This document shows, in pieces, positions 1-64,000 of a DNA stretch of 64,000 nt (position 1 is its first letter; every line of letters begins with the position of its first letter). The notes under the pieces were generated by a model, which searched no databases, had not been told where the DNA came from, and saw only the letters and a program-made list of their open reading frames with translations. Origin of the DNA: Rhodococcus sp. P1Y (GTDB taxonomy: Bacteria > Actinomycetota > Actinomycetes > Mycobacteriales > Mycobacteriaceae); assembly GCF_003641205.1 (NCBI RefSeq), contig NZ_CP032762.1, positions 2,294,001 through 2,358,000 on the forward strand, given 5' to 3'. The translations under genes were made by a program, and so were the position numbers.

Positions 1-831
1 ATCGACGCCGCCCATTCCCGGCACCTGTTACCCCAGCCGGGCCGTGCGGAGGTCGTCCGGGCTGCGCTGGACGTGGCGCGTACGGCGCGCCTGCACGAGC
101 TGGCAGCCGTGATCGGCGGCGTCATCGCGCGCCTCCCCGAATCCGGTTGGCCGTCCGAACTGTTCGCGCGGCGAGACGCCCTCGTCCTGGTCTTTGCCTC
201 GACCGGTCTGCCGTACACCCAGATCGCGGCCCTGCGGCCCTGCGACGTCACCGCCGATCCGAGGATCGATGCCCTTCGTATCGACACAGGCCGCGGCGTT
301 CGCACCGTCACTCCTCTCGCACTGATGGAGACGGGTATCTCGCCGCGGACGGTGTTCCAGCGCTGGTTGGAGGTGCTGGGCCATCACACGCGGTACCCGA
401 ACACTCGAATGCTCGCCGACGCTCTCGATGCCGTGGGCGGTACCGGGCTCAGCGGATTCGACCGGTACGTCGATCCGGCCGGTCGACAGCCGCTGTCGAC
501 CGCAATCGACCGGTGGGGTCACACCCCGCTGACTGCGACTGCACTTACCGCCCATGCGGTCGCCGACATCGTTCGAGCGCACCTGGACGGACGAGCACCT
601 GTGCACCGACACCATTCGGTGCAGGCACGGCAGCCGAGCACAGATCTCGTACCCAAGCCCGCCTCGGCTTCGCTACTCGACCCCGGCTACTACGAACACG
701 GGACTCGGGCACGCCGAGACGCACACCAGCTACTCGGTGGCGTCGATTCGACGCTCGACGACGTCGAAGAGCGTGCGGATTCACTGTTGAAGCGGCTTCT
801 CGAATTCGTCGAGGCAGAAGTGCCGCCGTGA
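1..831 (+). CDS. Degenerate tyrosine-recombinase-like protein, 5' end outside window
   Basis: The reading frame is open from base 1, so the gene probably begins upstream; the first internal start is a GTG at 73. The stretch FARRDALVLVFASTGLPYTQ followed by IAALRPCDV resembles the start of the catalytic domain of XerC-like tyrosine recombinases. However, the segment that normally carries the first catalytic Arg (RxSEL) reads PYTQI here, and no clear HxxR box or C-terminal Tyr was found. The last 80 residues are charged and helical. It may be an inactive integrase relative or an unrelated protein; the family call is tentative. It is followed by a 185-base gap leading to an ECF promoter. Confidence 0.4.
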   Translation: MDAAHSRHLLPQPGRAEVVRAALDVARTARLHELAAVIGGVIARLPESGWPSELFARRDALVLVFASTGLPYTQIAALRPCDVTADPRIDALRIDTGRGVRTVTPLALMETGISPRTVFQRWLEVLGHHTRYPNTRMLADALDAVGGTGLSGFDRYVDPAGRQPLSTAIDRWGHTPLTATALTAHAVADIVRAHLDGRAPVHRHHSVQARQPSTDLVPKPASASLLDPGYYEHGTRARRDAHQLLGGVDSTLDDVEERADSLLKRLLEFVEAEVPP

Positions 832-1015
832 GGTCGGCCGTTCGTGCCGCGAAGATGGTCCCTGCACCCGTTCAGGCCGCTTCTGTGGCGTGGAGACGCT
901 CGACGAGACCGGGGTGAACCGATCGATCAGATCTCCGCTTGCGTGAACTCGACTGTGTCGCCCTCCGGTGCACCGACATTCCGGGAGCAATCGCCGGAGG
1001 GAACTTCGGTTCGGG

Positions 1016-1043
1016 TGAACCCCTCAGGCTCGGTGTGCGTACA
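1016..1043 (+). promoter_or_regulatory. Predicted ECF sigma-factor promoter
   Basis: TGAACC at 1016-1021 is separated by 16 bases from CGTACA at 1038-1043. This spacing and sequence fit the -35/-10 pattern of SigL/SigK-type ECF promoters (TGAACC-N16/17-CGT). It lies directly before an operon that itself encodes an ECF sigma factor, so autoregulation is inferred. The transcript would start near 1050. GGTGT and ACACC arms at 1032-1036 and 1041-1045 form a small dyad over the -10 element. Confidence 0.6.
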
Positions 1044-1090
1044 CCACAGTGAAGCCCACCGCTGGCGTGGGCACGAGGACAGGACACGTG

Positions 1091-2077
1091 ATGAGCACTT
1101 CAAGGTTCCGTATGGCAACGTCGCTGCTCGCGTCGGCGGCGGTGATCGCCCTCGCCGGGTGCGGTTCCACCGAACCCACCGGTTCGGTGGCGGTGTCGAG
1201 CACTCCGGTGTCCACGTCGGCGGACGCGAAGGCTGCGACACCCGATGTGGCACCGTCCGAACCCGGACTGGTGGTGTACGCCAGTAACTACTCTGTGAGT
1301 GACACGGTCTCTCGGGTACAGCGCGCGCTGGAGACGGCGGGAGCTGTGGCAGCCACTGTGGATTTCGAGAAGTTGGCACAGGGAGCAGGTGAGACGATCC
1401 GCCCGACCACCGTGGTGATCGGGGGGAATCCGAAAGCGGCGTCGCCGTTGATCGCCGCGGACCAACGGGCCGCGATCGACCTTCCACAGAAGTACCTGGT
1501 CTGGCAGGCCGCCAACGGAACGGTGTTTCTGGCATACAACTCCGCCGAGTACATCGCGACGCTCGCAGGCATCCCGGTCTCGTCCGACGCCCTCGACGGA
1601 CTCCGGGCCGGCTCGGCATCGACCGCGTCCGATGCGACGGGATCCTCGGCGGCCGCCGCAGAGGGCACCGATGTGTCCGCAGCGCCGGGATACCTGGTCG
1701 AGAAGACCAGTGATGCATCGGTTGCAGCGTCCATTGCCCGATACGAGGCAGCGTTCGCGGCCAAGAATCAGCCCACAGTCGCAACCGTCGATCTCGCGTC
1801 CGCCGCTGCCGAGACACCTCTGAGGCCCACCATGGTCACCTACGTCGGTAATCCTGCGGTCTCGACTGCGCTGGTCGGAGCGCAGCAGACCATGGGGATC
1901 GACCTCCCCGCCCGATACGTGGCGTGGCAGGATGCCGAAGGGATCGTTCACGTGGCTCACCCCGATATCCGTGTACTCGCCGCTCGGCATTCGATCTCGC
2001 CGACCAATCCTGTTCTCGACATGGTCGCCGCCGCCACGACCGGTTTCACCGATGCCGCTTCCGGCTCGGGCAGTTAG
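1091..2077 (+). CDS. Lipoprotein with two tandem DUF302 domains
   Basis: The 328-residue product starts with a lipoprotein signal peptide: positive N-terminus, hydrophobic stretch and lipobox LAGC with Cys24. I chose the ATG at 1091, preceded by a GAGGACAGGA-type ribosome site, because it places this signal correctly; an in-frame GTG at 1049 would add 14 residues. The mature protein has two similar halves, about residues 65-170 and 215-315. Each contains a TVxxxNPKAxxPL-like turn (GGNPKAASPL, GNPAVSTAL), an IDLPxxYxxWQ segment and a C-terminal YN/HPxxxxxLA segment, the layout of DUF302. The DUF302 function is unknown. The stop abuts the GTG of the sigma gene, so the lipoprotein probably belongs to the same envelope-stress regulon. 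Confidence 0.8.
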   Translation: MSTSRFRMATSLLASAAVIALAGCGSTEPTGSVAVSSTPVSTSADAKAATPDVAPSEPGLVVYASNYSVSDTVSRVQRALETAGAVAATVDFEKLAQGAGETIRPTTVVIGGNPKAASPLIAADQRAAIDLPQKYLVWQAANGTVFLAYNSAEYIATLAGIPVSSDALDGLRAGSASTASDATGSSAAAAEGTDVSAAPGYLVEKTSDASVAASIARYEAAFAAKNQPTVATVDLASAAAETPLRPTMVTYVGNPAVSTALVGAQQTMGIDLPARYVAWQDAEGIVHVAHPDIRVLAARHSISPTNPVLDMVAAATTGFTDAASGSGS

Positions 2078-2629
2078 GTGGACGGTGTCGAATCCGGCTC
2101 ACAGCACAACCACCAGCTCGTCGATGCGTCCGAAGTCGCCATGTCGGCGCTCTTCCGCGAGCACCAGCACGCAGTGACTCGATTCGTCAGCCGCTACACC
2201 CAGACCCGCGAGCAGTGTGAGGACATCGTCCAGGAGACGATGTTGCGCGCGTGGCGCGGGATCGACCGCATCGATGTGACGGCAGCATCGACGCGGTCCT
2301 ATCTCATGACCATCGCGCGAAACGTACTCACCGATCAGTGGCGGGCGAGCACGAGCAGGCCGACTCTCGTCCACGATCAGATCGCACTCGCCGCCGAGTG
2401 CATCGACGACGAATTGGGCGGGGTCCTCGACGGGTGGCTCATAGACGAGTCGCTGCGTCGGTTGTCCGAGGAGCATCGAGCAGTCATCGTGCTCATCTAC
2501 TACGAGGGTCGAACCGTCTCCGAAGTGGCCGCGCACCTCGATATCGCGGTCGGCACGGTCAAGTCCCGCTCCTATTACGCTGTGCGTGCCCTACGCCGGA
2601 TCTTCGACGAGTTGGGATTGATTCCATGA
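2078..2629 (+). CDS. ECF-family RNA polymerase sigma factor
   Basis: This 183-residue protein has only sigma regions 2 and 4. Region 2 spans about residues 24-90, with EDIVQETMLRAWR for core and -10 recognition. Region 4 spans about 127-177, with TVSEVAAHLDIAVGTVKSRS as the helix-turn-helix. The GTG start directly follows the stop of the lipoprotein gene, and the stop overlaps the ATG of the anti-sigma gene (ATGA), so the three are almost certainly one transcript. The pairing with a ZAS-type anti-sigma factor and the TGAACC-type promoter upstream suggests a SigL-like ECF factor, but the exact group is an inference. Confidence 0.9.
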   Translation: MDGVESGSQHNHQLVDASEVAMSALFREHQHAVTRFVSRYTQTREQCEDIVQETMLRAWRGIDRIDVTAASTRSYLMTIARNVLTDQWRASTSRPTLVHDQIALAAECIDDELGGVLDGWLIDESLRRLSEEHRAVIVLIYYEGRTVSEVAAHLDIAVGTVKSRSYYAVRALRRIFDELGLIP

Positions 2630-3303
2630 GCTCAGCGCACGACGAGATCCGACCACTGCTCGGGGCGTACGTACTCGACGGACTCGAGCGCGACGACCGA
2701 GCAGCGGTACGACGACACCTCGACGACTGCCTTGCCTGCCGAACCGAAATCGACGTCCTGGCACCCGTCGCAGGAGTGCTTCGACGTCGCAGGCAGCCAG
2801 CAGATCTCTCACCGGTGCACTCGACGGCCGGTGCAGACCAGCGACTCGACCACCTGCTGAGCGCGATGAGGCATCAACGGACCTCCGAGAAGAGGCGGCG
2901 GCGAGTGTGGACTGCGGTGTCGGCGACCCTCGTTCTGGGAGTCGCTGCGGCGATCGTCCCGCTCAGTACCCTCGCCCGCTCCGACGATTCGACAACGGTG
3001 AACGATGCGGGTGCCCGCCCGCTCGTTCTGTCGAGCACCGTCGGGGCCACAGGTGACCTCGAGCTCACCACGAAAGCCTGGGGCACATCGATCGACGTCG
3101 ACGTTCAACAACTCCCCGGCGCAGGCATCCTCACTCTGCAAGTGGTCGGCAACGACGGGACTCGACAACAAGCAGCTCAATGGTCGGTCACCGCGAGCCG
3201 AGCAGCAGCGGTGACCGGCGCAACGTCCCTTTCTGTCGAGGACATCCACTCGATCGTGATCGACGATCCGGCGGGCAACACGATCGCGCGGGCCTCTCGC
3301 TGA
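2626..3303 (+). CDS. Zinc-finger anti-sigma factor, membrane anchored
   Basis: The 225-residue product has an N-terminal anti-sigma domain with the zinc-binding pattern H31-x3-C35-x2-C38 (HLDDCLAC). A single transmembrane helix follows at about 94-116, then a C-terminal extracytoplasmic domain of about 105 residues similar in layout to RskA/RslA proteins. Such proteins hold the cognate ECF sigma at the membrane and release it after redox or envelope stress, often by regulated proteolysis. The ATGA overlap with the sigma gene supports a 1:1 pair. What the outer domain senses is unknown; the DUF302 lipoprotein of the same operon is a possible partner. Confidence 0.88.
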   Translation: MSSAHDEIRPLLGAYVLDGLERDDRAAVRRHLDDCLACRTEIDVLAPVAGVLRRRRQPADLSPVHSTAGADQRLDHLLSAMRHQRTSEKRRRRVWTAVSATLVLGVAAAIVPLSTLARSDDSTTVNDAGARPLVLSSTVGATGDLELTTKAWGTSIDVDVQQLPGAGILTLQVVGNDGTRQQAAQWSVTASRAAAVTGATSLSVEDIHSIVIDDPAGNTIARASR

Positions 3304-3807
3304 GACCGAGTCGTCACGGACACGGGCAGGTTTCGATGCGGTGCCTCGGACAGCGTGTCGGTCGCGTGGCCGCCCGAACGGCTGGACCGCGGTCGAGTGA
3401 GATCGGGACGCTGACGACGTACCCCGGATCGACATCCGAGTCCGAACGCGCTGGCTCTGCGTTCGCCGCACCGCATCGGTCCGTCGCTCGTTTTCCGGAC
3501 TCATTCCAGAAAAGTCGTGCATACTTTCGGTCGGTTCGGTACCCACTGTGGCATATACCAAGGGGGGTATGTAAGTACCCTAGGGGGTATCCGACCTGAT
3601 CTGGAATCGAAGTCGATGAGAAGACGGGTGCAATAGGCACCACACGGCCTGTCGTGGTTATCTCATAGGTGTGTTCAGGCAGCGGAGTCGTCAAACGCTC
3701 AGCAGTGGTCGTCGAGGCGAGCCACCGAGAGCTGGCGTCTACGGCTCACGGTGCGTTTCCCCATGGCCAGCAGTACGTGTGGCGTGGGTCAGCAGTGAGT
3801 GCGGCGT
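3304..3807. other. 504-base gene-free region after the anti-sigma gene
   Basis: I see no convincing coding region here: frames that are open lack a ribosome site or recognisable protein. The main content is the pair of GGGGGTAT palindromes at 3555-3590. It marks the change from the sigma operon to the accessory stretch that runs to about 12.5 kb. Confidence 0.6.
3555..3590. promoter_or_regulatory. Two adjacent CsoR/RicR-like copper-type palindromes
   Basis: ATACC-N6-GGTAT occurs at 3555-3570 and TACCC-N4-GGGTA at 3576-3589, five bases apart. Both have the TACCC...GGGTA form of operators bound by CsoR-family copper sensors. No copper gene is adjacent and the next gene on + begins more than 200 bases away, so the assignment rests on motif shape alone. 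Each could also simply be a small hairpin. Confidence 0.35.
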
Positions 3808-4443
3808 ATGACAGATGATGACGTGTGGTCCGGAAAGCACGCCCGAGCGCACGATGCCCCGGTCCGCTCACTCAATGCGTCGGTGTTGCGATGGAGGATC
3901 GACACTGCACGGTCCATTCCACTGTTCGATCCCGACGACGGCGGCGACGCGGCTCGCTGTCTGGTGCTGTTGGAGTCTCCGGGGCCGAAAACGATACGTC
4001 CGGGCGGGACCAACATGTGTTCGTTCGACAATCCAGATCGAACGAACCCCGTGCTGAAATCGGTGTTCGCCGACGCGGGTATCGACCGGGTGCAGTGCGT
4101 CAAGTGGAATATTGTGCCGTGGGCAGTGCTCGATGACGCCGGTCATCCGGTATCGCCGACGGCATCCGTTCTCGGTGAGGCGGGCCCATATGTCGGCGAG
4201 CTTATGGCCTTGCTGCCGAAACTGGAGGTGGTTTTCGTTCTTGGTGCGAAGGCTCTCGATGGCTACATGCGCGTCATCACTGCATCTGCTCCCACCCGCC
4301 TCCTCCCGGTGATAGCGGCACCGCACCCCTCGGCTCGCAACGCACACGCACCGGCGGCTGCTCGCCAGCGGTTGATCAACGCAGCACTGTCGGTCGCAAC
4401 GCACCTGGAGAAGGCACCTGAACCCCGCACTGTGCTGAGGTAG
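3808..4443 (+). CDS. Uracil-DNA-glycosylase-superfamily-like protein
   Basis: This 211-residue protein shows the order of motifs seen in uracil-DNA glycosylase-fold proteins: LVLLESPGPK at about residue 50, a KWNIVPW core segment near 100, a hydrophobic VVFVLGAKA strand near 147, and a PHPSARN motif near 175 (HPS is the usual C-terminal active-site loop). A canonical GEAPG box is not obvious, so substrate and activity are uncertain; it could be a UDG-like protein without repair activity. ATG 3808 is used; GTG 3799 is also possible. It stands alone, convergent with the small membrane protein at 4475. Confidence 0.6.
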   Translation: MTDDDVWSGKHARAHDAPVRSLNASVLRWRIDTARSIPLFDPDDGGDAARCLVLLESPGPKTIRPGGTNMCSFDNPDRTNPVLKSVFADAGIDRVQCVKWNIVPWAVLDDAGHPVSPTASVLGEAGPYVGELMALLPKLEVVFVLGAKALDGYMRVITASAPTRLLPVIAAPHPSARNAHAPAAARQRLINAALSVATHLEKAPEPRTVLR

Positions 4444-4474
4444 GGCGGATCGTGCTGCTGCTGCCTCCGACCGG

Positions 4475-4822
4475 TCAGTCCTGGTGGGGCTGGCGTTCGC
4501 CGGTGTCGGTGTCGATGTCGATCACCTCGTCCGGGCTGTCGGGGTGGTACTGGATGATGTGTGGTTCGGCGGCACCCCGGCGTGCACCGTCTCGATATGA
4601 GAACCAACATCCCGCGAACAGCACCACTGTCACGATCGCTGCGACGACGGTCCAGCCCTCGAACCCGCCGGCGAGGGCCGTGAGAAAGGCCCCCGCAGCA
4701 GCTGTTCCCGCCATCAGCAACAGCCAGGTCAGATAATTTTCGGTGACTCGTGCCCAGACGCGTCCGCGGCTGCCCCGTCTCGGGGTATCGGAAGTCGGTG
4801 TGTCTGCATTCGGTGTGTTCAT
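4475..4822 (-). CDS. Small membrane protein, two predicted helices
   Basis: The 115-residue product has a polar N-terminus, a basic RRGSRGRVWARV segment, two hydrophobic helices at about 32-51 and 58-75, and an acidic tail (DSPDEVIDIDTDTGER). No family is recognised. It follows the TDT transporter gene on the same strand after about 95 bases and may be co-transcribed with it. Confidence 0.6.
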   Translation of the reverse strand: MNTPNADTPTSDTPRRGSRGRVWARVTENYLTWLLLMAGTAAAGAFLTALAGGFEGWTVVAAIVTVVLFAGCWFSYRDGARRGAAEPHIIQYHPDSPDEVIDIDTDTGERQPHQD

Positions 4823-4917
4823 CGTGATCGTGAGTCCTTTCCGGGGTCAGTGGTCGATTGGATCAACGCTGTTCGTTCGGTATCAGCGTTCCGAGTGGGT
4901 ACTACCCGGCGGTCGGT

Positions 4918-6090
4918 TCAGCTGGGTTGAAAAAGTTTTCCTTGCACGCTGCCGCGGAGAGTGTGGGCGGCGACTGTGCCCCAGGCTGCGAGCAAGGCCG
5001 CATACAGTCCGATTGCAAGGGCCTCGACCGCGGCCGACCCCAGAGCGCCGCCGAGGGCAGTGGCACCGGTGACGCAGGTGCCGATGGGGAAGGTGAACGA
5101 CCACCAGGTCAGTGAGAATGTCAGTCCCTTCTGGGCGGCATGGATGGTGAGGGCGGTTGCGAGGGTGAACATCAAGACGCCGAAGCCGCCCATCGTCAGT
5201 CCGTACAGAATGCCGAACACGTGCAGGCCGGTTGCGACGGAGGCGGTCTCGCCGGTGAACACCAAGGGTGCATCGTTGCCGAGCAGGTTCGCGGCGGTGA
5301 TCGATTGACCGATCATGCCGAGGGTGATCCACACCGTCGGTGCTGCCTGGACCGGCGGGATTCCGCCGTGGACGAGCCGTCCGTAGATGAGCGTCATGGT
5401 CAGCATTCCGATGATCAGTGACAGCCCGAACATCGCGTAGCAACCGGACAGCATGGCCAGGCGCCATTGCCCATCCGCGATATGAGGGAGCAGCAGCGCA
5501 CCGGTGGAGGCGGACACCATCGGCGGTACGACGGGCATCAACCACGCCGGGAGTGCGACGGCGGTCTGGTGATCGTGGGCGGTGATCATCAGGTAGGGCA
5601 CGAGAATGCTGGTGATCAGCCCGAGGGCTGTGCCAGCGGTCCACAGGACGGCAAAAATCACGGTTGCGGGCGCCGCTCCGATGACGTCTTTGCCCAGCAG
5701 CATCGTCCCGGCACCGACGGTCAGCAGCGCCATGGGGGGTGCGCCGTAGAACTGCACCATCACCGGATGCGCGGCGTGCTCACGCGCATACTGCCGGTGT
5801 CGGATCCAGTGCACTGCGAAGGCACCGGAGAGTGTGATCAAGGCGACCGACGCTGCGATCCACACGATCGTTGCGAACACGTGCAGTCCGGGGATGTGGG
5901 CGGGCAGGGTGGCGGCGGCGTTGGCGACGATACCGGTGCCCATGACCGAGGCGAACCAGTTGGGGGTGATGTGTTCGAAGATCTGGCTCGGGTGGTCGAG
6001 GTCGGAGAGCACCGGCCACTTGCGCGGCCGCTCGGTATCGTCGCCGCGCCGAGACGTGATGGAGGAGCGGTGCAGAGCTGTCGTGGTCAT
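4918..6090 (-). CDS. TDT-family (TehA/Mae1/SLAC1-like) transporter
   Basis: The 390-residue protein has about ten hydrophobic helices and the family's N-terminal signature HITPNWFASVMGTGIVA at about residues 40-56. This superfamily moves tellurite-related anions, C4-dicarboxylates, malate or sulfite as channels or exporters; the substrate cannot be read from the sequence. The gene lies 70 bases downstream of a LysR regulator on the same strand, a common pairing for this family, so that regulator probably controls it. Confidence 0.8.
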   Translation of the reverse strand: MTTTALHRSSITSRRGDDTERPRKWPVLSDLDHPSQIFEHITPNWFASVMGTGIVANAAATLPAHIPGLHVFATIVWIAASVALITLSGAFAVHWIRHRQYAREHAAHPVMVQFYGAPPMALLTVGAGTMLLGKDVIGAAPATVIFAVLWTAGTALGLITSILVPYLMITAHDHQTAVALPAWLMPVVPPMVSASTGALLLPHIADGQWRLAMLSGCYAMFGLSLIIGMLTMTLIYGRLVHGGIPPVQAAPTVWITLGMIGQSITAANLLGNDAPLVFTGETASVATGLHVFGILYGLTMGGFGVLMFTLATALTIHAAQKGLTFSLTWWSFTFPIGTCVTGATALGGALGSAAVEALAIGLYAALLAAWGTVAAHTLRGSVQGKLFQPS

Positions 6091-6159
6091 GACTTCCAGC
6101 GTCCTCGCACACAGTCGTCACCGGTAGACACCGATTACCTGGCCGGTCCCAACCTCAGG

Positions 6160-7065
6160 TTATGACTGCGGGGATTTGAGGGCGACGACGAGCAGGTCGC
6201 TCGACGGTCCTCGCAGTTCACGGCCCGCGGGCCACACGGCACGCAGGAACCGGCGCAGGTCGAGCCCCTCTGTGTGAACGCGGGCCAGCGTTCCGGCGGC
6301 GATCTCGGCGGATACCGCGAGGGAGCTGAGTACGGCCGGTGCGAGGCCGCCGATGACGGCAGCTTTGATGGCAGTGGTGGAGGACACCTCGAGCAGTGGC
6401 GCGGCGAGTGGGCCCGCAGTCCGGAGCGCACGTTCGAGCGCGAGACGTGTGCCGGACCCGGGTTCGCGGGTGACCAGCGGTGTCGCGGCCAGTTCGCTCG
6501 CCGTGATCGTTCGTCGAGCCCATTGATGATCGGGGGCGACGACGACGACGAGTTCGTCGCGGGCAACGTCCTTCGAGTGGAGTCCGCTGGGCAGATCGGG
6601 GCTTTCGACGAATCCGATGTCGGCGCGGCCGTCGAGCACCGATGCGGCTACGTCGACAGAGTTTCCGGAGGTGAGAGTCGGTGTGATGGAAGTGTCGTGG
6701 GAGCGCAGTGTGATGAGCCATCGCGGTATGAGGTATTCGGCGATGGTGAGGCTTGCGGCGATACGAATGTGGCTGTGGCGGTCGGTGCGCAGCATTGCGA
6801 TGCTCGTGGCGAGCTCGGCGGCTTCGGCGATGACGCGCTCGGCCCAGCCGGCGACCAGTTCGCCGGTTGCGGTGAGGGTGGCACCTCGCTGCCCGCGATG
6901 CAGGAGTGCTACCCCGATGCGGCTTTCGAGTGCTTTCAGGCGTGCGCTCGCCGCTGGCTGCGACATGTCATGCGCCTCCCCTGCGCGTCCGATGCTTCCC
7001 AGCTCGGCGACGGACAGCAATAATTCGTAGCTGATCAGGTCGGTCACATGGGTCGGCAGGGGCAC
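6160..7065 (-). CDS. LysR-family transcriptional regulator
   Basis: The 301-residue product has an N-terminal winged helix-turn-helix (LGSIGRAGEAHDMSQPAASA, about residues 21-40) and a periplasmic-binding-protein-like effector domain from about residue 95, ending near 290. It precedes the TDT transporter gene. The palindrome AACCTCAGGTT at 6151-6161 overlaps its stop codon and sits in the gap before the transporter, a plausible LysR-type site. The effector is unknown. Confidence 0.88.
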   Translation of the reverse strand: MPLPTHVTDLISYELLLSVAELGSIGRAGEAHDMSQPAASARLKALESRIGVALLHRGQRGATLTATGELVAGWAERVIAEAAELATSIAMLRTDRHSHIRIAASLTIAEYLIPRWLITLRSHDTSITPTLTSGNSVDVAASVLDGRADIGFVESPDLPSGLHSKDVARDELVVVVAPDHQWARRTITASELAATPLVTREPGSGTRLALERALRTAGPLAAPLLEVSSTTAIKAAVIGGLAPAVLSSLAVSAEIAAGTLARVHTEGLDLRRFLRAVWPAGRELRGPSSDLLVVALKSPQS

Positions 7066-7235
7066 GGTGCCAGCGTAGAGACTGCAGTCGTAGCGGGCGC
7101 GGAGCCCACAGGCGCGTTTGCCGGAAAAGTCCCCATTCGATGCTCAATGCTCGCGGGAAGTGGAACGGGGTCGCGGCACTGGATCCCGTGGTTCGTTCAC
7201 CCTCACTGACGCCACCTGCTTTTATCCAGTTCTCG

Positions 7236-8270
7236 TCACCCAGGATTGCCTTGGTTCGTGCGAGTTGTTTCGAACTTCACCGGTGCTCTCGCAGCGTGAG
7301 CTGGGACAAGGCAGGGGATGAGTCGGACGTAGGCGACCATTCCGATCAGCTCCACCAGTGTCTGCGTCACCACGACCACGGCAGCAAGAGACAGTGCTGG
7401 TGGCAGCGCGAGCGCCAGCGGCAGAACGACCAACGAATTTCGGGTGGCACCGGAGAAGATCAAGGCCCGAGCGTCCGGGACGTCCAGGCGGGTCACTCTG
7501 GCCGTCGCCCATCCGACAACCGCCATGATGACCAGGAACGCGACGAAGATCGGCACCGCGGCAAACAGCTGGGAGCCTTCGGAGCGGACTGCGTCGATCT
7601 GCGACGCCACGACGACGGCAAGAGTGGCCATCATGACCGGCACCATCGCCGCGGCCATCACATCCATGATCTGGGTGCCGATACGCCGACGACGCGCAAG
7701 TGCTTGCGTCAGGGCCGCCAACACCAGAGGAACAACGATCAACAGCACGAACGCTTCGACGAACGGTGCAATGTCGATGATCTCCACCAGCTCGGACCCG
7801 ACGAACAACCACAGGTAGAGCGGCAGGAACGCGATCTGCAACAACATCAACAGCGGCGCGCTCGCGAGGAGCCGTTCCGACGCTGCACCGGCCAACCCAC
7901 TGAAGACGATGACGTAGTCGATGCAGGGAGCCAACAACACCAACAGCACACCGACGAGTACCGCCTGATCAGCAGCAACGAACCGGGTCAGAGCGAATAC
8001 GACGATTGGAACGAGCACGAAATTCAGTACTACGACGCTGAGCAAGAATGTGCCGTCGCGCAGCGATGCGCCGATGGCGGAGAACGGAACCGCGAGGAAC
8101 GTAGCGTAGAGCAACACGATCAGTACCGGATTGATAGCAATCTCGAACGCATGCGCCGACGACGGCGCACCCAAACCGACACCGCCACCGATGAGCAGGG
8201 CCAGCAGGTAGAGCGGGATCTGGAACTTCTCCAGCCACGCCACCACCGAGGTGGTGCTCGATATGTTCAT
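7236..8270 (-). CDS. Arsenic-resistance-type permease (ACR3/BASS superfamily)
   Basis: The 344-residue membrane protein has about ten helices and the segment LLAPCIDYVIVFSGLAG, which matches the Cys-containing helix of ACR3-type arsenite exporters. It also carries GATRNSLVVLPLALALP near residue 275, typical of the bile-acid/sodium symporter fold. The ATG at 8270 overlaps the stop of the MerR gene (ATGA), so expression is translationally coupled to a metal-type regulator. No arsenate reductase or ArsR lies nearby, so arsenite is a likely but unproven substrate. Confidence 0.72.
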   Translation of the reverse strand: MNISSTTSVVAWLEKFQIPLYLLALLIGGGVGLGAPSSAHAFEIAINPVLIVLLYATFLAVPFSAIGASLRDGTFLLSVVVLNFVLVPIVVFALTRFVAADQAVLVGVLLVLLAPCIDYVIVFSGLAGAASERLLASAPLLMLLQIAFLPLYLWLFVGSELVEIIDIAPFVEAFVLLIVVPLVLAALTQALARRRRIGTQIMDVMAAAMVPVMMATLAVVVASQIDAVRSEGSQLFAAVPIFVAFLVIMAVVGWATARVTRLDVPDARALIFSGATRNSLVVLPLALALPPALSLAAVVVVTQTLVELIGMVAYVRLIPCLVPAHAARAPVKFETTRTNQGNPG

Positions 8271-8698
8271 GCGGTGCCCACCGCGGTGTTCGCTGAGATC
8301 AGCCAGGTGCAGTCCGGATTGCATGGCGTCGGCGCGTCGGGTGTGTCCCCGAGCCGGGCCAGCGCGTCGGTCAAACTCTCACGCAGAGCGGTCAATTGAG
8401 CGATCGATTCGTTGGCGTGCGCGATGTGGGACTCGATGGCGGGGCCGAGTTCGGCTTTGACTGCTGCGCAGGAGTCTTTCTCCCAGACACGAAGGAGAAG
8501 TTTGATCTCCGGCAGCGACAGGTTCAGGCTCTTGGCGGCGGTGATGAACGCCAAGCGTTGCCGAGCGCGGTCGTCGTAAACGCGGTAACCGTTCGCCGAA
8601 CGGTCCGCCGGGAGCAGGCCCTCGCTTTCGTAGAACCGTAGCGTGGTCGCCGGGACGCCGGTCGCCGATGACAGCTGTGAAATGCGCAGAGCGGACAT
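8267..8698 (-). CDS. MerR-family metal-type regulator
   Basis: The 143-residue product begins with a MerR helix-turn-helix (LRISQLSSATGVPATTLRFY), followed by YESEGLLPADRSANGYRVY and a dimerisation helix. Cysteines occur at KDSCAAVK, at the start of the dimer helix as in metal-sensing MerR proteins, and near the C-terminus (CNPDC). A thiol-bound metal or metalloid effector is therefore likely. The ATG at 8698 sits within a few bases of the start site predicted from a MerR-type promoter, so the message may be leaderless. It forms a coupled pair with the arsenic-type permease. Confidence 0.85.
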   Translation of the reverse strand: MSALRISQLSSATGVPATTLRFYESEGLLPADRSANGYRVYDDRARQRLAFITAAKSLNLSLPEIKLLLRVWEKDSCAAVKAELGPAIESHIAHANESIAQLTALRESLTDALARLGDTPDAPTPCNPDCTWLISANTAVGTA

Positions 8699-8706
8699 GC
8701 GCACGA

Positions 8707-8753
8707 GGATAAACCTTCGAGTCGGGTGGAAGGTCAAATCCTTGACCTTCCAC
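8707..8753 (-). promoter_or_regulatory. MerR-type promoter/operator with 19-bp spacer
   Basis: On the minus strand, TTGACC (8732-8737) and TTATCC (8707-8712) are separated by 19 bases, the long spacing typical of MerR-activated promoters. An ACCTTC / GAAGGT dyad (8729-8734 and 8713-8718) lies between them, as in CueR and MerR operators. In addition, a perfect 12-bp inverted repeat (GTGGAAGGTCAA at 8726-8737 and TTGACCTTCCAC at 8742-8753, 4-bp spacer) repeats the half-site outward, giving a TTGACC that faces the plus strand as well. Confidence 0.75.
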
Positions 8754-9010
8754 GCAGGTGCTGGGGCTAACGTCGGGCCATGTTCCCAGCGAGACCGCGC
8801 CCGGACGTCCGGGCGCTCATCCGTCTAGACCTGACGCCTCTCAGCGAGATGAAGGCCCCGTCGGCGTGCACGCTCTCAACGGCTGACCAACCTGAGGGTA
8901 TCGAGTTGTGGGCAACGATCCTCACCTGCGCTACCAGCCGCGGACGGTCGACGGCGGACTTGTATTCACCTTCCCGTCACGTAGTGCTCGGAGTCGGAGT
9001 GGGTCCGCGA

Positions 9011-9691
9011 TCAGTCGGGTGAGGCTGCCTGAGGGGTCGGTCCGAGCCGGACATTGACCCAGTGTCGGACCGGAGGGATCGACCACATGGTCCACAGTGC
9101 GAGGAGCGCAGTGCTGGCGGCAAGAATGCTCGCGGCGACGTCGAGCGGGAAATGTACGCCGAGGTACAGCCGGGAGGCAGCGACGGCGAGCGCGAACAGC
9201 ACTGATGTCGTGCGGGCCAACCGCCGGACAATTACGTGCGCCCGAGCGGTGAGCAGGACCACAAGCCCGATCATGGCCGCAGCCACCGCTGTATGTCCAG
9301 ACGGGAACGACCACACGGTGTCGGGAGGAATCAGCCAGAACCGTTGCGGGGGACGGGGTTCGCGGATGCTGTATTTCGCGATTGTCGACACGACGAGGGT
9401 AGATGCCATCACTGCCAGGGCCCATGCCGCGTCGACCCGTCGGCCTCTCCACGTGAGCCATGCGGCGATACCGATCGCCACCACGATTCCGACGACCGGT
9501 TGTGCGCAGTCCGTGACAAATTCGGCGAGGGCAGTGGCCCAGCCGGCGCGATGAAGGGCGATACGGTCGTGGAACCGCAGACCCGCCTCTGTCACAGCAG
9601 TGGTGGAGGCGAGAGTGCCGGCGGCGAGCAGTGCGGCAAATGCGAGCAGAGCGGCGGCAAACGGCCGAATCCACGGACGAGCAGGAAACAT
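9011..9691 (-). CDS. PAP2-family membrane phosphatase
   Basis: The 226-residue protein has about six helices and all three PAP2 signatures: KYSIREPRP (Kx6RP), PSGH near residue 148, and SRLYLGVHFPLD (SRx5Hx3D). Such enzymes remove phosphate from lipid phosphates or undecaprenyl pyrophosphate at the outer membrane face. The ATG at 9691 is chosen for its AAGGAAAG ribosome site; the frame remains open upstream through remnants of a decayed MFS gene. Confidence 0.85.
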   Translation of the reverse strand: MFPARPWIRPFAAALLAFAALLAAGTLASTTAVTEAGLRFHDRIALHRAGWATALAEFVTDCAQPVVGIVVAIGIAAWLTWRGRRVDAAWALAVMASTLVVSTIAKYSIREPRPPQRFWLIPPDTVWSFPSGHTAVAAAMIGLVVLLTARAHVIVRRLARTTSVLFALAVAASRLYLGVHFPLDVAASILAASTALLALWTMWSIPPVRHWVNVRLGPTPQAASPD

Positions 9692-9749
9692 AGGTGACTT
9701 TCCTTGGTTGGGTTGCGTGGGATGGACGGTGGGGTGCCAGGTGCGGCGA

Positions 9750-10282
9750 CGACCGGTGGCGAGTAGGGCGGCCACTGCGATGACCTGGATTGCGGGAACG
9801 ACGGTGAGCGACGCGGGAATCGAATGTCGTAGAGCAGATCGGTTTTCGGCTGGGGAACGGATGGCTTTGCCGCTCCGTTCGTCGATCACGAGAACGCAGA
9901 CGCGCCAGTGCGCCGGCGATCCAGAGGAAGTGCACGGCGATGACGGGGTGGGCGTAACCGGAAACGTCGACGCCCAGAAGCGGCGGCTTGGTGTATGCCA
10001 CCGGGCCGGAGACCGAGCGCACCATCAGCGCTGCGACCTCGTCGGATGCGGTGACCACACCCCGACGACGAAGGCGGTAGCCCCCCGCGAGGCGAGGGGG
10101 CCGGTGATCGAGCGGGCACCTTCGTAGACGAAGTCCGCGAGCATGCTGACCGTCCCGAACGCGACAACGAACCGACACGCCCCCCATCGATGGTCGTGGC
10201 GGTTCGGTGGATTTCTTTCTGGAAGCGCGCGGCGGGAACCCGGTGCGGCGGATGGGTCACCGGCGTGTTTGGGCTGCGTCAC
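9750..10282 (-). pseudogene. Decayed MFS transporter remnant
   Basis: Three pieces in different frames read as one major-facilitator protein. Near 10200-10090 is FVVAFGTVSMLADFVYEGA followed by RSITGPLASRGA. About 10058-9872 holds EVAALMVRSVSGPVA and SGYAHPVIAVHFLWIAGALA. About 9889-9750 holds RSGKAIRSPAE, then directly IPASLTVVPAIQVIAVAAL. Intact relatives are about 400 residues, with these segments separated by many helices. The copy here has at least two frameshifts and a large internal deletion. It overlaps the 3' end of the universal stress gene and runs into the upstream side of the PAP2 gene. Confidence 0.7.
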
Positions 10283-10817
10283 TATGCTGCCTATCGGTAG
10301 CGGGGACGAGGAGGACCGGGCGGTGGGCGTGGCGGGCGAGTGTCGCGGACACCGATTCGCCGACGGCCCTCTCCACCAGTGACATCATCCCGCCGCGGGT
10401 GGTACCGATGATGATCATCAGGGCGTCGTTGGCGTCGGCGATCGTGGTCAACAGTCGAGCCGGGTTGCCCCGCCTCGAGTAGAACGCCCAGTTCCCGGGG
10501 ATGGCGGCCAGCATCGCGCATGCCTCGCGGCGCTCTTGTTCGACAGCGTCGGCGATGCGTTGTTCCCAGTCGTCGCTGTCCGGGTCGATCGGCAGGTCAT
10601 CGGTGTCGACGATGTGCGCTACATGCAGGAACGCGTTCAGTCGACCGGCAAGGTCCATCGCGTAGGTCAAGGCAGCGTGGCTTGCTGGGTGCCGGTCGAA
10701 CCCCACGACCAGGTGGCACACCGGTTCTACCGAGGCGGCGGGGCCGTCCACCTGTAGCGGAGCGCGCCAGTCCCCTAGGTCGTCGCAGGAGGCGTGGCTG
10801 GGATCGTCCTCGGTCAT
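10257..10817 (-). CDS. Universal stress protein (UspA domain)
   Basis: The 186-residue product has one Usp domain from about residue 35: LVVGFDRHPASHAALTYAM at the start and the ATP-binding pattern GTTRGGMMSLVERAVGESV near the end, with LLVP as the last strand. The ATG at 10817 lies 8 bases after GAGGAG; an in-frame ATG at 10847 overlaps the crcB2 stop and would add ten residues. It follows the fluoride-channel genes and probably shares their transcript, so it may be induced by fluoride. Confidence 0.85.
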   Translation of the reverse strand: MTEDDPSHASCDDLGDWRAPLQVDGPAASVEPVCHLVVGFDRHPASHAALTYAMDLAGRLNAFLHVAHIVDTDDLPIDPDSDDWEQRIADAVEQERREACAMLAAIPGNWAFYSRRGNPARLLTTIADANDALMIIIGTTRGGMMSLVERAVGESVSATLARHAHRPVLLVPATDRQHSDAAQTRR

Positions 10818-10848
10818 TGTTTTCTCCTCATATTGTTTTCTCCTCATA
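10817..10848 (-). repeat. 16-bp tandem duplication carrying a ribosome site
   Basis: TATGAGGAGAAAACAA occurs twice head to tail (10848-10833 and 10832-10817), covering the crcB2 stop codon, two GAGGAG ribosome sites and up to the usp start ATG. It duplicates the initiation signal. Confidence 0.85.
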
Positions 10849-11209
10849 CGGAAGCCAGGACGAGACCGGCACCGCCGGCGACGACAGTCACCAGCAGGGT
10901 GCCGACCGCGTTCAACACGCCAGCGATGTACTTCTGACGTTGGATCAGCCGCACCGTCTCGAAACTGGCGGTGCTGAAGGTGGTGTACCCGCCGCAGAAA
11001 CCGATGCCCACGATCAGCTGAAGTTCCTGGGGTAGTCCGTGGAAAAGGATCAGTCCGGTGACGAATCCGAGGAGCAGTGATCCGGTCACGTTGATGATCG
11101 CTGTCGCCCAGGGAAAATCCGACGCCCGGCGGTGCCTGATGGCCCCGTCGAGCACAAAACGGACGATCGCCCCTGCACTGCCCGCGCAGGCGATCCAGAG
11201 TGTCGTCAT
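10844..11209 (-). CDS. crcB2: Fluoride channel subunit CrcB/Fluc (second copy)
   Basis: The 121-residue, four-helix protein carries Fluc signatures: GAIVRF near the start, INVTGSLLLGFVTG with the pore Asn, and GFCGGYTTFSTASFE with the central sodium-site and phenylalanine-box region. Actinobacterial Fluc channels are often heterodimers encoded by paired genes. Its ATG overlaps the crcB1 stop (ATGA) and its stop overlaps a possible upstream start of the universal stress gene. Expression is probably set by the riboswitch before crcB1. Confidence 0.9.
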   Translation of the reverse strand: MTTLWIACAGSAGAIVRFVLDGAIRHRRASDFPWATAIINVTGSLLLGFVTGLILFHGLPQELQLIVGIGFCGGYTTFSTASFETVRLIQRQKYIAGVLNAVGTLLVTVVAGGAGLVLASV

Positions 11210-11691
11210 TGTGTTGCCTCCGCGGGCCGTGTCCGCAGTCGCGCGGCGATCGCGATTCCGGCGGTGGTGGCGACCAGACCCACCAGTACGGTGCCGGCCG
11301 CGTAGCTGCCGGCGGCCCACCACTGATGGCTGCGCAGAAACAGATCGGTATCGACGGCCAGTGTGCTGTAGGTAGTGAACGAACCGAGCATCCCGGTGCC
11401 CACCAACAGCCGGACCCGCTGCCGCCACCCTGTGTCCGGGCCCAGGCGAGCCAATCCCTCCAGCAGCATTCCGAGCAGGAACGCCCCGACGATGTTGATA
11501 GCGAAGGTCGTCACCGGCCAGCCACTCGCGGCAGAGGAACACCACAGTCCGAGTTGGTATCGGAGCGGGGCCCCGACCAATCCACCGACACCGACGGCGG
11601 CGATCGCGGACGCTCGCGCATGCAGCGGGCTTGGGGGCGCACTGTCGGGATCGACCGGTAGGGTCGGATTCGGGTCGTGATGGCCGTTCAT
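11206..11691 (-). CDS. crcB1: Fluoride channel subunit CrcB/Fluc (first copy)
   Basis: The 161-residue protein has a 28-residue Pro/Asp-rich N-terminal extension, then the Fluc fold: VGAPLRYQLG, INIVGAFLLGMLL and GMLGSFTTYSTLAVDT. It pairs with crcB2 and exports fluoride passively across the membrane. The ATG at 11691 follows a strong GGAAGGAG site. The whole unit lies directly behind a fluoride riboswitch, which confirms the role. Confidence 0.92.
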   Translation of the reverse strand: MNGHHDPNPTLPVDPDSAPPSPLHARASAIAAVGVGGLVGAPLRYQLGLWCSSAASGWPVTTFAINIVGAFLLGMLLEGLARLGPDTGWRQRVRLLVGTGMLGSFTTYSTLAVDTDLFLRSHQWWAAGSYAAGTVLVGLVATTAGIAIAARLRTRPAEATQ

Positions 11692-11714
11692 GGACAGACT
11701 CCTTCCACTCAGGG

Positions 11715-11792
11715 AAAGGAGCCATCAGCCCCAGGGTTGGGGCGGTTCAGACAACCCCCTACGGGGCGGTCTCGGCGGAGATCCATCGCCGG
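11715..11792 (-). promoter_or_regulatory. Fluoride riboswitch (crcB RNA)
   Basis: Read on the minus strand the segment starts GGCGATGG at 11790-11783, continues with a CCGCC stem strand, a variable GC-rich hairpin, and ends GGCTGATGGCTCC at 11730-11718. These are the conserved GGCGATGG...GCTGATG.CTCC blocks and pseudoknot partners of the crcB-motif RNA. The closing stem is GGAT/CTCC-rich and the crcB1 ribosome site follows about 15 bases later. Fluoride binding is expected to switch on crcB1-crcB2. Confidence 0.88.
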
Positions 11793-11797
11793 ACACC

Positions 11798-11825
11798 ACT
11801 ATAGCCTGACCAGGGATCGACCCAA
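11798..11825 (-). promoter_or_regulatory. Promoter of the fluoride-responsive operon
   Basis: On the minus strand TATAGT (11803-11798) acts as the -10 element and TTGGGT (11825-11820) as a weak -35, 16 bases apart. The start site would be near 11791, matching the first bases of the riboswitch aptamer. Confidence 0.6.
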
Positions 11826-11890
11826 GCAGATCCGATGTACGTTCGAGATTCTCGGTCAGCAGGCCGAGGTGTCTATGTGCCAGCGCTGCA

Positions 11891-11918
11891 GCTCAACAAC
11901 CGAACCCGGTTGTTGAGC
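11891..11918. repeat. Perfect 12-bp inverted repeat
   Basis: GCTCAACAACCG (11891-11902) and CGGTTGTTGAGC (11907-11918) are exact complements around a 4-base AACC loop. There is no T-run after it on either strand and no gene ends close by, so terminator function is not evident; it may be an operator or a scar. Confidence 0.7.
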
Positions 11919-12474
11919 TCGACTAACGGCCACGACGGCACCGGCCACGACGGCACCGGCCGTGCAACGGGTCGGATTGGACACCTGTGTTCGCGTATCA
12001 AGCCCGGTATTCCCGATCCGCCGACCACCGCGATCTTCTCAACACGGGTACGTGGCACACGGCGTCACCAAGACGCTGAACATTTCGCCGAACACAGCAT
12101 TGTCGTCGAACTCAGAGCGGGCACCAGGCTCGGAACCGAGGTTCATTGCCACGCCGCATCGACACGCAGTCGACTAGACCACACTCGAACATGAACTGCG
12201 CCACCCAATTTAACCCCACTGCAGTAGGTCGAGAGTGAATCGGGATACTTCGAATCGAACGCATAGAACGTCTGGCGCACAAGCGCACTCAACATACCGG
12301 TGACGAGCTACGTCAAAGTCAAAGACTCCAAGGGAACACACACGACGTGTCGAGGGCAATCATGTTCACTGGTAGATCGAGGACTTTTCGATCACAGAAG
12401 CTGTTCTATATGGTGGTTGTACGCGTAGCTCGGCGGGATGAATGCTACTGACCGGCGCTCCCGTGTGGTGGGTA

Positions 12475-12514
12475 AGTGCAGTCGTCTTCTGAACTAGTGC
12501 AGTCGTCTTCTGAA
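12475..12514. repeat. Tandem duplication upstream of galU
   Basis: AGTGCAGTCGTCTTCTGAA occurs at 12475-12493 and again at 12496-12514, a 21-base period. It lies directly upstream of the predicted galU promoter and could place two copies of a regulatory half-site there. Confidence 0.8.
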
Positions 12515-12551
12515 ACTGACATCCGCAGCAAGCATGGATAGGGTAGGCAGC

Positions 12552-13493
12552 ATGACAGAAGGCGTGACAGAACCGGTACGGCAGTTTCGCACTGCGATTG
12601 TTCCCGCCGCAGGAATGGGAACCCGATTCCTGCCTGCAACCAAGACCGTCCCGAAAGAGTTGCTTCCGGTAGTCGACACTCCGGGAATCGAACTCGTCGC
12701 CGGAGAAGCGGCCGATTCGGGTGCGCAGCGCCTCGTGATCGTCACCTCCCCGGGTAAGGACGGCGTCGTCGCGCACTTCGTCGAGGACCTCGTCCTCGAG
12801 ACCAAGCTCGAGAAGAGCGGCAAGCTCAAGATGCTCGAGAAGGTACGCGTCGCCCCCGCGCTGCTCGATGTCCAGTCCGTTGTTCAGCAGGAGCCGCTCG
12901 GACTCGGGCACGCCGTTGCATGTGCCGAAGAAGTTCTCGACGACGACGAGAGCGCCGTCGCCGTACTTCTTCCGGATGACCTCGTGTTGCCCCGCGGCGT
13001 CCTCGACGTCATGTCCCGAGTGCGCGCGAAGCGCGGCGGAACCGTTCTGTGTGCCTTCGAGGTCCCGGAGGAGAACGTCTCCAGCTACGGCGTCTTCGAG
13101 GTGGAGACGGTTCCCGACGCGGTGAACCCGAACGTCTTGAAGGTGACCGGGATGGTCGAGAAGCCGAAGCGTGAGGACGCGCCGTCACTGTTCGCGGCGG
13201 CAGGGCGCTACCTGCTCGACCGCGCGATCTTCGACGCTCTGCGCCGGATCGAGCCGGGCGCCGGAGGCGAGCTTCAGCTCACCGACGCCATCGCTCTGCT
13301 CATCGAGGAGGGCCACCCGGTTCACGTCGTCGTTCACCGCGGACCCCGACACGACCTCGGAAATCCCGGGGGATACCTCCGCGCTGCGGTTGACTTTGCA
13401 CTCGAACGTGATGATTACGGCCCAGCGTTGCGTGAGTGGTTGACCGAGCGTCTCAGCGACGACTGGGCTCCGCAGCTCACCAAGTACGAGTAG
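12552..13493 (+). CDS. galU: UTP-glucose-1-phosphate uridylyltransferase
   Basis: The 313-residue enzyme makes UDP-glucose for cell-wall polysaccharides, trehalose and glycolipids. It shows the nucleotidyltransferase start AAGMGTRFLPATKTVPKE with the GMGTRF loop, LLPDDLV as the metal-site strand, GMVEKPK as the sugar-binding Lys region, and DLGNPGGYLRA near the end. The ATG at 12552 fits the family N-terminus; the start at 12534 would add six residues without a ribosome site. Gene order with glp, rimJ and glpR is the same as in mycobacteria. Confidence 0.95.
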   Translation: MTEGVTEPVRQFRTAIVPAAGMGTRFLPATKTVPKELLPVVDTPGIELVAGEAADSGAQRLVIVTSPGKDGVVAHFVEDLVLETKLEKSGKLKMLEKVRVAPALLDVQSVVQQEPLGLGHAVACAEEVLDDDESAVAVLLPDDLVLPRGVLDVMSRVRAKRGGTVLCAFEVPEENVSSYGVFEVETVPDAVNPNVLKVTGMVEKPKREDAPSLFAAAGRYLLDRAIFDALRRIEPGAGGELQLTDAIALLIEEGHPVHVVVHRGPRHDLGNPGGYLRAAVDFALERDDYGPALREWLTERLSDDWAPQLTKYE

Positions 13494-13529
13494 GCCCGCT
13501 GCACAAAGAGGATTTAGAGGAAGGGCCAG

Positions 13530-14789
13530 ATGCGCTCGGTTGAGGAACAGCAGACCAGGGTGACTGCTGCGGCGGTTGCACCACGGCCTGTCCGGGTTGC
13601 GATCTCGGAAGCGCAGGGCCTTCTCTGCGCCGAAGAAGTCGTCACCGAGCGCCCGCTGCCCGGGTTCGATCAGGCAGCGATCGACGGTTACGCGGTACGA
13701 AGCGTCGATGTGGCGGACGCAGGTCAGGACCTGCGAAACGAGGACGACGAGCGCATCGAACTGACGCTGCCCGTCGTCGGGGAGGTCACCGCAGGCTCCC
13801 GGCAGCCGATCCGGCTGCAACCACGGCAGGCTGTCCGCGTCGATACGGGTGCGCCGCTGCCGACGCTCGCCGATGCGGTTCTGCCGCTGGACCGGACGGA
13901 CGGCGGCCGTGCCCGCGTCAAAGTCCTCAGGCCTGTCCGCTCGGGTGACTACGTTCGCAAGATCGGCGACGACGTTCAACCCGGTGACGTCGCTGTGCGA
14001 GCCGGCACGATCATCGGCGCGGCCCAGGTCGGACTACTTGCCGCGGTCGGGCGCGACAAAGTGCTCGTGCATCCGCGTCCGCGTCTGTCGGTGATCTCGG
14101 TGGGCGGGGAACTCGTCGACACCGATCGCACACCGGGTCCCGGGCAGGTCTACGACGTCAACTCCTATTCGCTTGCCGCTGCCGCGAGAGACGCAGGCGC
14201 CGACGTCAACCGCGTCGGGATCGTCAGCACCGACCCCAAGCGTCTTCGCGAGGTGGTCGAAGGCCAGCTCATTCGCTCGGAAATCGTCGTCATCGCCGGA
14301 GCCGTCGGCGGCGGGGCATCGGACAGTGTCCGCGAAGCGCTGTCGGAACTGGGCGAGCTCGAAGTCGAACGCGTGGCGATGCATCCAGGCTCGGTCCAAG
14401 GATTCGGTCAGCTCGGCCGCGACGAAGTCCCGACGTTCCTGCTCCCGGCCAACCCCGTCAGCGCGTTGGTGGTGTTCGAGGTGATGGTCCGCCCGTTGAT
14501 CAGGATCGCGCTGGGTCGTCGACAGCCGATGCGGCGCACCGTGACCGCGCGGACCGTCGCGCCGATCACGTCCATCGAGGATCGCAAAGGGTACTTGCGC
14601 GGGCAGCTCATGCGCGACGAAGAGACGGGCGAATACCTGGTGCAAGCGCTCGGCGGCGCACCCGGATCGTCCTCGCACCTGCTCGCGACACTCGCCGAGG
14701 CCAACTGCCTCGTCGTCATCGATCCCGGCGTCACGGAGATCCGTACCGGGGAAGAAGTGGACGTGTCGTTCCTCGCTCAGCGAGGCTAG
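13530..14789 (+). CDS. glp: MoeA-like gephyrin homologue Glp
   Basis: The 419-residue product has full MoeA architecture: RPLPGFDQAAIDGYAVR near residue 47 (domain I), a GDDVQPGDVA domain II, the MPT-binding domain III with SVISVGGELVD and a GGGASDSVREAL loop, and a C-terminal beta domain IV. MoeA proteins insert molybdate into molybdopterin. However, this galU-glp-rimJ-glpR position is that of the corynebacterial Glp protein, which binds FtsZ and the membrane receptor GlpR at the septum. I therefore favour a cell-division role, with molybdenum-cofactor synthesis as the alternative. GAAGGG precedes ATG 13530. Confidence 0.85.
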   Translation: MRSVEEQQTRVTAAAVAPRPVRVAISEAQGLLCAEEVVTERPLPGFDQAAIDGYAVRSVDVADAGQDLRNEDDERIELTLPVVGEVTAGSRQPIRLQPRQAVRVDTGAPLPTLADAVLPLDRTDGGRARVKVLRPVRSGDYVRKIGDDVQPGDVAVRAGTIIGAAQVGLLAAVGRDKVLVHPRPRLSVISVGGELVDTDRTPGPGQVYDVNSYSLAAAARDAGADVNRVGIVSTDPKRLREVVEGQLIRSEIVVIAGAVGGGASDSVREALSELGELEVERVAMHPGSVQGFGQLGRDEVPTFLLPANPVSALVVFEVMVRPLIRIALGRRQPMRRTVTARTVAPITSIEDRKGYLRGQLMRDEETGEYLVQALGGAPGSSSHLLATLAEANCLVVIDPGVTEIRTGEEVDVSFLAQRG

Positions 14790-14801
14790 GGCGCTCCGCG
14801 C

Positions 14802-14847
14802 CAGTGGCACGGTTAAGTGCCCTAGGGGGTACTCAACCATGCCACTG
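14802..14847. terminator. Long hairpin between glp and rimJ
   Basis: CAGTGGCA at 14802-14809 pairs with TGCCACTG at 14840-14847, GGTT with AACC, and AGTGCCC with GGGTACT (one G-U), with only two mismatched positions and a 4-base loop. It lies 12 bases after the glp stop and 25 bases before rimJ. It may end or attenuate the galU-glp transcript. Its apex shares 17 of 18 bases with 3572-3589. Confidence 0.6.
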
Positions 14848-14871
14848 CTCCGGAGGCGCTAATCTCGACAG

Positions 14872-15519
14872 ATGCCGCGCACGTGGTCGAGCCACCCTGG
14901 TTGGCCGGCGAAGCTGGGACCTCTGACCGTTGCCGCGGGCAACGTAACTCTCCGCCCGGTGCGGCTGCGTGACGGTGCGGCCTGGAGCAGGATCCGGCTC
15001 GCCGACCGTACGCACCTCGAACCGTGGGAACCCACCGGCGAGGGCGCATGGGCTGCCCGTCACCACATCTCGGCGTGGCCCGGGCTCGTGTCGGGTCTCA
15101 AGTCGGAGGCGCGCAAGGGGCACATGCTGCCGCTCGCCATCGAACTGAACGGTGACTTCTGCGGTCAACTCACCGTCGGCAACATCGTTCGCGGCGCACT
15201 GCGGTCGGCGTGGATCGGCTACTGGGTGGCCAAGGACGTCAATGGGCGCGGCGTCGCGACCGCTGCGCTCGCGCTCGGATTGGATCACTGTTTCGGCGGC
15301 GTCGGTCTTCACCGCGTGGAGGCGACGGTTCGTCCGGAGAACCTTGCCAGTCAGGCAGTACTGCGCAATGTCGGATTCCGCGAAGAGGGTCTGCTGAAGA
15401 ACTACCTCGACGTCGACGGTCGGTGGCGCGACCACGTGTTGGTTGCAATGACCTCGAACGAGGTCCAAGGATCCGTCGCGGACCGTCTCGTGCGAACAGG
15501 CCGCGCTGCCTGGGCGTAG
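14872..15519 (+). CDS. rimJ: GNAT acetyltransferase, RimJ-type
   Basis: The 215-residue protein is a GNAT-fold N-acetyltransferase: LRPVRLRDGAAWSRIR at the start, IGYWVAKDVNGRGVATAAL as the acetyl-CoA-binding strand and loop (residues about 111-130), and VEATVRPENLASQAVLRNVG as the C-terminal part. It matches the RimJ/RimL group. In mycobacteria and corynebacteria this gene always sits between glp and glpR, but its substrate there is unknown; a division-related target is a guess from context. Confidence 0.85.
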   Translation: MPRTWSSHPGWPAKLGPLTVAAGNVTLRPVRLRDGAAWSRIRLADRTHLEPWEPTGEGAWAARHHISAWPGLVSGLKSEARKGHMLPLAIELNGDFCGQLTVGNIVRGALRSAWIGYWVAKDVNGRGVATAALALGLDHCFGGVGLHRVEATVRPENLASQAVLRNVGFREEGLLKNYLDVDGRWRDHVLVAMTSNEVQGSVADRLVRTGRAAWA

Positions 15520-15544
15520 CGGTGGGTGAGCAAGACGCCCCACT

Positions 15545-15561
15545 CGCGTCGATCTGACGCG
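15545..15561. terminator. Small hairpin after rimJ
   Basis: CGCGTC and GACGCG (15545-15550, 15556-15561) flank a 5-base loop 26 bases after the rimJ stop. It is short and lacks a T-run, so it is only a possible terminator. Confidence 0.35.
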
Positions 15562-15749
15562 GGTTCCCGCCTGGAGAATGCGCAAGTGGTGCAGCATGCC
15601 CATCGGCGATGAACTCTCGAGGCTGATGTGACTAAAGTGACGTGTGTGTAATTCGGGTCGGCGCGTCTCCGCGGTTCGGCCCCAGCTTCGACATAGCCTG
15701 ATCACGTCACCGATGTACCAGCTGACTTTCGGAAGGAGAGCGCGAGACG

Positions 15750-16580
15750 ATGCCCAATTCGATCATTTGGATCGGCCTGGTCGCCATCTGGCTGTTCGTG
15801 CTGCTCCCGATGATGATGAGCAAGCGCCCTCGAATCATGCAGACCTCCGATGTAGCGCTTGCTACCCGTGTGCTTCACCGCGGCGGAACCAAGAGAACTG
15901 CACGCGGACCCGCTGCCGGACATGCGAGTGACCCCGATTGGCGACCCGAATACGACGAGCGCACGTCAGCGCCGGCACGCGCTGTATTCGGGCGCACAGC
16001 ACCGAGTTTCGACAACCTCGGGAATGAAACCCCGAGGGCGAAGGCGGAGGACCAGATGGACACTCACGCAGACACCGAGACGGACGTCATGGACAGGGAC
16101 GCAGGTTCGGAGCGCGAGTACGTCCCCAATCGTCGCGGACGGGGCGGATTCGACCCCGAGGCCGACGCCATAGCCCGCGCCGCCAGGTACTCGTTCCGCC
16201 AACGCGCCGTACTCGGGTTGGTGTTCGCCGCCATCACCTTCGCCGCGCTCGCCGTGATCGTCACTGCGATGCTGTGGTGGGTGTGCGGTCTGGCCGTTGC
16301 CTCGCTGGCCGGGTACATGTACTACCTGCGCAGGCAGGTTCAGATCGAGCAGGAGATCCGCCGTAGGCGTTTGACGCGAATGGGCCGCTCACGGCTGGGC
16401 GTCGAATCGCGTACCGACGACGAACTCAAACTCGTTCCGCAGCGGCTCAGGCGTCCGGGCGCGGTTGTTCTCGAAATCGACGACGAGGACCCGGAGTTCG
16501 AGCATCTCGACCACTACGACGAGCCGTTCCAGCATCAGGCACCCGTCGGCGACGACATCCGACGGGCCTCGGGGGCCTGA
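15750..16580 (+). CDS. glpR: Divisome membrane protein GlpR/SepX
   Basis: The 276-residue protein has an N-terminal helix (IIWIGLVAIWLFVLLPMMM, residues about 5-23), a long disordered acidic linker of about 130 residues, two further helices near 150-195 (LGLVFAAITFAALAVIVTAM and LWWVCGLAVASLAGYMYYL), and a basic then acidic tail. This layout and its position after glp and rimJ match GlpR of Corynebacterium (SepX in Streptomyces), the membrane receptor for Glp at the septum. GGAAGGAGAG lies 10 bases before ATG 15750. Confidence 0.85.
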   Translation: MPNSIIWIGLVAIWLFVLLPMMMSKRPRIMQTSDVALATRVLHRGGTKRTARGPAAGHASDPDWRPEYDERTSAPARAVFGRTAPSFDNLGNETPRAKAEDQMDTHADTETDVMDRDAGSEREYVPNRRGRGGFDPEADAIARAARYSFRQRAVLGLVFAAITFAALAVIVTAMLWWVCGLAVASLAGYMYYLRRQVQIEQEIRRRRLTRMGRSRLGVESRTDDELKLVPQRLRRPGAVVLEIDDEDPEFEHLDHYDEPFQHQAPVGDDIRRASGA

Positions 16581-16632
16581 GCGCACGAGCGCTTTGATAT
16601 GGTTTGGCAGCGGCCCGCAAGGGTCGCAAGAA

Positions 16633-16708
16633 GGGGCTGTGGCGCAGTTGGTAGCGCGTCTCGTTCGCATCGAGAAGGTCAGGGGTTCGATTCCCCTCAG
16701 CTCCACCA
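16633..16708 (+). tRNA. tRNA-Ala(CGC)
   Basis: A complete cloverleaf: acceptor GGGGCTG/CAGCTCC with a G3-T70 wobble pair (the alanine identity element), D-stem GCGC/GCGC, anticodon stem TCTCG/CGAGA with loop TTCGCAT (anticodon CGC, reading GCG), T-stem AGGGG/CCCCT with TTCGATT loop, and an encoded ACCA end at 16705-16708. Confidence 0.97.
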
Positions 16709-16965
16709 CCGGGAACCGACCGTCTGTGAATCGGTACCGTACGCGCGATCTCGCGAATCGTATTTAGTGATCATTCCTCCGAAATCGGACATTTCCCTAT
16801 TGATCCCATTTCCGGCGGCGTAACCCGGCTATTCGCCGAATTAAATCCAATTGTCATTGCGGCCAGTATTTTACGATTTGACGGTTGCAATTTCATTTCA
16901 ATGTTGCGGTATGGTCGTGCGCGTTCATGAAATTCCGGGGAATTGAATGCACGGAGGCTTTACGC

Positions 16966-17802
16966 ATGCTCGAACTGTCGGTGGTAATCCCAGTTCTGGA
17001 CGAGGTGGATTACCTTGGTCCCTGCCTCGATCATCTACTGGACCAAGAAGGCGATATCGACGAGATCATCGTCGTCGACAACGGCTCGAGCGATGGAACC
17101 TGCGAGCTCGTCGAGAGTTATCGAGAGCGCACCGACAAAATCGTACTCATTCACGAGGCCAAGCGCGGTGTCGTCCATGCGCGAAATGCCGGTTTCGAAC
17201 GCGCCAGTGGGGATGTTCTCGGCAGAATCGACGCGGATACCAGGGTTCGCCCGGGATGGGCGCGCTCGGTGAAGAGCTTCTTGCAGAACGATCCGTCGTA
17301 TGCGGCGGTGGCAGGCACGGCATACCTCTACGAGTCGCCCTGGGCCAGTGCGCAGCACAAGTTGCACGATCGTGAGGTTGCCCAATGGGGACCGGTGCGG
17401 AGCATGGTTGCGGCTTCGGGCAACAACTTCGCGATACGACGCTCGGCGTGGGAAGCGGTACGTGACAGCGCGAGCTGCCGGGTGGATCTACACGAGGACA
17501 TCGACTTGTCGTTGTGCCTGCGTGCGAAGGAGCTGCCGTTGGCGCAGTACACCGAAATGCGGGTCGAACTGTCTGGCAGGCGGGGAATTACCTCACCCGC
17601 CCGTTACTACTTCTACGCGCGTGCAGGTTATCGGGCATACAAGCGTCACGGCCTGGAAAGCGCGACTCTACGTCGTGTCGTCTTCGTCGACTGGCTGATG
17701 CATTCATTGCGTTGGCCCGTCTGCCGCCTAGTCGGCACGGGCGCGTCCCGACCCTTGCCTGTTCGTCAGGATCAACAGCCGCAACCCGTAACCGTCGGAT
17801 AG
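16966..17802 (+). CDS. Family-2 glycosyltransferase
   Basis: The 278-residue protein opens with SVVIPVLDEVDYLGPCL and DEIIVVDNGSSDGT, the nucleotide-sugar half of a GT-A fold. GRIDADTRVRPGW follows as the DxD metal site (about residue 85) and HEDIDLSLCLRA as the acceptor/base region (about 180). It has no clear transmembrane helix, though the C-terminal SLRWPVCRLVG may touch the membrane. The ATG at 16966 is chosen for GGAGG 8 bases upstream. The 257 bases between it and the tRNA are AT-rich and look like a promoter region. The acceptor is unknown; the neighbouring acyltransferase suggests surface glycan work. Confidence 0.82.
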   Translation: MLELSVVIPVLDEVDYLGPCLDHLLDQEGDIDEIIVVDNGSSDGTCELVESYRERTDKIVLIHEAKRGVVHARNAGFERASGDVLGRIDADTRVRPGWARSVKSFLQNDPSYAAVAGTAYLYESPWASAQHKLHDREVAQWGPVRSMVAASGNNFAIRRSAWEAVRDSASCRVDLHEDIDLSLCLRAKELPLAQYTEMRVELSGRRGITSPARYYFYARAGYRAYKRHGLESATLRRVVFVDWLMHSLRWPVCRLVGTGASRPLPVRQDQQPQPVTVG

Positions 17803-17839
17803 TCGCGGGCGGTGTGGTTCGTCGGTCCCGAACTCGACA

Positions 17840-18400
17840 TCAGTCGAGGGAGCGCTGCTTGACCGCGGGACTGCCGAAGTAGACCGAATCGGCTTCGCAG
17901 TCTTTGGTCACCAAAGAGTTCGCCCCAACGACGCATCCGGGGCCGATGGTGACTCCCGGGAGGACCGTGGCCCCGGATCCGATCCACGACCCGGCGCCGA
18001 TGCGAACCGGTGCGCCGGTCAGCGTCCATGCTCGATGAGACGATGGCCCAACTTCGTGGGTGCTGGTCAAGATTCGGACGTGGTCGGCGATGAATACTCC
18101 ATCACCGATCTCGATATCACCGACGGTGTCGAAGTAGCAGCCGTAGTTGACGAACACTCCGTTTCCGAGAGTCAGGCGACCGGGGCCTTGAACGACGACT
18201 CCCCGGTACAGCAGGGACGGGCCCGCTGTGCGGACTCGCGCGGCGCGTAGGACGCGGCCGCGGACAATTGCGGGCACGATCGCTGAATCGGCGATTCCGA
18301 CTACCAGCGACTGGCGCATGTAGAACAGGGTCGACGTGATGTCGGTGCGGCTGATTCGTCCGAGTCCGAGACGGCCGATCCCGCGAGCGCTCAGCACCAT
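17840..18400 (-). CDS. Hexapeptide-repeat (LbetaH) acetyltransferase
   Basis: The 186-residue product is a left-handed beta-helix acyltransferase of the NodL/Maa/WbbJ type. Repeats such as GNGVFVNYGCYFDTVGDIEI, the HEVG catalytic-His region near 115, and IGAGSWIGSGATVLPGVTIG and CVVGANSLVTKDC near the end are clear. It likely O-acetylates a sugar or an alcohol. It converges on the glycosyltransferase gene with a 37-base gap. Confidence 0.82.
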   Translation of the reverse strand: MVLSARGIGRLGLGRISRTDITSTLFYMRQSLVVGIADSAIVPAIVRGRVLRAARVRTAGPSLLYRGVVVQGPGRLTLGNGVFVNYGCYFDTVGDIEIGDGVFIADHVRILTSTHEVGPSSHRAWTLTGAPVRIGAGSWIGSGATVLPGVTIGPGCVVGANSLVTKDCEADSVYFGSPAVKQRSLD

Positions 18401-18442
18401 TCGGCCATCGTAATGCAGAGGTCAGGGATGGTCGTAGATGCA

Positions 18443-18482
18443 TTTCAGGGCCCGATCAGCGTCAGCTGACCGGGCCCTGAAA
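18443..18482 (-). terminator. Strong hairpin after the 36-residue peptide gene
   Basis: TTTCAGGGCCCG (18443-18454) and CGGGCCCTGAAA (18471-18482) form a perfect 12-bp stem with a 16-base loop that itself contains GTCAGCTGAC. It lies 16 bases after the peptide stop on the minus strand and just before the acyltransferase start. Confidence 0.8.
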
Positions 18483-18498
18483 GCTACGAGAGCAAAAA

Positions 18499-18609
18499 TC
18501 AGTTGGCGGAGCCTGCAGACAGCAGCTGGAGGATCGGAATGTCGGAAGCGGAGCTTCCGGTGGTGCTTCCGGTCGACAGCAGGCTGGAGATGAAGGCGGC
18601 GACGTCCAT
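18499..18609 (-). CDS. 36-residue peptide of unknown function
   Basis: A short frame encodes a peptide starting MDVAAFISSLLSTGS and ending DIPILQLLSAGSAN. The support is strong for its size: AAGGAG 8 bases before the ATG, G or C in the third position of 29 of the 35 codons after the start, a good promoter 66-96 bases upstream and a perfect 12-bp terminator 16 bases downstream. The composition is Ser/Gly/Ala/Leu-rich with two short amphipathic segments around an STGSTTGSS linker, one net acidic charge pattern (two Asp, no Lys or Arg), and no signal peptide or cysteine. It is a single-gene transcript between an acyltransferase and two GyrI-like proteins. I do not recognise a family. Confidence 0.75.
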   Translation of the reverse strand: MDVAAFISSLLSTGSTTGSSASDIPILQLLSAGSAN

Positions 18610-18953
18610 TGGTGGTGCTCCTTGATTCGAGGGGTGTCTTCGACGATCAGGTCGTCTCGACGACGACCCGAAGTATTGTTACCGGACACAAGCGGTCTTT
18701 GTCTACGTTTTCGGGATCTCAGTGTGGGCGACGTCCTGTATTCGGCGGTATGTCCGGTCGTACGGTTGCTCCATCGCGATTTTGCAGGAACTCCGGTCTC
18801 CACGGGATGCTCCTGTGCGTGCATCAGGTTCCAGGTAGGCCGGTAGTCTTGCTGAGCAGTTGAAGAATCTTGAATTGATGGTCGACGTCTGCTGGGGAAA
18901 CGTCACCCCGGCCGCGGGTAGTTTTTGCGGCCCCGAGTTGTATGGAGTGGTGT
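18610..18953. other. 344-base divergent control region
   Basis: This gap separates the peptide gene (minus) from the GyrI-like pair (plus). It contains the peptide promoter at 18675-18705 and presumably the promoter of the GyrI-like operon. No other gene is evident. Confidence 0.6.
18675..18705 (-). promoter_or_regulatory. Promoter of the 36-residue peptide gene
   Basis: On the minus strand TAGACA (18705-18700) and TAACAAT (18681-18675) are 18 bases apart, a near-consensus housekeeping promoter. Transcription would begin near 18668 and give a leader of about 58 bases. Confidence 0.55.
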
Positions 18954-19409
18954 ATGACTTTCGAGATCGTCGACCTCGAAGAAACGTGGGTTGCAGGTTT
19001 GCCCGTCCGTAGTCCTAAACGCGCGTTGGGACGGTTGAACGATCCCGCGTTGGATCAGGCGTGGTCCTCGGTTCTCAAGCAGGAAACCAGTGGGCCGCTT
19101 GCGTCGATCTATACGGACTACGCACCGGGCATCGGCTCCTACAACATCCAAATCGTCGGGTACAAATGCTCGTCGCTGAGTCAGGTGGCCAGGGGTCACC
19201 TGGTGGCCAAGGTGCCGCGTGCCCGCTACGCCAAGTTCTCCGCCGTCGGGCACTTCCCTGACGTCATGGTGCGCTTGTGGCAACAGATCGAGCATGCCGA
19301 GCAACAGCAAGAAATCACCCGAATCTTCACCGCGGACTACGAGTGCTATCCGCACGCTTACAAGATCGATTTGTATCTGTCGATCGAGCAGTCGAGGCTG
19401 TCCGCGTGA
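18954..19409 (+). CDS. Stand-alone GyrI-like ligand-binding protein
   Basis: The 151-residue protein matches the GyrI-like / AraC-effector-binding fold: a FEIVDLEETWVAGLPVRSP first strand, IYTDYAPGIGSYNIQIVGY as the central strands, VPRARYAKFSAVGHFPDVM as the typical hinge, and IDLYLSIE as the last strand. There is no DNA-binding domain, so it is a free-standing ligand binder as in Cass2 or SbmC proteins. The ATG at 18954 is preceded by GGAG; an alternative ATG lies at 18942. Its stop overlaps the GTG of a second, diverged copy. Confidence 0.75.
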   Translation: MTFEIVDLEETWVAGLPVRSPKRALGRLNDPALDQAWSSVLKQETSGPLASIYTDYAPGIGSYNIQIVGYKCSSLSQVARGHLVAKVPRARYAKFSAVGHFPDVMVRLWQQIEHAEQQQEITRIFTADYECYPHAYKIDLYLSIEQSRLSA

Positions 19410-19843
19410 GTCATCGTGTCACCGCGAGAAGTGCGGAATTGTTCGGCGGGCTCGTGGCTCCGCGCGTAGTTCCGGGTGCCGAAACCAGCACCAGCGAGCT
19501 GTGTCGATTTCTGCGCGAGAGAATTCGAGATCGTGACCCACACAATGGTGCAAATATCAGTACCGTTTATGTTCCGGATTCGGCCGGGGACTACAACGCG
19601 ATAATTGCTGCGCCGTATGCGTCGCCGAGTGAAGTACCCGTCGGCGATGTGTTCGTTCATGTTCCGAGCGGCGTGTTTGCAGTGTTCGTACCCAGCGGTT
19701 TGATCCAAGATCCGGTCGAGGACGTCTGGTCCCAGGTGGACGACGCCACCGCAAACGGCGAGCTGTTCCGTGCGTACAAAGAGGACATCGAAGTCGTTAC
19801 AAATTCCGGCGAAGTGGAACTTTATATATCCATAGTTATCTGA
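19406..19843 (+). CDS. Second GyrI-like ligand-binding protein
   Basis: The 145-residue product has the same fold as its upstream neighbour, with weak identity: VYVPDSAGDYNAIIAAPY, VPVGDVFVHVPSGVFAVFVPS and EVELYISIVI correspond to the same strands. The GTG start overlaps the upstream stop (GTGA), so translation is coupled and a heterodimer is plausible. It is followed by an ScbR-type regulator gene after 191 bases. The ligand is unknown. Confidence 0.7.
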   Translation: MSHRVTARSAELFGGLVAPRVVPGAETSTSELCRFLRERIRDRDPHNGANISTVYVPDSAGDYNAIIAAPYASPSEVPVGDVFVHVPSGVFAVFVPSGLIQDPVEDVWSQVDDATANGELFRAYKEDIEVVTNSGEVELYISIVI

Positions 19844-20034
19844 TTCGCCGAACCCATCACCTATTTGTCACGCGAGGATCACAATAGGGATACGTGTCGG
19901 GTTAGTATTAGCCTGCGCAACCGGACTGACGGTGGTTCACGAATTCGAAGACACGGATTTCGATCCACCAAGCGCAGTCCCAGCAGGCGGCGTCGGTGTC
20001 ATCGGTGGACAACTGGAGCAGGGGTGAAGAGTTC

Positions 20035-20712
20035 ATGGTTAGGCAATTGAGGGCAGAAGCAACACGTGCAGCAGCACTGCGCGCGGCCGCAGATCTTTTT
20101 CTGGAGGTCGGACATGCCAACGCGACGTTGAGTCAGGTCTCCGCGCAGTCGGGCGTGACCAAGGGTGCGCTGTACTTCCACTTCGCCTCCAAGGAAGAAC
20201 TTGCTCGCGCGATCGTCGACGAGGGTCACGAGCGTGTCTCCACCGCATGTGCCGGTCTCGTCGACAGCAGGTCGCCAGCGCTCGAGTCGGTCATCGGCAT
20301 CTCCTATTCGGTGCTGGAATTGGCGGCGTCGGATCCGCTTGTACGTGTCATGTACCGCCTCCAGATGGAGATCGACGGTTCTGAGACCGCGCGCGGAAGC
20401 GTTTTCGGCACTTGGGGCAACATCTTCGAGCACCTTTTCGGCCGCGCCATCGAGCACGGAGACGTCGCCGACCACCTCGACTCGGCCAATGCTGCGTTGC
20501 TCGTGTGCGAGATGCTGGCCGGGGTGTTGATGGTCTCCGAGGCGCAGTCCACGCTCGAATCGGCCCCGTCGCGCATGGAGAAGGTCTGGAACACCGTCCT
20601 TCCCTCACTCGTGCCACCGGACAAGCTGGGCTACTTCCGTCAGTTCGCTGCCCGGAGCCTGTCGAGTTTCATTCCGTCGTCCGAACTGCTGGACGAGTCC
20701 GTTCACGTCTGA
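20035..20712 (+). CDS. TetR regulator, ScbR/ArpA (gamma-butyrolactone receptor) type
   Basis: The 225-residue protein has a TetR helix-turn-helix with ATLSQVSAQSGVTKGALYFH followed by FASKEELARAI, the hallmark wording of ScbR/ArpA-type receptors. Its ligand domain contains RVMYRLQMEI and HLDSANAALLVCEML-type segments. Such proteins bind gamma-butyrolactone-like signals in streptomycetes and rhodococci. No AfsA-like synthase is in the window, so it is an orphan receptor or answers to another ligand. The ATG at 20035 is used. It may control the GyrI-like pair upstream. Confidence 0.8.
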   Translation: MVRQLRAEATRAAALRAAADLFLEVGHANATLSQVSAQSGVTKGALYFHFASKEELARAIVDEGHERVSTACAGLVDSRSPALESVIGISYSVLELAASDPLVRVMYRLQMEIDGSETARGSVFGTWGNIFEHLFGRAIEHGDVADHLDSANAALLVCEMLAGVLMVSEAQSTLESAPSRMEKVWNTVLPSLVPPDKLGYFRQFAARSLSSFIPSSELLDESVHV

Positions 20713-20756
20713 GCACGTGCTTGCGGAGCGAGAGCTTCGAGCGGACACTGTGTGAT

Positions 20757-20927
20757 ATGAACCACACTGTCACCGAGCATCGGATGTCCGACGCCGAACT
20801 CCGCAAGGCGATCAAGACGCTACAGAGCCGTGCCGACGACGCCCGTCGTCGCGGGTTCGAGGACGATGCGGTGCGCATCGAGCGCACGGCTTCGGACTAT
20901 CGCGACGAGATGTCGACGCGGCACTAG
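20757..20927 (+). CDS. Small conserved-looking protein, 56 residues
   Basis: A 56-residue charged helical protein (MSDAELRKAIKTLQSRADDA core). It has a good start context at 20757 and high third-position GC, with no stop interference. It follows the TetR gene by 44 bases and may be co-transcribed. No function is recognised. Confidence 0.55.
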   Translation: MNHTVTEHRMSDAELRKAIKTLQSRADDARRRGFEDDAVRIERTASDYRDEMSTRH

Positions 20928-20962
20928 GGCGTCGACAGGCAAGGCTCAGTCGACGCCAGGAG

Positions 20963-21679
20963 TCATGAGCCTGACGGGCCGAATCGTTCCGTTTTGATGC
21001 GGAACGGCAGGTGGCCGTCGGCGACGAGCATGTCGGCCGCGGCTTCGACGAAACCTGTCGGCCCACAGACGAAGCAGGCGGGCGCGCGATCGGCGGACCA
21101 GCTTTCGGATACGAGATCAGTCGGCGCCAGACGTCCGACTCGTTCCTTGTACTGCTGTGGCGCTTTTCGGGTGTACCGGAGTGCAGCGTCGATGCCTTCC
21201 GGAAGGTCGCGTAGTTCGTCGCCGTAGAGCAGTTCGTCGGGGGAACGCACCGAATAGACCAATCGGAACGGCGTCCGTCGGCCGCTGTCGACGCGTGCCC
21301 GAATCATCGACATCAGCGGCACGATGCCGGAGCCGCCAGCTATCAGCAGCACCGGCGCTGGGTTCGTCGTCTCCCACACGAACCAACCGCCGACTGGACC
21401 GCGCAGTTCGACCTGCTCGCCGACCTCGAGAACCCCGGTCAGGTACGGGGAGACCTCACCGTCGTCGACTGTCTGGATCGTCAGGGCGACGGTGTTACCG
21501 GCTACTGGAGTAGCTATCGAGTAACTGCGTTGGGCGCTGTAGCCGTCCTCCGCCGTCAGGCGAACGTCCACATGCTGTCCGGGTTTGTGACCGGGCCAGC
21601 CCTCCACGTCGAAAACAAGTGTCTTCGCGGTCGACGTCTCGGCGTAGCTGGCGACCAGGGTCGCTACAAGCCAGTTCAA
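20963..21679 (-). CDS. FAD/NAD(P)-binding ferredoxin-reductase-like protein
   Basis: The 238-residue protein contains the FNR fold: GQHVDVRLTAEDGYSAQRSYSI holds the FAD motif RSYS, GGSGIVPLMSMIR the nucleotide loop and CFVCGPTGFVEAA the C-terminal CGP motif. There is no 2Fe-2S domain, so it is a stand-alone flavoreductase. The TTG start overlaps the stop of the upstream molybdenum enzyme gene (TTGA), which implies that it is the electron partner of that enzyme. Confidence 0.85.
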   Translation of the reverse strand: MNWLVATLVASYAETSTAKTLVFDVEGWPGHKPGQHVDVRLTAEDGYSAQRSYSIATPVAGNTVALTIQTVDDGEVSPYLTGVLEVGEQVELRGPVGGWFVWETTNPAPVLLIAGGSGIVPLMSMIRARVDSGRRTPFRLVYSVRSPDELLYGDELRDLPEGIDAALRYTRKAPQQYKERVGRLAPTDLVSESWSADRAPACFVCGPTGFVEAAADMLVADGHLPFRIKTERFGPSGS

Positions 21680-22275
21680 TCTCCCTGATACCTCTGCTCT
21701 TGCCAGGGATCCCCGTAATCGTGGTACCCGTTGCGTTCCCAGAATCCAGGTTCGTCGCGATGGAGGAGCGTCAGCTTTTCCACCCACTTGGCGGATTTCC
21801 AGAAGTACAGATTCGGCACCAGTAGTCGGGCCGGTCCGCCGTGCTCGGGATGCAACGGCTTGCCGCCGTATTCGTATGCAAGCCAGGCTTTTCCGTGACG
21901 AAGCTCGTCGAGTGGGAGATTGGTGGTGTATCCGTCGTGACTGTGCGCCATGACGTGCGTTGCCGTGGTCGCGACGCCGGCGAGCAGCGTATCGAGCGAT
22001 ACACCGCGCCACTGGGTATCCAACTTGGACCACTTCGTGACGCAGTGGATGTCGACGGTCGGCTTCTCCGCGGGAAGCGCGAGCATCTCATTCCAGTTCC
22101 ACCGCTGCGTCTCGCCCATCTCGGAGACGATGCTGAACTGCCACTGCTCGGTGCGAACTCGAGGCGTCGGGCCGACGGACAACACCGGGAAATCCTCGGT
22201 CAGGTACTGGCCGGGCGGGGTACGCGCGTCGTTTCCGCGGCGCTTACCGGTGAACCCCTTCGAGACGATCGCCAT
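21676..22275 (-). CDS. Molybdopterin-dependent oxidoreductase, sulfite-oxidase fold (YedY-like)
   Basis: The 199-residue protein has the core of the sulfite-oxidase/MsrP molybdenum domain: VDIHCVTKWSKLDTQWRGVS carries the molybdenum-ligating Cys in HCVTKWS, followed by AHSHDGYTTNLPLDEL, EHGGPARLLVPNLYFWKSAK, and FWERNGYHDYGDPW at the end. No Tat signal is present, so unlike MsrP it probably works in the cytoplasm. Coupling to the flavoreductase by a TTGA overlap suggests a two-part enzyme; the substrate is unknown. Confidence 0.85.
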   Translation of the reverse strand: MAIVSKGFTGKRRGNDARTPPGQYLTEDFPVLSVGPTPRVRTEQWQFSIVSEMGETQRWNWNEMLALPAEKPTVDIHCVTKWSKLDTQWRGVSLDTLLAGVATTATHVMAHSHDGYTTNLPLDELRHGKAWLAYEYGGKPLHPEHGGPARLLVPNLYFWKSAKWVEKLTLLHRDEPGFWERNGYHDYGDPWQEQRYQGD

Positions 22276-22374
22276 CGCTACAGTCTCCTCGCGAACCCGA
22301 CCTGCGACAACTCGGACGACGCGTAAGGTGCGAAGAACTACAGAATCTTCGACTTCCGGGGGACGAGACGTTCG

Positions 22375-23232
22375 ATGGCCATCAGTATTCAGCGGGGCAA
22401 GAATTGGGATCTACGAGGTAAGAAGACGCTCATCACCGGCGCCGGAAGCGGCATCGGGCGTGCGACCGCCCTCGCGGCGGCGCGCGCAGGCGCAGAGCTG
22501 TATCTGACCGACATCAACGAGACCGGACTCAAGGAAACCGTCGACGCAGCAGGCTCGTCCGTTGCTTTGTCCTCTGCGTTCGACGTATCGGACTTCGAGG
22601 CCGTCTGCGCCTTCGCGTCCGATGTCCACGGCGGCGTCGACAGCCTTGACGTCGTCATGAACATCGCAGGAATCTCCGCGTGGGGAACCATCGAGAATCT
22701 TCAGCACCGGCACTGGAAGTCGATGATCGACGTCAACCTCATGGGACCGATACACGTGATGGAGAACTTCGTGCCGCCGATGGTGAGAGCCGGACGCGGA
22801 GGCCGCATCGTCAACGTTTCCTCTGCCGCAGGCCTGATCCCGCTGCCGTGGCACGCCGCCTACAGCGCAAGCAAATACGGCCTGCGCGGCGCGTCGGAAG
22901 TGCTGAGATACGACCTGAAGAGGCACGGCATCGGCGTCAGTCTCGTGGTTCCGGGCGGAGTGAAAACGGGCTTGGTGAACACCTTGGAGATCGCAGGCGT
23001 CGACCGCGACGACCCGCGGGTGCAGAAACTGCAGCACCGCTTCGAGGAACGAGCAGTCGAACCGGAGACGGTCGCCGACGCCATCCTCGTCGGCATCCAG
23101 AAGAATCACTATCTTGTCTACTCGTCCAACGACATTCGCTTCGGCTACTGGATGGCCCGCAAGTTCGCGCCCCCCTACGAGTTCGTGCTGCAGAAAGCGA
23201 ACGACCAGTTCAGCAGGCTTCTGAAGAAGTAA
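22375..23232 (+). CDS. Short-chain dehydrogenase/reductase
   Basis: The 285-residue SDR has the cofactor motif TGAGSGIGRA, the MNIAG structural motif, and catalytic Ser in IVNVSSAAGL with YSASK (Tyr-x3-Lys). DVSDFE and LTDINE after strand two suggest NAD preference. The C-terminal extension of about 70 residues includes YWMARKFAPPYEF, as in actinobacterial SDRs that act on lipids or terpenoids. It is convergent with soxR by zero bases. Confidence 0.82.
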   Translation: MAISIQRGKNWDLRGKKTLITGAGSGIGRATALAAARAGAELYLTDINETGLKETVDAAGSSVALSSAFDVSDFEAVCAFASDVHGGVDSLDVVMNIAGISAWGTIENLQHRHWKSMIDVNLMGPIHVMENFVPPMVRAGRGGRIVNVSSAAGLIPLPWHAAYSASKYGLRGASEVLRYDLKRHGIGVSLVVPGGVKTGLVNTLEIAGVDRDDPRVQKLQHRFEERAVEPETVADAILVGIQKNHYLVYSSNDIRFGYWMARKFAPPYEFVLQKANDQFSRLLKK

Positions 23233-23685
23233 TCACAGGTCCACGTCGAGACGGCGCGCGCCCGGCCCTGCCTCGGCCAAGGCGTCTGCGGGGTTCGCGA
23301 GCGCGCAACTCGACAGCGACAGGCATCCGCAGCCGATGCATCCGGTCAGGTCGTCGCGCAAACGAATGAGCTGGGCGATGCGGTTGTCGAGATCGGAATG
23401 CCAGTGGCTCGACAACTTGGCCCAATCGCGCTTCGTCGGAGTCCGGCCCTCGGGTAGGTCGGTCAGCGCATCCTTGATCCGCGCCAACGGAATGCCGACC
23501 TTTTGTGAGATGCGGATGAAGGCAACCCGACGCAGTGTCTCGCGCTGGTATCGGCGCTGGTTACCGGACGTGCGGCGGCTCGTGATCAGGCCTTGCTTCT
23601 CGTAGAAGTGCAGCGCCGACACCGCCACTCCGCTTCGTTCGGACAGCTGGGCGGGTGTGAGCTCTCGGACCTTCCAGTCGGGCAT
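23233..23685 (-). CDS. soxR: Redox-sensitive MerR-family activator SoxR
   Basis: The 150-residue protein has a MerR DNA-binding domain ([20 protein letters not shown]) and the [2Fe-2S] loop [12 protein letters not shown] near residue 120, identical in spacing to SoxR. It senses redox-cycling compounds through oxidation of the cluster. The ATG at 23685 is preferred; a GTG two codons upstream (23691) is possible. In actinobacteria SoxR activates a small set of oxidoreductase genes; the SDR next to it is a candidate target. Confidence 0.92.
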
Positions 23686-23770
23686 CGGCACAGTTTATGC
23701 CGCCCGTTGATTTACACCGCACCCTGAATCTTGCCGACACTGCTGGCGACCGGCGCACTACGGTTGAGCG

Positions 23771-24997
23771 ATGACCGCAGAACTCGGCGCGGACTCCGAA
23801 GTGGGGACGCTCCGCACCGTGATGCTCCACCGGCCCGGAGACGAGCTGAGGCGCCTCACTCCGCGCAACAACGATCAACTGCTGTTCGACGCCCTGCCGT
23901 GGGTTGCTCGGGCGCAGGAGGAGCACGACGCGTTCGCCGAGTTGCTGCGCGGGCGCGGCGTCGAAGTTCTGCTGTTGGCCGATCTTCTCACCGAGGCCAT
24001 GACGGTCAGCGGCGCTGCGCGGATACAGGCGATCTCGGCAGCGGTGAACGAACGCAGGCTCGGCAGCGCGTTGGCGCGTGATCTGTCGACGCATCTTCGC
24101 GGCGTGCCTGCCTCCGAGCTCACTTCTGTTCTGACGGCCGGAATGACGTTCGACGAGCTGCTGGAGGCGGAGTCCGGAGAACCCGAATTGGGCGGTGCGT
24201 CGTTGGTTCGGCGTATGCATCACGGCGGGGATTTCGTCGTCGAGCCGCTGCCGAACTTGTTGTTCACGAGGGACTCGTCGTTCTGGATCGGAAATCAGGT
24301 TGCGATCACGTCGTTGGCGCTCCCTGCGCGGCTACGAGAAACCACGCTCACCGACCTCATCTACGCGTTCCACCCACGTTTTCGTGGTGCGCGGCGCGCG
24401 TACGAATCACGCACCGCGCCTGTCGAGGGTGGAGACGTGTTGTTGCTGGCACCGGGGGTGGTTGCAGTCGGAGTCGGCGAGCGTACGACACCGGCGGGAG
24501 CAGAAGCGTTGGCGCGCAGTCTGTTCGACGACGGACTCGCGCATACTGTCCTCGCGGTCCCGATCGCGCAGGAGCGTGCGTCGATGCACCTCGATACCGT
24601 CTGCACCATGGTCGACACCGACGCCGTCGTGATGTACCCGAACATCGCGCACACCCTGTCCGCCTTCACCATTCGTCGCGAGGACGCAACAGTGAGCATC
24701 CGGGGCGCCGACCCGTTTCTCGAAGCGGCCGCCGACGCGATGGGAATCGGCAAGTTGCGCGTCATCGACACCGGCCTCGATACCGTCACCGCCGAACGTG
24801 AGCAGTGGGATGACGGCAACAACACGCTCGCGTTGGCCCCGGGAGTCGTCGTCGCCTACGAGCGCAACGTCGAGACCAACGCGCGGCTGGAGGCGTCGGG
24901 CATCGAGGTGCTGCGGATCAGTGGTTCGGAACTCGGTTCGGGCCGCGGCGGCCCGAGGTGCATGTCGTGCCCGGTGGCGCGGGATTCGCTCCTGTGA
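23771..24997 (+). CDS. arcA: Arginine deiminase
   Basis: The 408-residue enzyme hydrolyses arginine to citrulline and ammonia. It has the guanidinium-fold signatures [11 protein letters not shown] at about 178, [23 protein letters not shown] with the catalytic His, and the C-terminal [11 protein letters not shown] with the nucleophilic Cys. No arcB, arcC or arcD lies nearby, so it is a single-gene ADI route. It is flanked by SoxR (divergent) and an NAD(P)-binding protein. Confidence 0.95.
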
Positions 24998-25062
24998 GTT
25001 GTCGGTCGAGCGACAGCGCACCGTCATGTTTGTCGACGGCGCCGCGAGGGTAGGCGTTTTCG

Positions 25063-25728
25063 ATGACTGATCGAAGAATTGTAATTGCCGGTGGACACGG
25101 ACAAATCGCGCAACACCTCATCGGGGTGTTGACCGCACAGGGTGACCGCGCGGTTGCGTTGATCCGAAATCCGGAGCACGCCAACGCTGTTGCCGCCCTC
25201 GGCGCGTTGCCGGAGGTGATCGACCTCGAAACGGCGTCGGTCGACGACGTCGCGGCGCTGCTGCACGACGCCGACGGTGCGGTGTTTGCGGCGGGTGCAG
25301 GCCCATCAGGCGGGATCGAGCGGAAAGACACCGTCGATCGCGGTGCGTCGGTTCTGCTCGCGGATGCGGCCGAGAAGGCAGGCGTGGCGCGGTTCGTCCA
25401 GGTCAGTTCGTTCGGAGCGGGGGAGCCCGTGGCCGACGACGCCGGGGACACCTGGAAGGCCTACATCGAGGCGAAAACCGCGGCGGAAGAGGATCTGAAG
25501 GCTCGAACGAAGTTGGAGTGGACGATTCTGCGACCGGGCGGACTGACCGACGACGAAGCGAGCGGTCACATCGCACTGTCGACACCGCCGTTGGATCGTG
25601 GGACCGTACCGCGCGCCGATGTCGCTGCCGTCATCGCGGCGCTGCTCGAGGCACCGTCGACGATCGGCAAGACCGTGATGTTGACGTCGGGCGAGACGAC
25701 CATCGAGGATGCGATCGCCGCAATCTAG
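25063..25728 (+). CDS. NAD(P)-binding atypical SDR (NmrA/YwnB-like)
   Basis: The 221-residue protein has the nucleotide motif IAGGHGQIAQHLI and the FVQVSSFGAG strand, with YIEAKTAAEEDL in place of YxxxK and ILRPGGLTDD after it. This fits the short NAD(P)-binding family that senses or reduces quinones. It starts 66 bases after arginine deiminase and 27 bases before the GntR gene. Confidence 0.8.
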   Translation: MTDRRIVIAGGHGQIAQHLIGVLTAQGDRAVALIRNPEHANAVAALGALPEVIDLETASVDDVAALLHDADGAVFAAGAGPSGGIERKDTVDRGASVLLADAAEKAGVARFVQVSSFGAGEPVADDAGDTWKAYIEAKTAAEEDLKARTKLEWTILRPGGLTDDEASGHIALSTPPLDRGTVPRADVAAVIAALLEAPSTIGKTVMLTSGETTIEDAIAAI

Positions 25729-25755
25729 GCAGCAGCGGAGTGTAGACATTCCAGC

Positions 25756-26109
25756 ATGCGTATTCACATCGATCCGGCGTCGAAGACGCCGCTGTTCGAA
25801 CAACTCCGTGCTGGAATTCTCGACCTCGTGCGCACGGGAGAGCTGATTGCCGAAACCAAGATCCCCACGGTGAGGGGTCTGGCCGAAGAGCTCGGGGTCG
25901 CGCCCCACACCGTCGCGAAGGCCTACAAGGAGCTCGAAGCGCAGGGCGTCATCTCCGCTCGCGGGAGACTGGGGACGTTCATCGCGTCGGGCGGCGACCC
26001 GACGGAGGACAGCGCGGCGAGGGCGGCGGTGGCGTACGTGGCAGAACTGCGGGCCCTCGGCCTGTCGGACGATCGCATTCGAGGGTACGTCGACACGGCT
26101 TTAAGTTGA
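25756..26109 (+). CDS. GntR-family regulator, YtrA type
   Basis: The 117-residue protein has a GntR winged helix (PLFEQLRAGILDLVRTGELI then LGVAPHTVAKAYKELEAQGV) and a short C-terminal helical tail without a ligand domain, the YtrA layout. Such regulators usually control neighbouring ABC transporters, but none follows here; the DoxX gene starts 61 bases later. Confidence 0.85.
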   Translation: MRIHIDPASKTPLFEQLRAGILDLVRTGELIAETKIPTVRGLAEELGVAPHTVAKAYKELEAQGVISARGRLGTFIASGGDPTEDSAARAAVAYVAELRALGLSDDRIRGYVDTALS

Positions 26110-26169
26110 CGCTTCAACCGTGATGTGTCAGGGTGTCCTCGTCCCATTGTCGTGCCCGAAGGATCATCC

Positions 26170-26601
26170 ATGAACTCGACCATCTTCCGCGACATCGCAA
26201 CCCTCGTGGCCCGTATCGGCCTCGGCGTCGTCTTCATCGCTCACGGCTGGCAGAAGCTCAACACCAACGGCCTCGAGGCGACCAAAGCAGGCTTCGAAGG
26301 CATGGGTGTCCCGCTGCCTATCGTCTCGGCGTACTTCGCCACGTTCGTCGAACTGGTCGGCGGTGTGGCTCTCGTTCTCGGTATCTTCACCCCGATCATC
26401 GGGATCCTGCTGTTCCTCGACATGCTCGGCGCATTCCTCTTCGTGCACTACGACCTGGGTGTTTTCGTGTCCGAGGGTGGATACGAACTCGTGGTCGCGC
26501 TCGGTGTCGGTTCGCTTCTGCTCGCAGCCGTCGGTGCCGGACGCTTCAGCCTCGACGGCGTGTTCGGGGGCAAGACCAGCTTCGCGAAGGCGCGCGCATA
26601 A
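26170..26601 (+). CDS. DoxX-family membrane protein
   Basis: The 143-residue, four-helix protein contains LVARIGLGVVFIAHGWQKL at the start and FVELVGGVALVLGIFTPII in the middle, as in DoxX/DUF4870-like membrane proteins linked to oxidative and thiol stress. AAGGAT lies before ATG 26170. The gene follows the GntR gene and may be its target. Confidence 0.85.
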   Translation: MNSTIFRDIATLVARIGLGVVFIAHGWQKLNTNGLEATKAGFEGMGVPLPIVSAYFATFVELVGGVALVLGIFTPIIGILLFLDMLGAFLFVHYDLGVFVSEGGYELVVALGVGSLLLAAVGAGRFSLDGVFGGKTSFAKARA

Positions 26602-26699
26602 CCCATTTCGCAGATGAACCCTGGGATCGCTGGATTGCGTTGCCGTAAATATGTACCCGTTACCGGGCAAACATTCGCTCGGTAGTGCTTAGGTTACGT

Positions 26700-28313
26700 A
26701 TGGCTACGAATACCGAACGATCTCAGGGTTCACTCGGTCGAGAAGGTCCCGACAAGAATTTTCTTCCCGACGGGCAAGGCCCCCGTACCGACTTCATCGT
26801 CTTCGGTATCACCGCAGCGATCACGGCTGCAATTCTGATCTGGGGTTTGGTCGCCGCAGACTCACTCGAATCGACCACCACCTCGATACTCGGCTGGCTC
26901 GTGACGAACATCGGTTGGCTGTTCATCATCGCAGCCTCGGGTTTCGTCATCTTCTCGATCTATCTGGCCGTCAGCAAATTCGGTCAGATCCCACTCGGAA
27001 AAGACGGCGAGAAGCCCGAGTTCCACACCATCAGCTGGATCGCCATGATGTTCAGTGCGGGCATGGGCATCGGCTTGATGTTCTTCGGTGTCGCAGAGCC
27101 GTTGTCGCACTTCGTAAGCCCACCGCCCGGATCCGACGGGACCATCGGTGCCGCGCTGGCAACGACGATGTTCCACTGGAGTCTTCACCCCTGGTCGATC
27201 TACGCAGTCGTCGGGCTCGCCGTCGCGTACGGAACGTATCGCAAGGGCAGAAAACAGCTGATCAGCTCAGCGTTCATTCCGCTGCTCGGGCGTCGCGCCG
27301 ACGGTCCGATCGGCAAGGTCATCGACATTTTGGCGATCTTCGCGACGATGTTCGGTACCGCAGCCTCTCTCGGGCTGGGAGCGTTGCAGATCGGGTCCGG
27401 GTTCGAGGTTCTCGGCTGGCTCGGTGAGTCCGGCACGCTGCTCCTCGTGGCGATCGTGGCACTGCTGACGCTGGCGTTCGTGGCGTCTGCGGTCTCGGGC
27501 GTCGCCAAGGGAATTCAGTGGCTCTCCAACATCAACATGGTTCTCGCGCTCGTCCTGGCCGTCTTCGTGTTCGTCCTCGGCCCGACAGTGCTGATCCTGA
27601 ACTTGATTCCGACCACCATCGGCGACTACTTCGCCGAGCTCGTACACATGTCCGCTCGGTCGGCGGCGTCGGGAGACGGCGGCGAAACGGCAACCTGGTT
27701 GTCGTCGTGGACCATCTTCTACTGGGCGTGGTGGGTCTCCTGGACGCCGTTCGTCGGCATGTTCCTCGCACGCATCAGCCGTGGCCGCACCATCCGTGAG
27801 TTCGTCATCGGCGTCATCCTCGTCCCGAGCACGGTGAGCCTGGTGTGGTTCTCCATCTTCGGTGGTGCGGGAATCGCGGAACAGCAGAACGGAATCGACC
27901 TCGCCGGACGAGACAGCAGCGAATCCCAATTGTTCGGCATGCTCGAAAACCTGCCCATCGCAGGCATTTCCAGCGTGTTGGTGATGGTGCTCGTTGCGAT
28001 CTTCTTCGTCTCGGGTGCCGACGCAGCGTCGATGGTCATGGGAACGTTGAGCCAGCACGGCACCATGGAACCGAGCAGGTGGGTAGTGGTGTTCTGGGGC
28101 ATCCTCACCGGCGGTATCGCCGCGCTGATGCTCTGGACCGGTGGTGCCGATGCGCTCAACGGACTTCAGACGATGACGATCATCGCGGCCGCACCGTTCG
28201 TCCTCGTGATGATCGGATTGTGTGTCTCGCTCTACAAGGATCTGTCGAAGGATCCACTGGTGGTCAGCGTGGCCAAGCCGAAGAAGCTGCGAGGCAAGGT
28301 CAAGCACACCTAG
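26700..28313 (+). CDS. BCCT-family betaine/choline/carnitine transporter
   Basis: The 537-residue protein has 12 helices and the BCCT signatures MMFSAGMGIGLMFFGVAEPL, GLALATTMFHWSLHPW-like Gly/Trp-rich segments and FYWAWWVSWTPFVGMFLARI (helix 8, substrate Trp box). It imports compatible solutes with sodium or proton. Short cytoplasmic ends suggest constitutive or simple osmotic control. ATG 26700 is used. Confidence 0.93.
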   Translation: MATNTERSQGSLGREGPDKNFLPDGQGPRTDFIVFGITAAITAAILIWGLVAADSLESTTTSILGWLVTNIGWLFIIAASGFVIFSIYLAVSKFGQIPLGKDGEKPEFHTISWIAMMFSAGMGIGLMFFGVAEPLSHFVSPPPGSDGTIGAALATTMFHWSLHPWSIYAVVGLAVAYGTYRKGRKQLISSAFIPLLGRRADGPIGKVIDILAIFATMFGTAASLGLGALQIGSGFEVLGWLGESGTLLLVAIVALLTLAFVASAVSGVAKGIQWLSNINMVLALVLAVFVFVLGPTVLILNLIPTTIGDYFAELVHMSARSAASGDGGETATWLSSWTIFYWAWWVSWTPFVGMFLARISRGRTIREFVIGVILVPSTVSLVWFSIFGGAGIAEQQNGIDLAGRDSSESQLFGMLENLPIAGISSVLVMVLVAIFFVSGADAASMVMGTLSQHGTMEPSRWVVVFWGILTGGIAALMLWTGGADALNGLQTMTIIAAAPFVLVMIGLCVSLYKDLSKDPLVVSVAKPKKLRGKVKHT

Positions 28314-28320
28314 TCGGGCA

Positions 28321-29856
28321 TCAGCGCCAGCTCGGCAACCAGAGCTGGCGTTGCCACAGATCAGGTGTGATGGGCATCCCGGTCAGGATGGGCCACAACC
28401 ACACGAAATTCGCGACGACGAGGCCGAGGTAGAGGCACACCAGGAGAAGTCCGGTGCCTCTGCGCTCGGCCGACGCGCGTGCCCGGCCGATTATCTGGCC
28501 GAGGATCAGTGCGAAGCCCATGATCATGAACGGAGCGAGCGCAACGGCGTAGAAGTAGTACATCTGGCGATCGAGCGTGGCGAACCAGGGGAGGTAGGCG
28601 GCACCGTAGCCGGTCAGCACCACGGCAAATCGCCAGTCCCGACGCACCAGCATCATCCACATGCACCACAGCAGCATCGGGACCGCGAGCCACCACATCG
28701 CAGGTGTGCCGATGAGCATGATCGCCTTGACACACGAGCCTGCCGAGCAGCCCTGCACGTTGTCGCCCTCGGCGAAGTAGTACAGCATCGGGCGAAGGCC
28801 CATCGGCCACGTCCACGGCTTGGACTCCCACGGGTGGACGTTGCCGGCCGAGTTCGTCAGCCCCTCGTGGAACTTCAGGACATTGCCGCTGTAGTACCAC
28901 AGTGATCGCAGCGCGCCCGGCACGAAGGAGAACGGCCCGCCGGTGCCGATCTGATTCCCGACGGCATGGCGGTCGACACCGTTCTCGCTCGCGAACCACC
29001 CCGAATAGCTGCACAGGTACACGATCACCGGAATGACGACGAGCGCGTACAGGGCAGGACCGACATCGCGAACGGCGGTCCCGATCCACGGCCGCTGCAC
29101 ACCGTATGCGCGGCGGGCAGCGACGTCGAAAGCCACGGACAGCAGTCCGAAGAATGCAATGAAGTACAGGCCGGACCATTTGGTGCCGCAGGCGAGGCCC
29201 AGCAGAACACCCGCGCCGAACCGCCACCACCGAATGCCGAGACGAGGACCGAATCCGCTTGCCGCCATACGGCCTTCGCTGCGAACGATCGCCATTCGTC
29301 GTCGAACATCGTCTCGGTCCACGACGAGACAGCCCATTGCAGCCGTGACGAAGAACGCCAAGAAGATATCGAGCATTCCGATCCGCGACGACACGAACAG
29401 AACACCGTCGGCGATCATCAGAATTCCGGCGATGGCACCGACGAGAGTCGAACGAGCCAGGCGCCGCACGATGCGAATGACGATCAGCACCAACAGAGTT
29501 CCCGCGAGCGCGGCCGAGAATCGCCACCCCCAGCCGTTGTATCCGAAGATCGCTTCGCCGACCGCGATCAGTTGCTTGCCGACCGGAGGGTGAACGACGA
29601 GTCCGTAGGCGGGGTTGTCCTCGATTCCTCCGCCGGTCAGCACTTGCCAGCCCTGGGGTGCGTAGTGCTTCTCGTCGAACACCGGGGTACCCGCATCGGT
29701 CGGATACCGAAGCATCGCGAAACGCGTGATTGCCGCGATCGCAGTGATCACCAGTGTGACGATCCAACCCCGTCGGCGATCGGTGTCGCGGTAGTAGTCG
29801 GCCGCAGGTGCACTCGGGCCGGGACTGACGACGAACCGCTCGGTCAACAAGGCCAC
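28321..29856 (-). CDS. pmt: Protein O-mannosyltransferase (PMT)
   Basis: The 511-residue GT-C membrane enzyme transfers mannose from polyprenyl-phosphate-mannose to Ser/Thr of secreted proteins during Sec export. It shows about 11 helices, the catalytic Asp-Glu in the first loop (GTPVFDEKHYAP), and VHPPVGKQLIAVGE and ACGTKWSGLYFIAFF. It is the counterpart of Rv1002c and is divergent from rsmI as there. Its last codons form a hairpin at 28325-28350. Confidence 0.94.
   Translation of the reverse strand: MALLTERFVVSPGPSAPAADYYRDTDRRRGWIVTLVITAIAAITRFAMLRYPTDAGTPVFDEKHYAPQGWQVLTGGGIEDNPAYGLVVHPPVGKQLIAVGEAIFGYNGWGWRFSAALAGTLLVLIVIRIVRRLARSTLVGAIAGILMIADGVLFVSSRIGMLDIFLAFFVTAAMGCLVVDRDDVRRRMAIVRSEGRMAASGFGPRLGIRWWRFGAGVLLGLACGTKWSGLYFIAFFGLLSVAFDVAARRAYGVQRPWIGTAVRDVGPALYALVVIPVIVYLCSYSGWFASENGVDRHAVGNQIGTGGPFSFVPGALRSLWYYSGNVLKFHEGLTNSAGNVHPWESKPWTWPMGLRPMLYYFAEGDNVQGCSAGSCVKAIMLIGTPAMWWLAVPMLLWCMWMMLVRRDWRFAVVLTGYGAAYLPWFATLDRQMYYFYAVALAPFMIMGFALILGQIIGRARASAERRGTGLLLVCLYLGLVVANFVWLWPILTGMPITPDLWQRQLWLPSWR
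28325..28350. terminator. Hairpin inside the 3' end of the PMT gene
   Basis: CGCCAGCTC (28325-28333) and GAGCTGGCG (28342-28350) are exact complements with an 8-base loop. The hairpin begins 12 bases after the BCCT stop and lies within the last ten codons of PMT, so it can serve as the terminator for the convergent BCCT transcript. Confidence 0.6.
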
Positions 29857-29916
29857 GTACCGATCGTAGGGGCAGGCCCCAGGTTCCAGGCGACGGGAGT
29901 ACGAGAGACTGTAGAG

Positions 29917-30756
29917 ATGTTGATCCTTGCCGCCACCCCGATGGGCGATGTCGGCGATGCGTCCCAGCGACTGCGCGACGCATTGGCCACGGCCGACGTC
30001 GTCGCAGCCGAGGACACCCGCCGGACCAAACAGTTGGCGTCGGGACTCGGGGTGACGATCACCGGCAAGGTGGTCAGCTTCTACGACCAGGTCGAGACCG
30101 CTCGTCTCCCCGGGCTGGTCGAGGCGGTTCGCGACGGCAAATCGGTCCTTCTCGTCACCGACGCCGGCATGCCGTCGGTGAGCGATCCGGGATACCGGCT
30201 GGTCGCGGCGTGCGTCGAGGCTGATCTCCCCGTCACCTGCCTACCTGGGCCCTCGGCGGTCACGACGGCCCTCGCGCTGTCGGGTCTGCCGGTGGAACGC
30301 TTCTGTTTCGACGGGTTTCCACCGCGCAAGCAGGGCCAGCGCATCCGGTTCTTCGAGTCGCTGAAAACGGAATCCCGCGCCTGTGTGTTCTTCGAGGCGC
30401 CTCACCGCCTCGCTGCCAGCTTGGACGACGCCGTGGCGGTACTGGGGCCGGAACGCCGAGCCGCGGTGTGCAGGGAGCTCACCAAGACCTACGAAGAGGT
30501 CAAGCGCGGAACGCTGGGCGAGCTCGCTGCCTGGGCCGCGGAGGGCGTCCGCGGAGAGATCACCGTCGTGCTGGCCGGAGCCGTCGCGGTGGCGTCGGAA
30601 CCGGAGGACCTCATCGACGACGTCGAGGAGCTGGTGGCGTCGGGCATGCGGTTGAAGGACGCATGCGCTCAGCTGGCGGTCGACGGCGTCAGCAAGCGTG
30701 AGCTGTACGAGGCCGTCTTGGCCTCGAGAAGCTCAGCCGACGACTTGCTGACGTAG
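29917..30756 (+). CDS. rsmI: 16S rRNA C1402 2'-O-methyltransferase
   Basis: The 279-residue enzyme methylates C1402 in the ribosomal P site. It has the tetrapyrrole-methylase fold: ILAATPMGDVGD at the start, AAEDTRRTKQLA, LVTDAGMPSVSDPGYRLV and CLPGPSAVTTALALSGLP. The ATG at 29917 fits the family N-terminus. The gene is divergent from PMT with 60 bases between starts, as in mycobacteria, and its 3' end overlaps the SRPBCC gene by 24 bases. Confidence 0.95.
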   Translation: MLILAATPMGDVGDASQRLRDALATADVVAAEDTRRTKQLASGLGVTITGKVVSFYDQVETARLPGLVEAVRDGKSVLLVTDAGMPSVSDPGYRLVAACVEADLPVTCLPGPSAVTTALALSGLPVERFCFDGFPPRKQGQRIRFFESLKTESRACVFFEAPHRLAASLDDAVAVLGPERRAAVCRELTKTYEEVKRGTLGELAAWAAEGVRGEITVVLAGAVAVASEPEDLIDDVEELVASGMRLKDACAQLAVDGVSKRELYEAVLASRSSADDLLT

Positions 30757-31161
30757 ACCTTCGGTCGCGGCGGCGAGGATGGTCTTGGTCCCCTTCTTCA
30801 CGAGGAAGCCGGGGATCGGGATCTTCGGCTCGACCGTCAGGGAGAACTTCACGTGCGTTCCCTTGTCGGTCGGGGTGAGGGTGTATTCACCGTGCTGCGA
30901 CTTCTGTTGAGACCCTTCGACCAGATCCCAGATGACCTTGTTCTCCGCCCACGTGTATTCGACGGTCTGCTCGTCGTTGATGCCGAGGATCGACACCGAC
31001 ATCTTCACGTGGTGGGGCTTGCCGTCCTCGAACGTGTCGACGATTTCGATCTTCTTGTGGACGGGCGACCACGCGGGTAGCCCTTCGACGTCCATGAGCA
31101 CTTCGAGTACCGCTGCCGGCTCGGCTGCGATATCGACCTCTGTATCTGCGGTGACTGCCAT
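30733..31161 (-). CDS. SRPBCC (START-like) small-molecule-binding protein
   Basis: The 142-residue product has the polyketide-cyclase/dehydrase pattern VDIAAEPAAVLEVLMDVEGLPAW, IVWDLVEG-type mid strand, GTHVKFSLTVEPK and a long C-terminal helix. Proteins of this kind bind hydrophobic ligands; the ligand is unknown. It follows the lipid hydrolase gene on the same strand by 15 bases, so it probably belongs to the same lipid-related transcript. Confidence 0.85.
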   Translation of the reverse strand: MAVTADTEVDIAAEPAAVLEVLMDVEGLPAWSPVHKKIEIVDTFEDGKPHHVKMSVSILGINDEQTVEYTWAENKVIWDLVEGSQQKSQHGEYTLTPTDKGTHVKFSLTVEPKIPIPGFLVKKGTKTILAAATEGLRQQVVG

Positions 31162-31176
31162 GAGAACAAACGTAGC

Positions 31177-32190
31177 TCAGGCCGAGTCCTGGGCAACGGG
31201 AATCGCCCTACGGGACTTGACGAATCGTCCGATCTTTCGCAGAGCGCGGTGTGCTTCGGGTAGAAAATCCGCCGCCTGGAAGACGTGGACCTGGCCCTCC
31301 CACACTTCGAGTTCACAGTCGACACCGGCGGCGTCGAGTCGATCGGCCATCAGTTCGGCGTCGGCGAGCACCATTTCGGAGGACCCGGCCTGAATCAGCA
31401 CCGGCGGTAGGCCGGTCAGATCTGCATCGACCGGCGACACCCGAGGTCCGCGTACACCGTCGACGACTATTTTCGCGTCGACTCGGTCGGCGAGAACGGT
31501 CAGTGCGGGAACCGCGCCCGATGGGAAAACCGCGCACCGGGATGCGTTGTCGTGCTCGATCTTGTTCGTCGGATCCATGTCGGTCAGCGGCGACATCGTG
31601 AAGATGCCCGCCGGCGTCGGCAAGCCCAAATCGCGCAGCATCAACGAGACCATGAAGGCCAGATAGCCGCCCGCAGAATCACCCGCGATGAAGATCTGAT
31701 CCGGCCGGTACCCGGAGTCCAGCAGGAAGCGGTAGCCGTCGACGCCGTCCTCCACCGCGTGGGCAATGGGGTTTCGCGGCATCATCCGGTAGTCGACCGA
31801 CAGAACAGGCCCGTCGACGCTCTGTGAGACACGCGAGGTGAGGCGACGGTGGGTGTTCAGGCCGCAACAGACGAAGGCGCCGCCGTGCAGGTAGAGCACG
31901 ACCCGGTCGTTGCTCACGCCCTCGGCGCGGATCCATTCGGCCTTGCAATCGGCGAGCATCACCGTGCTGACCTTGGTGCCTTTGAGCGGGGGGACCAGCA
32001 TTCCTGCGTAGTCGACGAGCCCCATCGGCCACGGCAGATCGGGCGCTTTGGACCACACGGTGAGAAACGGTCGGACCGTGAGCTGCAGGTATGTAGCGAG
32101 TGCGCGGGAGCCGAGGCTTCTGCCGTGCACGTCCAGCCTGGTCGAGCTGCTGGTAGACGGCTGACTCGGTGCGGAGAGCACGGTGGTCAT
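31177..32190 (-). CDS. HSL-type alpha/beta-hydrolase (lipase/esterase)
   Basis: The 337-residue hydrolase shows the hormone-sensitive-lipase family marks: oxyanion loop YLHGGAFVCCG near residue 105, nucleophile elbow GDSAGG near 170, an Asp region at SPVDADLTG/LADAELMAD, and His in QVHVFQ near 308. It is divergent from the WS/DGAT gene across a 133-base region with a strong palindrome, so synthesis and breakdown of neutral lipids may be controlled together. Confidence 0.88.
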   Translation of the reverse strand: MTTVLSAPSQPSTSSSTRLDVHGRSLGSRALATYLQLTVRPFLTVWSKAPDLPWPMGLVDYAGMLVPPLKGTKVSTVMLADCKAEWIRAEGVSNDRVVLYLHGGAFVCCGLNTHRRLTSRVSQSVDGPVLSVDYRMMPRNPIAHAVEDGVDGYRFLLDSGYRPDQIFIAGDSAGGYLAFMVSLMLRDLGLPTPAGIFTMSPLTDMDPTNKIEHDNASRCAVFPSGAVPALTVLADRVDAKIVVDGVRGPRVSPVDADLTGLPPVLIQAGSSEMVLADAELMADRLDAAGVDCELEVWEGQVHVFQAADFLPEAHRALRKIGRFVKSRRAIPVAQDSA

Positions 32191-32277
32191 CGTCCTCGCC
32201 TCCTCTCGTACGCTTACTTGGGACTCTCTGTAACGGACAATAACCGGTGACCTAGGTTGTCTAAACGTGGGATCGTG

Positions 32278-32300
32278 TTCGATGTCACACCGTGATCGAA
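32278..32300. promoter_or_regulatory. Palindromic operator candidate between lipase and WS/DGAT genes
   Basis: TTCGATGTCAC and GTGATCGAA flank a 3-base centre, matching at TTCGA/TCGAA and TCAC/GTGA. It lies 24 bases before the WS/DGAT start, over its probable promoter, and about 90 bases before the lipase start. Confidence 0.5.
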
Positions 32301-32323
32301 ACTAGGCGTAAAGGTGATCGCAC

Positions 32324-33706
32324 ATGGCGCTCATGCCCGTTACCGAATCGATGTTCTTGATCGCGGAGTCCAGAGAACACCCCATGCATGTCGGGGGACT
32401 GCAGTTATTCGTACCTGCTGGGGAACCTCACGACCTCGCCGAGTCGATCCACACACAGTTCACAACAGGTGAAGTCCATGAGCTCTTTCGCAAACGCCCG
32501 GGCCGTCCGGTCAACGTGATGGGCTCTCTCGCGTGGTCGCGGGAGGACGACATCGACTTCGAGTACCACGTGCGCCGCGTCGTGCTGCCCGCGCCGGGTC
32601 GCATCAGGGAGCTGTTCCAGTTCATCTCGCTCAACCACAGCACCCCACTCGACCGCTACCGACCCATGTGGGAACTGCACATCATCGAGGGACTCGCCGA
32701 CGGCAGAATCGCGCTCTACACCAAGGTGCACCACTCGCTGGTCGACGGAGTGTCGGCGTTGAAGCTCATGCTGAACACCCTCTCGCCCGATCCCGAGGAT
32801 CGCAGCGGAGTTGCGACGTGGGATCCGTCGCTGTTCAAGAAGAAGTCGGCCCCGGCGGAGTTGTCGACCCTGGAGAAGGTGACCGGGGGCTTGTCCCTGG
32901 GACGCAAGATCGCCGGAGACCTGGCCGATTTCGTCCCCGCCACTGCCCGTATCGGCGTGCGCGCGTTGAAGAACGAGGGCGCACAGTTGCCCCTGCGTGC
33001 ACCTCGAACGATGTTCAACGTCCCCATCGGAGGCGCCCGACGGTTCGCCGCCGAAAGCTGGTCGATCGAGCGAATGACCACCGTGGCCAAAGCGTTGGAC
33101 GTCACGTTGAACGACATCGTGCTCGCCATGTGTTCCGGCGCATTGCGCGGCTATCTCATCGACCAGGACGCCCTACCCGAATCGCCTTTGATTGCAATGG
33201 TTCCGGTGTCGCTGCGTAAGCCGGGGGAGGACAGCGGGCCGGGCAACTCGGTCTCGACGATTTTGTGCAATCTCGGCACACACGAGTCCGATCCGCTGGA
33301 CCGTCTGGCATGCATCACCGATTCCACCAACAAGGGCAAGGAGATGATGCGAGAACTCAACACTCTCGAATCCCTTGCCATCGGCGCGGTTACGATGCTC
33401 CCGTTGCTGTTCGGACCGGTACCTGGGTTCGTCAACAACACTCCGCCGCCGTTCAACGTCATCATCTCCAACGTTCCGGGCTCGAAAGAGGAATTGTATT
33501 GGAACGGAGCAAAACTCGACGGAATCTACCCCGCGTCCATCGTCTGCGACGGCATGGCCCTGAACATCACCGTCGCCAGCAACGGTGATTCCTTGAACTT
33601 CGGGCTCATCGGTTGCCGCCGCAGCGTCCCGCACCTCCAGCGCATGCTCACGCACCTGGAAAACACGTTGGAGGAGTTGGAAAAGGCAGTGCTGGCGTCG
33701 AATTGA
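32324..33706 (+). CDS. Wax ester synthase/diacylglycerol acyltransferase (WS/DGAT)
   Basis: The 460-residue enzyme makes triacylglycerol or wax ester from acyl-CoA. It has the catalytic HHxxxDG motif as KVHHSLVDG near residue 140, PLDRYRPMWE before it, NDIVLAMCSGALR, and PFNVIISNVPGS near the end. Full length for the family. AAAGGTG precedes ATG 32324. Confidence 0.94.
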   Translation: MALMPVTESMFLIAESREHPMHVGGLQLFVPAGEPHDLAESIHTQFTTGEVHELFRKRPGRPVNVMGSLAWSREDDIDFEYHVRRVVLPAPGRIRELFQFISLNHSTPLDRYRPMWELHIIEGLADGRIALYTKVHHSLVDGVSALKLMLNTLSPDPEDRSGVATWDPSLFKKKSAPAELSTLEKVTGGLSLGRKIAGDLADFVPATARIGVRALKNEGAQLPLRAPRTMFNVPIGGARRFAAESWSIERMTTVAKALDVTLNDIVLAMCSGALRGYLIDQDALPESPLIAMVPVSLRKPGEDSGPGNSVSTILCNLGTHESDPLDRLACITDSTNKGKEMMRELNTLESLAIGAVTMLPLLFGPVPGFVNNTPPPFNVIISNVPGSKEELYWNGAKLDGIYPASIVCDGMALNITVASNGDSLNFGLIGCRRSVPHLQRMLTHLENTLEELEKAVLASN

Positions 33707-33739
33707 GCCGCCCCGGGTTGGCTGGGGTGGCTCCTGCTC

Positions 33740-33793
33740 GCTTGAATGGGCCTCTGTAGCTATCTGATCGTATGAATGGATCATTCAAGCGAT
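33740..33793 (-). repeat. 54-bp intergenic repeat element, copy 1
   Basis: Read on the minus strand it begins ATCGCTTGAATGATCCATTC and ends CATTCAAGC. It matches the copy at 38476-38529 in 36 of the first 37 bases and in the last 9. GCTTGAATG and CATTCAAGC ends are complementary, so the element can fold. It fills most of the gap between the convergent WS/DGAT and metG genes. Confidence 0.85.
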
Positions 33794-33797
33794 GGGG

Positions 33798-35354
33798 CTA
33801 GACGTCCTTCGGCTCGTATTTCGGGAACACCGGCGACGGCGCGGGCAGCTGGACGCCCGGCACGATGCGCGTCGCGATGTCGACGAACTCGCGGGCCGGG
33901 TTGCCGAGTAGTTCGAGGATGCGCGCTGCCGAACCTGGCATCACCGGTTGCACGAGAATGCCGACGATGCGCAGGACTTCGAGCGTCACGTACAGCACGG
34001 TGGCCATGCGGTCGGGGTCGGTCTTGCGCAGCACCCACGGCTCTTGCTGCGAAAAGTAGCGGTTCGTCTCGCCGAGCACCGACCAAATCGCCTCGAGAGC
34101 AGTGTGCAGCGCCTGAACGTCGAATTCGCGACGGCAGATGTCGAGCAGGGCGTCGGCGCGGGCGAGCAACGCCTCGTCGTCGTCGGTGAACGGCCCAGGC
34201 GTCGGGACCTTCCCCTCGAGGTTCTTGGCCACCATCGTCAGCGAGCGCTGCGCGAGGTTGCCGAGTTCGTTGGACAGGTCCGCGTTCATACGCGTGACGA
34301 TGGCCTCGGCGCTGTAGCTTCCGTCCTGGCCGTACGAGACCTCACGCAGCAGGAAGAAGCGGAGAGGGTCGAGGCCGAACTCGTCGACGAGTGCGAACGG
34401 GTCGACAACGTTGCCGACCGATTTGGACATCTTCTCGCCCTTGTTGTTCAAGAATCCGTGCACGAACACCCGTTTGGGAAGTTCGATGCCCGCGGACAAC
34501 AAGAACGCAGGCCAGTACACGGTGTGGAAACGCGTGATGTCCTTGCCGATGATGTGCAGGTCGGCAGGCCAGTACTTGGCGAACTTCTCCGACGAACCGT
34601 CCGGGTACCCGACGCCGGTGAGGTAGTTGGTCAGGGCGTCGACCCAGACGTACATGACGTGGGCGGGATCGTTCGGCACCTGGACGCCCCAGTCGAACGT
34701 CGTCCGGGAGATCGACAGATCCCGTAGACCGCCTTTGACGAAGCTGACGATCTCGTTGCGGCGAGTGTTCGGCGCGATGAAGCCGGGATTGGCGTCGTAC
34801 AGCTCGAGAAGTTTGTCCTGGTACGCGGAGAGCTTGAAGAAGTACGACGCCTCCTCCGTCCATTCGACCGGCGTATTCGTCTCGGTCGCGACCCGGGAAC
34901 CGTCCTCGGTCAGCGTCGTTTCGCCTTCGGTGTAGAAGGCTTCGTCGCGAACCGAGTACCAGCCGGCGAACGCGTCGAGGTAGATGTCGCCGCGCTCGAC
35001 CATCTTGTCCCAGATGGCTTGGCTGGCCGCGTGATGATCGGCGTCCGTCGTGCGGATGAACCGGTCGTAGGAGATGTCGAGGACCTCGTCGAGCTTCTTG
35101 AACACGTCCGAGTTGCGCGTCGCGAGATCGCGGACGTCGATGCCTTCTTTGGTAGCCGTCTGCTGCATCTTCAGGCCGTGCTCGTCGGTTCCCGTCAGGA
35201 ACATGACGTCGAATCCGTCGAGTCGCTTGAATCTGGCGATCACGTCCGTCGAGATGTACTCGTACGCGTGTCCGATGTGCGGGACGCCGTTCGGGTACGC
35301 GATTGCGGTCGTGACATAGAAGGAGGGCCGTGAGGCATCAGCTGGCGCAGTCAT
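33798..35354 (-). CDS. metG: Methionyl-tRNA synthetase
   Basis: The 518-residue class I synthetase has the HIGH motif as PHIGHAYEY at residue 22, [25 protein letters not shown] and KMSKS as [11 protein letters not shown] at about 307. It is the short form without the C-terminal EMAP domain. It is divergent from tatD with 20 bases between the start codons. Confidence 0.97.
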
Positions 35355-35362
35355 GGTTCGCC

Positions 35363-35369
35363 TACTCTA
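35363..35369. promoter_or_regulatory. Bidirectional -10 element between metG and tatD
   Basis: TACTCTA reads as TACTCT toward tatD and as TAGAGT toward metG. The start codons lie 6 bases (tatD GTG) and 9 bases (metG ATG) from its edges, so both messages would be leaderless or nearly so from one shared element. There is no room for a ribosome site in either direction. Confidence 0.55.
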
Positions 35370-35374
35370 TCGGC

Positions 35375-36214
35375 GTGAGTAGAGAACGTCCCGCACCACC
35401 TTTGCCCGAGCCCCTGCACAGCCTCGTCGACGCCCACACGCACCTCGATGCCTGCGGGGCATCCGACGCCGCGAGTGTGGCCGAAATCCTCGATCGTGCC
35501 GAGTCCGTCGGAGTCGGCAGAGTGGTGACGGTCGCCGACGACCTGGACGCCGCTCGGTTCGCCGTCGACGCCGCAGGCTGGGACGCGAGGGTGTGGGCTG
35601 CCGTCGCAATCCACCCGACGCGGGCCAACGTGCTGACCGATGAGGTGAAGGCCGAGATCGAGCGGCTGGCGGCGAATCCGCGGGTCGTTGCCGTCGGGGA
35701 AACCGGGCTCGACTACTACTGGCCTGGCAAGCTCGACGGGTGCGCGAGCATCGACGAGCAGCAGAGCGGCTTCCGCTGGCACATCGACCTGGCCAAACGG
35801 CTCGGTAAGCCGCTGATGATCCACAACCGCGAGGCCGACGAAGACTTGCTCTCGGTGCTGAAGGAGGAGGGTGCGCCCGAGACGGTTATCTTCCACTGCT
35901 TCTCGTCGGGACCCGAGACTGCGCGAGCATGTATCGACGCTGGATACGTGCTGAGTCTGTCTGGGACTGTCAGCTTCAAGAACGCCCACGCCTTACGTGA
36001 GGCCGCTGTGCTGATCCCCGACGATCAGTTGCTGGTGGAGACCGACGCCCCATTCTTGACGCCCCATCCGTTCCGCGGTGCACCCAACGAGCCGTACTGC
36101 CTGCCGTACACCGCCCGGGCGTTGGCCGAGATCCGTGGACAGGACCCGGTCGAACTGGCTGCGCAGGTCACTGCGAATGCCGAAAGGGTCTACGCGCTTC
36201 GCGCCCGTGCGTGA
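35375..36214 (+). CDS. tatD: TatD-family metal-dependent deoxyribonuclease
   Basis: The 279-residue TIM-barrel hydrolase has VDAHTHLDACG, VGETGLDYYW with the metal Glu, MIHNREADED, FHCFSSG and VETDAPFLTPHP. It is a 3'-5' exonuclease family implicated in DNA repair and quality control. The GTG at 35375 is chosen because it fits the leaderless promoter and family N-terminus. It precedes rpfB and ksgA in the order seen in mycobacteria. Confidence 0.93.
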   Translation: MSRERPAPPLPEPLHSLVDAHTHLDACGASDAASVAEILDRAESVGVGRVVTVADDLDAARFAVDAAGWDARVWAAVAIHPTRANVLTDEVKAEIERLAANPRVVAVGETGLDYYWPGKLDGCASIDEQQSGFRWHIDLAKRLGKPLMIHNREADEDLLSVLKEEGAPETVIFHCFSSGPETARACIDAGYVLSLSGTVSFKNAHALREAAVLIPDDQLLVETDAPFLTPHPFRGAPNEPYCLPYTARALAEIRGQDPVELAAQVTANAERVYALRARA

Positions 36215-36260
36215 GTGATGACGCCCCAGTGTCATTACGCGCTCACGAGCAGGCCCTCGC

Positions 36261-36310
36261 CCCGGTGAGTGCGTAGTTACGGCCGGCGGTAACTACGCAC
36301 GCACGGGCGG
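36261..36310. repeat. GTGCGTAGTTAC palindrome family, copy A
   Basis: GTGCGTAGTTAC (36269-36280) and GTAACTACGCAC (36289-36300) form a perfect 12-bp stem around GGCCGGCG, flanked by CCCGGTGA and GCACGGGC. Related copies lie at 48926 and 57496. It is positioned after tatD and before rpfB and probably ends the tatD transcript. Confidence 0.85.
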
Positions 36311-36360
36311 CAAAGCTGCCAGAGTTGCAGGATGTCCACCGATTCGTTACCGTACCGTGA

Positions 36361-37533
<1,173 letters not shown>

Positions 37534-37586
37534 ACATCGACCAGGTCCTTTCACCGGCTCCGATCCTGGTGCGTAGTGTTTTCACA

Positions 37587-38462
37587 GTGCCTGATGATGT
37601 GAGGGAACCCGCGGCGCTGCTCGGGCCCGCGGAAGTGCGATCTCTCGCCGCCGAACTCGACGTTCGACCCACCAAACAGCTCGGACAGAACTTCGTGCAC
37701 GACGCCAACACCGTGCGACGGATCGTCGCCTCGGCCGGTGTCGGGGGAGCGGACACTGTTCTCGAGGTCGGCCCCGGTCTCGGTTCGCTGACGCTGGCAC
37801 TTCTCGACGTCGCCGACGCGGTCATCGCCGTCGAGATCGACCCGAAGCTCGCCGATAGGCTGCCGCAAACCGTAGCCGAGCGAGCACCGTCGCACGCAGA
37901 TCAACTCACCGTGGTCGAAGCCGACGCACTTCGGGTGAAGGCATCGGACATCCCCGGCGAGCCGTCGGCACTCGTCGCGAACTTGCCGTACAACGTGGCA
38001 GTACCCGTTCTGCTGCACCTGTTTTCCGAACTGCCCTCGCTGAGAACGGCTTTGGTGATGGTGCAGGCAGAGGTCGCCGATCGGCTGGCCGCCGATCCCG
38101 GCAGCAAGATCTACGGCATTCCCAGCGTCAAGGCGAACTTCTTCGGGACGGTCAAACGCGCGGGCTCGGTGGGGCGTTCGGTGTTCTGGCCGGTTCCCAA
38201 AGTGGAGTCCGGATTGGTCCGAATCGACCGCTACCCCGAGCCGCCGTGGTCGATGGACGACGCGCACCGGCGAAAGGTGTTCACCGTCGTCGACGCAGCT
38301 TTCGCGCAGCGCCGCAAGACATTGCGCGCAGCACTCGCCGGCTGGGCCGGCTCTCCCGTCGAAGCGGAACGTCGCCTCAGGGAAGCCGACATCGACCCCT
38401 CGGCGCGGGGGGAGACCATCGACGCCGCGGCGTTCGTCCGGTTGGCGGGCACAACGCCCTGA
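37587..38462 (+). CDS. ksgA: 16S rRNA A1518/A1519 dimethyltransferase
   Basis: The 291-residue enzyme dimethylates two adenines near the 16S 3' end. It shows [30 protein letters not shown] (SAM motif), [11 protein letters not shown] and [16 protein letters not shown] 37587 is chosen: it fits the family start and follows TAGTGT by 8 bases, suggesting a leaderless message; longer starts back to 37506 overlap the rpfB end. Confidence 0.95.
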
Positions 38463-38475
38463 GGGTACTTTCCCG

Positions 38476-38529
38476 ATCGCTTGAATGGTCCATTCATACG
38501 ATCAGATAGCTAGCGGGCGACATTCAAGC
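38476..38529 (+). repeat. 54-bp intergenic repeat element, copy 2
   Basis: Starts ATCGCTTGAATGGTCCATTC and ends CATTCAAGC, inverted relative to the copy at 33740. It fills the gap between the convergent ksgA and secreted-protein genes, and its last six bases contain the stop codon of the latter. Confidence 0.85.
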
Positions 38530-39045
38530 AGGTCCGTACGGCCACGGCACGACTTCCACCGATCCCGATACGGACACCGTCTGCGGATTCAACTGAGGTA
38601 TGAACGCGCCTGTCGTGATGACGATGGTGTAGTCGACCCACCCGAGTCCGGTGTCGATCAGAGCAGAGGCCGACGGGTAGCGGCCGCCCTCGTCGGAGAA
38701 TGCTGTACCCGAGGCGCCGGTGGATGCGTTACGCCAATTGATCTCGGTGTGCGAGGAGTAGGTGAGCAGTCGGAACTGCTGTGAGTAGATCGGATCGGTG
38801 GTGGGTGGCGCGACGCTGATGCCCAGCTTGGCTACGTACGGTCCTTCGGCAACCGACAGCTGGGCGCTGTAGCCGTTGAAGTCGAGCGGAATCGGCGCTT
38901 CCCAGGGGTACGGGCTCGGTGTGGCGACGTTCACCAACGCTGCCGAGGCGGTACCGCCGCCGCTCAGCAGTCCGACAGACATCATCAGGGAGATGAGCAG
39001 AACACCGAACATTCGACGCAGCAGGCTGTTTCGAGTACGAGGCAT
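38524..39045 (-). CDS. Secreted protein of unknown function
   Basis: The 173-residue product has a Sec signal peptide (RRMFGVLLISLMMSVGLLSG, cleavage probably after ASA near 35) and a mature part of about 138 residues without Cys, rich in Ser/Thr/Tyr and beta-type segments (TEINWRNASTG, DTGLGWVDYTIVITTG). It resembles small secreted proteins of Nocardiaceae; no family is recognised. Confidence 0.75.
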   Translation of the reverse strand: MPRTRNSLLRRMFGVLLISLMMSVGLLSGGGTASAALVNVATPSPYPWEAPIPLDFNGYSAQLSVAEGPYVAKLGISVAPPTTDPIYSQQFRLLTYSSHTEINWRNASTGASGTAFSDEGGRYPSASALIDTGLGWVDYTIVITTGAFIPQLNPQTVSVSGSVEVVPWPYGPA

Positions 39046-39093
39046 CGGGTCAGCCTAAGCGCGCAACTATGTAGTCCGGGTAACGATCGGGCA

Positions 39094-40077
39094 TCAAGAC
39101 GGTGTACGACGGACGCTCGCCAGGTACCGCTCGCTGATCAGTGCGTGCTTCTGCGCCACTCGTGTGCACTCGTCGCGCAATTCGGGCGGATCGAGAACAG
39201 TGAAATCGGTGTCGAAGGCCGACAACCAGTGTGCGATGGAAGGGAGGGAGTCACCGCCCAGCACAATCGTGCACGTGCCCCCTGGGCCGGACTCCAATGT
39301 TCCCCACTGCTCGTCGACCATCGGAGCGATGGTGTCGATGGACGCGTGCAGCTGGATTCGTGCCTGCACGCGGTTGAAGGTGCTGTTGATTCCCGTGGCG
39401 ACGAATGCCGCTGCTCCGCCTTCGGGGAGTTCGCGCGGGGTGAATCGTGGTCCCGTGGGAATCTTCGGTTCCATCCGGTCGACGCGGAACGATCGCCAGT
39501 CCTCCCGCATCACGTCCCATCCGAGCAGGTACCAGCGGGCGCCTGCCCGGACGAGGCTGTACGGCTCGACCTCCCGGCGTGCCTCGGTGCCGTCGTGCGT
39601 GCGGTAGTCGAACCGTAGGCGCTCGCGTCCGTGGCAGACGCCCGCGATGGTCGACAGGACGGAGGCGTCCACCGCCGAGCGCGCGGGGCGTTCGACGACG
39701 TCGACGCGCAGGGCGTCGAGCCGGTGCCGTATGCGCGACGGCATCACCTGGCGCAGCTTGGTCAGCGCGCGCAGCGACGCCTCTCCGATGCCCGCCACCG
39801 ACCCACCCGCTGCAGATTGCAACCCGAAGGCGACAGCGAGGGTCTCGTCGTCGTCCAGCAACAGGGGCGGCATTTCGGCACCGGCACCCAACTGGTACCC
39901 GCCGCCCACACCCGGTGTCGCGTTGATCGGATAGCCGATCTCGCGAAGTTTGTCGACGTCGCGCCGAACGGTGCGAGGCGTCACGTTCAGACGATCCGCC
40001 AGATCCGACCCGGCCCAGTCGCGGCGCGTCTGGAGCAGGGACAGCAGTGTGAGCAGCCGTGCCGAAGTTTCCCGCAT
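39094..40077 (-). CDS. HTH/WYL-domain transcriptional regulator
   Basis: The 327-residue protein has a DeoR-like winged helix ([20 protein letters not shown]), a [11 protein letters not shown] wing, a central helical region and a WYL domain ([20 protein letters not shown]) with a C-terminal WCX part. WYL domains bind ligands such as single-stranded DNA or nucleotides. The ATG at 40077 is chosen over a longer frame that would overlap the ispE promoter. It is divergent from ispE. Confidence 0.9.
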
Positions 40078-40147
40078 ACCACCGATGATCCCAGCTATCG
40101 CGGACGAATGCTGTCCTCGAACGGGTCCTCCACTACTGTTGACTATC

Positions 40148-41083
40148 GTGCTCTCAGTCGTCCACAGTCCCGTCGTCGTTCGGGCGCCCTCCAAGGTCAA
40201 TCTGCACCTGTCGGTCGGTGACCTCCGGGAAGACGGCTACCACGAACTGACGACGGTGTTTCAGGCTCTGTCATTGTCCGACGAAGTCTCGGTGGTTCCG
40301 TCTCAGGGTCTGCGTGTGATCGTCAAGGGCGGCGATGCCAAGTCCGTGCCGACCGACGAGCGGAACCTCGTGTGGAAGGCTGCGGTTCTTCTGGCCGACG
40401 CGGTAGGACGTGAGCCGCTGGTCGAGATCACCATCGACAAGGGTATTCCTGTTGCGGGCGGCATGGCAGGTGGCAGTTCGGATGCTGCAGCGACGCTCGT
40501 TGCGCTCGACGCGATGTGGAAGCTCGACCTATCCCGCGCCGAGTTGACCGACCTGGCAGCGCAGTTGGGCAGCGATGTTCCGTTCGTCCTGCACGGCGGT
40601 ACCGCCGTGGGCACCGGTCGCGGAGAGAAGTTGCTGTCGGTGTTGTCACGCAACAGCTTTCACTGGGTACTCGCGCTGGCCAAAGGTGGTTTGCAGACCC
40701 CGGCGGTGTTTGCCGAACTCGACGAACTCAGGGCCAAGGGTTCGCCGCCCAGGCTCGGCGAGCCCGATGCGCTGATGCAGTCTCTCGCCAGCGGCGATCC
40801 GCATGCGCTGGCCCCGCTGCTCGGCAACGATCTCCAGGCTGCCGCAGTGTCGTTGCTCCCACAACTCCGTCGGACGCTGCGGGCCGGTGTGGCGGCCGGT
40901 GCCCTCGCGGGCATCGTGTCGGGTTCCGGCCCCACCTGCGCGTTCCTGTGCGCCGACGCCGACGCTGCGGTGTCCGTCGGCGCTGAATTGTCCGGTGCAG
41001 GCGTCTGCCGCACCGTGCGTGTTGCGAGCGGTCCCGTTCCCGGTGCTCGCGTGGTTACTAGTGAATCGATTGGTTTCTCCTGA
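40148..41083 (+). CDS. ispE: 4-diphosphocytidyl-2-C-methyl-D-erythritol kinase
   Basis: The 311-residue GHMP kinase of the MEP isoprenoid pathway has [12 protein letters not shown] at the start, the ATP loop [18 protein letters not shown] near 102, [18 protein letters not shown], and [11 protein letters not shown] near the end. The GTG at 40148 fits the family. Its TGA shares one base with the ATG of the ABC-F gene. Confidence 0.96.
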
Positions 41084-42879
41084 TGGTCAATCTCGTCAAC
41101 CTCGAAAACGTCTCGAAGTCCTTCGGCGTCAAACCCCTGCTCGACGGTGTGTCCCTCGGCGTCCAGGAGGGTGAACGCATCGGCATGGTCGGCCTCAACG
41201 GCGGCGGTAAGACCACGACACTCGAAGTGCTCGCAGGTCTCGAACCACCGGACTCGGGCCGTGTGTCGCGAGTCGGCGGGCTGCGGATGGCCGTGGTGAC
41301 CCAGCGCGGAGTGCTGCCACCCGGATCGACCGTCGGGCAGGTCGTTCTCGATCCGCTGGGCATGGCGGAGCACGAATGGGCCGGCGACTCGAGAGTTCGA
41401 AATATCCTGACGGGCATCGGCATCGCCGATCTCGGTCCGATCGGTAGCTCGGGCCTGGACGCTCCGATCGACAACCTGTCCGGTGGTGAGCGTCGCCGTG
41501 TTGCGTTGGCGGCGGCGCTGGTTCAGGATCTCGACCTGCTGGTTCTGGACGAGCCCACCAACCATCTGGACGTCGAAGGCGTGCAATGGCTTGCAGCGCA
41601 CCTTGTTTCGCGACGAAGCGCGCTCGTCGTCGTCACCCACGATCGGTGGTTCCTCGACACCGTTGCCAATCAGACCTGGGAGGTCGTCGGCGGCGGCATC
41701 GAAACGTACGAGGGCGGATACAACGACTGGGTCTTCGCGCGCGCCGAACGCGCCCGTCAGGCGGATGCGTCCGAAGAGCGGCGTCGAAACCTTGCCCGTA
41801 AGGAACTCGCGTGGTTGCGCCGCGGCGCGCCGGCGCGAACGTCCAAGCCCAAGTACCGCATCGAGGCCGCCGAGGCCCTCATCGCGGACGTTCCCCCGCC
41901 TCGCGACTCGGTCGCGCTGTCCTCTTTTGCTCAACGTCGACTGGGCAAAGTGGTCATCGAACTAGAGGATGCTCGTCTCGAGACTCCCGACGGCCGTGAG
42001 TTGGTCAAGGACTTCACGTGGCGACTCGCGCCGGGTGAGCGAGTCGGACTCGTCGGCGTCAATGGTTCCGGCAAGACCACCATGCTCCGTACACTCGCCG
42101 GCGAACTGCAACCGGCCGCAGGTAAGCGCATCCAGGGCCAAACCGTCAAGATCGGTTGGCTCAAGCAGGAATTGGACGATCTCCCCAAGAAGCTCCGAGT
42201 CCTCGATGCCGTCAAGGAGATTGCCGAGCGGATCACACTGGGGGACAAGGAGATCTCGGCTGGACAGCTCGCGGAACGGTTGGGCTTCACGCCCGCTCGC
42301 CAGCGCACACCCGTCGGCGATCTTTCCGGTGGTGAGCGACGCCGTTTGCAGTTGACCCGTGTGCTGATGGCCGAGCCCAACGTTCTGCTGCTCGACGAGC
42401 CGACCAACGATCTCGACATCGACACCTTGCAGCAACTCGAAGACATTTTGGACGGCTGGGCAGGCACGCTCGTCGTGATCTCGCACGACAGGTACCTGAT
42501 CGAGCGCATCTGCGATTCGACGTGGGCGCTCTTCGGCGACGGGAAGTTGACCAACTTGCCCGGCGGTATCGAGGACTACTTGCGGAGGCGCGCTGTGATG
42601 GCGGCCGAGGCGACACCGGATTCCCTGACTACCGGCGGCACAGCCAAGAAGGCCGTACGTGACGCGGCGTCCGAGCGTGCGGCACGGAAGGAACTCAGCA
42701 AGCTCGAAAAGCTCGTCGTCCGGCTGTCCGATCGCGAAATCGCCCTCCATGCCGAACTGCTGGAAGCGGCGACGGATTCGGGCAAGCTGCAGGACCTCGA
42801 TGCCGAGCTCAAGAAGGTCGTTGCGGACAAGGACGTCGCCGAGGAGCGGTGGATGGAATTGGCGGCCGAGCTGGACTAG
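41083..42879 (+). CDS. ABC-F family ATPase
   Basis: The 598-residue protein carries two ABC domains on one chain: Walker A GLNGGGKTT and GVNGSGKTT, signature LSGGERRR twice, and Walker B LLVLDEPTNHLD and LLLDEPTNDLD. A basic linker lies between them and a coiled C-terminal helix follows. No membrane part is present, so it acts on the ribosome like EttA, Uup or antibiotic-protection proteins. Coupling to ispE by TGATG is seen. Confidence 0.92.
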   Translation: MVNLVNLENVSKSFGVKPLLDGVSLGVQEGERIGMVGLNGGGKTTTLEVLAGLEPPDSGRVSRVGGLRMAVVTQRGVLPPGSTVGQVVLDPLGMAEHEWAGDSRVRNILTGIGIADLGPIGSSGLDAPIDNLSGGERRRVALAAALVQDLDLLVLDEPTNHLDVEGVQWLAAHLVSRRSALVVVTHDRWFLDTVANQTWEVVGGGIETYEGGYNDWVFARAERARQADASEERRRNLARKELAWLRRGAPARTSKPKYRIEAAEALIADVPPPRDSVALSSFAQRRLGKVVIELEDARLETPDGRELVKDFTWRLAPGERVGLVGVNGSGKTTMLRTLAGELQPAAGKRIQGQTVKIGWLKQELDDLPKKLRVLDAVKEIAERITLGDKEISAGQLAERLGFTPARQRTPVGDLSGGERRRLQLTRVLMAEPNVLLLDEPTNDLDIDTLQQLEDILDGWAGTLVVISHDRYLIERICDSTWALFGDGKLTNLPGGIEDYLRRRAVMAAEATPDSLTTGGTAKKAVRDAASERAARKELSKLEKLVVRLSDREIALHAELLEAATDSGKLQDLDAELKKVVADKDVAEERWMELAAELD

Positions 42880-42898
42880 GCCCCATAGGGTGGTCCTC

Positions 42899-43363
42899 AT
42901 GACGCCCACGCTGGTCACGATGGAACCCGAACGGATGCGCCGGTGGCTTGCCGCCGCCAGGGTCCAGTACGTGGCAGAGCGGATGGAGGCCGGGGAAACG
43001 AAAGCCGAGGCCGAGGCCAACGCTGCTAGTTCGTACGAGACAACGTTCCCCGGCGGAATTCCGACGCCAAGTCAGCGCATCTTCGACGTGCTCGTCGACG
43101 GAACCGTGGTTGGTTTACTCTGGATCGCCCCGCGTGACGACGCCGAACCCGCGCACTGGTGGGTTTGGGATATCGAGATCGACGAACAGTTCCGCGGCCG
43201 GGGGTTGGGTCGCGCCACCATGCTTCTTGCCGAAGAGCGCGCGCGGTCGGAGGGGGCGGCCTCGTTGGGGCTGAATGTGTTCGGCGGCAACCACGTCGCC
43301 AAGGCCCTCTACGACTCGCTCGACTACCGTGAAACGTCGATCCACATGCGCAAGAGCCTGTAG
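42899..43363 (+). CDS. GNAT acetyltransferase
   Basis: The 154-residue product has the GNAT acetyl-CoA loop RGRGLGRATMLLAEE and the C-terminal GLNVFGGNHVAKALYDSLDYR, with a MEAGETKAEAEANAAS helix typical of a small actinobacterial subfamily. It starts 19 bases after the ABC-F gene. The substrate is unknown. Confidence 0.87.
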   Translation: MTPTLVTMEPERMRRWLAAARVQYVAERMEAGETKAEAEANAASSYETTFPGGIPTPSQRIFDVLVDGTVVGLLWIAPRDDAEPAHWWVWDIEIDEQFRGRGLGRATMLLAEERARSEGAASLGLNVFGGNHVAKALYDSLDYRETSIHMRKSL

Positions 43364-43379
43364 TCCGTACGGTGTAAAT

Positions 43380-44060
43380 ATGGGAACCGCAGTAGTCCGT
43401 GCCGCGCTCGGGTCGGAGTTCGAGAACTTGCATCCGAAAGTTCAGTGGCGCTTCGGTCTGTCGTCGGGCGACAACCGTTGCCAGCTGGGCGTGGGCGTGA
43501 TGGAGGAGATGCGCCACTCCGCGCTCGTTCCGCCGCCAATCCTGTGGCTCGGCGCCCGGCGGGGATTGTTTCCCGGCGGCAAGGGTGTCGACGTGCCGTT
43601 CACCATCGCCAACTATGCGTACGTCGACGACATCGGCCGCGAGACACTCGCTTTCGTGCGCAGGTTCGCGTTCGTCGGCAAGCCGCAGGGGATGAACTCG
43701 ATCATGGTGACGCCCGCGAAGACAACGGATCCCGAGTTTGCGATCGACTACTTGGGATTCGCTTCGGACATGGCTGTGCACACCACGTGCAGTGTCGATG
43801 CAGAAGGCGGCCTTGTACTCGAGAGTGATGCGCCTCGGGTCCTGGGTGTCAAGATCCCGCAGTTGGCCTCCGCGCTCACGTCAGCGCGTGAGTGGTGGGA
43901 TGAGGACGAGCAGCGACACCGGATTCAGATCGAGGTGACCAGTCGACTGTTGGGCACGCTGTTCCACTATCACGGGTGGTTCACAGCAGAAGATCGACCG
44001 TGCGCGGTATCGGACATCCCCGAGAATGCGATTCCGTCCAAGGTCGTGGAGCGAGAATGA
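43380..44060 (+). CDS. DUF4166-like protein
   Basis: The 226-residue protein begins LHPKVQWRFGLSSGDNRCQL and has FVRRFAFVGKPQGMNSIMV and FHYHGWFTAE, matching the DUF4166 pattern. It has no signal peptide or clear membrane helix. Function is unknown; it is convergent with a Ser/Thr-rich protein across a strong hairpin. Confidence 0.65.
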   Translation: MGTAVVRAALGSEFENLHPKVQWRFGLSSGDNRCQLGVGVMEEMRHSALVPPPILWLGARRGLFPGGKGVDVPFTIANYAYVDDIGRETLAFVRRFAFVGKPQGMNSIMVTPAKTTDPEFAIDYLGFASDMAVHTTCSVDAEGGLVLESDAPRVLGVKIPQLASALTSAREWWDEDEQRHRIQIEVTSRLLGTLFHYHGWFTAEDRPCAVSDIPENAIPSKVVERE

Positions 44061-44064
44061 ATCG

Positions 44065-44096
44065 ACCCGTGTGCGCGAGAACATGCACACACGGGT
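44065..44096. terminator. Bidirectional hairpin between convergent genes
   Basis: ACCCGTGTG (44065-44073) and CACACGGGT (44088-44096) are exact complements around a 14-base loop, 4 bases after one stop codon and 13 bases before the other. Confidence 0.65.
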
Positions 44097-44109
44097 GGGT
44101 GACGAACGA

Positions 44110-44742
44110 TCAGCGGTAGCCCTTGGCGGGGTTGAGCAGATCGAGAACGATGGTCTGGCCGTTGGACCGGACGTGGATCTCCGGGTTCTGCAGTCCACCG
44201 GAGACGAGGTACTCGCCGAGGAGCTGCAGGAGTTCGTCGGGACCGACGGAGGTGTCCGGCGTGCGGATGTCCCCGGTGCGGCTGCCGAGCTCGTTCTGGG
44301 TGAGGCGTCCGGCGATGCGAACCGACGCGACACCCATGGCGGTGCGGCGATCCGGAGTGCCGCTGCGTCCGCCGCCGGTAGCGGAAGGGCTCGTGCTCGA
44401 CGCATGAGTGGAACGGCCGTTGGTGGGCAGGCCGTGCTCGGAGATCTGATCGCTGGTAGTCACTTCAACCTCGTTCGAAGATTGGGAGGGCTGCTTCGGA
44501 GTGGTGCTTTCGGGGTCCTGCTTCGTTGCGGACTTCGAGTTCTTCGCGGTGGGCTCGACTGCAGATGCCGATCCGGTGACGGTGGCCGGTTCCGCGGCTG
44601 AGGACGTGGCGTTCTCCGAAGGTGCGTTGGACGTGGACGGAAACACCCCGGCAGCCAACTTCGGTGTTTGCGTGGTCAGGCGATGAGCCGGTGTCTGACC
44701 GATCTTGATTCCTGCCAGCGGATAGCTGGATCCCTGCGTCAT
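44110..44742 (-). CDS. Ser/Thr-rich protein of unknown function
   Basis: The 210-residue protein has a short conserved-looking N-terminus (YPLAGIKIGQTPAHRLTTQT), about 100 residues rich in Ser, Thr, Ala and Glu that look disordered, and an ordered C-terminus from about residue 145 (GRLTQNELGSRTGD then ELLQLLGEYLVSGG and NGQTIVLDLLNPAKGYR). No signal peptide is present. The family is not recognised. Confidence 0.65.
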   Translation of the reverse strand: MTQGSSYPLAGIKIGQTPAHRLTTQTPKLAAGVFPSTSNAPSENATSSAAEPATVTGSASAVEPTAKNSKSATKQDPESTTPKQPSQSSNEVEVTTSDQISEHGLPTNGRSTHASSTSPSATGGGRSGTPDRRTAMGVASVRIAGRLTQNELGSRTGDIRTPDTSVGPDELLQLLGEYLVSGGLQNPEIHVRSNGQTIVLDLLNPAKGYR

Positions 44743-44836
44743 AGCGAACCCTGTGTCTCTCTTCGATTCGTCATCGAAAAACCTACTCGAAGTCCGTTCG
44801 GACCAACGAAGAGTAACACTCCACCTGTTTATGCCG

Positions 44837-45481
44837 CTATTTAATGGAGATTGTCTTTTTCTGCACCTTCACCCAGACCGTGAAACCCCAGATCACGAAG
44901 GCTGCGTAGACCAGGTAGAGGAACGCGGAAGGGTAGAAGCCGGCTCGGAAGAGTAGCGGCACTCCGACTATGTCGACCGCGATCCAGATCAGCCAGAACT
45001 CAGTCACACCGCGAGCCATACCGAATGTCGCCAGCAACGATCCGGTGAAAATCCATGCGTCGGCCCACTTGCCGTAGGACCCGAGATAGTCGAACAACTG
45101 CGCAAACGCGAGGGTGCCGACGACCATCACGGCGACCATGAGCAACCGCTCGTGCGGAGTTGCCCACCGGGGAAGCACTGCCGAACTGCGGGTTCGGGAA
45201 GTCTGCAGCCACCTTGCCCACCCGTACGTGCTGACGGCGATGAACAGCAGCTGCCGTCCGGCCTGCCCGTAGAGGTCGAGGGCCTGCGGAGTGTGGAACA
45301 CGCCGCCGAGAAACACCGTGAACAGCAGCGCGTTGCCCACGATTCCCACCGGCCACGCCCAGACCACTCGCCGCATTCCGCCGATCGCCGACGCCAATCC
45401 GAAGCCGTTGCCGACGATCTCTCGCCACAGAATCGGGTGGCCCGCGATGGAGATCTGCGCGTCGAGCAGTGCGGCAAGCAC
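44837..45481 (-). CDS. pnuC: Nicotinamide riboside/NMN transporter PnuC
   Basis: The 214-residue protein has about seven helices and the PnuC signatures REIVGNGFGLASA, PVGIVGNALLFTVFL, YGQAGRQLLFIAVSTYGWARWL and EFWLIWIAVDIVGVPL. It imports a pyridine nucleoside for NAD synthesis. The GTG start overlaps the prfC stop (TAGTG), so the two are coupled, an unusual pairing. No NadR-type kinase is nearby. Confidence 0.9.
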   Translation of the reverse strand: MLAALLDAQISIAGHPILWREIVGNGFGLASAIGGMRRVVWAWPVGIVGNALLFTVFLGGVFHTPQALDLYGQAGRQLLFIAVSTYGWARWLQTSRTRSSAVLPRWATPHERLLMVAVMVVGTLAFAQLFDYLGSYGKWADAWIFTGSLLATFGMARGVTEFWLIWIAVDIVGVPLLFRAGFYPSAFLYLVYAAFVIWGFTVWVKVQKKTISIK

Positions 45482-47142
45482 TATTCGCCCGCGGCGACAA
45501 GCGGCTCGAGCGTCAGTTCCGGCATTTCCTTCTCGAGGTACTGCAAGCGCCACTTGTCGCTGACGAGGGCGAGCAGCGCACCGTCGGTACGGGTGAACAC
45601 CTCGACGCCGCGCTGACGGCCGAGTTCGACGGCCGATTCGGAGTCGGTCCTGCGTGCCACCGAGTACCCGAGTGGCTCCAGCCGCGCGTCGACGCCGAAC
45701 TCGGTCTTCATACGGGCCGTGACCACCTCGAACTGCATCGGTCCCACCGCGGCGAGCACGGGGGAGGCGTCGCCTCGAATGTCGTTGCGCAACACCTGAA
45801 CGACTCCTTCGGAGTCCAACTGCTCGACGGCCCGCCTGAACTTCTTGTACTTGTCGGCGCTGTCGACGCGCAGCGCGGCGAAGTGCTCGGGCGCGAACGA
45901 CGGAATCGGCGGGTACTCGACCTTCTTGTCGGTGTAGAGCGTGTGTCCCGGCGCGAGGGCGGTCGCGTTGACCAGGCCGACTACGTCGCCGGGGTAGGCG
46001 TTCTCGACGGTGGTGCGCTCACGGCCGAACACAGTGAGCGCGTACTTCGTCGTGAAGGGCTTTCCTGTTTGGGCGTGCGTGACGACCATGCCGCGTTCGA
46101 ACACCCCGGACACGACGCGCATGAACGCAAGCCGGTCGCGGTGCGCCGTGTCCATGCCGGCCTGGACTTTGAACACCACGGCGCTGAAGGGGTCGGTTAC
46201 TTCACGAACCGTCCCTTTGATGTCGTCACGTGGGCCGGGTGCCGGCGCGAGCGCGACGAGAGTGTCGAGGATCTGGCGGACACCGAAGTTCAGCATCGCA
46301 GATCCGAAGATCACCGGAGAGGTCTGACCGGCGAGGAACAGTTCCTGATCGTGCCCCTGACCGCTGGAGACGAGCAGTTCGCTCTCTTCGAGCGCGGTCT
46401 CCCACTCGGAGCCCTCGCGCGCGGCAGCGGCGTCGGCGTCGAGCAGTTCTTCGGGTGCGATGGTCGCGCCGCCCGCGGTACGGGTGAAGCGGATGTAGTT
46501 GCCCTCTCGGACGTCGAGCAATCCGCGAAAGTCACCGGCGATACCGACGGGCCAGTACAGGGGAGTGGGTGTCAGGCCGATCCGCCGCTCGATCTCGTCG
46601 AGAAGTTCCAATGGCGACTGACCCGGACGGTCCCACTTGTTGATGACGGTGATGACCGGAATGCCGAACTGCCGGCACACCTGGAACAACTTGAGTGTCT
46701 GCGGTTCGAGGCCCTTCGCGGCGTCGATGAGCATGACGGCTGCGTCGACGGCCGTCAGAACGCGGTAGGTGTCCTCGGAGAAGTCTGCGTGACCGGGGGT
46801 GTCGACGAGGTTGATGACGTTGACCGTCTCGGCCGTCGGATCTACCTGGTAGTTGAACTGCAGCGCAGTGGAACTGACCGAGATTCCTCGGGCCTTCTCC
46901 ATCTCCATCCAGTCGGACACCGTGGAGCGTCGACCCGCCTTGCCGTGAATGGCGCCGGCCTCGGAGATCACACGGGCGTGGAGTGCGAGTGCCTCGGTGA
47001 GCGTCGATTTGCCGGCGTCGGGATGCGAGATGACGGCGAAGGTGCGGCGGCGGGCAACCTCACTGCCGAGTTCCTTGTGAGCGTTCCGCGGTACCGACTC
47101 GGCGGGGGTAGTGCTGACGTCTACCGAATCGGGCGTGCTCAA
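45481..47142 (-). CDS. prfC: Peptide chain release factor 3
   Basis: The 553-residue GTPase recycles RF1/RF2 after termination. It has G1 ISHPDAGKST, G2/G3 region DTPGHADFSEDTYR, G4 NKWDRPG, domain II and a C-terminal domain III ending EKEMPELTLEPLV. It is full length. The start is ATG 47142. It is divergent from the acyl-AMP ligase gene. Confidence 0.95.
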   Translation of the reverse strand: MSTPDSVDVSTTPAESVPRNAHKELGSEVARRRTFAVISHPDAGKSTLTEALALHARVISEAGAIHGKAGRRSTVSDWMEMEKARGISVSSTALQFNYQVDPTAETVNVINLVDTPGHADFSEDTYRVLTAVDAAVMLIDAAKGLEPQTLKLFQVCRQFGIPVITVINKWDRPGQSPLELLDEIERRIGLTPTPLYWPVGIAGDFRGLLDVREGNYIRFTRTAGGATIAPEELLDADAAAAREGSEWETALEESELLVSSGQGHDQELFLAGQTSPVIFGSAMLNFGVRQILDTLVALAPAPGPRDDIKGTVREVTDPFSAVVFKVQAGMDTAHRDRLAFMRVVSGVFERGMVVTHAQTGKPFTTKYALTVFGRERTTVENAYPGDVVGLVNATALAPGHTLYTDKKVEYPPIPSFAPEHFAALRVDSADKYKKFRRAVEQLDSEGVVQVLRNDIRGDASPVLAAVGPMQFEVVTARMKTEFGVDARLEPLGYSVARRTDSESAVELGRQRGVEVFTRTDGALLALVSDKWRLQYLEKEMPELTLEPLVAAGE

Positions 47143-47278
47143 GGGAACCTCTTCTACATCTATGGGGGCAATGTTGCCGGTACCAGGGTACTCGGACCTT
47201 TTCGGCGGTAACGGTCACCGCCGAAGTCCGGATTGAATAGCGTGGACGCGGGTCGGTCTTTCGCACAGGAGTTGAGCA

Positions 47279-48913
47279 TTGAGCAAGTTCACCGAAGAGA
47301 TGTTCGCAACGGCTCGCAGCAGTGAGCGCGGGCTCGTCACGGGGGAGCCCGACGCTGCGCTGCGCCAGTCCTGGGGCGAAATTCACCAGGTTGCGCGGAA
47401 CATGGCAGGAGCGCTCGCCGATGCAGGCATAGACCGCGGTGACGCCATCGGAATTCTGGCCGGCCAGCCCGTCGACATCGCCCCTGCGTGTCAGGCGACG
47501 TGGATGCGCGGTGGGTCGGTGACGATGCTGCATCAGCCGACGCCGCGAACCGATCTTGCGGTGTGGGGTGAGGACACCGAGACGGTCGTGCACATGATCG
47601 AGGCGAAGGCCGTCATTCTCGGTGCGCCCTTCGATGTTGCCGCTCCGATTCTCGAAGAGCGCGGAATCACCGTGCTGAAGGTCGACGACATGCGCGCGGG
47701 CCGCGACATCGACCCCGTGGAGACCTCGGAGTCCGACATCGCTTTGCAGCAACTGACTTCCGGGTCGACCGGCTCACCCAAGGCTGTGCGGATCACCCAC
47801 GAGAACTTCTACGTCAACGCGTACGCGATGATCGACCGGATCAAGTTCGACGTCGACTCCGACGTGATGATCAGTTGGTTGCCGCTCTTCCACGACATGG
47901 GGATGGTCGGGTTCCTGACGGTTCCGATGCAGGTCGGTGCCGAGGTCGTCTCCATCACGCCGCTCGACTTCCTGCGTTCACCCCTGCTGTGGGCCAAGCT
48001 GATTCACAAGTACCGCGGAACCGTCACGGCAGCACCGAATTTCGCGTACTCGCTGCTCGCTCGCCGACTGTCCCAGGCCGACGACGACCTGGATCTCGAC
48101 CTGAGTTCACTGCGGTACGCATGGAACGGCGCCGAACCCGTCGACCCCGACACGATGACGACGTTGGCCGAGGCAGGCAGGCCGTACAAGCTCGATCCAC
48201 TCGCGCTCGCCCCCGTGTACGGAATGGCGGAAACGACGCTTGCCGTGTCCATTCCCGACCCGGATCAGGGCCAGGTTCTCGACGTCGTCGACGCGGATCT
48301 GCTCGAAGCCATGGGCCGCGCCGTACCGGCGACCAAGGGCAACGTTCGACGGTTGGCGACGCTGGGCAAGATGGTGCCCAATCTCGAAGGGCGGGTCGTG
48401 GACAAGGAAGGTCAGGTCCTCACCGCCCGTGGTGTGGGGATCATCGAGGTGCGCGGGAAGGCCGTGACGCCGGGCTACATCACCGTCGACGGCCCCGTCG
48501 AGACTCAGGACTCCGAGGGTTGGCTCGACACCGGCGACGTCGGATACTTCACCGAGGACGGTCTCGTCGTCGTCTGCGGCCGGATCAAGGACGTCATCAT
48601 CATGGGCGGCCGCAACATCTATCCGACGGACATCGAACGTGCGGCGGGATCGGTGACGGGTGTGCGCCCCGGCAACGCCGTCGCTATCCGACTCGACGCG
48701 GGCGACAAACGGGAAAGCTTCGCAGTGGCAGTGGAAACCAACGACTTCCAGAACCCCGACGAGGTCAAGCGTATCGAGCACGAGGTGGTACACGCAGTGC
48801 ACTCGGAGGTAGGTGTTCGTCCTCGCACCGTCGCAGTCCTCGGGCCGGGGTCGATCCCCAAGACGTCGTCGGGCAAATTGCGTCGGGCGAATTCGGCGTC
48901 GCTGTTGGGCTGA
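47279..48913 (+). CDS. Fatty-acyl-AMP ligase / acyl-CoA synthetase (Rv1013 type)
   Basis: The 544-residue adenylating enzyme has the P-loop [11 protein letters not shown] near 160, YGMAETTLA, the hinge [20 protein letters not shown], and the catalytic Lys in KTSSGKLRR near the end. Its position before pth matches Rv1013 (pks16) of M. tuberculosis, whose substrate is not settled. A TTG start with AGGAG 9 bases upstream is used. Confidence 0.9.
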
Positions 48914-48925
48914 GGGGCAGGTCAG

Positions 48926-48978
48926 CCCCCGTGAGGGCGTAGTTACGTTCGGCGGTAATTCATCGCGCACGGGCGGGG
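48926..48978. repeat. GTGCGTAGTTAC palindrome family, copy B (eroded)
   Basis: CCCCGTGAGGGCGTAGTTAC at the left and CGCGCACGGGCGGGG at the right match copies A and C, but the right arm reads GTAATTCATCG where they have GTAACTACGC. It lies between the convergent acyl-AMP ligase and pth genes. Confidence 0.7.
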
Positions 48979-49569
48979 TCAGTGAACCTGATTCTGCGCA
49001 GCCTCCAGACCCACGCGCAGGACCAGTTCGGCTGCGTCCGCTGCTTCCTCGACGATGACGCCCAGGTCTTTGCGCTCAGCGGCCGAGAAGGGCTTCAGAA
49101 CATACGACGCTGGATCCATCCGGCCGGGAGGACGCCCGATCCCGACGCGCATGCGCAGGTAGTCCTTGGTGCTCAGATGCTGTGTGGTGGAGCGCAATCC
49201 GTTGTGTCCGCCTTCGCCGCCGCCGAGTTTGAGCCGGATGGTTCCGAAGTCGAGGTCCAACTCGTCGTGTACGACGACCACGCACCCGGGCTCCACCGAG
49301 AAGAACCGTGCGAGCGCAGCAATGGGTTGACCCGACAGGTTCATGAACGTACGAGGCTTCGCGACGATCACAGAGCGCTCGGCCAAGCGTGCCTGCACTA
49401 TGTCGGAGTTCGACTTCTTGTGCGAGGAGAACTTCGCGCCGATTCGGCCGGCAAGGGCGTCGGCGACCATGAATCCGACATTGTGGCGCGTCGTCTCGTA
49501 CTGAGGTCCCGGGTTGCCGAGGCCGACGATCAGAGCTGGCCCGGTTGTCGAATCTGGCGTTGCGTTCAC
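48979..49569 (-). CDS. pth: Peptidyl-tRNA hydrolase
   Basis: The 196-residue enzyme frees tRNA from stalled peptidyl-tRNA. It has [20 protein letters not shown] with catalytic His, [23 protein letters not shown] and [15 protein letters not shown] start is used. It follows rplY on the same strand, the order known in actinobacteria. Confidence 0.96.
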
Positions 49570-49601
49570 GAGCTGGATTCTTCCATTCGGGGGCGAAACG
49601 A

Positions 49602-49639
49602 AGAACGCGCCGCCCCTGTGAGAGGGAGCGACGCGTTCT
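49602..49639 (-). terminator. Hairpin between rplY and pth
   Basis: AGAACGCG (49602-49609) and CGCGTTCT (49632-49639) are complementary with a GC-rich inner part. It lies 18 bases after the rplY stop and may reduce read-through into pth. Confidence 0.5.
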
Positions 49640-49657
49640 CGTGTGGAAAGGGGGAGA

Positions 49658-50311
49658 TCAGCTCTCGTCGGAGCTTTCCTCGGACGCCTCTTCCTGAGTC
49701 TCGGCTTCGCCGGTCTCGGAGATGTCCTCGGTGCCTTCGCCGTCTGCTTCGAGGTCTTCCTCGGACGGAGCCTCGACGACGTTGACGAGGAGCAGCTCGG
49801 GATCGGAGATCAGGGTGACGCCCTCGGGAAGAGCCAGGCCGGATGCGGTGATCTGGGTGCCGATCTCGGCGCCTTCGATGTCGACGGTGATGTTCTCGGG
49901 GATCGACAGTGCGTCGGCCTCGATCTCGACAGCGGTCGAGTCGGTGGTGACGAGGGTGCCGGGTGCCGCGTCGCCTTCGACGATGACGTTGACCTCGACG
50001 GTGACGCGCTCGCCCTTCTTCAGGACGAGGAGGTCGGCGTGCTCGATGCTGCGCTTGATCGGGTGGACGACGACCGACTTGGTCAGTGCGACCTGCTCTG
50101 CGCCGTCGATGTCCAGCGTCAGGACAGCGTTGGTGCCATTGTTACGCAGGACGGCAGCGAATGCGCGAGCGTCCAGTGCGAGGTGCTGGGGGTCGCTGCC
50201 GTGTCCGTACAGAACGGCAGGGACCTGGCCGTCACGACGGGTGCGGCGTGCAGCGCCCTTGCCGAATTCGGTGCGGACGAGTGCCTTGAGGTTGTTTACT
50301 TCGTTAGCCAT
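49658..50311 (-). CDS. rplY: 50S ribosomal protein L25 (CTC form)
   Basis: The 217-residue protein has the 5S-rRNA-binding L25 domain ([26 protein letters not shown]) and the C-terminal TL5/CTC beta domain ([13 protein letters not shown]), with a Glu/Ser-rich acidic tail of about 35 residues. The ATG at 50311 follows GGAGCTC. Confidence 0.95.
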
Positions 50312-50446
50312 TGAGAATGAGCTCCTGGATCTGTGGTGGACACGGCTCGTCGGGGCGGACACGTACGAGCAAGGCCAGGGGCCGAGCCGCGTCGATCACG
50401 GTAAATCCTGTGCAGATCTACCCTCGCCGAGACAACCCGCAAGACT

Positions 50447-51013
50447 TTACACCACCAGGGTCCGAGCGATCGACCGAGCCATGTCGATCGCGTCGGCGCG
50501 GTCTCCGGCGGTGCTCATGATCACGGCTCCCTCGTGGATCAGGGACAGTTTCGTCCCGAGTTCGTCAGCATCCCCATCGTCGGCATCCCCGAGACCCGCT
50601 TCCGCGACCAGCCTGACGAACAGAGCTCGAGTCCACTCCTTCTCGGAGCGGATGATCTCCAGCGCAGGATGGTCGGTCCCGCCGAATTCGGCGTAGGCGT
50701 TGACGAAACCGCAGCCGCGGTCGTTTGCGCGCATCCAGGCTTCCAGTGCGTCGTAGACGCCGAAGATCCGTCCGCGACCCGCTGGGTAACCCTCGAGATG
50801 CGCGAGGACGAAGGCGCACCACCGCTCGTACCGACGTTCCAGGTAGCAGACGACCAGGCCGTCCTTCGATCCGAAGCGGTCGTACAAGGTCTTCTTGGTC
50901 GTTCCTGCTTCCTCGGCGATGAGGTCGACGCCGACTGCTCGGATGCCGCGCTCGTAGAACAGTGCGCTCGCCACGGTCAGTAGACGTTCGCCGGCGGGTG
51001 TCAGTGTTTTCAT
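50447..51013 (-). CDS. TetR-family regulator of the DMT transporter
   Basis: The 188-residue protein has a TetR helix-turn-helix (IRAVGVDLIAEEAGTTKKTL followed by YDRFGSKDGLV) and a ligand domain with RGCGFVNAYAEFGG. It is divergent from a DMT-family transporter with 58 bases between starts, containing a 14-bp palindrome, so it most likely represses that gene and itself. Confidence 0.88.
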   Translation of the reverse strand: MKTLTPAGERLLTVASALFYERGIRAVGVDLIAEEAGTTKKTLYDRFGSKDGLVVCYLERRYERWCAFVLAHLEGYPAGRGRIFGVYDALEAWMRANDRGCGFVNAYAEFGGTDHPALEIIRSEKEWTRALFVRLVAEAGLGDADDGDADELGTKLSLIHEGAVIMSTAGDRADAIDMARSIARTLVV

Positions 51014-51042
51014 GTGTCTCCGATCACAGGTCTACTGCGAGT

Positions 51043-51056
51043 ATACAGACCTGTAT
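51043..51056. promoter_or_regulatory. TetR operator candidate
   Basis: ATACAG-AC-CTGTAT is a perfect dyad in the short region between the divergent TetR and DMT genes. A related half-site ACAGGTCT lies at 51026-51033, complementary to AGACCTGT inside the dyad. Confidence 0.65.
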
Positions 51057-51071
51057 GGTTACGTCTTCGTC

Positions 51072-52073
51072 ATGAAGCGCACCGACACCGTCGCAGCCGT
51101 AGCTCTCGTCGTCCTGTGGAGCTCGGGATTCATCGGCGCCGAACTGGGAACCGCGCAAGCGCCTGCGCACACGTTGCTGGCCTGGCGATATCTCGCCGCG
51201 TCGATGATCTTGATCGCCTGGTGCTGGTACCGCGGCTTGCGTCCGACAATTGCCGGGATCAAGCGACAGGCGGTGCTCGGATTCTTCTGTCAGTTCCTGT
51301 ACCTCGGGCTTCTCATCACCGGAGTCGGACTGGGGGTCTCGCCGGGAACAGCGGCATTGATCGCGGCGATGCAGCCCCTCGTCGTCGCCGCGTTGGCCAG
51401 TCGCTTCCTGGGCGAGAAGTTCGACGCAGGGAAGAGGGTTGCTCTCGCCGTCGGCTTCGCGGGCGTCGTGATCGTGGTGTCGGGGGACATGGGCGGAGGG
51501 TCTGCCTCGTGGGCTGCCTATCTGCTGCCGCTCGCAGGCATGGTGGCACTGTCCTCGGGCACTGTCCTCGAACGGAAGCTGCGCACGACGGAGCCGATCG
51601 CGCTCGCGTTGTGCATCCAGAGCGTCGTGTCGGCAATTCTGTTCACGGGCTGGTCTCTGATCGCAGGGGACGTCCGGCCGCCGATGACGACGGCGTTCTG
51701 GACCGCGGTCGCGTGGGTGATCGGGCTTTCAACGTTCGGCGCGTACGGGACCTACATGTTCGTGCTGCGGCGCAGCGGGGCCACGCGCGTCAGCGCGCTT
51801 CTGTATCTGACACCCGCAACGACGATGGTGTGGGCGTTGTTGAAGTTCGGCGAGCCCGTCACCTGGCTGGCCGTGCTCGGTCTTGCCGTCACCCTGGCCG
51901 CCGTATGCGAATGGAAATACATATCTCGCTATGTATTTTCGCTCACAGGGCGCGGAGCGCGGCGACCATCAGATCCAGCTGCTCGAACGTCACGAAGTAG
52001 TGCGGAGACGCCCGGATCACCGAGTCGAGCCCACGCCGGTTCATATCCTTCAGTGTCGAACGGCGATGACTGA
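51072..52073 (+). CDS. DMT-superfamily (EamA) transporter with odd C-terminal tail
   Basis: The product has ten helices in two EamA halves: VVLWSSGFIGAELG and AWRYLAASMILIAW in the first, YMFVLRRSGATRVSALLYLT in the second. The family normally ends near residue 280-295; here the frame runs to 333 residues. The last 45 or so residues (after YISRYVF) are Arg/Ser/Pro-rich and antisense to the 3' end of egtE for 131 bases. A lost stop codon is one explanation. ATG 51072 is used. Confidence 0.8.
   Translation: MKRTDTVAAVALVVLWSSGFIGAELGTAQAPAHTLLAWRYLAASMILIAWCWYRGLRPTIAGIKRQAVLGFFCQFLYLGLLITGVGLGVSPGTAALIAAMQPLVVAALASRFLGEKFDAGKRVALAVGFAGVVIVVSGDMGGGSASWAAYLLPLAGMVALSSGTVLERKLRTTEPIALALCIQSVVSAILFTGWSLIAGDVRPPMTTAFWTAVAWVIGLSTFGAYGTYMFVLRRSGATRVSALLYLTPATTMVWALLKFGEPVTWLAVLGLAVTLAAVCEWKYISRYVFSLTGRGARRPSDPAARTSRSSAETPGSPSRAHAGSYPSVSNGDD
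51915..51938. terminator. AT-rich perfect inverted repeat near egtE stop
   Basis: AAATACATA (51915-51923) and TATGTATTT (51930-51938) flank TCTCGC, just 5 bases after the egtE stop on the minus strand, and inside the DMT frame. The T-rich right arm could end either transcript; an operator is the alternative. Confidence 0.5.
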
Positions 52074-53112
52074 CGGTGACGGTGATGTCCTTCTCGGCCA
52101 AGGCGTCGCGCACGTCGGTGGGGAGCATGCCGTCGACGGTGAAGGACACGATGCCGCTTTTGCGCGCACCCAGATCGTGCACGGTCACCCCGTCGACGCC
52201 GCGTAACGCAGTCCGCAGATACTCGGACCTCTCGCGCACGGCGTCTTCGACGGCGTCGATTCCGATATCCAGGAGATAGTCGACGGCTGTGCCGAGCGCA
52301 AGACGGGCAGCGACGTCGCATTCCCAGAACTCGAACCGCGTCACGTCGGCCGCGAGTTGGAACTCCTTCTCGCCGACCCACTGTGCACTGTGCAGATCGA
52401 GCGCGGGTGGCTCGAGCGTCGCGGCCAACTCCGGGCGCAGGTACAGAAAACCGGTTCCCCGTGGTCCGCGCAACCACTTCCTGCCCGTTGCGCTCAGGGC
52501 GTCGACACCGAGTTCGCTCACATCGACACGTATCTGTCCGATCGATTGGCACGCGTCGAGCAGTACCAAGGCGCCGTATCGGTGCGCGAGTTCCGCCACT
52601 TCTCGTGCCGGGTTGATCAGCCCACCGTTGGTGGGGGCGTGGACAAGTGAGACAATTCGGACGCGGTCGTCGAGCATCTCGTCGAGCGCGTGCAGGTCGA
52701 TCTGCCCCGAGGGGTCGCTCGGTACGAATTCCACGACGGCTCCGACGGCAGCGGCTCGTTGCAACGCCGCGATTGCGTTGGACGCATATTCGACCTCGGA
52801 CAGCAGGATGCGGTCGCCTGCGGCCAACGGGAGGGAATAGAAGAAGTCGCTCCACGATCGAGTTGCGCTGTCGCTCAAAGCAATGTCCGACGCCTGTGCC
52901 CCGACCAATCTCGCGATCGAGCTCTTGACGGCAGCGAGATCGGCCATCCGCTCGTTCGCAGCGCGGTATCCACCGACGACCGATTCCCGACGCAAATGCG
53001 CGACGGCGGTGTCGACGACGGGATCCGGTGGGAGCGAGGATCCCGCGCTGTCGAGGAACACAGTCGCGGTTGCGGCTGGGGTATCGCGGCGGACTCGGTC
53101 GAGGTCGAACAT
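51943..53112 (-). CDS. egtE: PLP-dependent class-V aminotransferase-fold enzyme, probable EgtE
   Basis: The 389-residue protein has the cysteine-desulfurase-like fold: LDSAGSSLPP at the start, SEVEYASNAIAAL, LLDACQSIGQI with the PLP Asp, and ATGRKWLRGPRGTGFLYLRP with the Schiff-base Lys (about residue 232). EgtE cleaves the C-S bond of hercynylcysteine sulfoxide to give ergothioneine. The assignment rests mainly on its position divergent from egtA with 139 bases between; a selenocysteine-lyase-like or desulfurase role is the alternative. Confidence 0.7.
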   Translation of the reverse strand: MFDLDRVRRDTPAATATVFLDSAGSSLPPDPVVDTAVAHLRRESVVGGYRAANERMADLAAVKSSIARLVGAQASDIALSDSATRSWSDFFYSLPLAAGDRILLSEVEYASNAIAALQRAAAVGAVVEFVPSDPSGQIDLHALDEMLDDRVRIVSLVHAPTNGGLINPAREVAELAHRYGALVLLDACQSIGQIRVDVSELGVDALSATGRKWLRGPRGTGFLYLRPELAATLEPPALDLHSAQWVGEKEFQLAADVTRFEFWECDVAARLALGTAVDYLLDIGIDAVEDAVRERSEYLRTALRGVDGVTVHDLGARKSGIVSFTVDGMLPTDVRDALAEKDITVTVSHRRSTLKDMNRRGLDSVIRASPHYFVTFEQLDLMVAALRAL

Positions 53113-53251
53113 GTCGGCGCCTTCCTTGGAAGAAATTTGTCGGTGCGCTGTGTTGGACTACTGGTTACTGTCGATAGCAAGGCTGTCATAGGCAGACCGT
53201 TTCGGCGCGAACCAGCCCGGGTACGCGTGGCCGAGACCTGAGGAGGCAACT

Positions 53252-54478
53252 GTGTCGTCCAACGAGAAGTCCTTGGAGCTGAGCTCACGCCCAGCCGCCG
53301 AGGCATTTGTGTCGAAGGTGTGTTTCAAGCTCGGGCCGCCGCAACTCATCGGAGCCGAGTTGGAATGGCTGACGCACACCGAGAACGGTGACAGGCCTTC
53401 ACTCGACAGCGTTGCCGTCGCGCTCGGTGAGTACGCCCCGAAAAGCATCGCCCCCAGCTCACCCGCCCTGTCGCTACCGGGCGGAAGTGCCGTCACGATC
53501 GAACCGGGCGGCCAAATCGAAATATCCAGTGCCCCCTTCGCCTCGGTGCCGGAACTCCAGCGAGCAGTCGACGCGGACGCCCGAGCCCTGACGCAGTTGA
53601 TGGCCGCGGCCCGCATCGGACTGCTGTCCGCTCCGGCCGACCGCGAGCGGGACCCGCAACGGCTGCTGGTCTTGCCGCGTTATTGCGCAATGGAAAACCG
53701 CTTCACCGCCATCGGGCCGTTCGGCAAGTTGATGATGTGCAACACCGCGTCCGACCAGGTCAGCGTCGATGCCGGCCGAGACCGAGCCGAGGTGGCCAGG
53801 CGGTGGGACATGCTCCACGCCGTCGGCCCGGCGTTCGTGGCAGCCTTCGCCTGCTCGCCGACGCTGCGCGGAGCACCTGAGGGCGCATGGGCGTCACAGC
53901 GCATGCGGACCTGGCTCGAATTGGACGGCAGCCGAACGGAAGTCCCGAACACGGGCGATCCGATCTCCGACTACGCGCGGTGGGCCCTCGACGTGCCGCT
54001 GCTGTGTATTCGCCGTGATGGTGACAACTGGGAGGCTCCACCAGGAACGACGTTCGCGGACTGGCTCGACGACGACGCCGTCGTCGGCCGCCCCGCCACG
54101 ACAGCAGATCTCGAGTATCACCTGACCACGTTGTTCCCCCATGTACGGGCGTGCGGGCATCTCGAGATTCGTTATCTCGACGCTCAACCCGATGGACAGT
54201 GGGTCGTACCCACAGCGGCGTTCGACGCGTTGCTCGCCGACCCGCTGACCACCGCACAGGCGTCGGCAATCGCGCAGAGCACGAGCGGCCGATGGATCGA
54301 CGCCGCACGTGACGGTCTGGCCGACAGCGACTTTCGGTCCACCGCCGAAGAGTTGCTGCATCTCGCCGCGTCCACGTCGCTCGACCACGCGGACGAATTG
54401 GCGCAGGCCGCAGACCGATGTCGCAGAGCAGAACCACCCACAGCCGCGGTCGAGTCGACCGAGAAGGAGCCGGCGTGA
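53252..54478 (+). CDS. egtA: Glutamate-cysteine ligase EgtA
   Basis: The 408-residue GCS2-type enzyme joins glutamate and cysteine, supplying gamma-glutamylcysteine to EgtB. It has IGAELEWLTH, GQIEISSAP, NTASDQVSVDAG and HLEIRYLDAQP. The GTG start lies after GAGGAG. It opens the egtABCD operon; its TGA overlaps the GTG of egtB. Confidence 0.93.
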   Translation: MSSNEKSLELSSRPAAEAFVSKVCFKLGPPQLIGAELEWLTHTENGDRPSLDSVAVALGEYAPKSIAPSSPALSLPGGSAVTIEPGGQIEISSAPFASVPELQRAVDADARALTQLMAAARIGLLSAPADRERDPQRLLVLPRYCAMENRFTAIGPFGKLMMCNTASDQVSVDAGRDRAEVARRWDMLHAVGPAFVAAFACSPTLRGAPEGAWASQRMRTWLELDGSRTEVPNTGDPISDYARWALDVPLLCIRRDGDNWEAPPGTTFADWLDDDAVVGRPATTADLEYHLTTLFPHVRACGHLEIRYLDAQPDGQWVVPTAAFDALLADPLTTAQASAIAQSTSGRWIDAARDGLADSDFRSTAEELLHLAASTSLDHADELAQAADRCRRAEPPTAAVESTEKEPA

Positions 54479-55782
54479 CCAGCACCGAAGAACTCAGAAA
54501 AAAGGTCGAATCCGTTCTCACCCGCAGTCGAGCCCGAAGTGCGGTCCTCACTGAGAGCGTCGACGACACCGATCTCACCGCACAGCACTCACCGTTGATG
54601 AGCCCGCTCGTCTGGGACCTCGCGCACATCGGCAACCAGGAAGAATTCTGGCTGGTTCGGGACGTCGGTGGCCGCGAACCCGTGCGTCAAGACATCGACG
54701 AGCTGTACGACGCCTTCAAGCACTCTCGGTCGAGCAGGCGGTCCTTGCCGCTGCTGACCCCCGACGAGGCGCGCGACTACGTGTCGACCGTGCGCGACAA
54801 GGTCTGGGACATCCTCAGCTCGAGTCCGCTCGACGGTCGTAGGCTCGAACGCGACGGTTTCGCATTCGGAATGGTTGCGCAGCATGAGCAGCAGCACGAC
54901 GAGACGATGCTCGCCACCCACCAATTACGTACCGGCCCTGCGGTTCTTCATGCGCCGCGACCGCCTGGGCCCAGCGTGGCCGCCGAGGGTGAGGCCGTCA
55001 TCGAGGGCGGTGAGTTCTCGATGGGAACCACGCTCGACCCGTGGGCTCTCGACAACGAACGCCCTGCCCACCCGGCGTACGTTCCGACCTTCGCCATCGA
55101 CATCGCACCCGTCACCAACGGTCAGTACCAGCAGTTCATCGACGCCGACGGTTACGACCGCCCGGAGTTCTGGAGTGAACGCGGCTGGGCACACCGCACC
55201 GCCGAAGGTCTTCGGGCGCCACAGTTCTGGGATCGCGACGTCGACGGGAGCTGGTGGCGTCGGGCTTTCGGGGTTACCGAACCGATCAGACCGAACCAGC
55301 CCGTCGTGCACGTCTGTTTCTTCGAAGCCGAGGCCTACGCGAAGTGGGCGGGCAAACGCCTTCCCACTGAGGCGGAATGGGAGAAGGCCGCGCGATTCGA
55401 TCCGTCCACGGGCACTGTTCGCAAGTACCCGTGGGGCGATTCCGAGCCCACCGAAAGGCACGCCAATCTCGGTCAGCGTCACCTCGAGCCCGCCGACGTC
55501 GGTGCCTACCCGGCAGGCGCGTCGCCGCAGGGGGTTCAGCAGTTGATCGGTGATGTCTGGGAGTGGACGTCCTCGGATTTCGGGCCGTACCCGGGGTTCG
55601 AGGCGTTTCCGTATGCCGAGTACTCCGAGGTCTTTCTGCGTGGTGACTACCAGGTATTGCGCGGCGGCTCGTTCGGAACCGACGAGGTTGCGTGCCGCGG
55701 CACGTTCCGCAACTGGGATCACCCCATTCGTCGGCAGATCTTCGCCGGCTTCAGATGTGCCCGAGACGTGGCAGATGTGTAG
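54475..55782 (+). CDS. egtB: Hercynylcysteine sulfoxide synthase EgtB
   Basis: The 435-residue non-haem iron enzyme joins hercynine to gamma-glutamylcysteine with oxygen. The N-terminal DinB-like domain carries HEQQHDET (His-x3-His-x-Glu) near residue 140 with a further His in LAHIGNQEEFW. The C-terminal FGE-sulfatase domain shows GGEFSMGTT, LPTEAEWEKAARF and VLRGGSFGTDEVACRGTFRN. It overlaps egtA by 4 bases and egtC by 8. Confidence 0.95.
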   Translation: MTSTEELRKKVESVLTRSRARSAVLTESVDDTDLTAQHSPLMSPLVWDLAHIGNQEEFWLVRDVGGREPVRQDIDELYDAFKHSRSSRRSLPLLTPDEARDYVSTVRDKVWDILSSSPLDGRRLERDGFAFGMVAQHEQQHDETMLATHQLRTGPAVLHAPRPPGPSVAAEGEAVIEGGEFSMGTTLDPWALDNERPAHPAYVPTFAIDIAPVTNGQYQQFIDADGYDRPEFWSERGWAHRTAEGLRAPQFWDRDVDGSWWRRAFGVTEPIRPNQPVVHVCFFEAEAYAKWAGKRLPTEAEWEKAARFDPSTGTVRKYPWGDSEPTERHANLGQRHLEPADVGAYPAGASPQGVQQLIGDVWEWTSSDFGPYPGFEAFPYAEYSEVFLRGDYQVLRGGSFGTDEVACRGTFRNWDHPIRRQIFAGFRCARDVADV

Positions 55783-56509
55783 GCATCTCGGCTATCTCGG
55801 CCCGTCGCGCAGTGTCGGTGACGTGCTTACCAGAGGTGCCAACTCTCTGCGCGTGCAATCGTGGGCGCCGAAGGAGATGCGCGGCGGGGGCACCATCAAC
55901 GCCGACGGATTCGGTGCGGCGTGGTGGGATGGCGGTAGTGCGGTGAGCTACCGCAACTCGATGCCGATCTGGTCGGATCCTGCAGTCGACGAGGTGCTGA
56001 CGGGCGCCCGGTCGACGGCTGTCGTGGCTGCCGTTCGCTCGGCGACGGTAGGCATGCCGGTCGAACGCAGTGCGTGTGCGCCGTTCACCGATGGCACCTG
56101 GGCCTTCAGTCACAACGGCGTCGTGTTCGGATGGCCGGACGCTCTCGTCGATGTAGCTTCCGAGGTTCCGACCAAGAACCTGCTGGCGTTACAAGCGCCG
56201 ACTGATTCCGCGGCCTTGTGGGTGGTGTTGCAGCATCTACTCACTGAGCACGAACCGGAAAAGGCTCTGCGCATGCTCGTCGCTCGTGTCGAAGAATCGT
56301 CGCCCGGCCCGCGTCTGAACCTCCTGCTCGGCGACGGCACGACGCTGTACGCGACAACGCTGTATCACTCGCTTTCCGTTCTGAAGACGGACGATTCGGT
56401 ACTCGTTGCGTCCGAACCGCTCGATGACGATCCCGCATGGGTTGCGGTATCGGACCGAAAATTCGTAGTCGCGAGCCCCGGGCACGTCGACATCACCGAC
56501 CTCGATTAA
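55775..56509 (+). CDS. egtC: Amidohydrolase EgtC
   Basis: The 244-residue class-II glutamine-amidotransferase-like enzyme removes the gamma-glutamyl group from the EgtB product. It begins MCRHLGYLGP, where Cys2 is the N-terminal nucleophile, followed by NADGFGAAWW and FSHNGVVFGW. Start at ATG 55775 within the last codons of egtB. Confidence 0.94.
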   Translation: MCRHLGYLGPSRSVGDVLTRGANSLRVQSWAPKEMRGGGTINADGFGAAWWDGGSAVSYRNSMPIWSDPAVDEVLTGARSTAVVAAVRSATVGMPVERSACAPFTDGTWAFSHNGVVFGWPDALVDVASEVPTKNLLALQAPTDSAALWVVLQHLLTEHEPEKALRMLVARVEESSPGPRLNLLLGDGTTLYATTLYHSLSVLKTDDSVLVASEPLDDDPAWVAVSDRKFVVASPGHVDITDLD

Positions 56510-56520
56510 GGGAGACACAC

Positions 56521-57489
56521 GTGTCCGACATCGCATTGGACGTTCACATTTCGCCGGAGAAGTTGCTGGAGGATTTACGGTCGGATGTCCGGCAAGGATT
56601 GACGGCGACGCCGAAGTGGCTCTCGCCCAAATGGTTCTACGACGCGACGGGTAGTGAACTGTTCGAGCAGATCACCGAACTGCCCGAGTACTACCCGACG
56701 AGAACCGAGCGGGCGCTCATCGAGGCCCACGCGCTCGACATCGCCGAACGTACCGACGCGGCCATCCTCGTCGAACTAGGCTCGGGCTCTTCGGAAAAAA
56801 CACGTTTGCTGCTGGAAGCCGGAACCAAATACGGGTCGCTGCACAAGTACGTGCCGCAGGACGTGTCGCCGTCGGCCCTCGAAGGGGCGATCGCACAGAT
56901 CTCGCACGAGTTCCCATCACTCGAAGTGCAAGGAATTGTCAGCGATTTCACCGACACGCTCCAGAATTTACCCGCCGACGGCAGTCGCACCATCGCCTTC
57001 CTCGGCGGGACTCTCGGAAACCTGATTCCCGACGAGCGTGCCGTGTTCCTCGCCGACGTCGCGGAAGCTTTGGTCGAGGGTGAGTTTCTGCTGCTGGGTG
57101 TCGGATTGGTCGTCGACGAAAGCGTCGTGGTCCCCGCCTACGACGATGCGGCGGGTGTCACGGCGAAGTTCAACGCGAACGTGCTCTCTGTGCTCAACGG
57201 AAGGCTCGGTGCCGATTTCGACGCTCAGAAGTTCGAGCACGTTGCGCTGTGGAACGCCGAGGAGGAGTGGATCGAGATGCGCCTGCGCGCCACCATTCCG
57301 CAGCAGGTCCATATCGCCGATCTCGATCTCGATGTGTCGTTCGACGAGGGCGAAGAACTCCGTACCGAGATCTCGGCGAAGTTCCGACGTGACGGCATCG
57401 CCCGCGAACTCGCCGACGCAGGCTTTCGCGTCGACGAGTTCTGGACCGATCCGGAGGAGAGATTCGCGCTGATTCTTGCTCGCCGATAG
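56521..57489 (+). CDS. egtD: Histidine N-alpha-methyltransferase EgtD
   Basis: The 322-residue SAM-dependent enzyme trimethylates histidine to hercynine, the first step of ergothioneine synthesis. It has LSPKWFYDATGSELFEQITE, VELGSGSSEKTRLLL (SAM loop), IAFLGGTLGNL and FNANVLSVLNGRLGADF. GTG 56521 follows GGGAG. A 20-bp palindrome follows the stop by 6 bases. Confidence 0.96.
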   Translation: MSDIALDVHISPEKLLEDLRSDVRQGLTATPKWLSPKWFYDATGSELFEQITELPEYYPTRTERALIEAHALDIAERTDAAILVELGSGSSEKTRLLLEAGTKYGSLHKYVPQDVSPSALEGAIAQISHEFPSLEVQGIVSDFTDTLQNLPADGSRTIAFLGGTLGNLIPDERAVFLADVAEALVEGEFLLLGVGLVVDESVVVPAYDDAAGVTAKFNANVLSVLNGRLGADFDAQKFEHVALWNAEEEWIEMRLRATIPQQVHIADLDLDVSFDEGEELRTEISAKFRRDGIARELADAGFRVDEFWTDPEERFALILARR

Positions 57490-57495
57490 GTACAA

Positions 57496-57541
57496 CCCGT
57501 GCGTGCGTAATTACGTTCTGCCGTAACTACGCACGCACGGG
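57496..57541. repeat. GTGCGTAGTTAC palindrome family, copy C
   Basis: CCCGTGCGTGCGTAATTACG (57496-57515) and CGTAACTACGCACGCACGGG (57522-57541) pair over 20 bases with one mismatch and a 6-base loop. It fills the gap between egtD and the convergent ABC permease gene and probably ends both transcripts. Confidence 0.88.
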
Positions 57542-57544
57542 CGA

Positions 57545-58915
57545 TCAAGTCGCACTCAGCGCAACTACCGGGGAGATGGCGTTGGCCCGGCGTGAGGGGA
57601 CCAGCGACGCGATGAGGGCAAGGAGTGCGGCGCACAGAACGGTGCCGACGATGATTGCCCACGGCAGAGTCGGAGGCTGAAACCCCGACTGCGCAATCGA
57701 ACCCAGCAACGACTGTGCGGCGGCCCAGCCGTAGACGATGCCGAGTAGCAGCCCGAATCCCATCGATGCGATCACCATCTGAGCGCTTTCGGACACGATC
57801 ATTCCCCGAATCTGTTTGCGAGTGAAGCCCAATGCACGCAACAACCCGAGTTCGCGTGTGCGTTGGATGATGCTCAGCGAGAGGTTGTTGACCATGCCGA
57901 CTGCCGCGATGACACCGGAGAAGCCGATCAGCCCCGTCATGATTCCAACCGTCACCGTCAAGACCTGATCGAGAGACTCTTCGCTGAACTCGTTCTGCAG
58001 CATGGCTCGGTAGCTGTACATCGCGACCGCGAACGTCACGACGAGTGTCACGCCGATGAGCAGGCCGAGAGCGGTTCGTGTGCTGCGCTCGGGGTATCTG
58101 GTCGAGTTCGCGGCAGCCAGTCGGGCCGAAGGACCGGAACCGAACGCTCGACCGACGACGCGGAGAGTCCACGGCACGATCCGGTGTGCTCCCACCATGA
58201 TTCCGGTGAACGACACCGCACCGCCGACGAACGCCACGAGAACGCCCGCGGGAGTCACGGATCCGACGATCACCCCGAGCCCGAGAAGCGCCGTGCCCGA
58301 GGAGATCAGCACCACGGCCATCGTAGTTCTCCGTTGACGAACACTGTCGGGGGCTTGTATCGCGGCGCCGGCGCCCTGGATCGGCGTCACCTCGAGTACC
58401 CTGCGCGCACCGATGTGCGACGCCGCCCACGTGGTCCCGACGACGATCACGACAGGCAGCGCGACCAGCGGTTGAACCGTCGTATAAGCGACCTCGGGGA
58501 GCTTGCCTGCCGATACTGCGAGTGCGCGCGCGAGATGGCTCAGTGCTATGCCGACCACGAGTCCCACCGCAGCGCCGAACAATCCGACCGTGAGGCCCTC
58601 GCGGGCCACGGACTTTCGCAGCTCACGTCCCGAGGCCCCCAGAAGTCGCAGCAGCGCAATTGTTTTCGTTCGCCCCGCGACGATGGTTCCGAAGGTGTTA
58701 GCGGTGACGACCGAGGCGACGTACAACGCGAGCAGGATGAACACCATCGCGACGCAGTACAGCGCAACGGCAACAGCACCTTGGCCGTCGTCGCCGAAGA
58801 TGTCGAGCAGGAAGGCCGTCGCCTGGATCAGCACCACTCCGAAGAACGACGCCAATGCCGTCACCAGGATGCTCGCACCGTGTTCACTGCGCCGAGATGC
58901 GGTGAGGGCGCTCAT
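57545..58915 (-). CDS. FtsX-type ABC transporter permease
   Basis: The 456-residue membrane protein has two FtsX halves of four helices, each with the pattern seen in macrolide/lipoprotein exporters: TKTIALLRLLGASGRELRKS and TRELGLLRALGFTRKQIRGM are the cytoplasmic coupling loops. It has no large periplasmic MacB domain. The ATG overlaps the stop of the ATPase gene (ATGA). Confidence 0.9.
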   Translation of the reverse strand: MSALTASRRSEHGASILVTALASFFGVVLIQATAFLLDIFGDDGQGAVAVALYCVAMVFILLALYVASVVTANTFGTIVAGRTKTIALLRLLGASGRELRKSVAREGLTVGLFGAAVGLVVGIALSHLARALAVSAGKLPEVAYTTVQPLVALPVVIVVGTTWAASHIGARRVLEVTPIQGAGAAIQAPDSVRQRRTTMAVVLISSGTALLGLGVIVGSVTPAGVLVAFVGGAVSFTGIMVGAHRIVPWTLRVVGRAFGSGPSARLAAANSTRYPERSTRTALGLLIGVTLVVTFAVAMYSYRAMLQNEFSEESLDQVLTVTVGIMTGLIGFSGVIAAVGMVNNLSLSIIQRTRELGLLRALGFTRKQIRGMIVSESAQMVIASMGFGLLLGIVYGWAAAQSLLGSIAQSGFQPPTLPWAIIVGTVLCAALLALIASLVPSRRANAISPVVALSAT

Positions 58916-59664
58916 GCGACCTGCTCCATGGCGAGCATGTAACCGGAGATCTGTTCCGGGGTCGACCGGCGTCGTTCGTCGACGATGTGGCCGTCGGCCA
59001 GGAAGACGATGCGGTCCGCATAGCTGGCAGCCACTGGATCGTGGGTGACCATGACGATCGACTGGCCGTACTCTCGAACGGCTGCAGCGAGAAGTGCGAG
59101 AACTTCGCGGCCCGTTCTGGAATCGAGGTTTCCGGTGGGTTCGTCGGCGAAGATCAGGTGCGGCCGCGAACCGAGTGCCCGGGCGATCGCAACCCTCTGC
59201 TGCTGCCCGCCCGACAGCTGGTGCGGGAGGTGGTTCACGCGTCCGCCGAGGCCGAGCGTGGAAATCAACTGTTCCACCCACGCAGACTCCAGATCCGTCG
59301 GCGGGCGCCCGTCCAGTTCGAACGGGAGCAGAATATTGGACCGAACATCGAGCGTCGGAACAAGATTGAACGCCTGGAAGATGAATCCGATCTGCCGTCG
59401 CCGAAGTTCGGTCAAGGCGTCGTCACCCAGGGCCGTGATGTCGGTGTCGGCGAGCGTGACCTGGCCCGAGGTGACCGAATCCAGACCGGCCATGACGTGC
59501 ATGAGGGTGGATTTGCCGGAACCGGACGGGCCCATGATCGCGGTGAACTCGCCGCGGCGCACGTCCAGCGAGACGTCGTCGAGAGCGTGAACGATGTTCG
59601 AGGTATCGCCGTAGCTCTTGCGTACCCGGTGCACACGGGCAACTGGGGGAGGTGTGTTGGTCAT
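58912..59664 (-). CDS. ABC transporter ATPase (LolD/MacB type)
   Basis: The 250-residue ATPase has Walker A GPSGSGKST, QLSGGQQQRVAIARAL, Walker B LIFADEPTGNLDS and H-loop VTHD, all of the LolD/MacB family. The C-terminal extension of about 25 residues (PEQISGYMLAMEQVA) is short. It pairs with the FtsX permease and exports an unknown substrate. Confidence 0.93.
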   Translation of the reverse strand: MTNTPPPVARVHRVRKSYGDTSNIVHALDDVSLDVRRGEFTAIMGPSGSGKSTLMHVMAGLDSVTSGQVTLADTDITALGDDALTELRRRQIGFIFQAFNLVPTLDVRSNILLPFELDGRPPTDLESAWVEQLISTLGLGGRVNHLPHQLSGGQQQRVAIARALGSRPHLIFADEPTGNLDSRTGREVLALLAAAVREYGQSIVMVTHDPVAASYADRIVFLADGHIVDERRRSTPEQISGYMLAMEQVA

Positions 59665-59741
59665 GTCTGTAGACGCTATGAGCGTTAGGCCGCAGAAGAA
59701 TCAGGCTGGAGTCTCGTCCGTGTACACCTCGAGGATGACTT

Positions 59742-59791
59742 CTCGTGAGTGGAAAGTCCGGGTCTGGGCGGACTTTCCACTCACAGGCGAG
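59742..59791 (-). terminator. 16-bp perfect hairpin between ridA and the ABC operon
   Basis: GTGAGTGGAAAGTCCG (59745-59760) and CGGACTTTCCACTCAC (59769-59784) are exact complements with an 8-base loop, plus CTC/GAG flanks. It lies 10 bases after the ridA stop and 80 bases before the ABC ATPase start, so it probably separates the two transcripts. Confidence 0.7.
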
Positions 59792-59794
59792 GCC

Positions 59795-60196
59795 TTACCC
59801 GACGGCCGTTCCCTCCAATTCGACGAGTTGGCCCGCAATTGCGAGTCTCGTCACCCCGAGCATGGTGGTGGTGGGTGCAACTTCGGCGGCGCCCAGCCGT
59901 GATGCCAGCACGCCGTAGTGGGGAAACAACGCGTCGACGTCGGTGGTGTAGACGTTCAGCCTGACAAGATTCGCCAGCGACATACCCGCCGCGGCGAGAA
60001 CGGCTTCGAGGTTGTCGATACTGCGCGCGAGCTGAGCGGAGATGTCGTCGCCGTGCACGGGCGAGCCGGCGTCGCTCGTCGAGGTCTGACCGGAGATGTA
60101 CAGGGTTCGGGTGTGCCCGGACACCACCTCGCCTTGATTGAAGCCCAGTTCCTGAGACCAGGTCACGGGGTTCACTGCTGTTCGTTCGATAGCCAT
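59795..60196 (-). CDS. RidA-family imine/enamine deaminase
   Basis: The 133-residue protein has the RidA fold: TLYISGQTSTSDAGSPV, QLARSIDNLEAVLAAAGMSL and a C-terminal LVELEGTAV strand. Typical RidA proteins carry an arginine before the last strand; here TRLAIAG is at that place, so activity is uncertain. GGAGCACC precedes the ATG. It is divergent from a WYL regulator. Confidence 0.85.
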   Translation of the reverse strand: MAIERTAVNPVTWSQELGFNQGEVVSGHTRTLYISGQTSTSDAGSPVHGDDISAQLARSIDNLEAVLAAAGMSLANLVRLNVYTTDVDALFPHYGVLASRLGAAEVAPTTTMLGVTRLAIAGQLVELEGTAVG

Positions 60197-60250
60197 GGTG
60201 CTCCGCTTTCGTCGTGTGTCGAGTACTCGGTGAGCCTCACAGGTAAAGAC

Positions 60251-60263
60251 GACATCTCCTGTC
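60251..60263. promoter_or_regulatory. GACA-N5-TGTC operator candidate
   Basis: A 13-bp dyad lies in the 91-base region between the divergent ridA and WYL-regulator genes, 25 bases before the regulator start, a likely site for that regulator. Confidence 0.45.
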
Positions 60264-60287
60264 ATGTATTCGGATAGCGTTACGGAT

Positions 60288-61286
60288 ATGCGCGCCGACA
60301 GGCTGGTCTCGCTGGTACTTCTGCTGCGCCAGCGCGGATTGACCACGGCCGAAGTCCTGGCTGAGGAACTCGAGGTGTCCACGCGAACGGTCGTCCGCGA
60401 TATCGAGGCGTTGTCGTCGGCGGGCGTTCCGGTCTACGCGGAGCGCGGCCGTCACGGCGGTTTCGCACTGTTACCGGGCTTCCGAACCGAACTGACCGGG
60501 CTCAATCACGACGAGGCGCTGGCGTTGGTGGCGGCAGCGGGGGCAGGTGAGCAGGTATTCGGTCTCGGTTCTGCATTGGCCTCGGCTCTGCGCAAAGTCA
60601 TGGACGCGCTTCCCGACGGCAGTAGAGTCACCGCGAACGATGCGGCGTCGCGTTTTCTCATAGAACCCGAAGCGGACTTGCTGGCGCGTCGATCAACCAC
60701 AGAGGACGTACCGGCCTCGGTGATGCGGAACGTTCGTCGCGCAGTGTTGGACGGCCGCAAGCTTCGCATCCTCTACACGCCGGCAGGCCGAGAGCCACAA
60801 TGGCGAACTATCGATCCAGTCGGATTGGTCACGGTTCGCGGACGGGCGTACCTCCTGGCGATGCGCGATGGTGAGGATCGCACGTATCGACTGTCCCGGA
60901 TCGCCGACACCGAGTCGCTGACCGAACCGGCAGAGCGACCGGATCGAGTTCAACTCGAACGACTGTGGCATGAGCGTAGTGCTCGTTTTCGAGCAGGCGA
61001 TTCGCAAGTCCTGGTGCAGGTTCGGCTGAACCCGAAGCGGCGCGAGGAACTGGTCGGTACTGCATTGGCGGTTCTCACCGAGATCGCCGACGCAGACGGG
61101 TGGCTTCGTCTCGAGGTGACGTTCCAGGACGCCAGGCATGCTGAGTGGGCAGTGTGGCAACTCGGCATCGACGCCGAAGCTCTCGGCCCTCGATCATTGC
61201 GGTCCGCGTTGCACGACCGTGCCGCTGCCCTGATCGCGCTGTACGAATGCCCTGTTCAGCGCACCAACCCATGCTCGAACGCGTAG
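60288..61286 (+). CDS. HTH/WYL-domain transcriptional regulator (YafY-like)
   Basis: The 332-residue protein has a winged helix (LTTAEVLAEELEVSTRTVVR), the wing GRHGGFAL, a WYL domain (VRGRAYLLAMRDGEDRTYRL with RISRIADTE) and a WCX C-terminus. ATG 60288 is used. It is divergent from ridA and its 3' end overlaps the response-regulator gene by 31 bases. Confidence 0.9.
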   Translation: MRADRLVSLVLLLRQRGLTTAEVLAEELEVSTRTVVRDIEALSSAGVPVYAERGRHGGFALLPGFRTELTGLNHDEALALVAAAGAGEQVFGLGSALASALRKVMDALPDGSRVTANDAASRFLIEPEADLLARRSTTEDVPASVMRNVRRAVLDGRKLRILYTPAGREPQWRTIDPVGLVTVRGRAYLLAMRDGEDRTYRLSRIADTESLTEPAERPDRVQLERLWHERSARFRAGDSQVLVQVRLNPKRREELVGTALAVLTEIADADGWLRLEVTFQDARHAEWAVWQLGIDAEALGPRSLRSALHDRAAALIALYECPVQRTNPCSNA

Positions 61287-61915
61287 ACCACCAGCTGCAC
61301 CCGATCACGCAGATCGAGCTTGGTGAAAATTCGACTGATATGGGTCTTGACGGTCGCTTCGCTGAGGAACTCCTGTGCCGCTATCTCGGAATTGCTGAGC
61401 CCTCGTGCGGCAAGTAGGAAGATTTCGTTCTCGCGAGAGGTCAGGCGGGAAAATGTTGCCGGAGCGTGGGGTTCGGCAGGTGTCTCGGTGAAGTGCGCAA
61501 GCAACGCTGTTGTCGCCGACGCCGCGATCACCGAATTTCCGGCGTGAACAGTGCGTATCGCGGCGAGGAGGAACTCGGGGTCGGCGTCCTTCAGTACGAA
61601 GCCGCTGGCACCTGCCCGGATCGCCCGCGCTGCACTTTCGTCGAGATCGAATGTGGTCAGCACCAAGATCTTGGGCGGCGACGGCATCTCGTCGACGATG
61701 CGAGCCGTCGCGGTGATGCCGTCGACCTCGGGCATCCGGATGTCCATCAACACGACGTCCGGATGCTCGCGCGCAACCAGCTCCACACCGGCGGCGCCGT
61801 CGCCCGCTTCGCCGACGAACTCGAGATCGGGTTGCGAGGAGATCAGCATTCGGATTCCCGCTCGGAACAACTGTTGGTCGTCGACAAGTGCCACCCGGAT
61901 GGGGGTCTCGTTCAC
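61256..61915 (-). CDS. NarL/LuxR-family response regulator
   Basis: The 219-residue protein has a receiver domain (ALVDDQQLFRAGIRML, phospho-Asp in VVLMDIRMPEVDG at about 56, LVLTTFD, and KDADPE) and a LuxR-type helix-turn-helix (LTSRENEIFLLAARGLSNSE then ATVKTHISRIFTKLD). The GTG start directly follows the TAA of the histidine kinase gene. A pair with the kinase is certain; the signal is unknown. Confidence 0.93.
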   Translation of the reverse strand: MNETPIRVALVDDQQLFRAGIRMLISSQPDLEFVGEAGDGAAGVELVAREHPDVVLMDIRMPEVDGITATARIVDEMPSPPKILVLTTFDLDESAARAIRAGASGFVLKDADPEFLLAAIRTVHAGNSVIAASATTALLAHFTETPAEPHAPATFSRLTSRENEIFLLAARGLSNSEIAAQEFLSEATVKTHISRIFTKLDLRDRVQLVVYAFEHGLVR

Positions 61916-63088
61916 TTACGTTCCCTTCGTTGCTGGAATCCGAACTCGGACGGTCCATCGACCGTCGGCGGCGCCTGCAGTGCACACGCCGCCGGACAGT
62001 GCCGCCCGCTCACGCATCCCGACGACGCCGTGACCGTGGTGCTCTGTATGACTCGACGTGGTCAGCGAATTGACGACGATCAATTCGACGCCGGTGGAAT
62101 CGGTTTCGACGGTGAAGGAGACCGGTCGCTCGGTGTCGCCGTGACGCAACGCGTTGGTCAACGACTCTTGCGCGATGCGATAGAGCGCGAGCTGAGCCGC
62201 GGCGCCGATGGTCACCGGAGCGTCGGACAGGGAGGCGTCGATGCGGAGGCCGGCGGCGCGCATGCGGTCGAGCAAGCGGCCGATGTCGGTCAGCGCAGGC
62301 GTCGGGAGATCGTCTTCGCTGTGACGCAGCTGCGCGAGAAGTATTCGTACGTCGCCGAGCGCATCTCGGGCCGTGGCCGAAATCGTCGTGAGCGCTGTGT
62401 CCACGGCTTCGGGATCGACCGCGCGGACGTACCGGGCACCGTCTGCCTGTGCGATCACCACCGCGAGGGAATGCGCGACGATGTCGTGCATGTCGCGGGC
62501 AATTCTGTTGCGTTCCTGCTCGATTGCGATGTCGTTCTGCGCTCGCGCTTGCTCCAATTCGGCGAGCTCCTGCGCGTGCGCCGCCTCGATGGCACTGCGT
62601 CTGGCGTAGGAGAGACGACCGAGTGCCCACGACAATCCGAGAACCGCCCACAGGGCGGCAAGGACGATGACGAACTGCTGCAGGTTCCCGACGGCTTCGT
62701 CGCCGCTGACGAACGGGTCATGGCTGACGTAGGTGAGATACCACGCCGCCACGATTCCGCCGACGACCGCGGATGCGAGACCGAGCCGTCGAAGCAGTCG
62801 ATCGCCGTATGCAGCCGAGCAATACAGGATGCCGAAGACTGCGACGTTGCTGGACAGTACGAGTACCGAGCCGGCCATCTGCACGACGGCCAGGGCCCAG
62901 GCCAGCGCGAGCGACAGCCGTGGCGATCGACGCCGGATCGCGAGGGCAAGGCCGAACCCGGCAAGGATGGCGAGACCAGGTGATCCGGACACGCCGCGAA
63001 CGGTGGCTTGGAACAGAACCAGCACGAAGACGACCGCATAGGCGGTGTCGACCGCCTGACGTGAGGTGAGTCGCTTCCATGCCACCAC
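61916..63088 (-). CDS. DesK/NarX-type sensor histidine kinase
   Basis: The 390-residue protein has about six helices in the first 160 residues without a large outer domain, then HisKA_3 with RNRIARDMHDIVAHSLAVVI (phospho-His) and an ATPase domain with GHGVVGMRERAALSGG. Such intramembrane-sensing kinases often detect cell-envelope stress and control ABC exporters; the ABC operon 2 kb away could be a target. Confidence 0.92.
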   Translation of the reverse strand: MVAWKRLTSRQAVDTAYAVVFVLVLFQATVRGVSGSPGLAILAGFGLALAIRRRSPRLSLALAWALAVVQMAGSVLVLSSNVAVFGILYCSAAYGDRLLRRLGLASAVVGGIVAAWYLTYVSHDPFVSGDEAVGNLQQFVIVLAALWAVLGLSWALGRLSYARRSAIEAAHAQELAELEQARAQNDIAIEQERNRIARDMHDIVAHSLAVVIAQADGARYVRAVDPEAVDTALTTISATARDALGDVRILLAQLRHSEDDLPTPALTDIGRLLDRMRAAGLRIDASLSDAPVTIGAAAQLALYRIAQESLTNALRHGDTERPVSFTVETDSTGVELIVVNSLTTSSHTEHHGHGVVGMRERAALSGGVCTAGAADGRWTVRVRIPATKGT

Positions 63089-63094
63089 ACCAGG

Positions 63095-63715
63095 TTACTG
63101 CCGGCGACGCGCCTTCTCGAGAGCCGCAAGGGTGGAGAGGACCGTCGTGCGCTGCTTGTCGAGGTCCTTCAGTCGGGCACGCGCGGGAAGGCCCTGTGCG
63201 CCGTCGAGAGCCGAGATCTGTTCGTCGACGGCGGTGAGCTGGCCGAGAAGCTTTTCCACCCGCGACTGCAGTTCGATGGCGTCGATCCCGGTGACACCCG
63301 CCTGCGACTTCTTCGTCGGTGCGGCCTTTGCCGGAGCCGACGCGCTGGCCGGGCGCGGAGTCGCGGGTGCGGCTACTGCAGCAGCAGCCCTGGGGCGCAA
63401 TGCTTTGCGGACGACGGCCGGGTCGGGCAATTTTTCGAGGCGGATGCGGTTCAGGACCTCGCGGGCGTCACGAGCGGTCACGCGGTACTCGCGCTCTTCC
63501 TCGTCGTCGGACGCAAGGGTTCCGCCGAGTGGGCGCAATCCGTACATCCCGATGAAGTGCTTGGCCTCGTCGATGACGGCTTCCTTCTCGCGGCACAAGC
63601 CGCAGCGCGGCTCGTTGCGATAAGTCTCGATCGAGTCGGTGCTCCCGCACCAGACGCACCCACCAGGGGTCCAACGTGCGATACGGACGGTAGAAGTAGT
63701 GGCAGGACTGTCCAT
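63095..63715 (-). CDS. Zinc-ribbon coiled-coil protein of unknown function
   Basis: The product has a CVWC...CGLC zinc ribbon in the first 45 residues, a FIGMYGLRPLGG helix, a REVLNRIRLEKLPDPAVVRK region, an Ala/Pro-rich linker and a C-terminal coiled coil (about residues 145-206). It is cytosolic. ATG 63715 is used; 63733 is possible. It may be co-transcribed with the kinase pair downstream. No family is recognised. Confidence 0.65.
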   Translation of the reverse strand: MDSPATTSTVRIARWTPGGCVWCGSTDSIETYRNEPRCGLCREKEAVIDEAKHFIGMYGLRPLGGTLASDDEEEREYRVTARDAREVLNRIRLEKLPDPAVVRKALRPRAAAAVAAPATPRPASASAPAKAAPTKKSQAGVTGIDAIELQSRVEKLLGQLTAVDEQISALDGAQGLPARARLKDLDKQRTTVLSTLAALEKARRRQ

Positions 63716-63845
63716 AGTTTGTGCGTCGATCACGACGAGTCATCTTAGGTTACAACGCAACCCGCTCCGCACACCCCTCCCCGACGAGCTGCGTTCTACG
63801 GTCGTGATAGTGACCGAACTCATTGCGTCGGGAAGATGTGGCGGA

Positions 63846-63910
63846 GCGGGAGTGGAGCCTGCGGAGTGACCTATGCAGAGCCGCGGGAGCGGAGCCTGCG
63901 GAGTGACCTA
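63846..63910. repeat. 28-bp direct repeat at the end of prs
   Basis: GCGGGAGTGGAGCCTGCGGA and the next 8 bases (63846-63873) recur with one change at 63883-63910. The second copy contains the prs stop codon. The period is 37 bases. Confidence 0.85.
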
Positions 63911-64000
63911 CGCTGAACCGTTGAACAGGCTTGTCACCGAACCGTTTTCGAAGACCTCGCGGATGGTGCGGGCGAGGAGCGGTGCGATGGACAGCTCGGT
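63908..64000 (-). CDS. prs: Ribose-phosphate pyrophosphokinase, C-terminal end only
   Basis: The last 30 codons read SIAPLLARTIREVFENGS then VTSLFNGSA and stop at 63910-63908, the typical C-terminus of actinobacterial PRPP synthetase. The rest lies beyond the window. Its presence here agrees with the pth-rplY-prs order of mycobacteria, with the egt and other genes inserted between. Confidence 0.9.
   Translation of the reverse strand, partial: TELSIAPLLARTIREVFENGSVTSLFNGSA

Follow-up and report, generated by a model that had tools for sequence, protein, structure and literature searches.

A conserved 36-codon gene with its own control signals in Rhodococcoides and a possible role of its product as a leaderless outer-membrane micropeptide

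The window, that is, the whole stretch of 64,000 nucleotides of Rhodococcus sp. P1Y that was analysed, contains a minus-strand frame that runs from an ATG start through 36 codons to a TGA stop, as a check of the sequence confirms. The gene is conserved and has control signals of its own (Table 1), and it is smaller than the usual size limit of annotation. The glycosyltransferase and acetyltransferase genes next to it look like a variable surface-sugar island at the tRNA; among the loci of 10 relatives, the former has relatives in G019 and G035, and the latter in G019, with pieces in G026. Elsewhere in the window, a fluoride riboswitch (Rfam RF01734, 36.8 bits; 11709–11799, minus strand) precedes a minus-strand CrcB-like pair (11206–11691 and within 10844–11725, assigned by eye), after which comes a universal-stress-type frame.

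Table 1. Features of the micropeptide locus (positions in the window).
Feature	Position	Strand	Description	Basis
tRNA-Ala (CGC)	16633..16708	+	one border of the variable locus	
Family 2 glycosyltransferase	16885–17802	+	between tRNA-Ala and peptide	
WcaF-like acetyltransferase	17840–18400	−	between tRNA-Ala and peptide	
3′ hairpin	18443..18482	−	18-bp stem with one G-U, loop TGAC (4 nt), no U-run	
Micropeptide gene	18499..18609	−	36 aa, MDVAAFISSLLSTGSTTGSSASDIPILQLLSAGSAN	orthologues and dN/dS
Ribosome binding site AAGGAG	18618..18623	−	8 nt before ATG	sequence
Conserved promoter block TTGTGTCCGGTAACAATAC	18673..18691	−	common to orthologues and paralogues	
−35-like TAGACA	18700..18705	−	5/6 to TTGACA, 18 nt before TAACAAT	sequence
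Cass2-type effector-binding protein (PF14526)	18942..19409	+	other border of the locus, outside the cassette	

An earlier note on this DNA, made from the letters alone, had proposed a 36-residue peptide gene with private control signals at this place. The proposal is borne out: the frame is almost certainly a real gene, given its orthologues with a conserved frame, the purifying selection on its codons, and the conserved promoter block and hairpin around it. It is also the sole frame with AAGGAG 5–10 nt upstream among the window's 449 ATG open reading frames of 20–70 aa. In the whole genome, the pattern AAGGAG-N5-9-ATGGAY has 6 matches, and the other 5 begin longer frames. The GC content at third positions was counted correctly in the earlier note (29 of 35), yet 11% of 5000 random 36-codon stretches equal it, so that this bias alone is weak evidence for the gene. 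The lack of Lys, Arg and Cys, also pointed out then, is correct for the window copy, while three of four paralogues carry an Arg near the C-terminus.

When 60 relatives and the genome itself were searched in translation, nine orthologues from the same genus were obtained at E ≤ 1.6e-9 besides the window copy. The profile A1, built from 13 aligned rows of the family and run on all 37 genomes of the genus, finds ten orthologues at E ≤ 1e-15, the window copy included, together with four shorter paralogues of 28–32 aa. An eleventh orthologue, in G004 (L080), has a run of N inside the peptide gene, which corresponds to an assembly gap or a masked stretch. Homologues with a conserved frame in close relatives, by which the earlier note had suggested checking its proposal, are thus found, which favours the gene; with the window copy, orthologues are present in 11 of the 37 genus genomes (one N-interrupted). 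Counting the paralogues, a family member is present in 12 of the 37 genomes and was not found in the other 25, and the peptide is therefore no core porin. In 8 of the 12 carriers the searches gave a single member, which is an orthologue, and the profile gives no second member in the own genome. A paralogue lies 0.2–0.3 kb from the orthologue in G003, G021 and G026; in G003 (L075) the two flank the same tRNA-Ala gene (7925–8000), both on the strand opposite to it. The carriers of orthologues include Rhodococcoides kyotonense KB10 and three Rhodococcus sp. records, one of them metagenome-assembled, from which we infer that the window belongs to Rhodococcoides.

The family appears to be restricted to Rhodococcoides, and to a part of this genus only, within the genomes compared. 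In a sample of 401 genomes of the bacterial family, the profile gives no convincing member from other genera; this search scored at most 19 first-look candidates per genome and could miss very weak members. Three matches in other genera (E about 0.008) and one more within the genus (E 0.003–0.009 for the four) are at chance level. No relatives of the peptide were found in plasmids, phages, viral contigs, PHROGs or Pfam, the PDB sequences gave chance matches only (E 0.65 and 2), and NCBIfam has no match at E ≤ 1 for any of 13 members. None of the papers searched contains any of four short sequence strings from the peptide, and no title or abstract beginning among the listed matches on related themes describes the 36-aa gene.

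The dN/dS values of the window copy against nine orthologues are 0.11–0.36, obtained from 31 aligned codons of the ten intact orthologues with the start codon left out, so that the purifying selection put forward earlier as a second check is seen. Among the 17 pairs listed of 45, the highest value is 0.41, and one pair consists of identical proteins. Among the ten intact orthologues, 23 of 30 third codon positions and 4 of 30 second codon positions vary. These patterns indicate that selection maintains the peptide, and, because synonymous positions vary while the amino acids are kept, the peptide rather than the RNA is its target. Residues M1, D2, T13, G14, S15, G18 and S19 are invariant in all 13 aligned members, and the strongest conservation falls in the linker, TGSxxGS, and not on the amphipathic face.

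The signals upstream of the gene are shared by the family. A purine-rich site, with GGAG or AAGGGG as the minimum, occupies the ribosome-site position in 14 of 14 intact members; in the window copy it is the well-spaced AAGGAG that had already been recognized from the sequence. The pattern TTN7GTAWCAATAC, which was derived from the family members themselves, has 9 exact matches in the 37 genus genomes, and its reversal has none. Eight of the 9 directly precede family members, four orthologues and four paralogues, and the ninth, in G008, has no family peptide behind it; the remaining seven of the 15 members carry variants of the block at the same position. When up to 2 mismatches are allowed, the block has 92 matches in the own genome versus 67 for a reversed control, and a similar peptide was found behind none of the 29 inspected of the 91 matches besides the known one. 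The block marks no visible regulon.

The near-consensus promoter and the perfect 12-bp terminator of the earlier note hold in part. The −35-like element agrees with the consensus at all but one position and the block downstream of it is conserved in relatives, but the element itself is only loosely conserved there, TAACAAT is a poor −10, and a sigma-70 promoter scan finds nothing on either strand between 17500 and 19500. The outer stem of the 3′ hairpin is indeed a perfect 12 bp, within the longer stem, but a U-run is missing and a simple terminator scan finds nothing at the locus. Since both scans are empty, the promoter and the terminator are assigned by comparison and not by consensus.

A 61-nt piece with the hairpin folds at −38 kcal/mol (z −7.1), and all 14 intact members have a strong hairpin behind the stop codon (z −3.1 to −9.5). 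Beyond this hairpin, within ~150 bp and directed towards it, lies the tRNA-Ala gene in 7 of the loci of 10 relatives, so that the hairpin may end transcription from both sides. The 5′ stems after the promoter look conserved, with a summed score of 239.5 over 15 members against a maximum of 219.5 in 300 shuffles, but the average score is just as high in one of two control stretches, which is located 110 nt upstream; the whole-leader folds after the promoter are not significant. Judged by these elements, the 36-aa gene is a self-contained monocistronic cassette, with its own promoter block, ribosome site and hairpin.

The usual locus of the peptide is between the tRNA-Ala(CGC) and Cass2 genes. 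The same tRNA-Ala is present in 8 of the 10 relatives' loci scanned, within ~150 bp of the peptide or a paralogue in 7 of those 8, and the distance from tRNA-Ala to Cass2 is just 248–278 bp in five genomes. Elsewhere, the locus contains a glycosyltransferase, a WcaF-like acetyltransferase, an MMPL-family gene or small-transporter-like frames, the last assigned by eye. The MMPL-family gene of G010 (L071:8299–10482, minus strand; Pfam) lies directly upstream of the peptide on the same strand, between it and Cass2, and a frame similar to it occupies the same place in G003. Two genomes, G013 and G033, have the peptide at another locus, beside a GGDEF-EAL gene (identified by Pfam in G033), so that the cassette occurs at two kinds of locus. 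A tree built from the Cass2 region of 30 of the 37 genomes shows the carriers scattered in both deep clades. G035, which has the peptide, and G024, which gives no match, are close neighbours on this tree, and the tRNA-Ala is absent from G024 within the 8 kb examined.

Two Cass2-type proteins (PF14526) and an ScbR-family regulator (NF041196, 157 bits versus a cut-off of 150) adjoin the peptide, the latter at a distance of 1.4 kb, in agreement with the two ligand-binding proteins and the ScbR-type receptor named in the earlier note. The functional link that such a neighbourhood might imply is not upheld. Every one of the 37 genus genomes has Cass2, whereas 12 have the peptide family, and the neighbourhood is therefore no evidence that the peptide is functionally linked to Cass2 or ScbR; in addition, G013 and G033 carry the peptide at the other locus.

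As to the product itself, AlphaFold2 predicts helices at residues 3–13 and 26–34 with a linker between them, at a mean pLDDT of only 64, and this low-confidence model matches no fold in the PDB. The hydrophobic moment of residues 2–12 is reached by 0.6–4.7% of shuffles for four orthologues and by 4.1–6.6% for three paralogues, while the same test shows no amphipathicity for residues 22–31. By eye, the peptide has no hydrophobic stretch with the length of a membrane span, and none of 13 family members has a Lys or Arg in its N-terminal part, which leaves the suggestion of a Sec-type signal peptide unsupported. Among the roles suggested in the earlier note, that of a surface-active or surface peptide fits best, and its overall interpretation is partly supported.

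We propose, with a probability of roughly 0.4, that the product is a leaderless micropeptide of the mycolic-acid outer membrane, built and working like PorA/PorH and perhaps O-mycoloylated. The proposal is based on the PorA-like plan, on the linker of the O-mycoloylation type and on the nearby paralogue in three carriers; the MMPL-family gene directly upstream in G010, with the similar frame in G003, also speaks for it. Against it count the missing sequence relation to PorA/PorH in the curated models, the low-confidence structure model, the residues 22–31 that are not amphipathic, the MspA-type porins of Rhodococcus and the 25 genus genomes that gave no member. The gene's own promoter and good ribosome site would allow a small leaderless peptide to be made, which would leave the cell without a Sec signal. 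Its amphipathic helix (3–13) would be joined through the flexible, invariant T-G-S-x-x-G-S linker to a second short helix (26–34). One of the cell's mycoloyltransferases would then O-mycoloylate the linker serines and in this way anchor the peptide. The peptide would form oligomers, which in three genomes would include its sister peptide. The esterase family PF00756, which includes mycoloyltransferases, has 14 matching places in the genome. According to the available text of one study, O-mycoloylation modifies Ser and, to a lesser degree, Thr, and its sites lie in flexible stretches rich in Ser, Gly and Ala, where they often cluster (PMC11066868). A leaderless short peptide with a Ser-rich flexible segment, as indicated here by the sequence and the low-confidence model, has this feature of the O-mycoloylated kind.

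We have also considered a peptide that is secreted but not anchored, i.e., an amphipathic anionic peptide acting outside the cell as a surfactant, by aggregation or in an amyloid-like form, in the manner of phenol-soluble modulins. Such a peptide would likewise show no signal peptide, an amphipathic first helix and a Ser/Gly/Thr-rich middle, and the MMPL-family gene that adjoins it in G010, with the similar frame in G003, speaks in its favour. However, a neighbour of this type is seen at only 2 of the loci examined, and the peak of conservation in the linker rather than on the amphipathic face also speaks against this role, which we regard as unlikely. Self-contained control signals and strong constraint would also be expected of an intracellular regulatory micropeptide that binds the membrane or a protein partner. 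This explanation is quite unlikely, as no constant neighbour offers itself as the partner, G013 and G033 have the peptide in different surroundings, and by eye a membrane-spanning hydrophobic stretch is lacking.

A peptide signal or the precursor of a modified peptide (a quorum signal or RiPP), tied to the ScbR and Cass2 neighbours, would be consistent with the conserved N-terminal part, the more variable C-terminal tail and the nearby ScbR-family receptor. It is nevertheless improbable in view of the unequal distributions of Cass2 and the peptide family; ScbR receptors, moreover, bind butyrolactones, and Pfam identifies RiPP enzymes in none of 8 neighbour proteins (5 from the window, 3 from relatives). 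Likewise improbable is a small hydrophobic toxin of a type I toxin–antitoxin system, or a dual-function small RNA, to which the short gene, the strong 3′ hairpin and the patchy distribution could point. The pattern of synonymous variation argues against it, as do the lack, at the locus, of any Rfam match that reaches the gathering score and, in the region scanned, of a sigma-70-like promoter. Type I toxins usually have basic residues and a membrane-spanning stretch, and the peptide has neither. Finally, a chance reading frame, in whose favour the weakness of the third-position bias could be cited, is refuted by the orthologues, the paralogues, the dN/dS values, the conserved promoter block and the hairpin.

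The outer-membrane reading can be extended to a Rhodococcoides class of acylated outer-membrane micropeptides of 28–39 aa, shorter than the PorA/PorH sequences compared and of independent origin, which would be carried as a promoter–gene–terminator cassette at different loci and patchily gained and lost because surface exposure makes them a phage target. We consider this wider proposal doubtful. Phage Cog requires ProtX and PorA to infect C. glutamicum efficiently, as given in the accessible part of PMC9671496, and patchy surface micropeptides could therefore bear on phage host range. If true, the existence of a separate family with a comparable design in another genus would point to a general membrane-crossing route, and would offer a natural substrate of 28–39 residues for defining the signal. 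Even without the envelope reading, the gene is a clean case of a conserved gene below the annotation size limit.

It remains to compare the family with the known envelope systems, as far as the cited papers were accessible. Leaderless outer-membrane micropeptides have been studied in Corynebacterium, where their route across the plasma membrane is described as unclear (PMC12632848), and the accessible text on O-mycoloylation likewise describes it in Corynebacterium and not in the present genus. PorA has 45 aa and PorH 57 aa, and a signal sequence is absent (PMC12632848, PMC11927696). In the model of PorA, the acylated Ser15 is located in a short linker with a helix on either side (PMC11927696), and for a related small porin the predicted structure is an amphipathic helix (PMC5944148).

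Membership of the PorA or PorH family was considered and rejected, because the NCBIfam models fail and the profile comparisons give no firm relationship. The models NF033925, NF033938 and NF033937 match none of 13 members, although they recognize the C. glutamicum controls: PorA matches NF033925 at E 7.2e-24, and PorH scores above the cut-off of NF033938 and below that of NF033937. For PorA, the hhalign probability is 0.1% and the BLASTP E value 8.3; against C. glutamicum PorA alone, 62 of 500 shuffles in local and 34 of 500 in semiglobal alignment are as good, and against 7 PorA-like sequences the family has z −0.17, with 523 of 1000 shuffles as good. For PorH, the hhalign probability is 0.4%. 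A narrow PorH profile looks suggestive at z 3.9, with 9 of 3000 shuffles as good (1 of 500 at first look, 10 of 1000 without the first three columns, 85 of 500 with reversed PorH), and the 60 of 100 unrelated window frames that were tried reached z 2.6 at most; a broader PorH profile gives z 1.85 (48 of 1000). In one search the PorH profile gives nothing from this genus at E ≤ 0.05, and in another, on the 37 genus genomes, it gives three matches at E 0.28–0.71. In the genus g24 (L122–L128, L130, L131), which its PorH matches suggest to be Corynebacterium, PorH-like genes are seen down to 43–44 aa, as two close copies in two genomes, with varied PorA-like frames downstream, several of which carry LSSTG/LSGDG-type sites; this PorH-like set is broader than the sequences in alignment A3.

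Other known systems share single traits with the peptide. Rhodococcus has MspA-type porins, for which a location in the mycomembrane would be a possible common point; they are of unrelated design, those of R. ruber having 213–267 aa and a signal peptide in the accessible part of PMC9233653. The peptide is set apart from phenol-soluble modulins by its Ser/Thr/Gly linker, which is its most conserved part, and by having no Lys. These modulins are of similar size, without a signal peptide and with an amphipathic helix.

The peptide most resembles PorA/PorH, in design and not in sequence. The differences are that NCBIfam, hhalign and the wider shuffle test give no sequence relationship, that the family has 28–39 aa versus 40 or more for the PorA/PorH-like sequences compared, that most carriers have a single member, and that it belongs to a different genus and is known from sequence. 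Like PorA, PorH and ProtX (the last by description only), the family members are very short and leaderless and often start with M-D/E; as in several PorH-like genes, AAGGAG precedes the start; and, as in the PorH–PorA pair, two sister genes sometimes lie close together. The predicted arrangement of helix, linker and helix, with Ser and Gly in the linker, is that of PorA.
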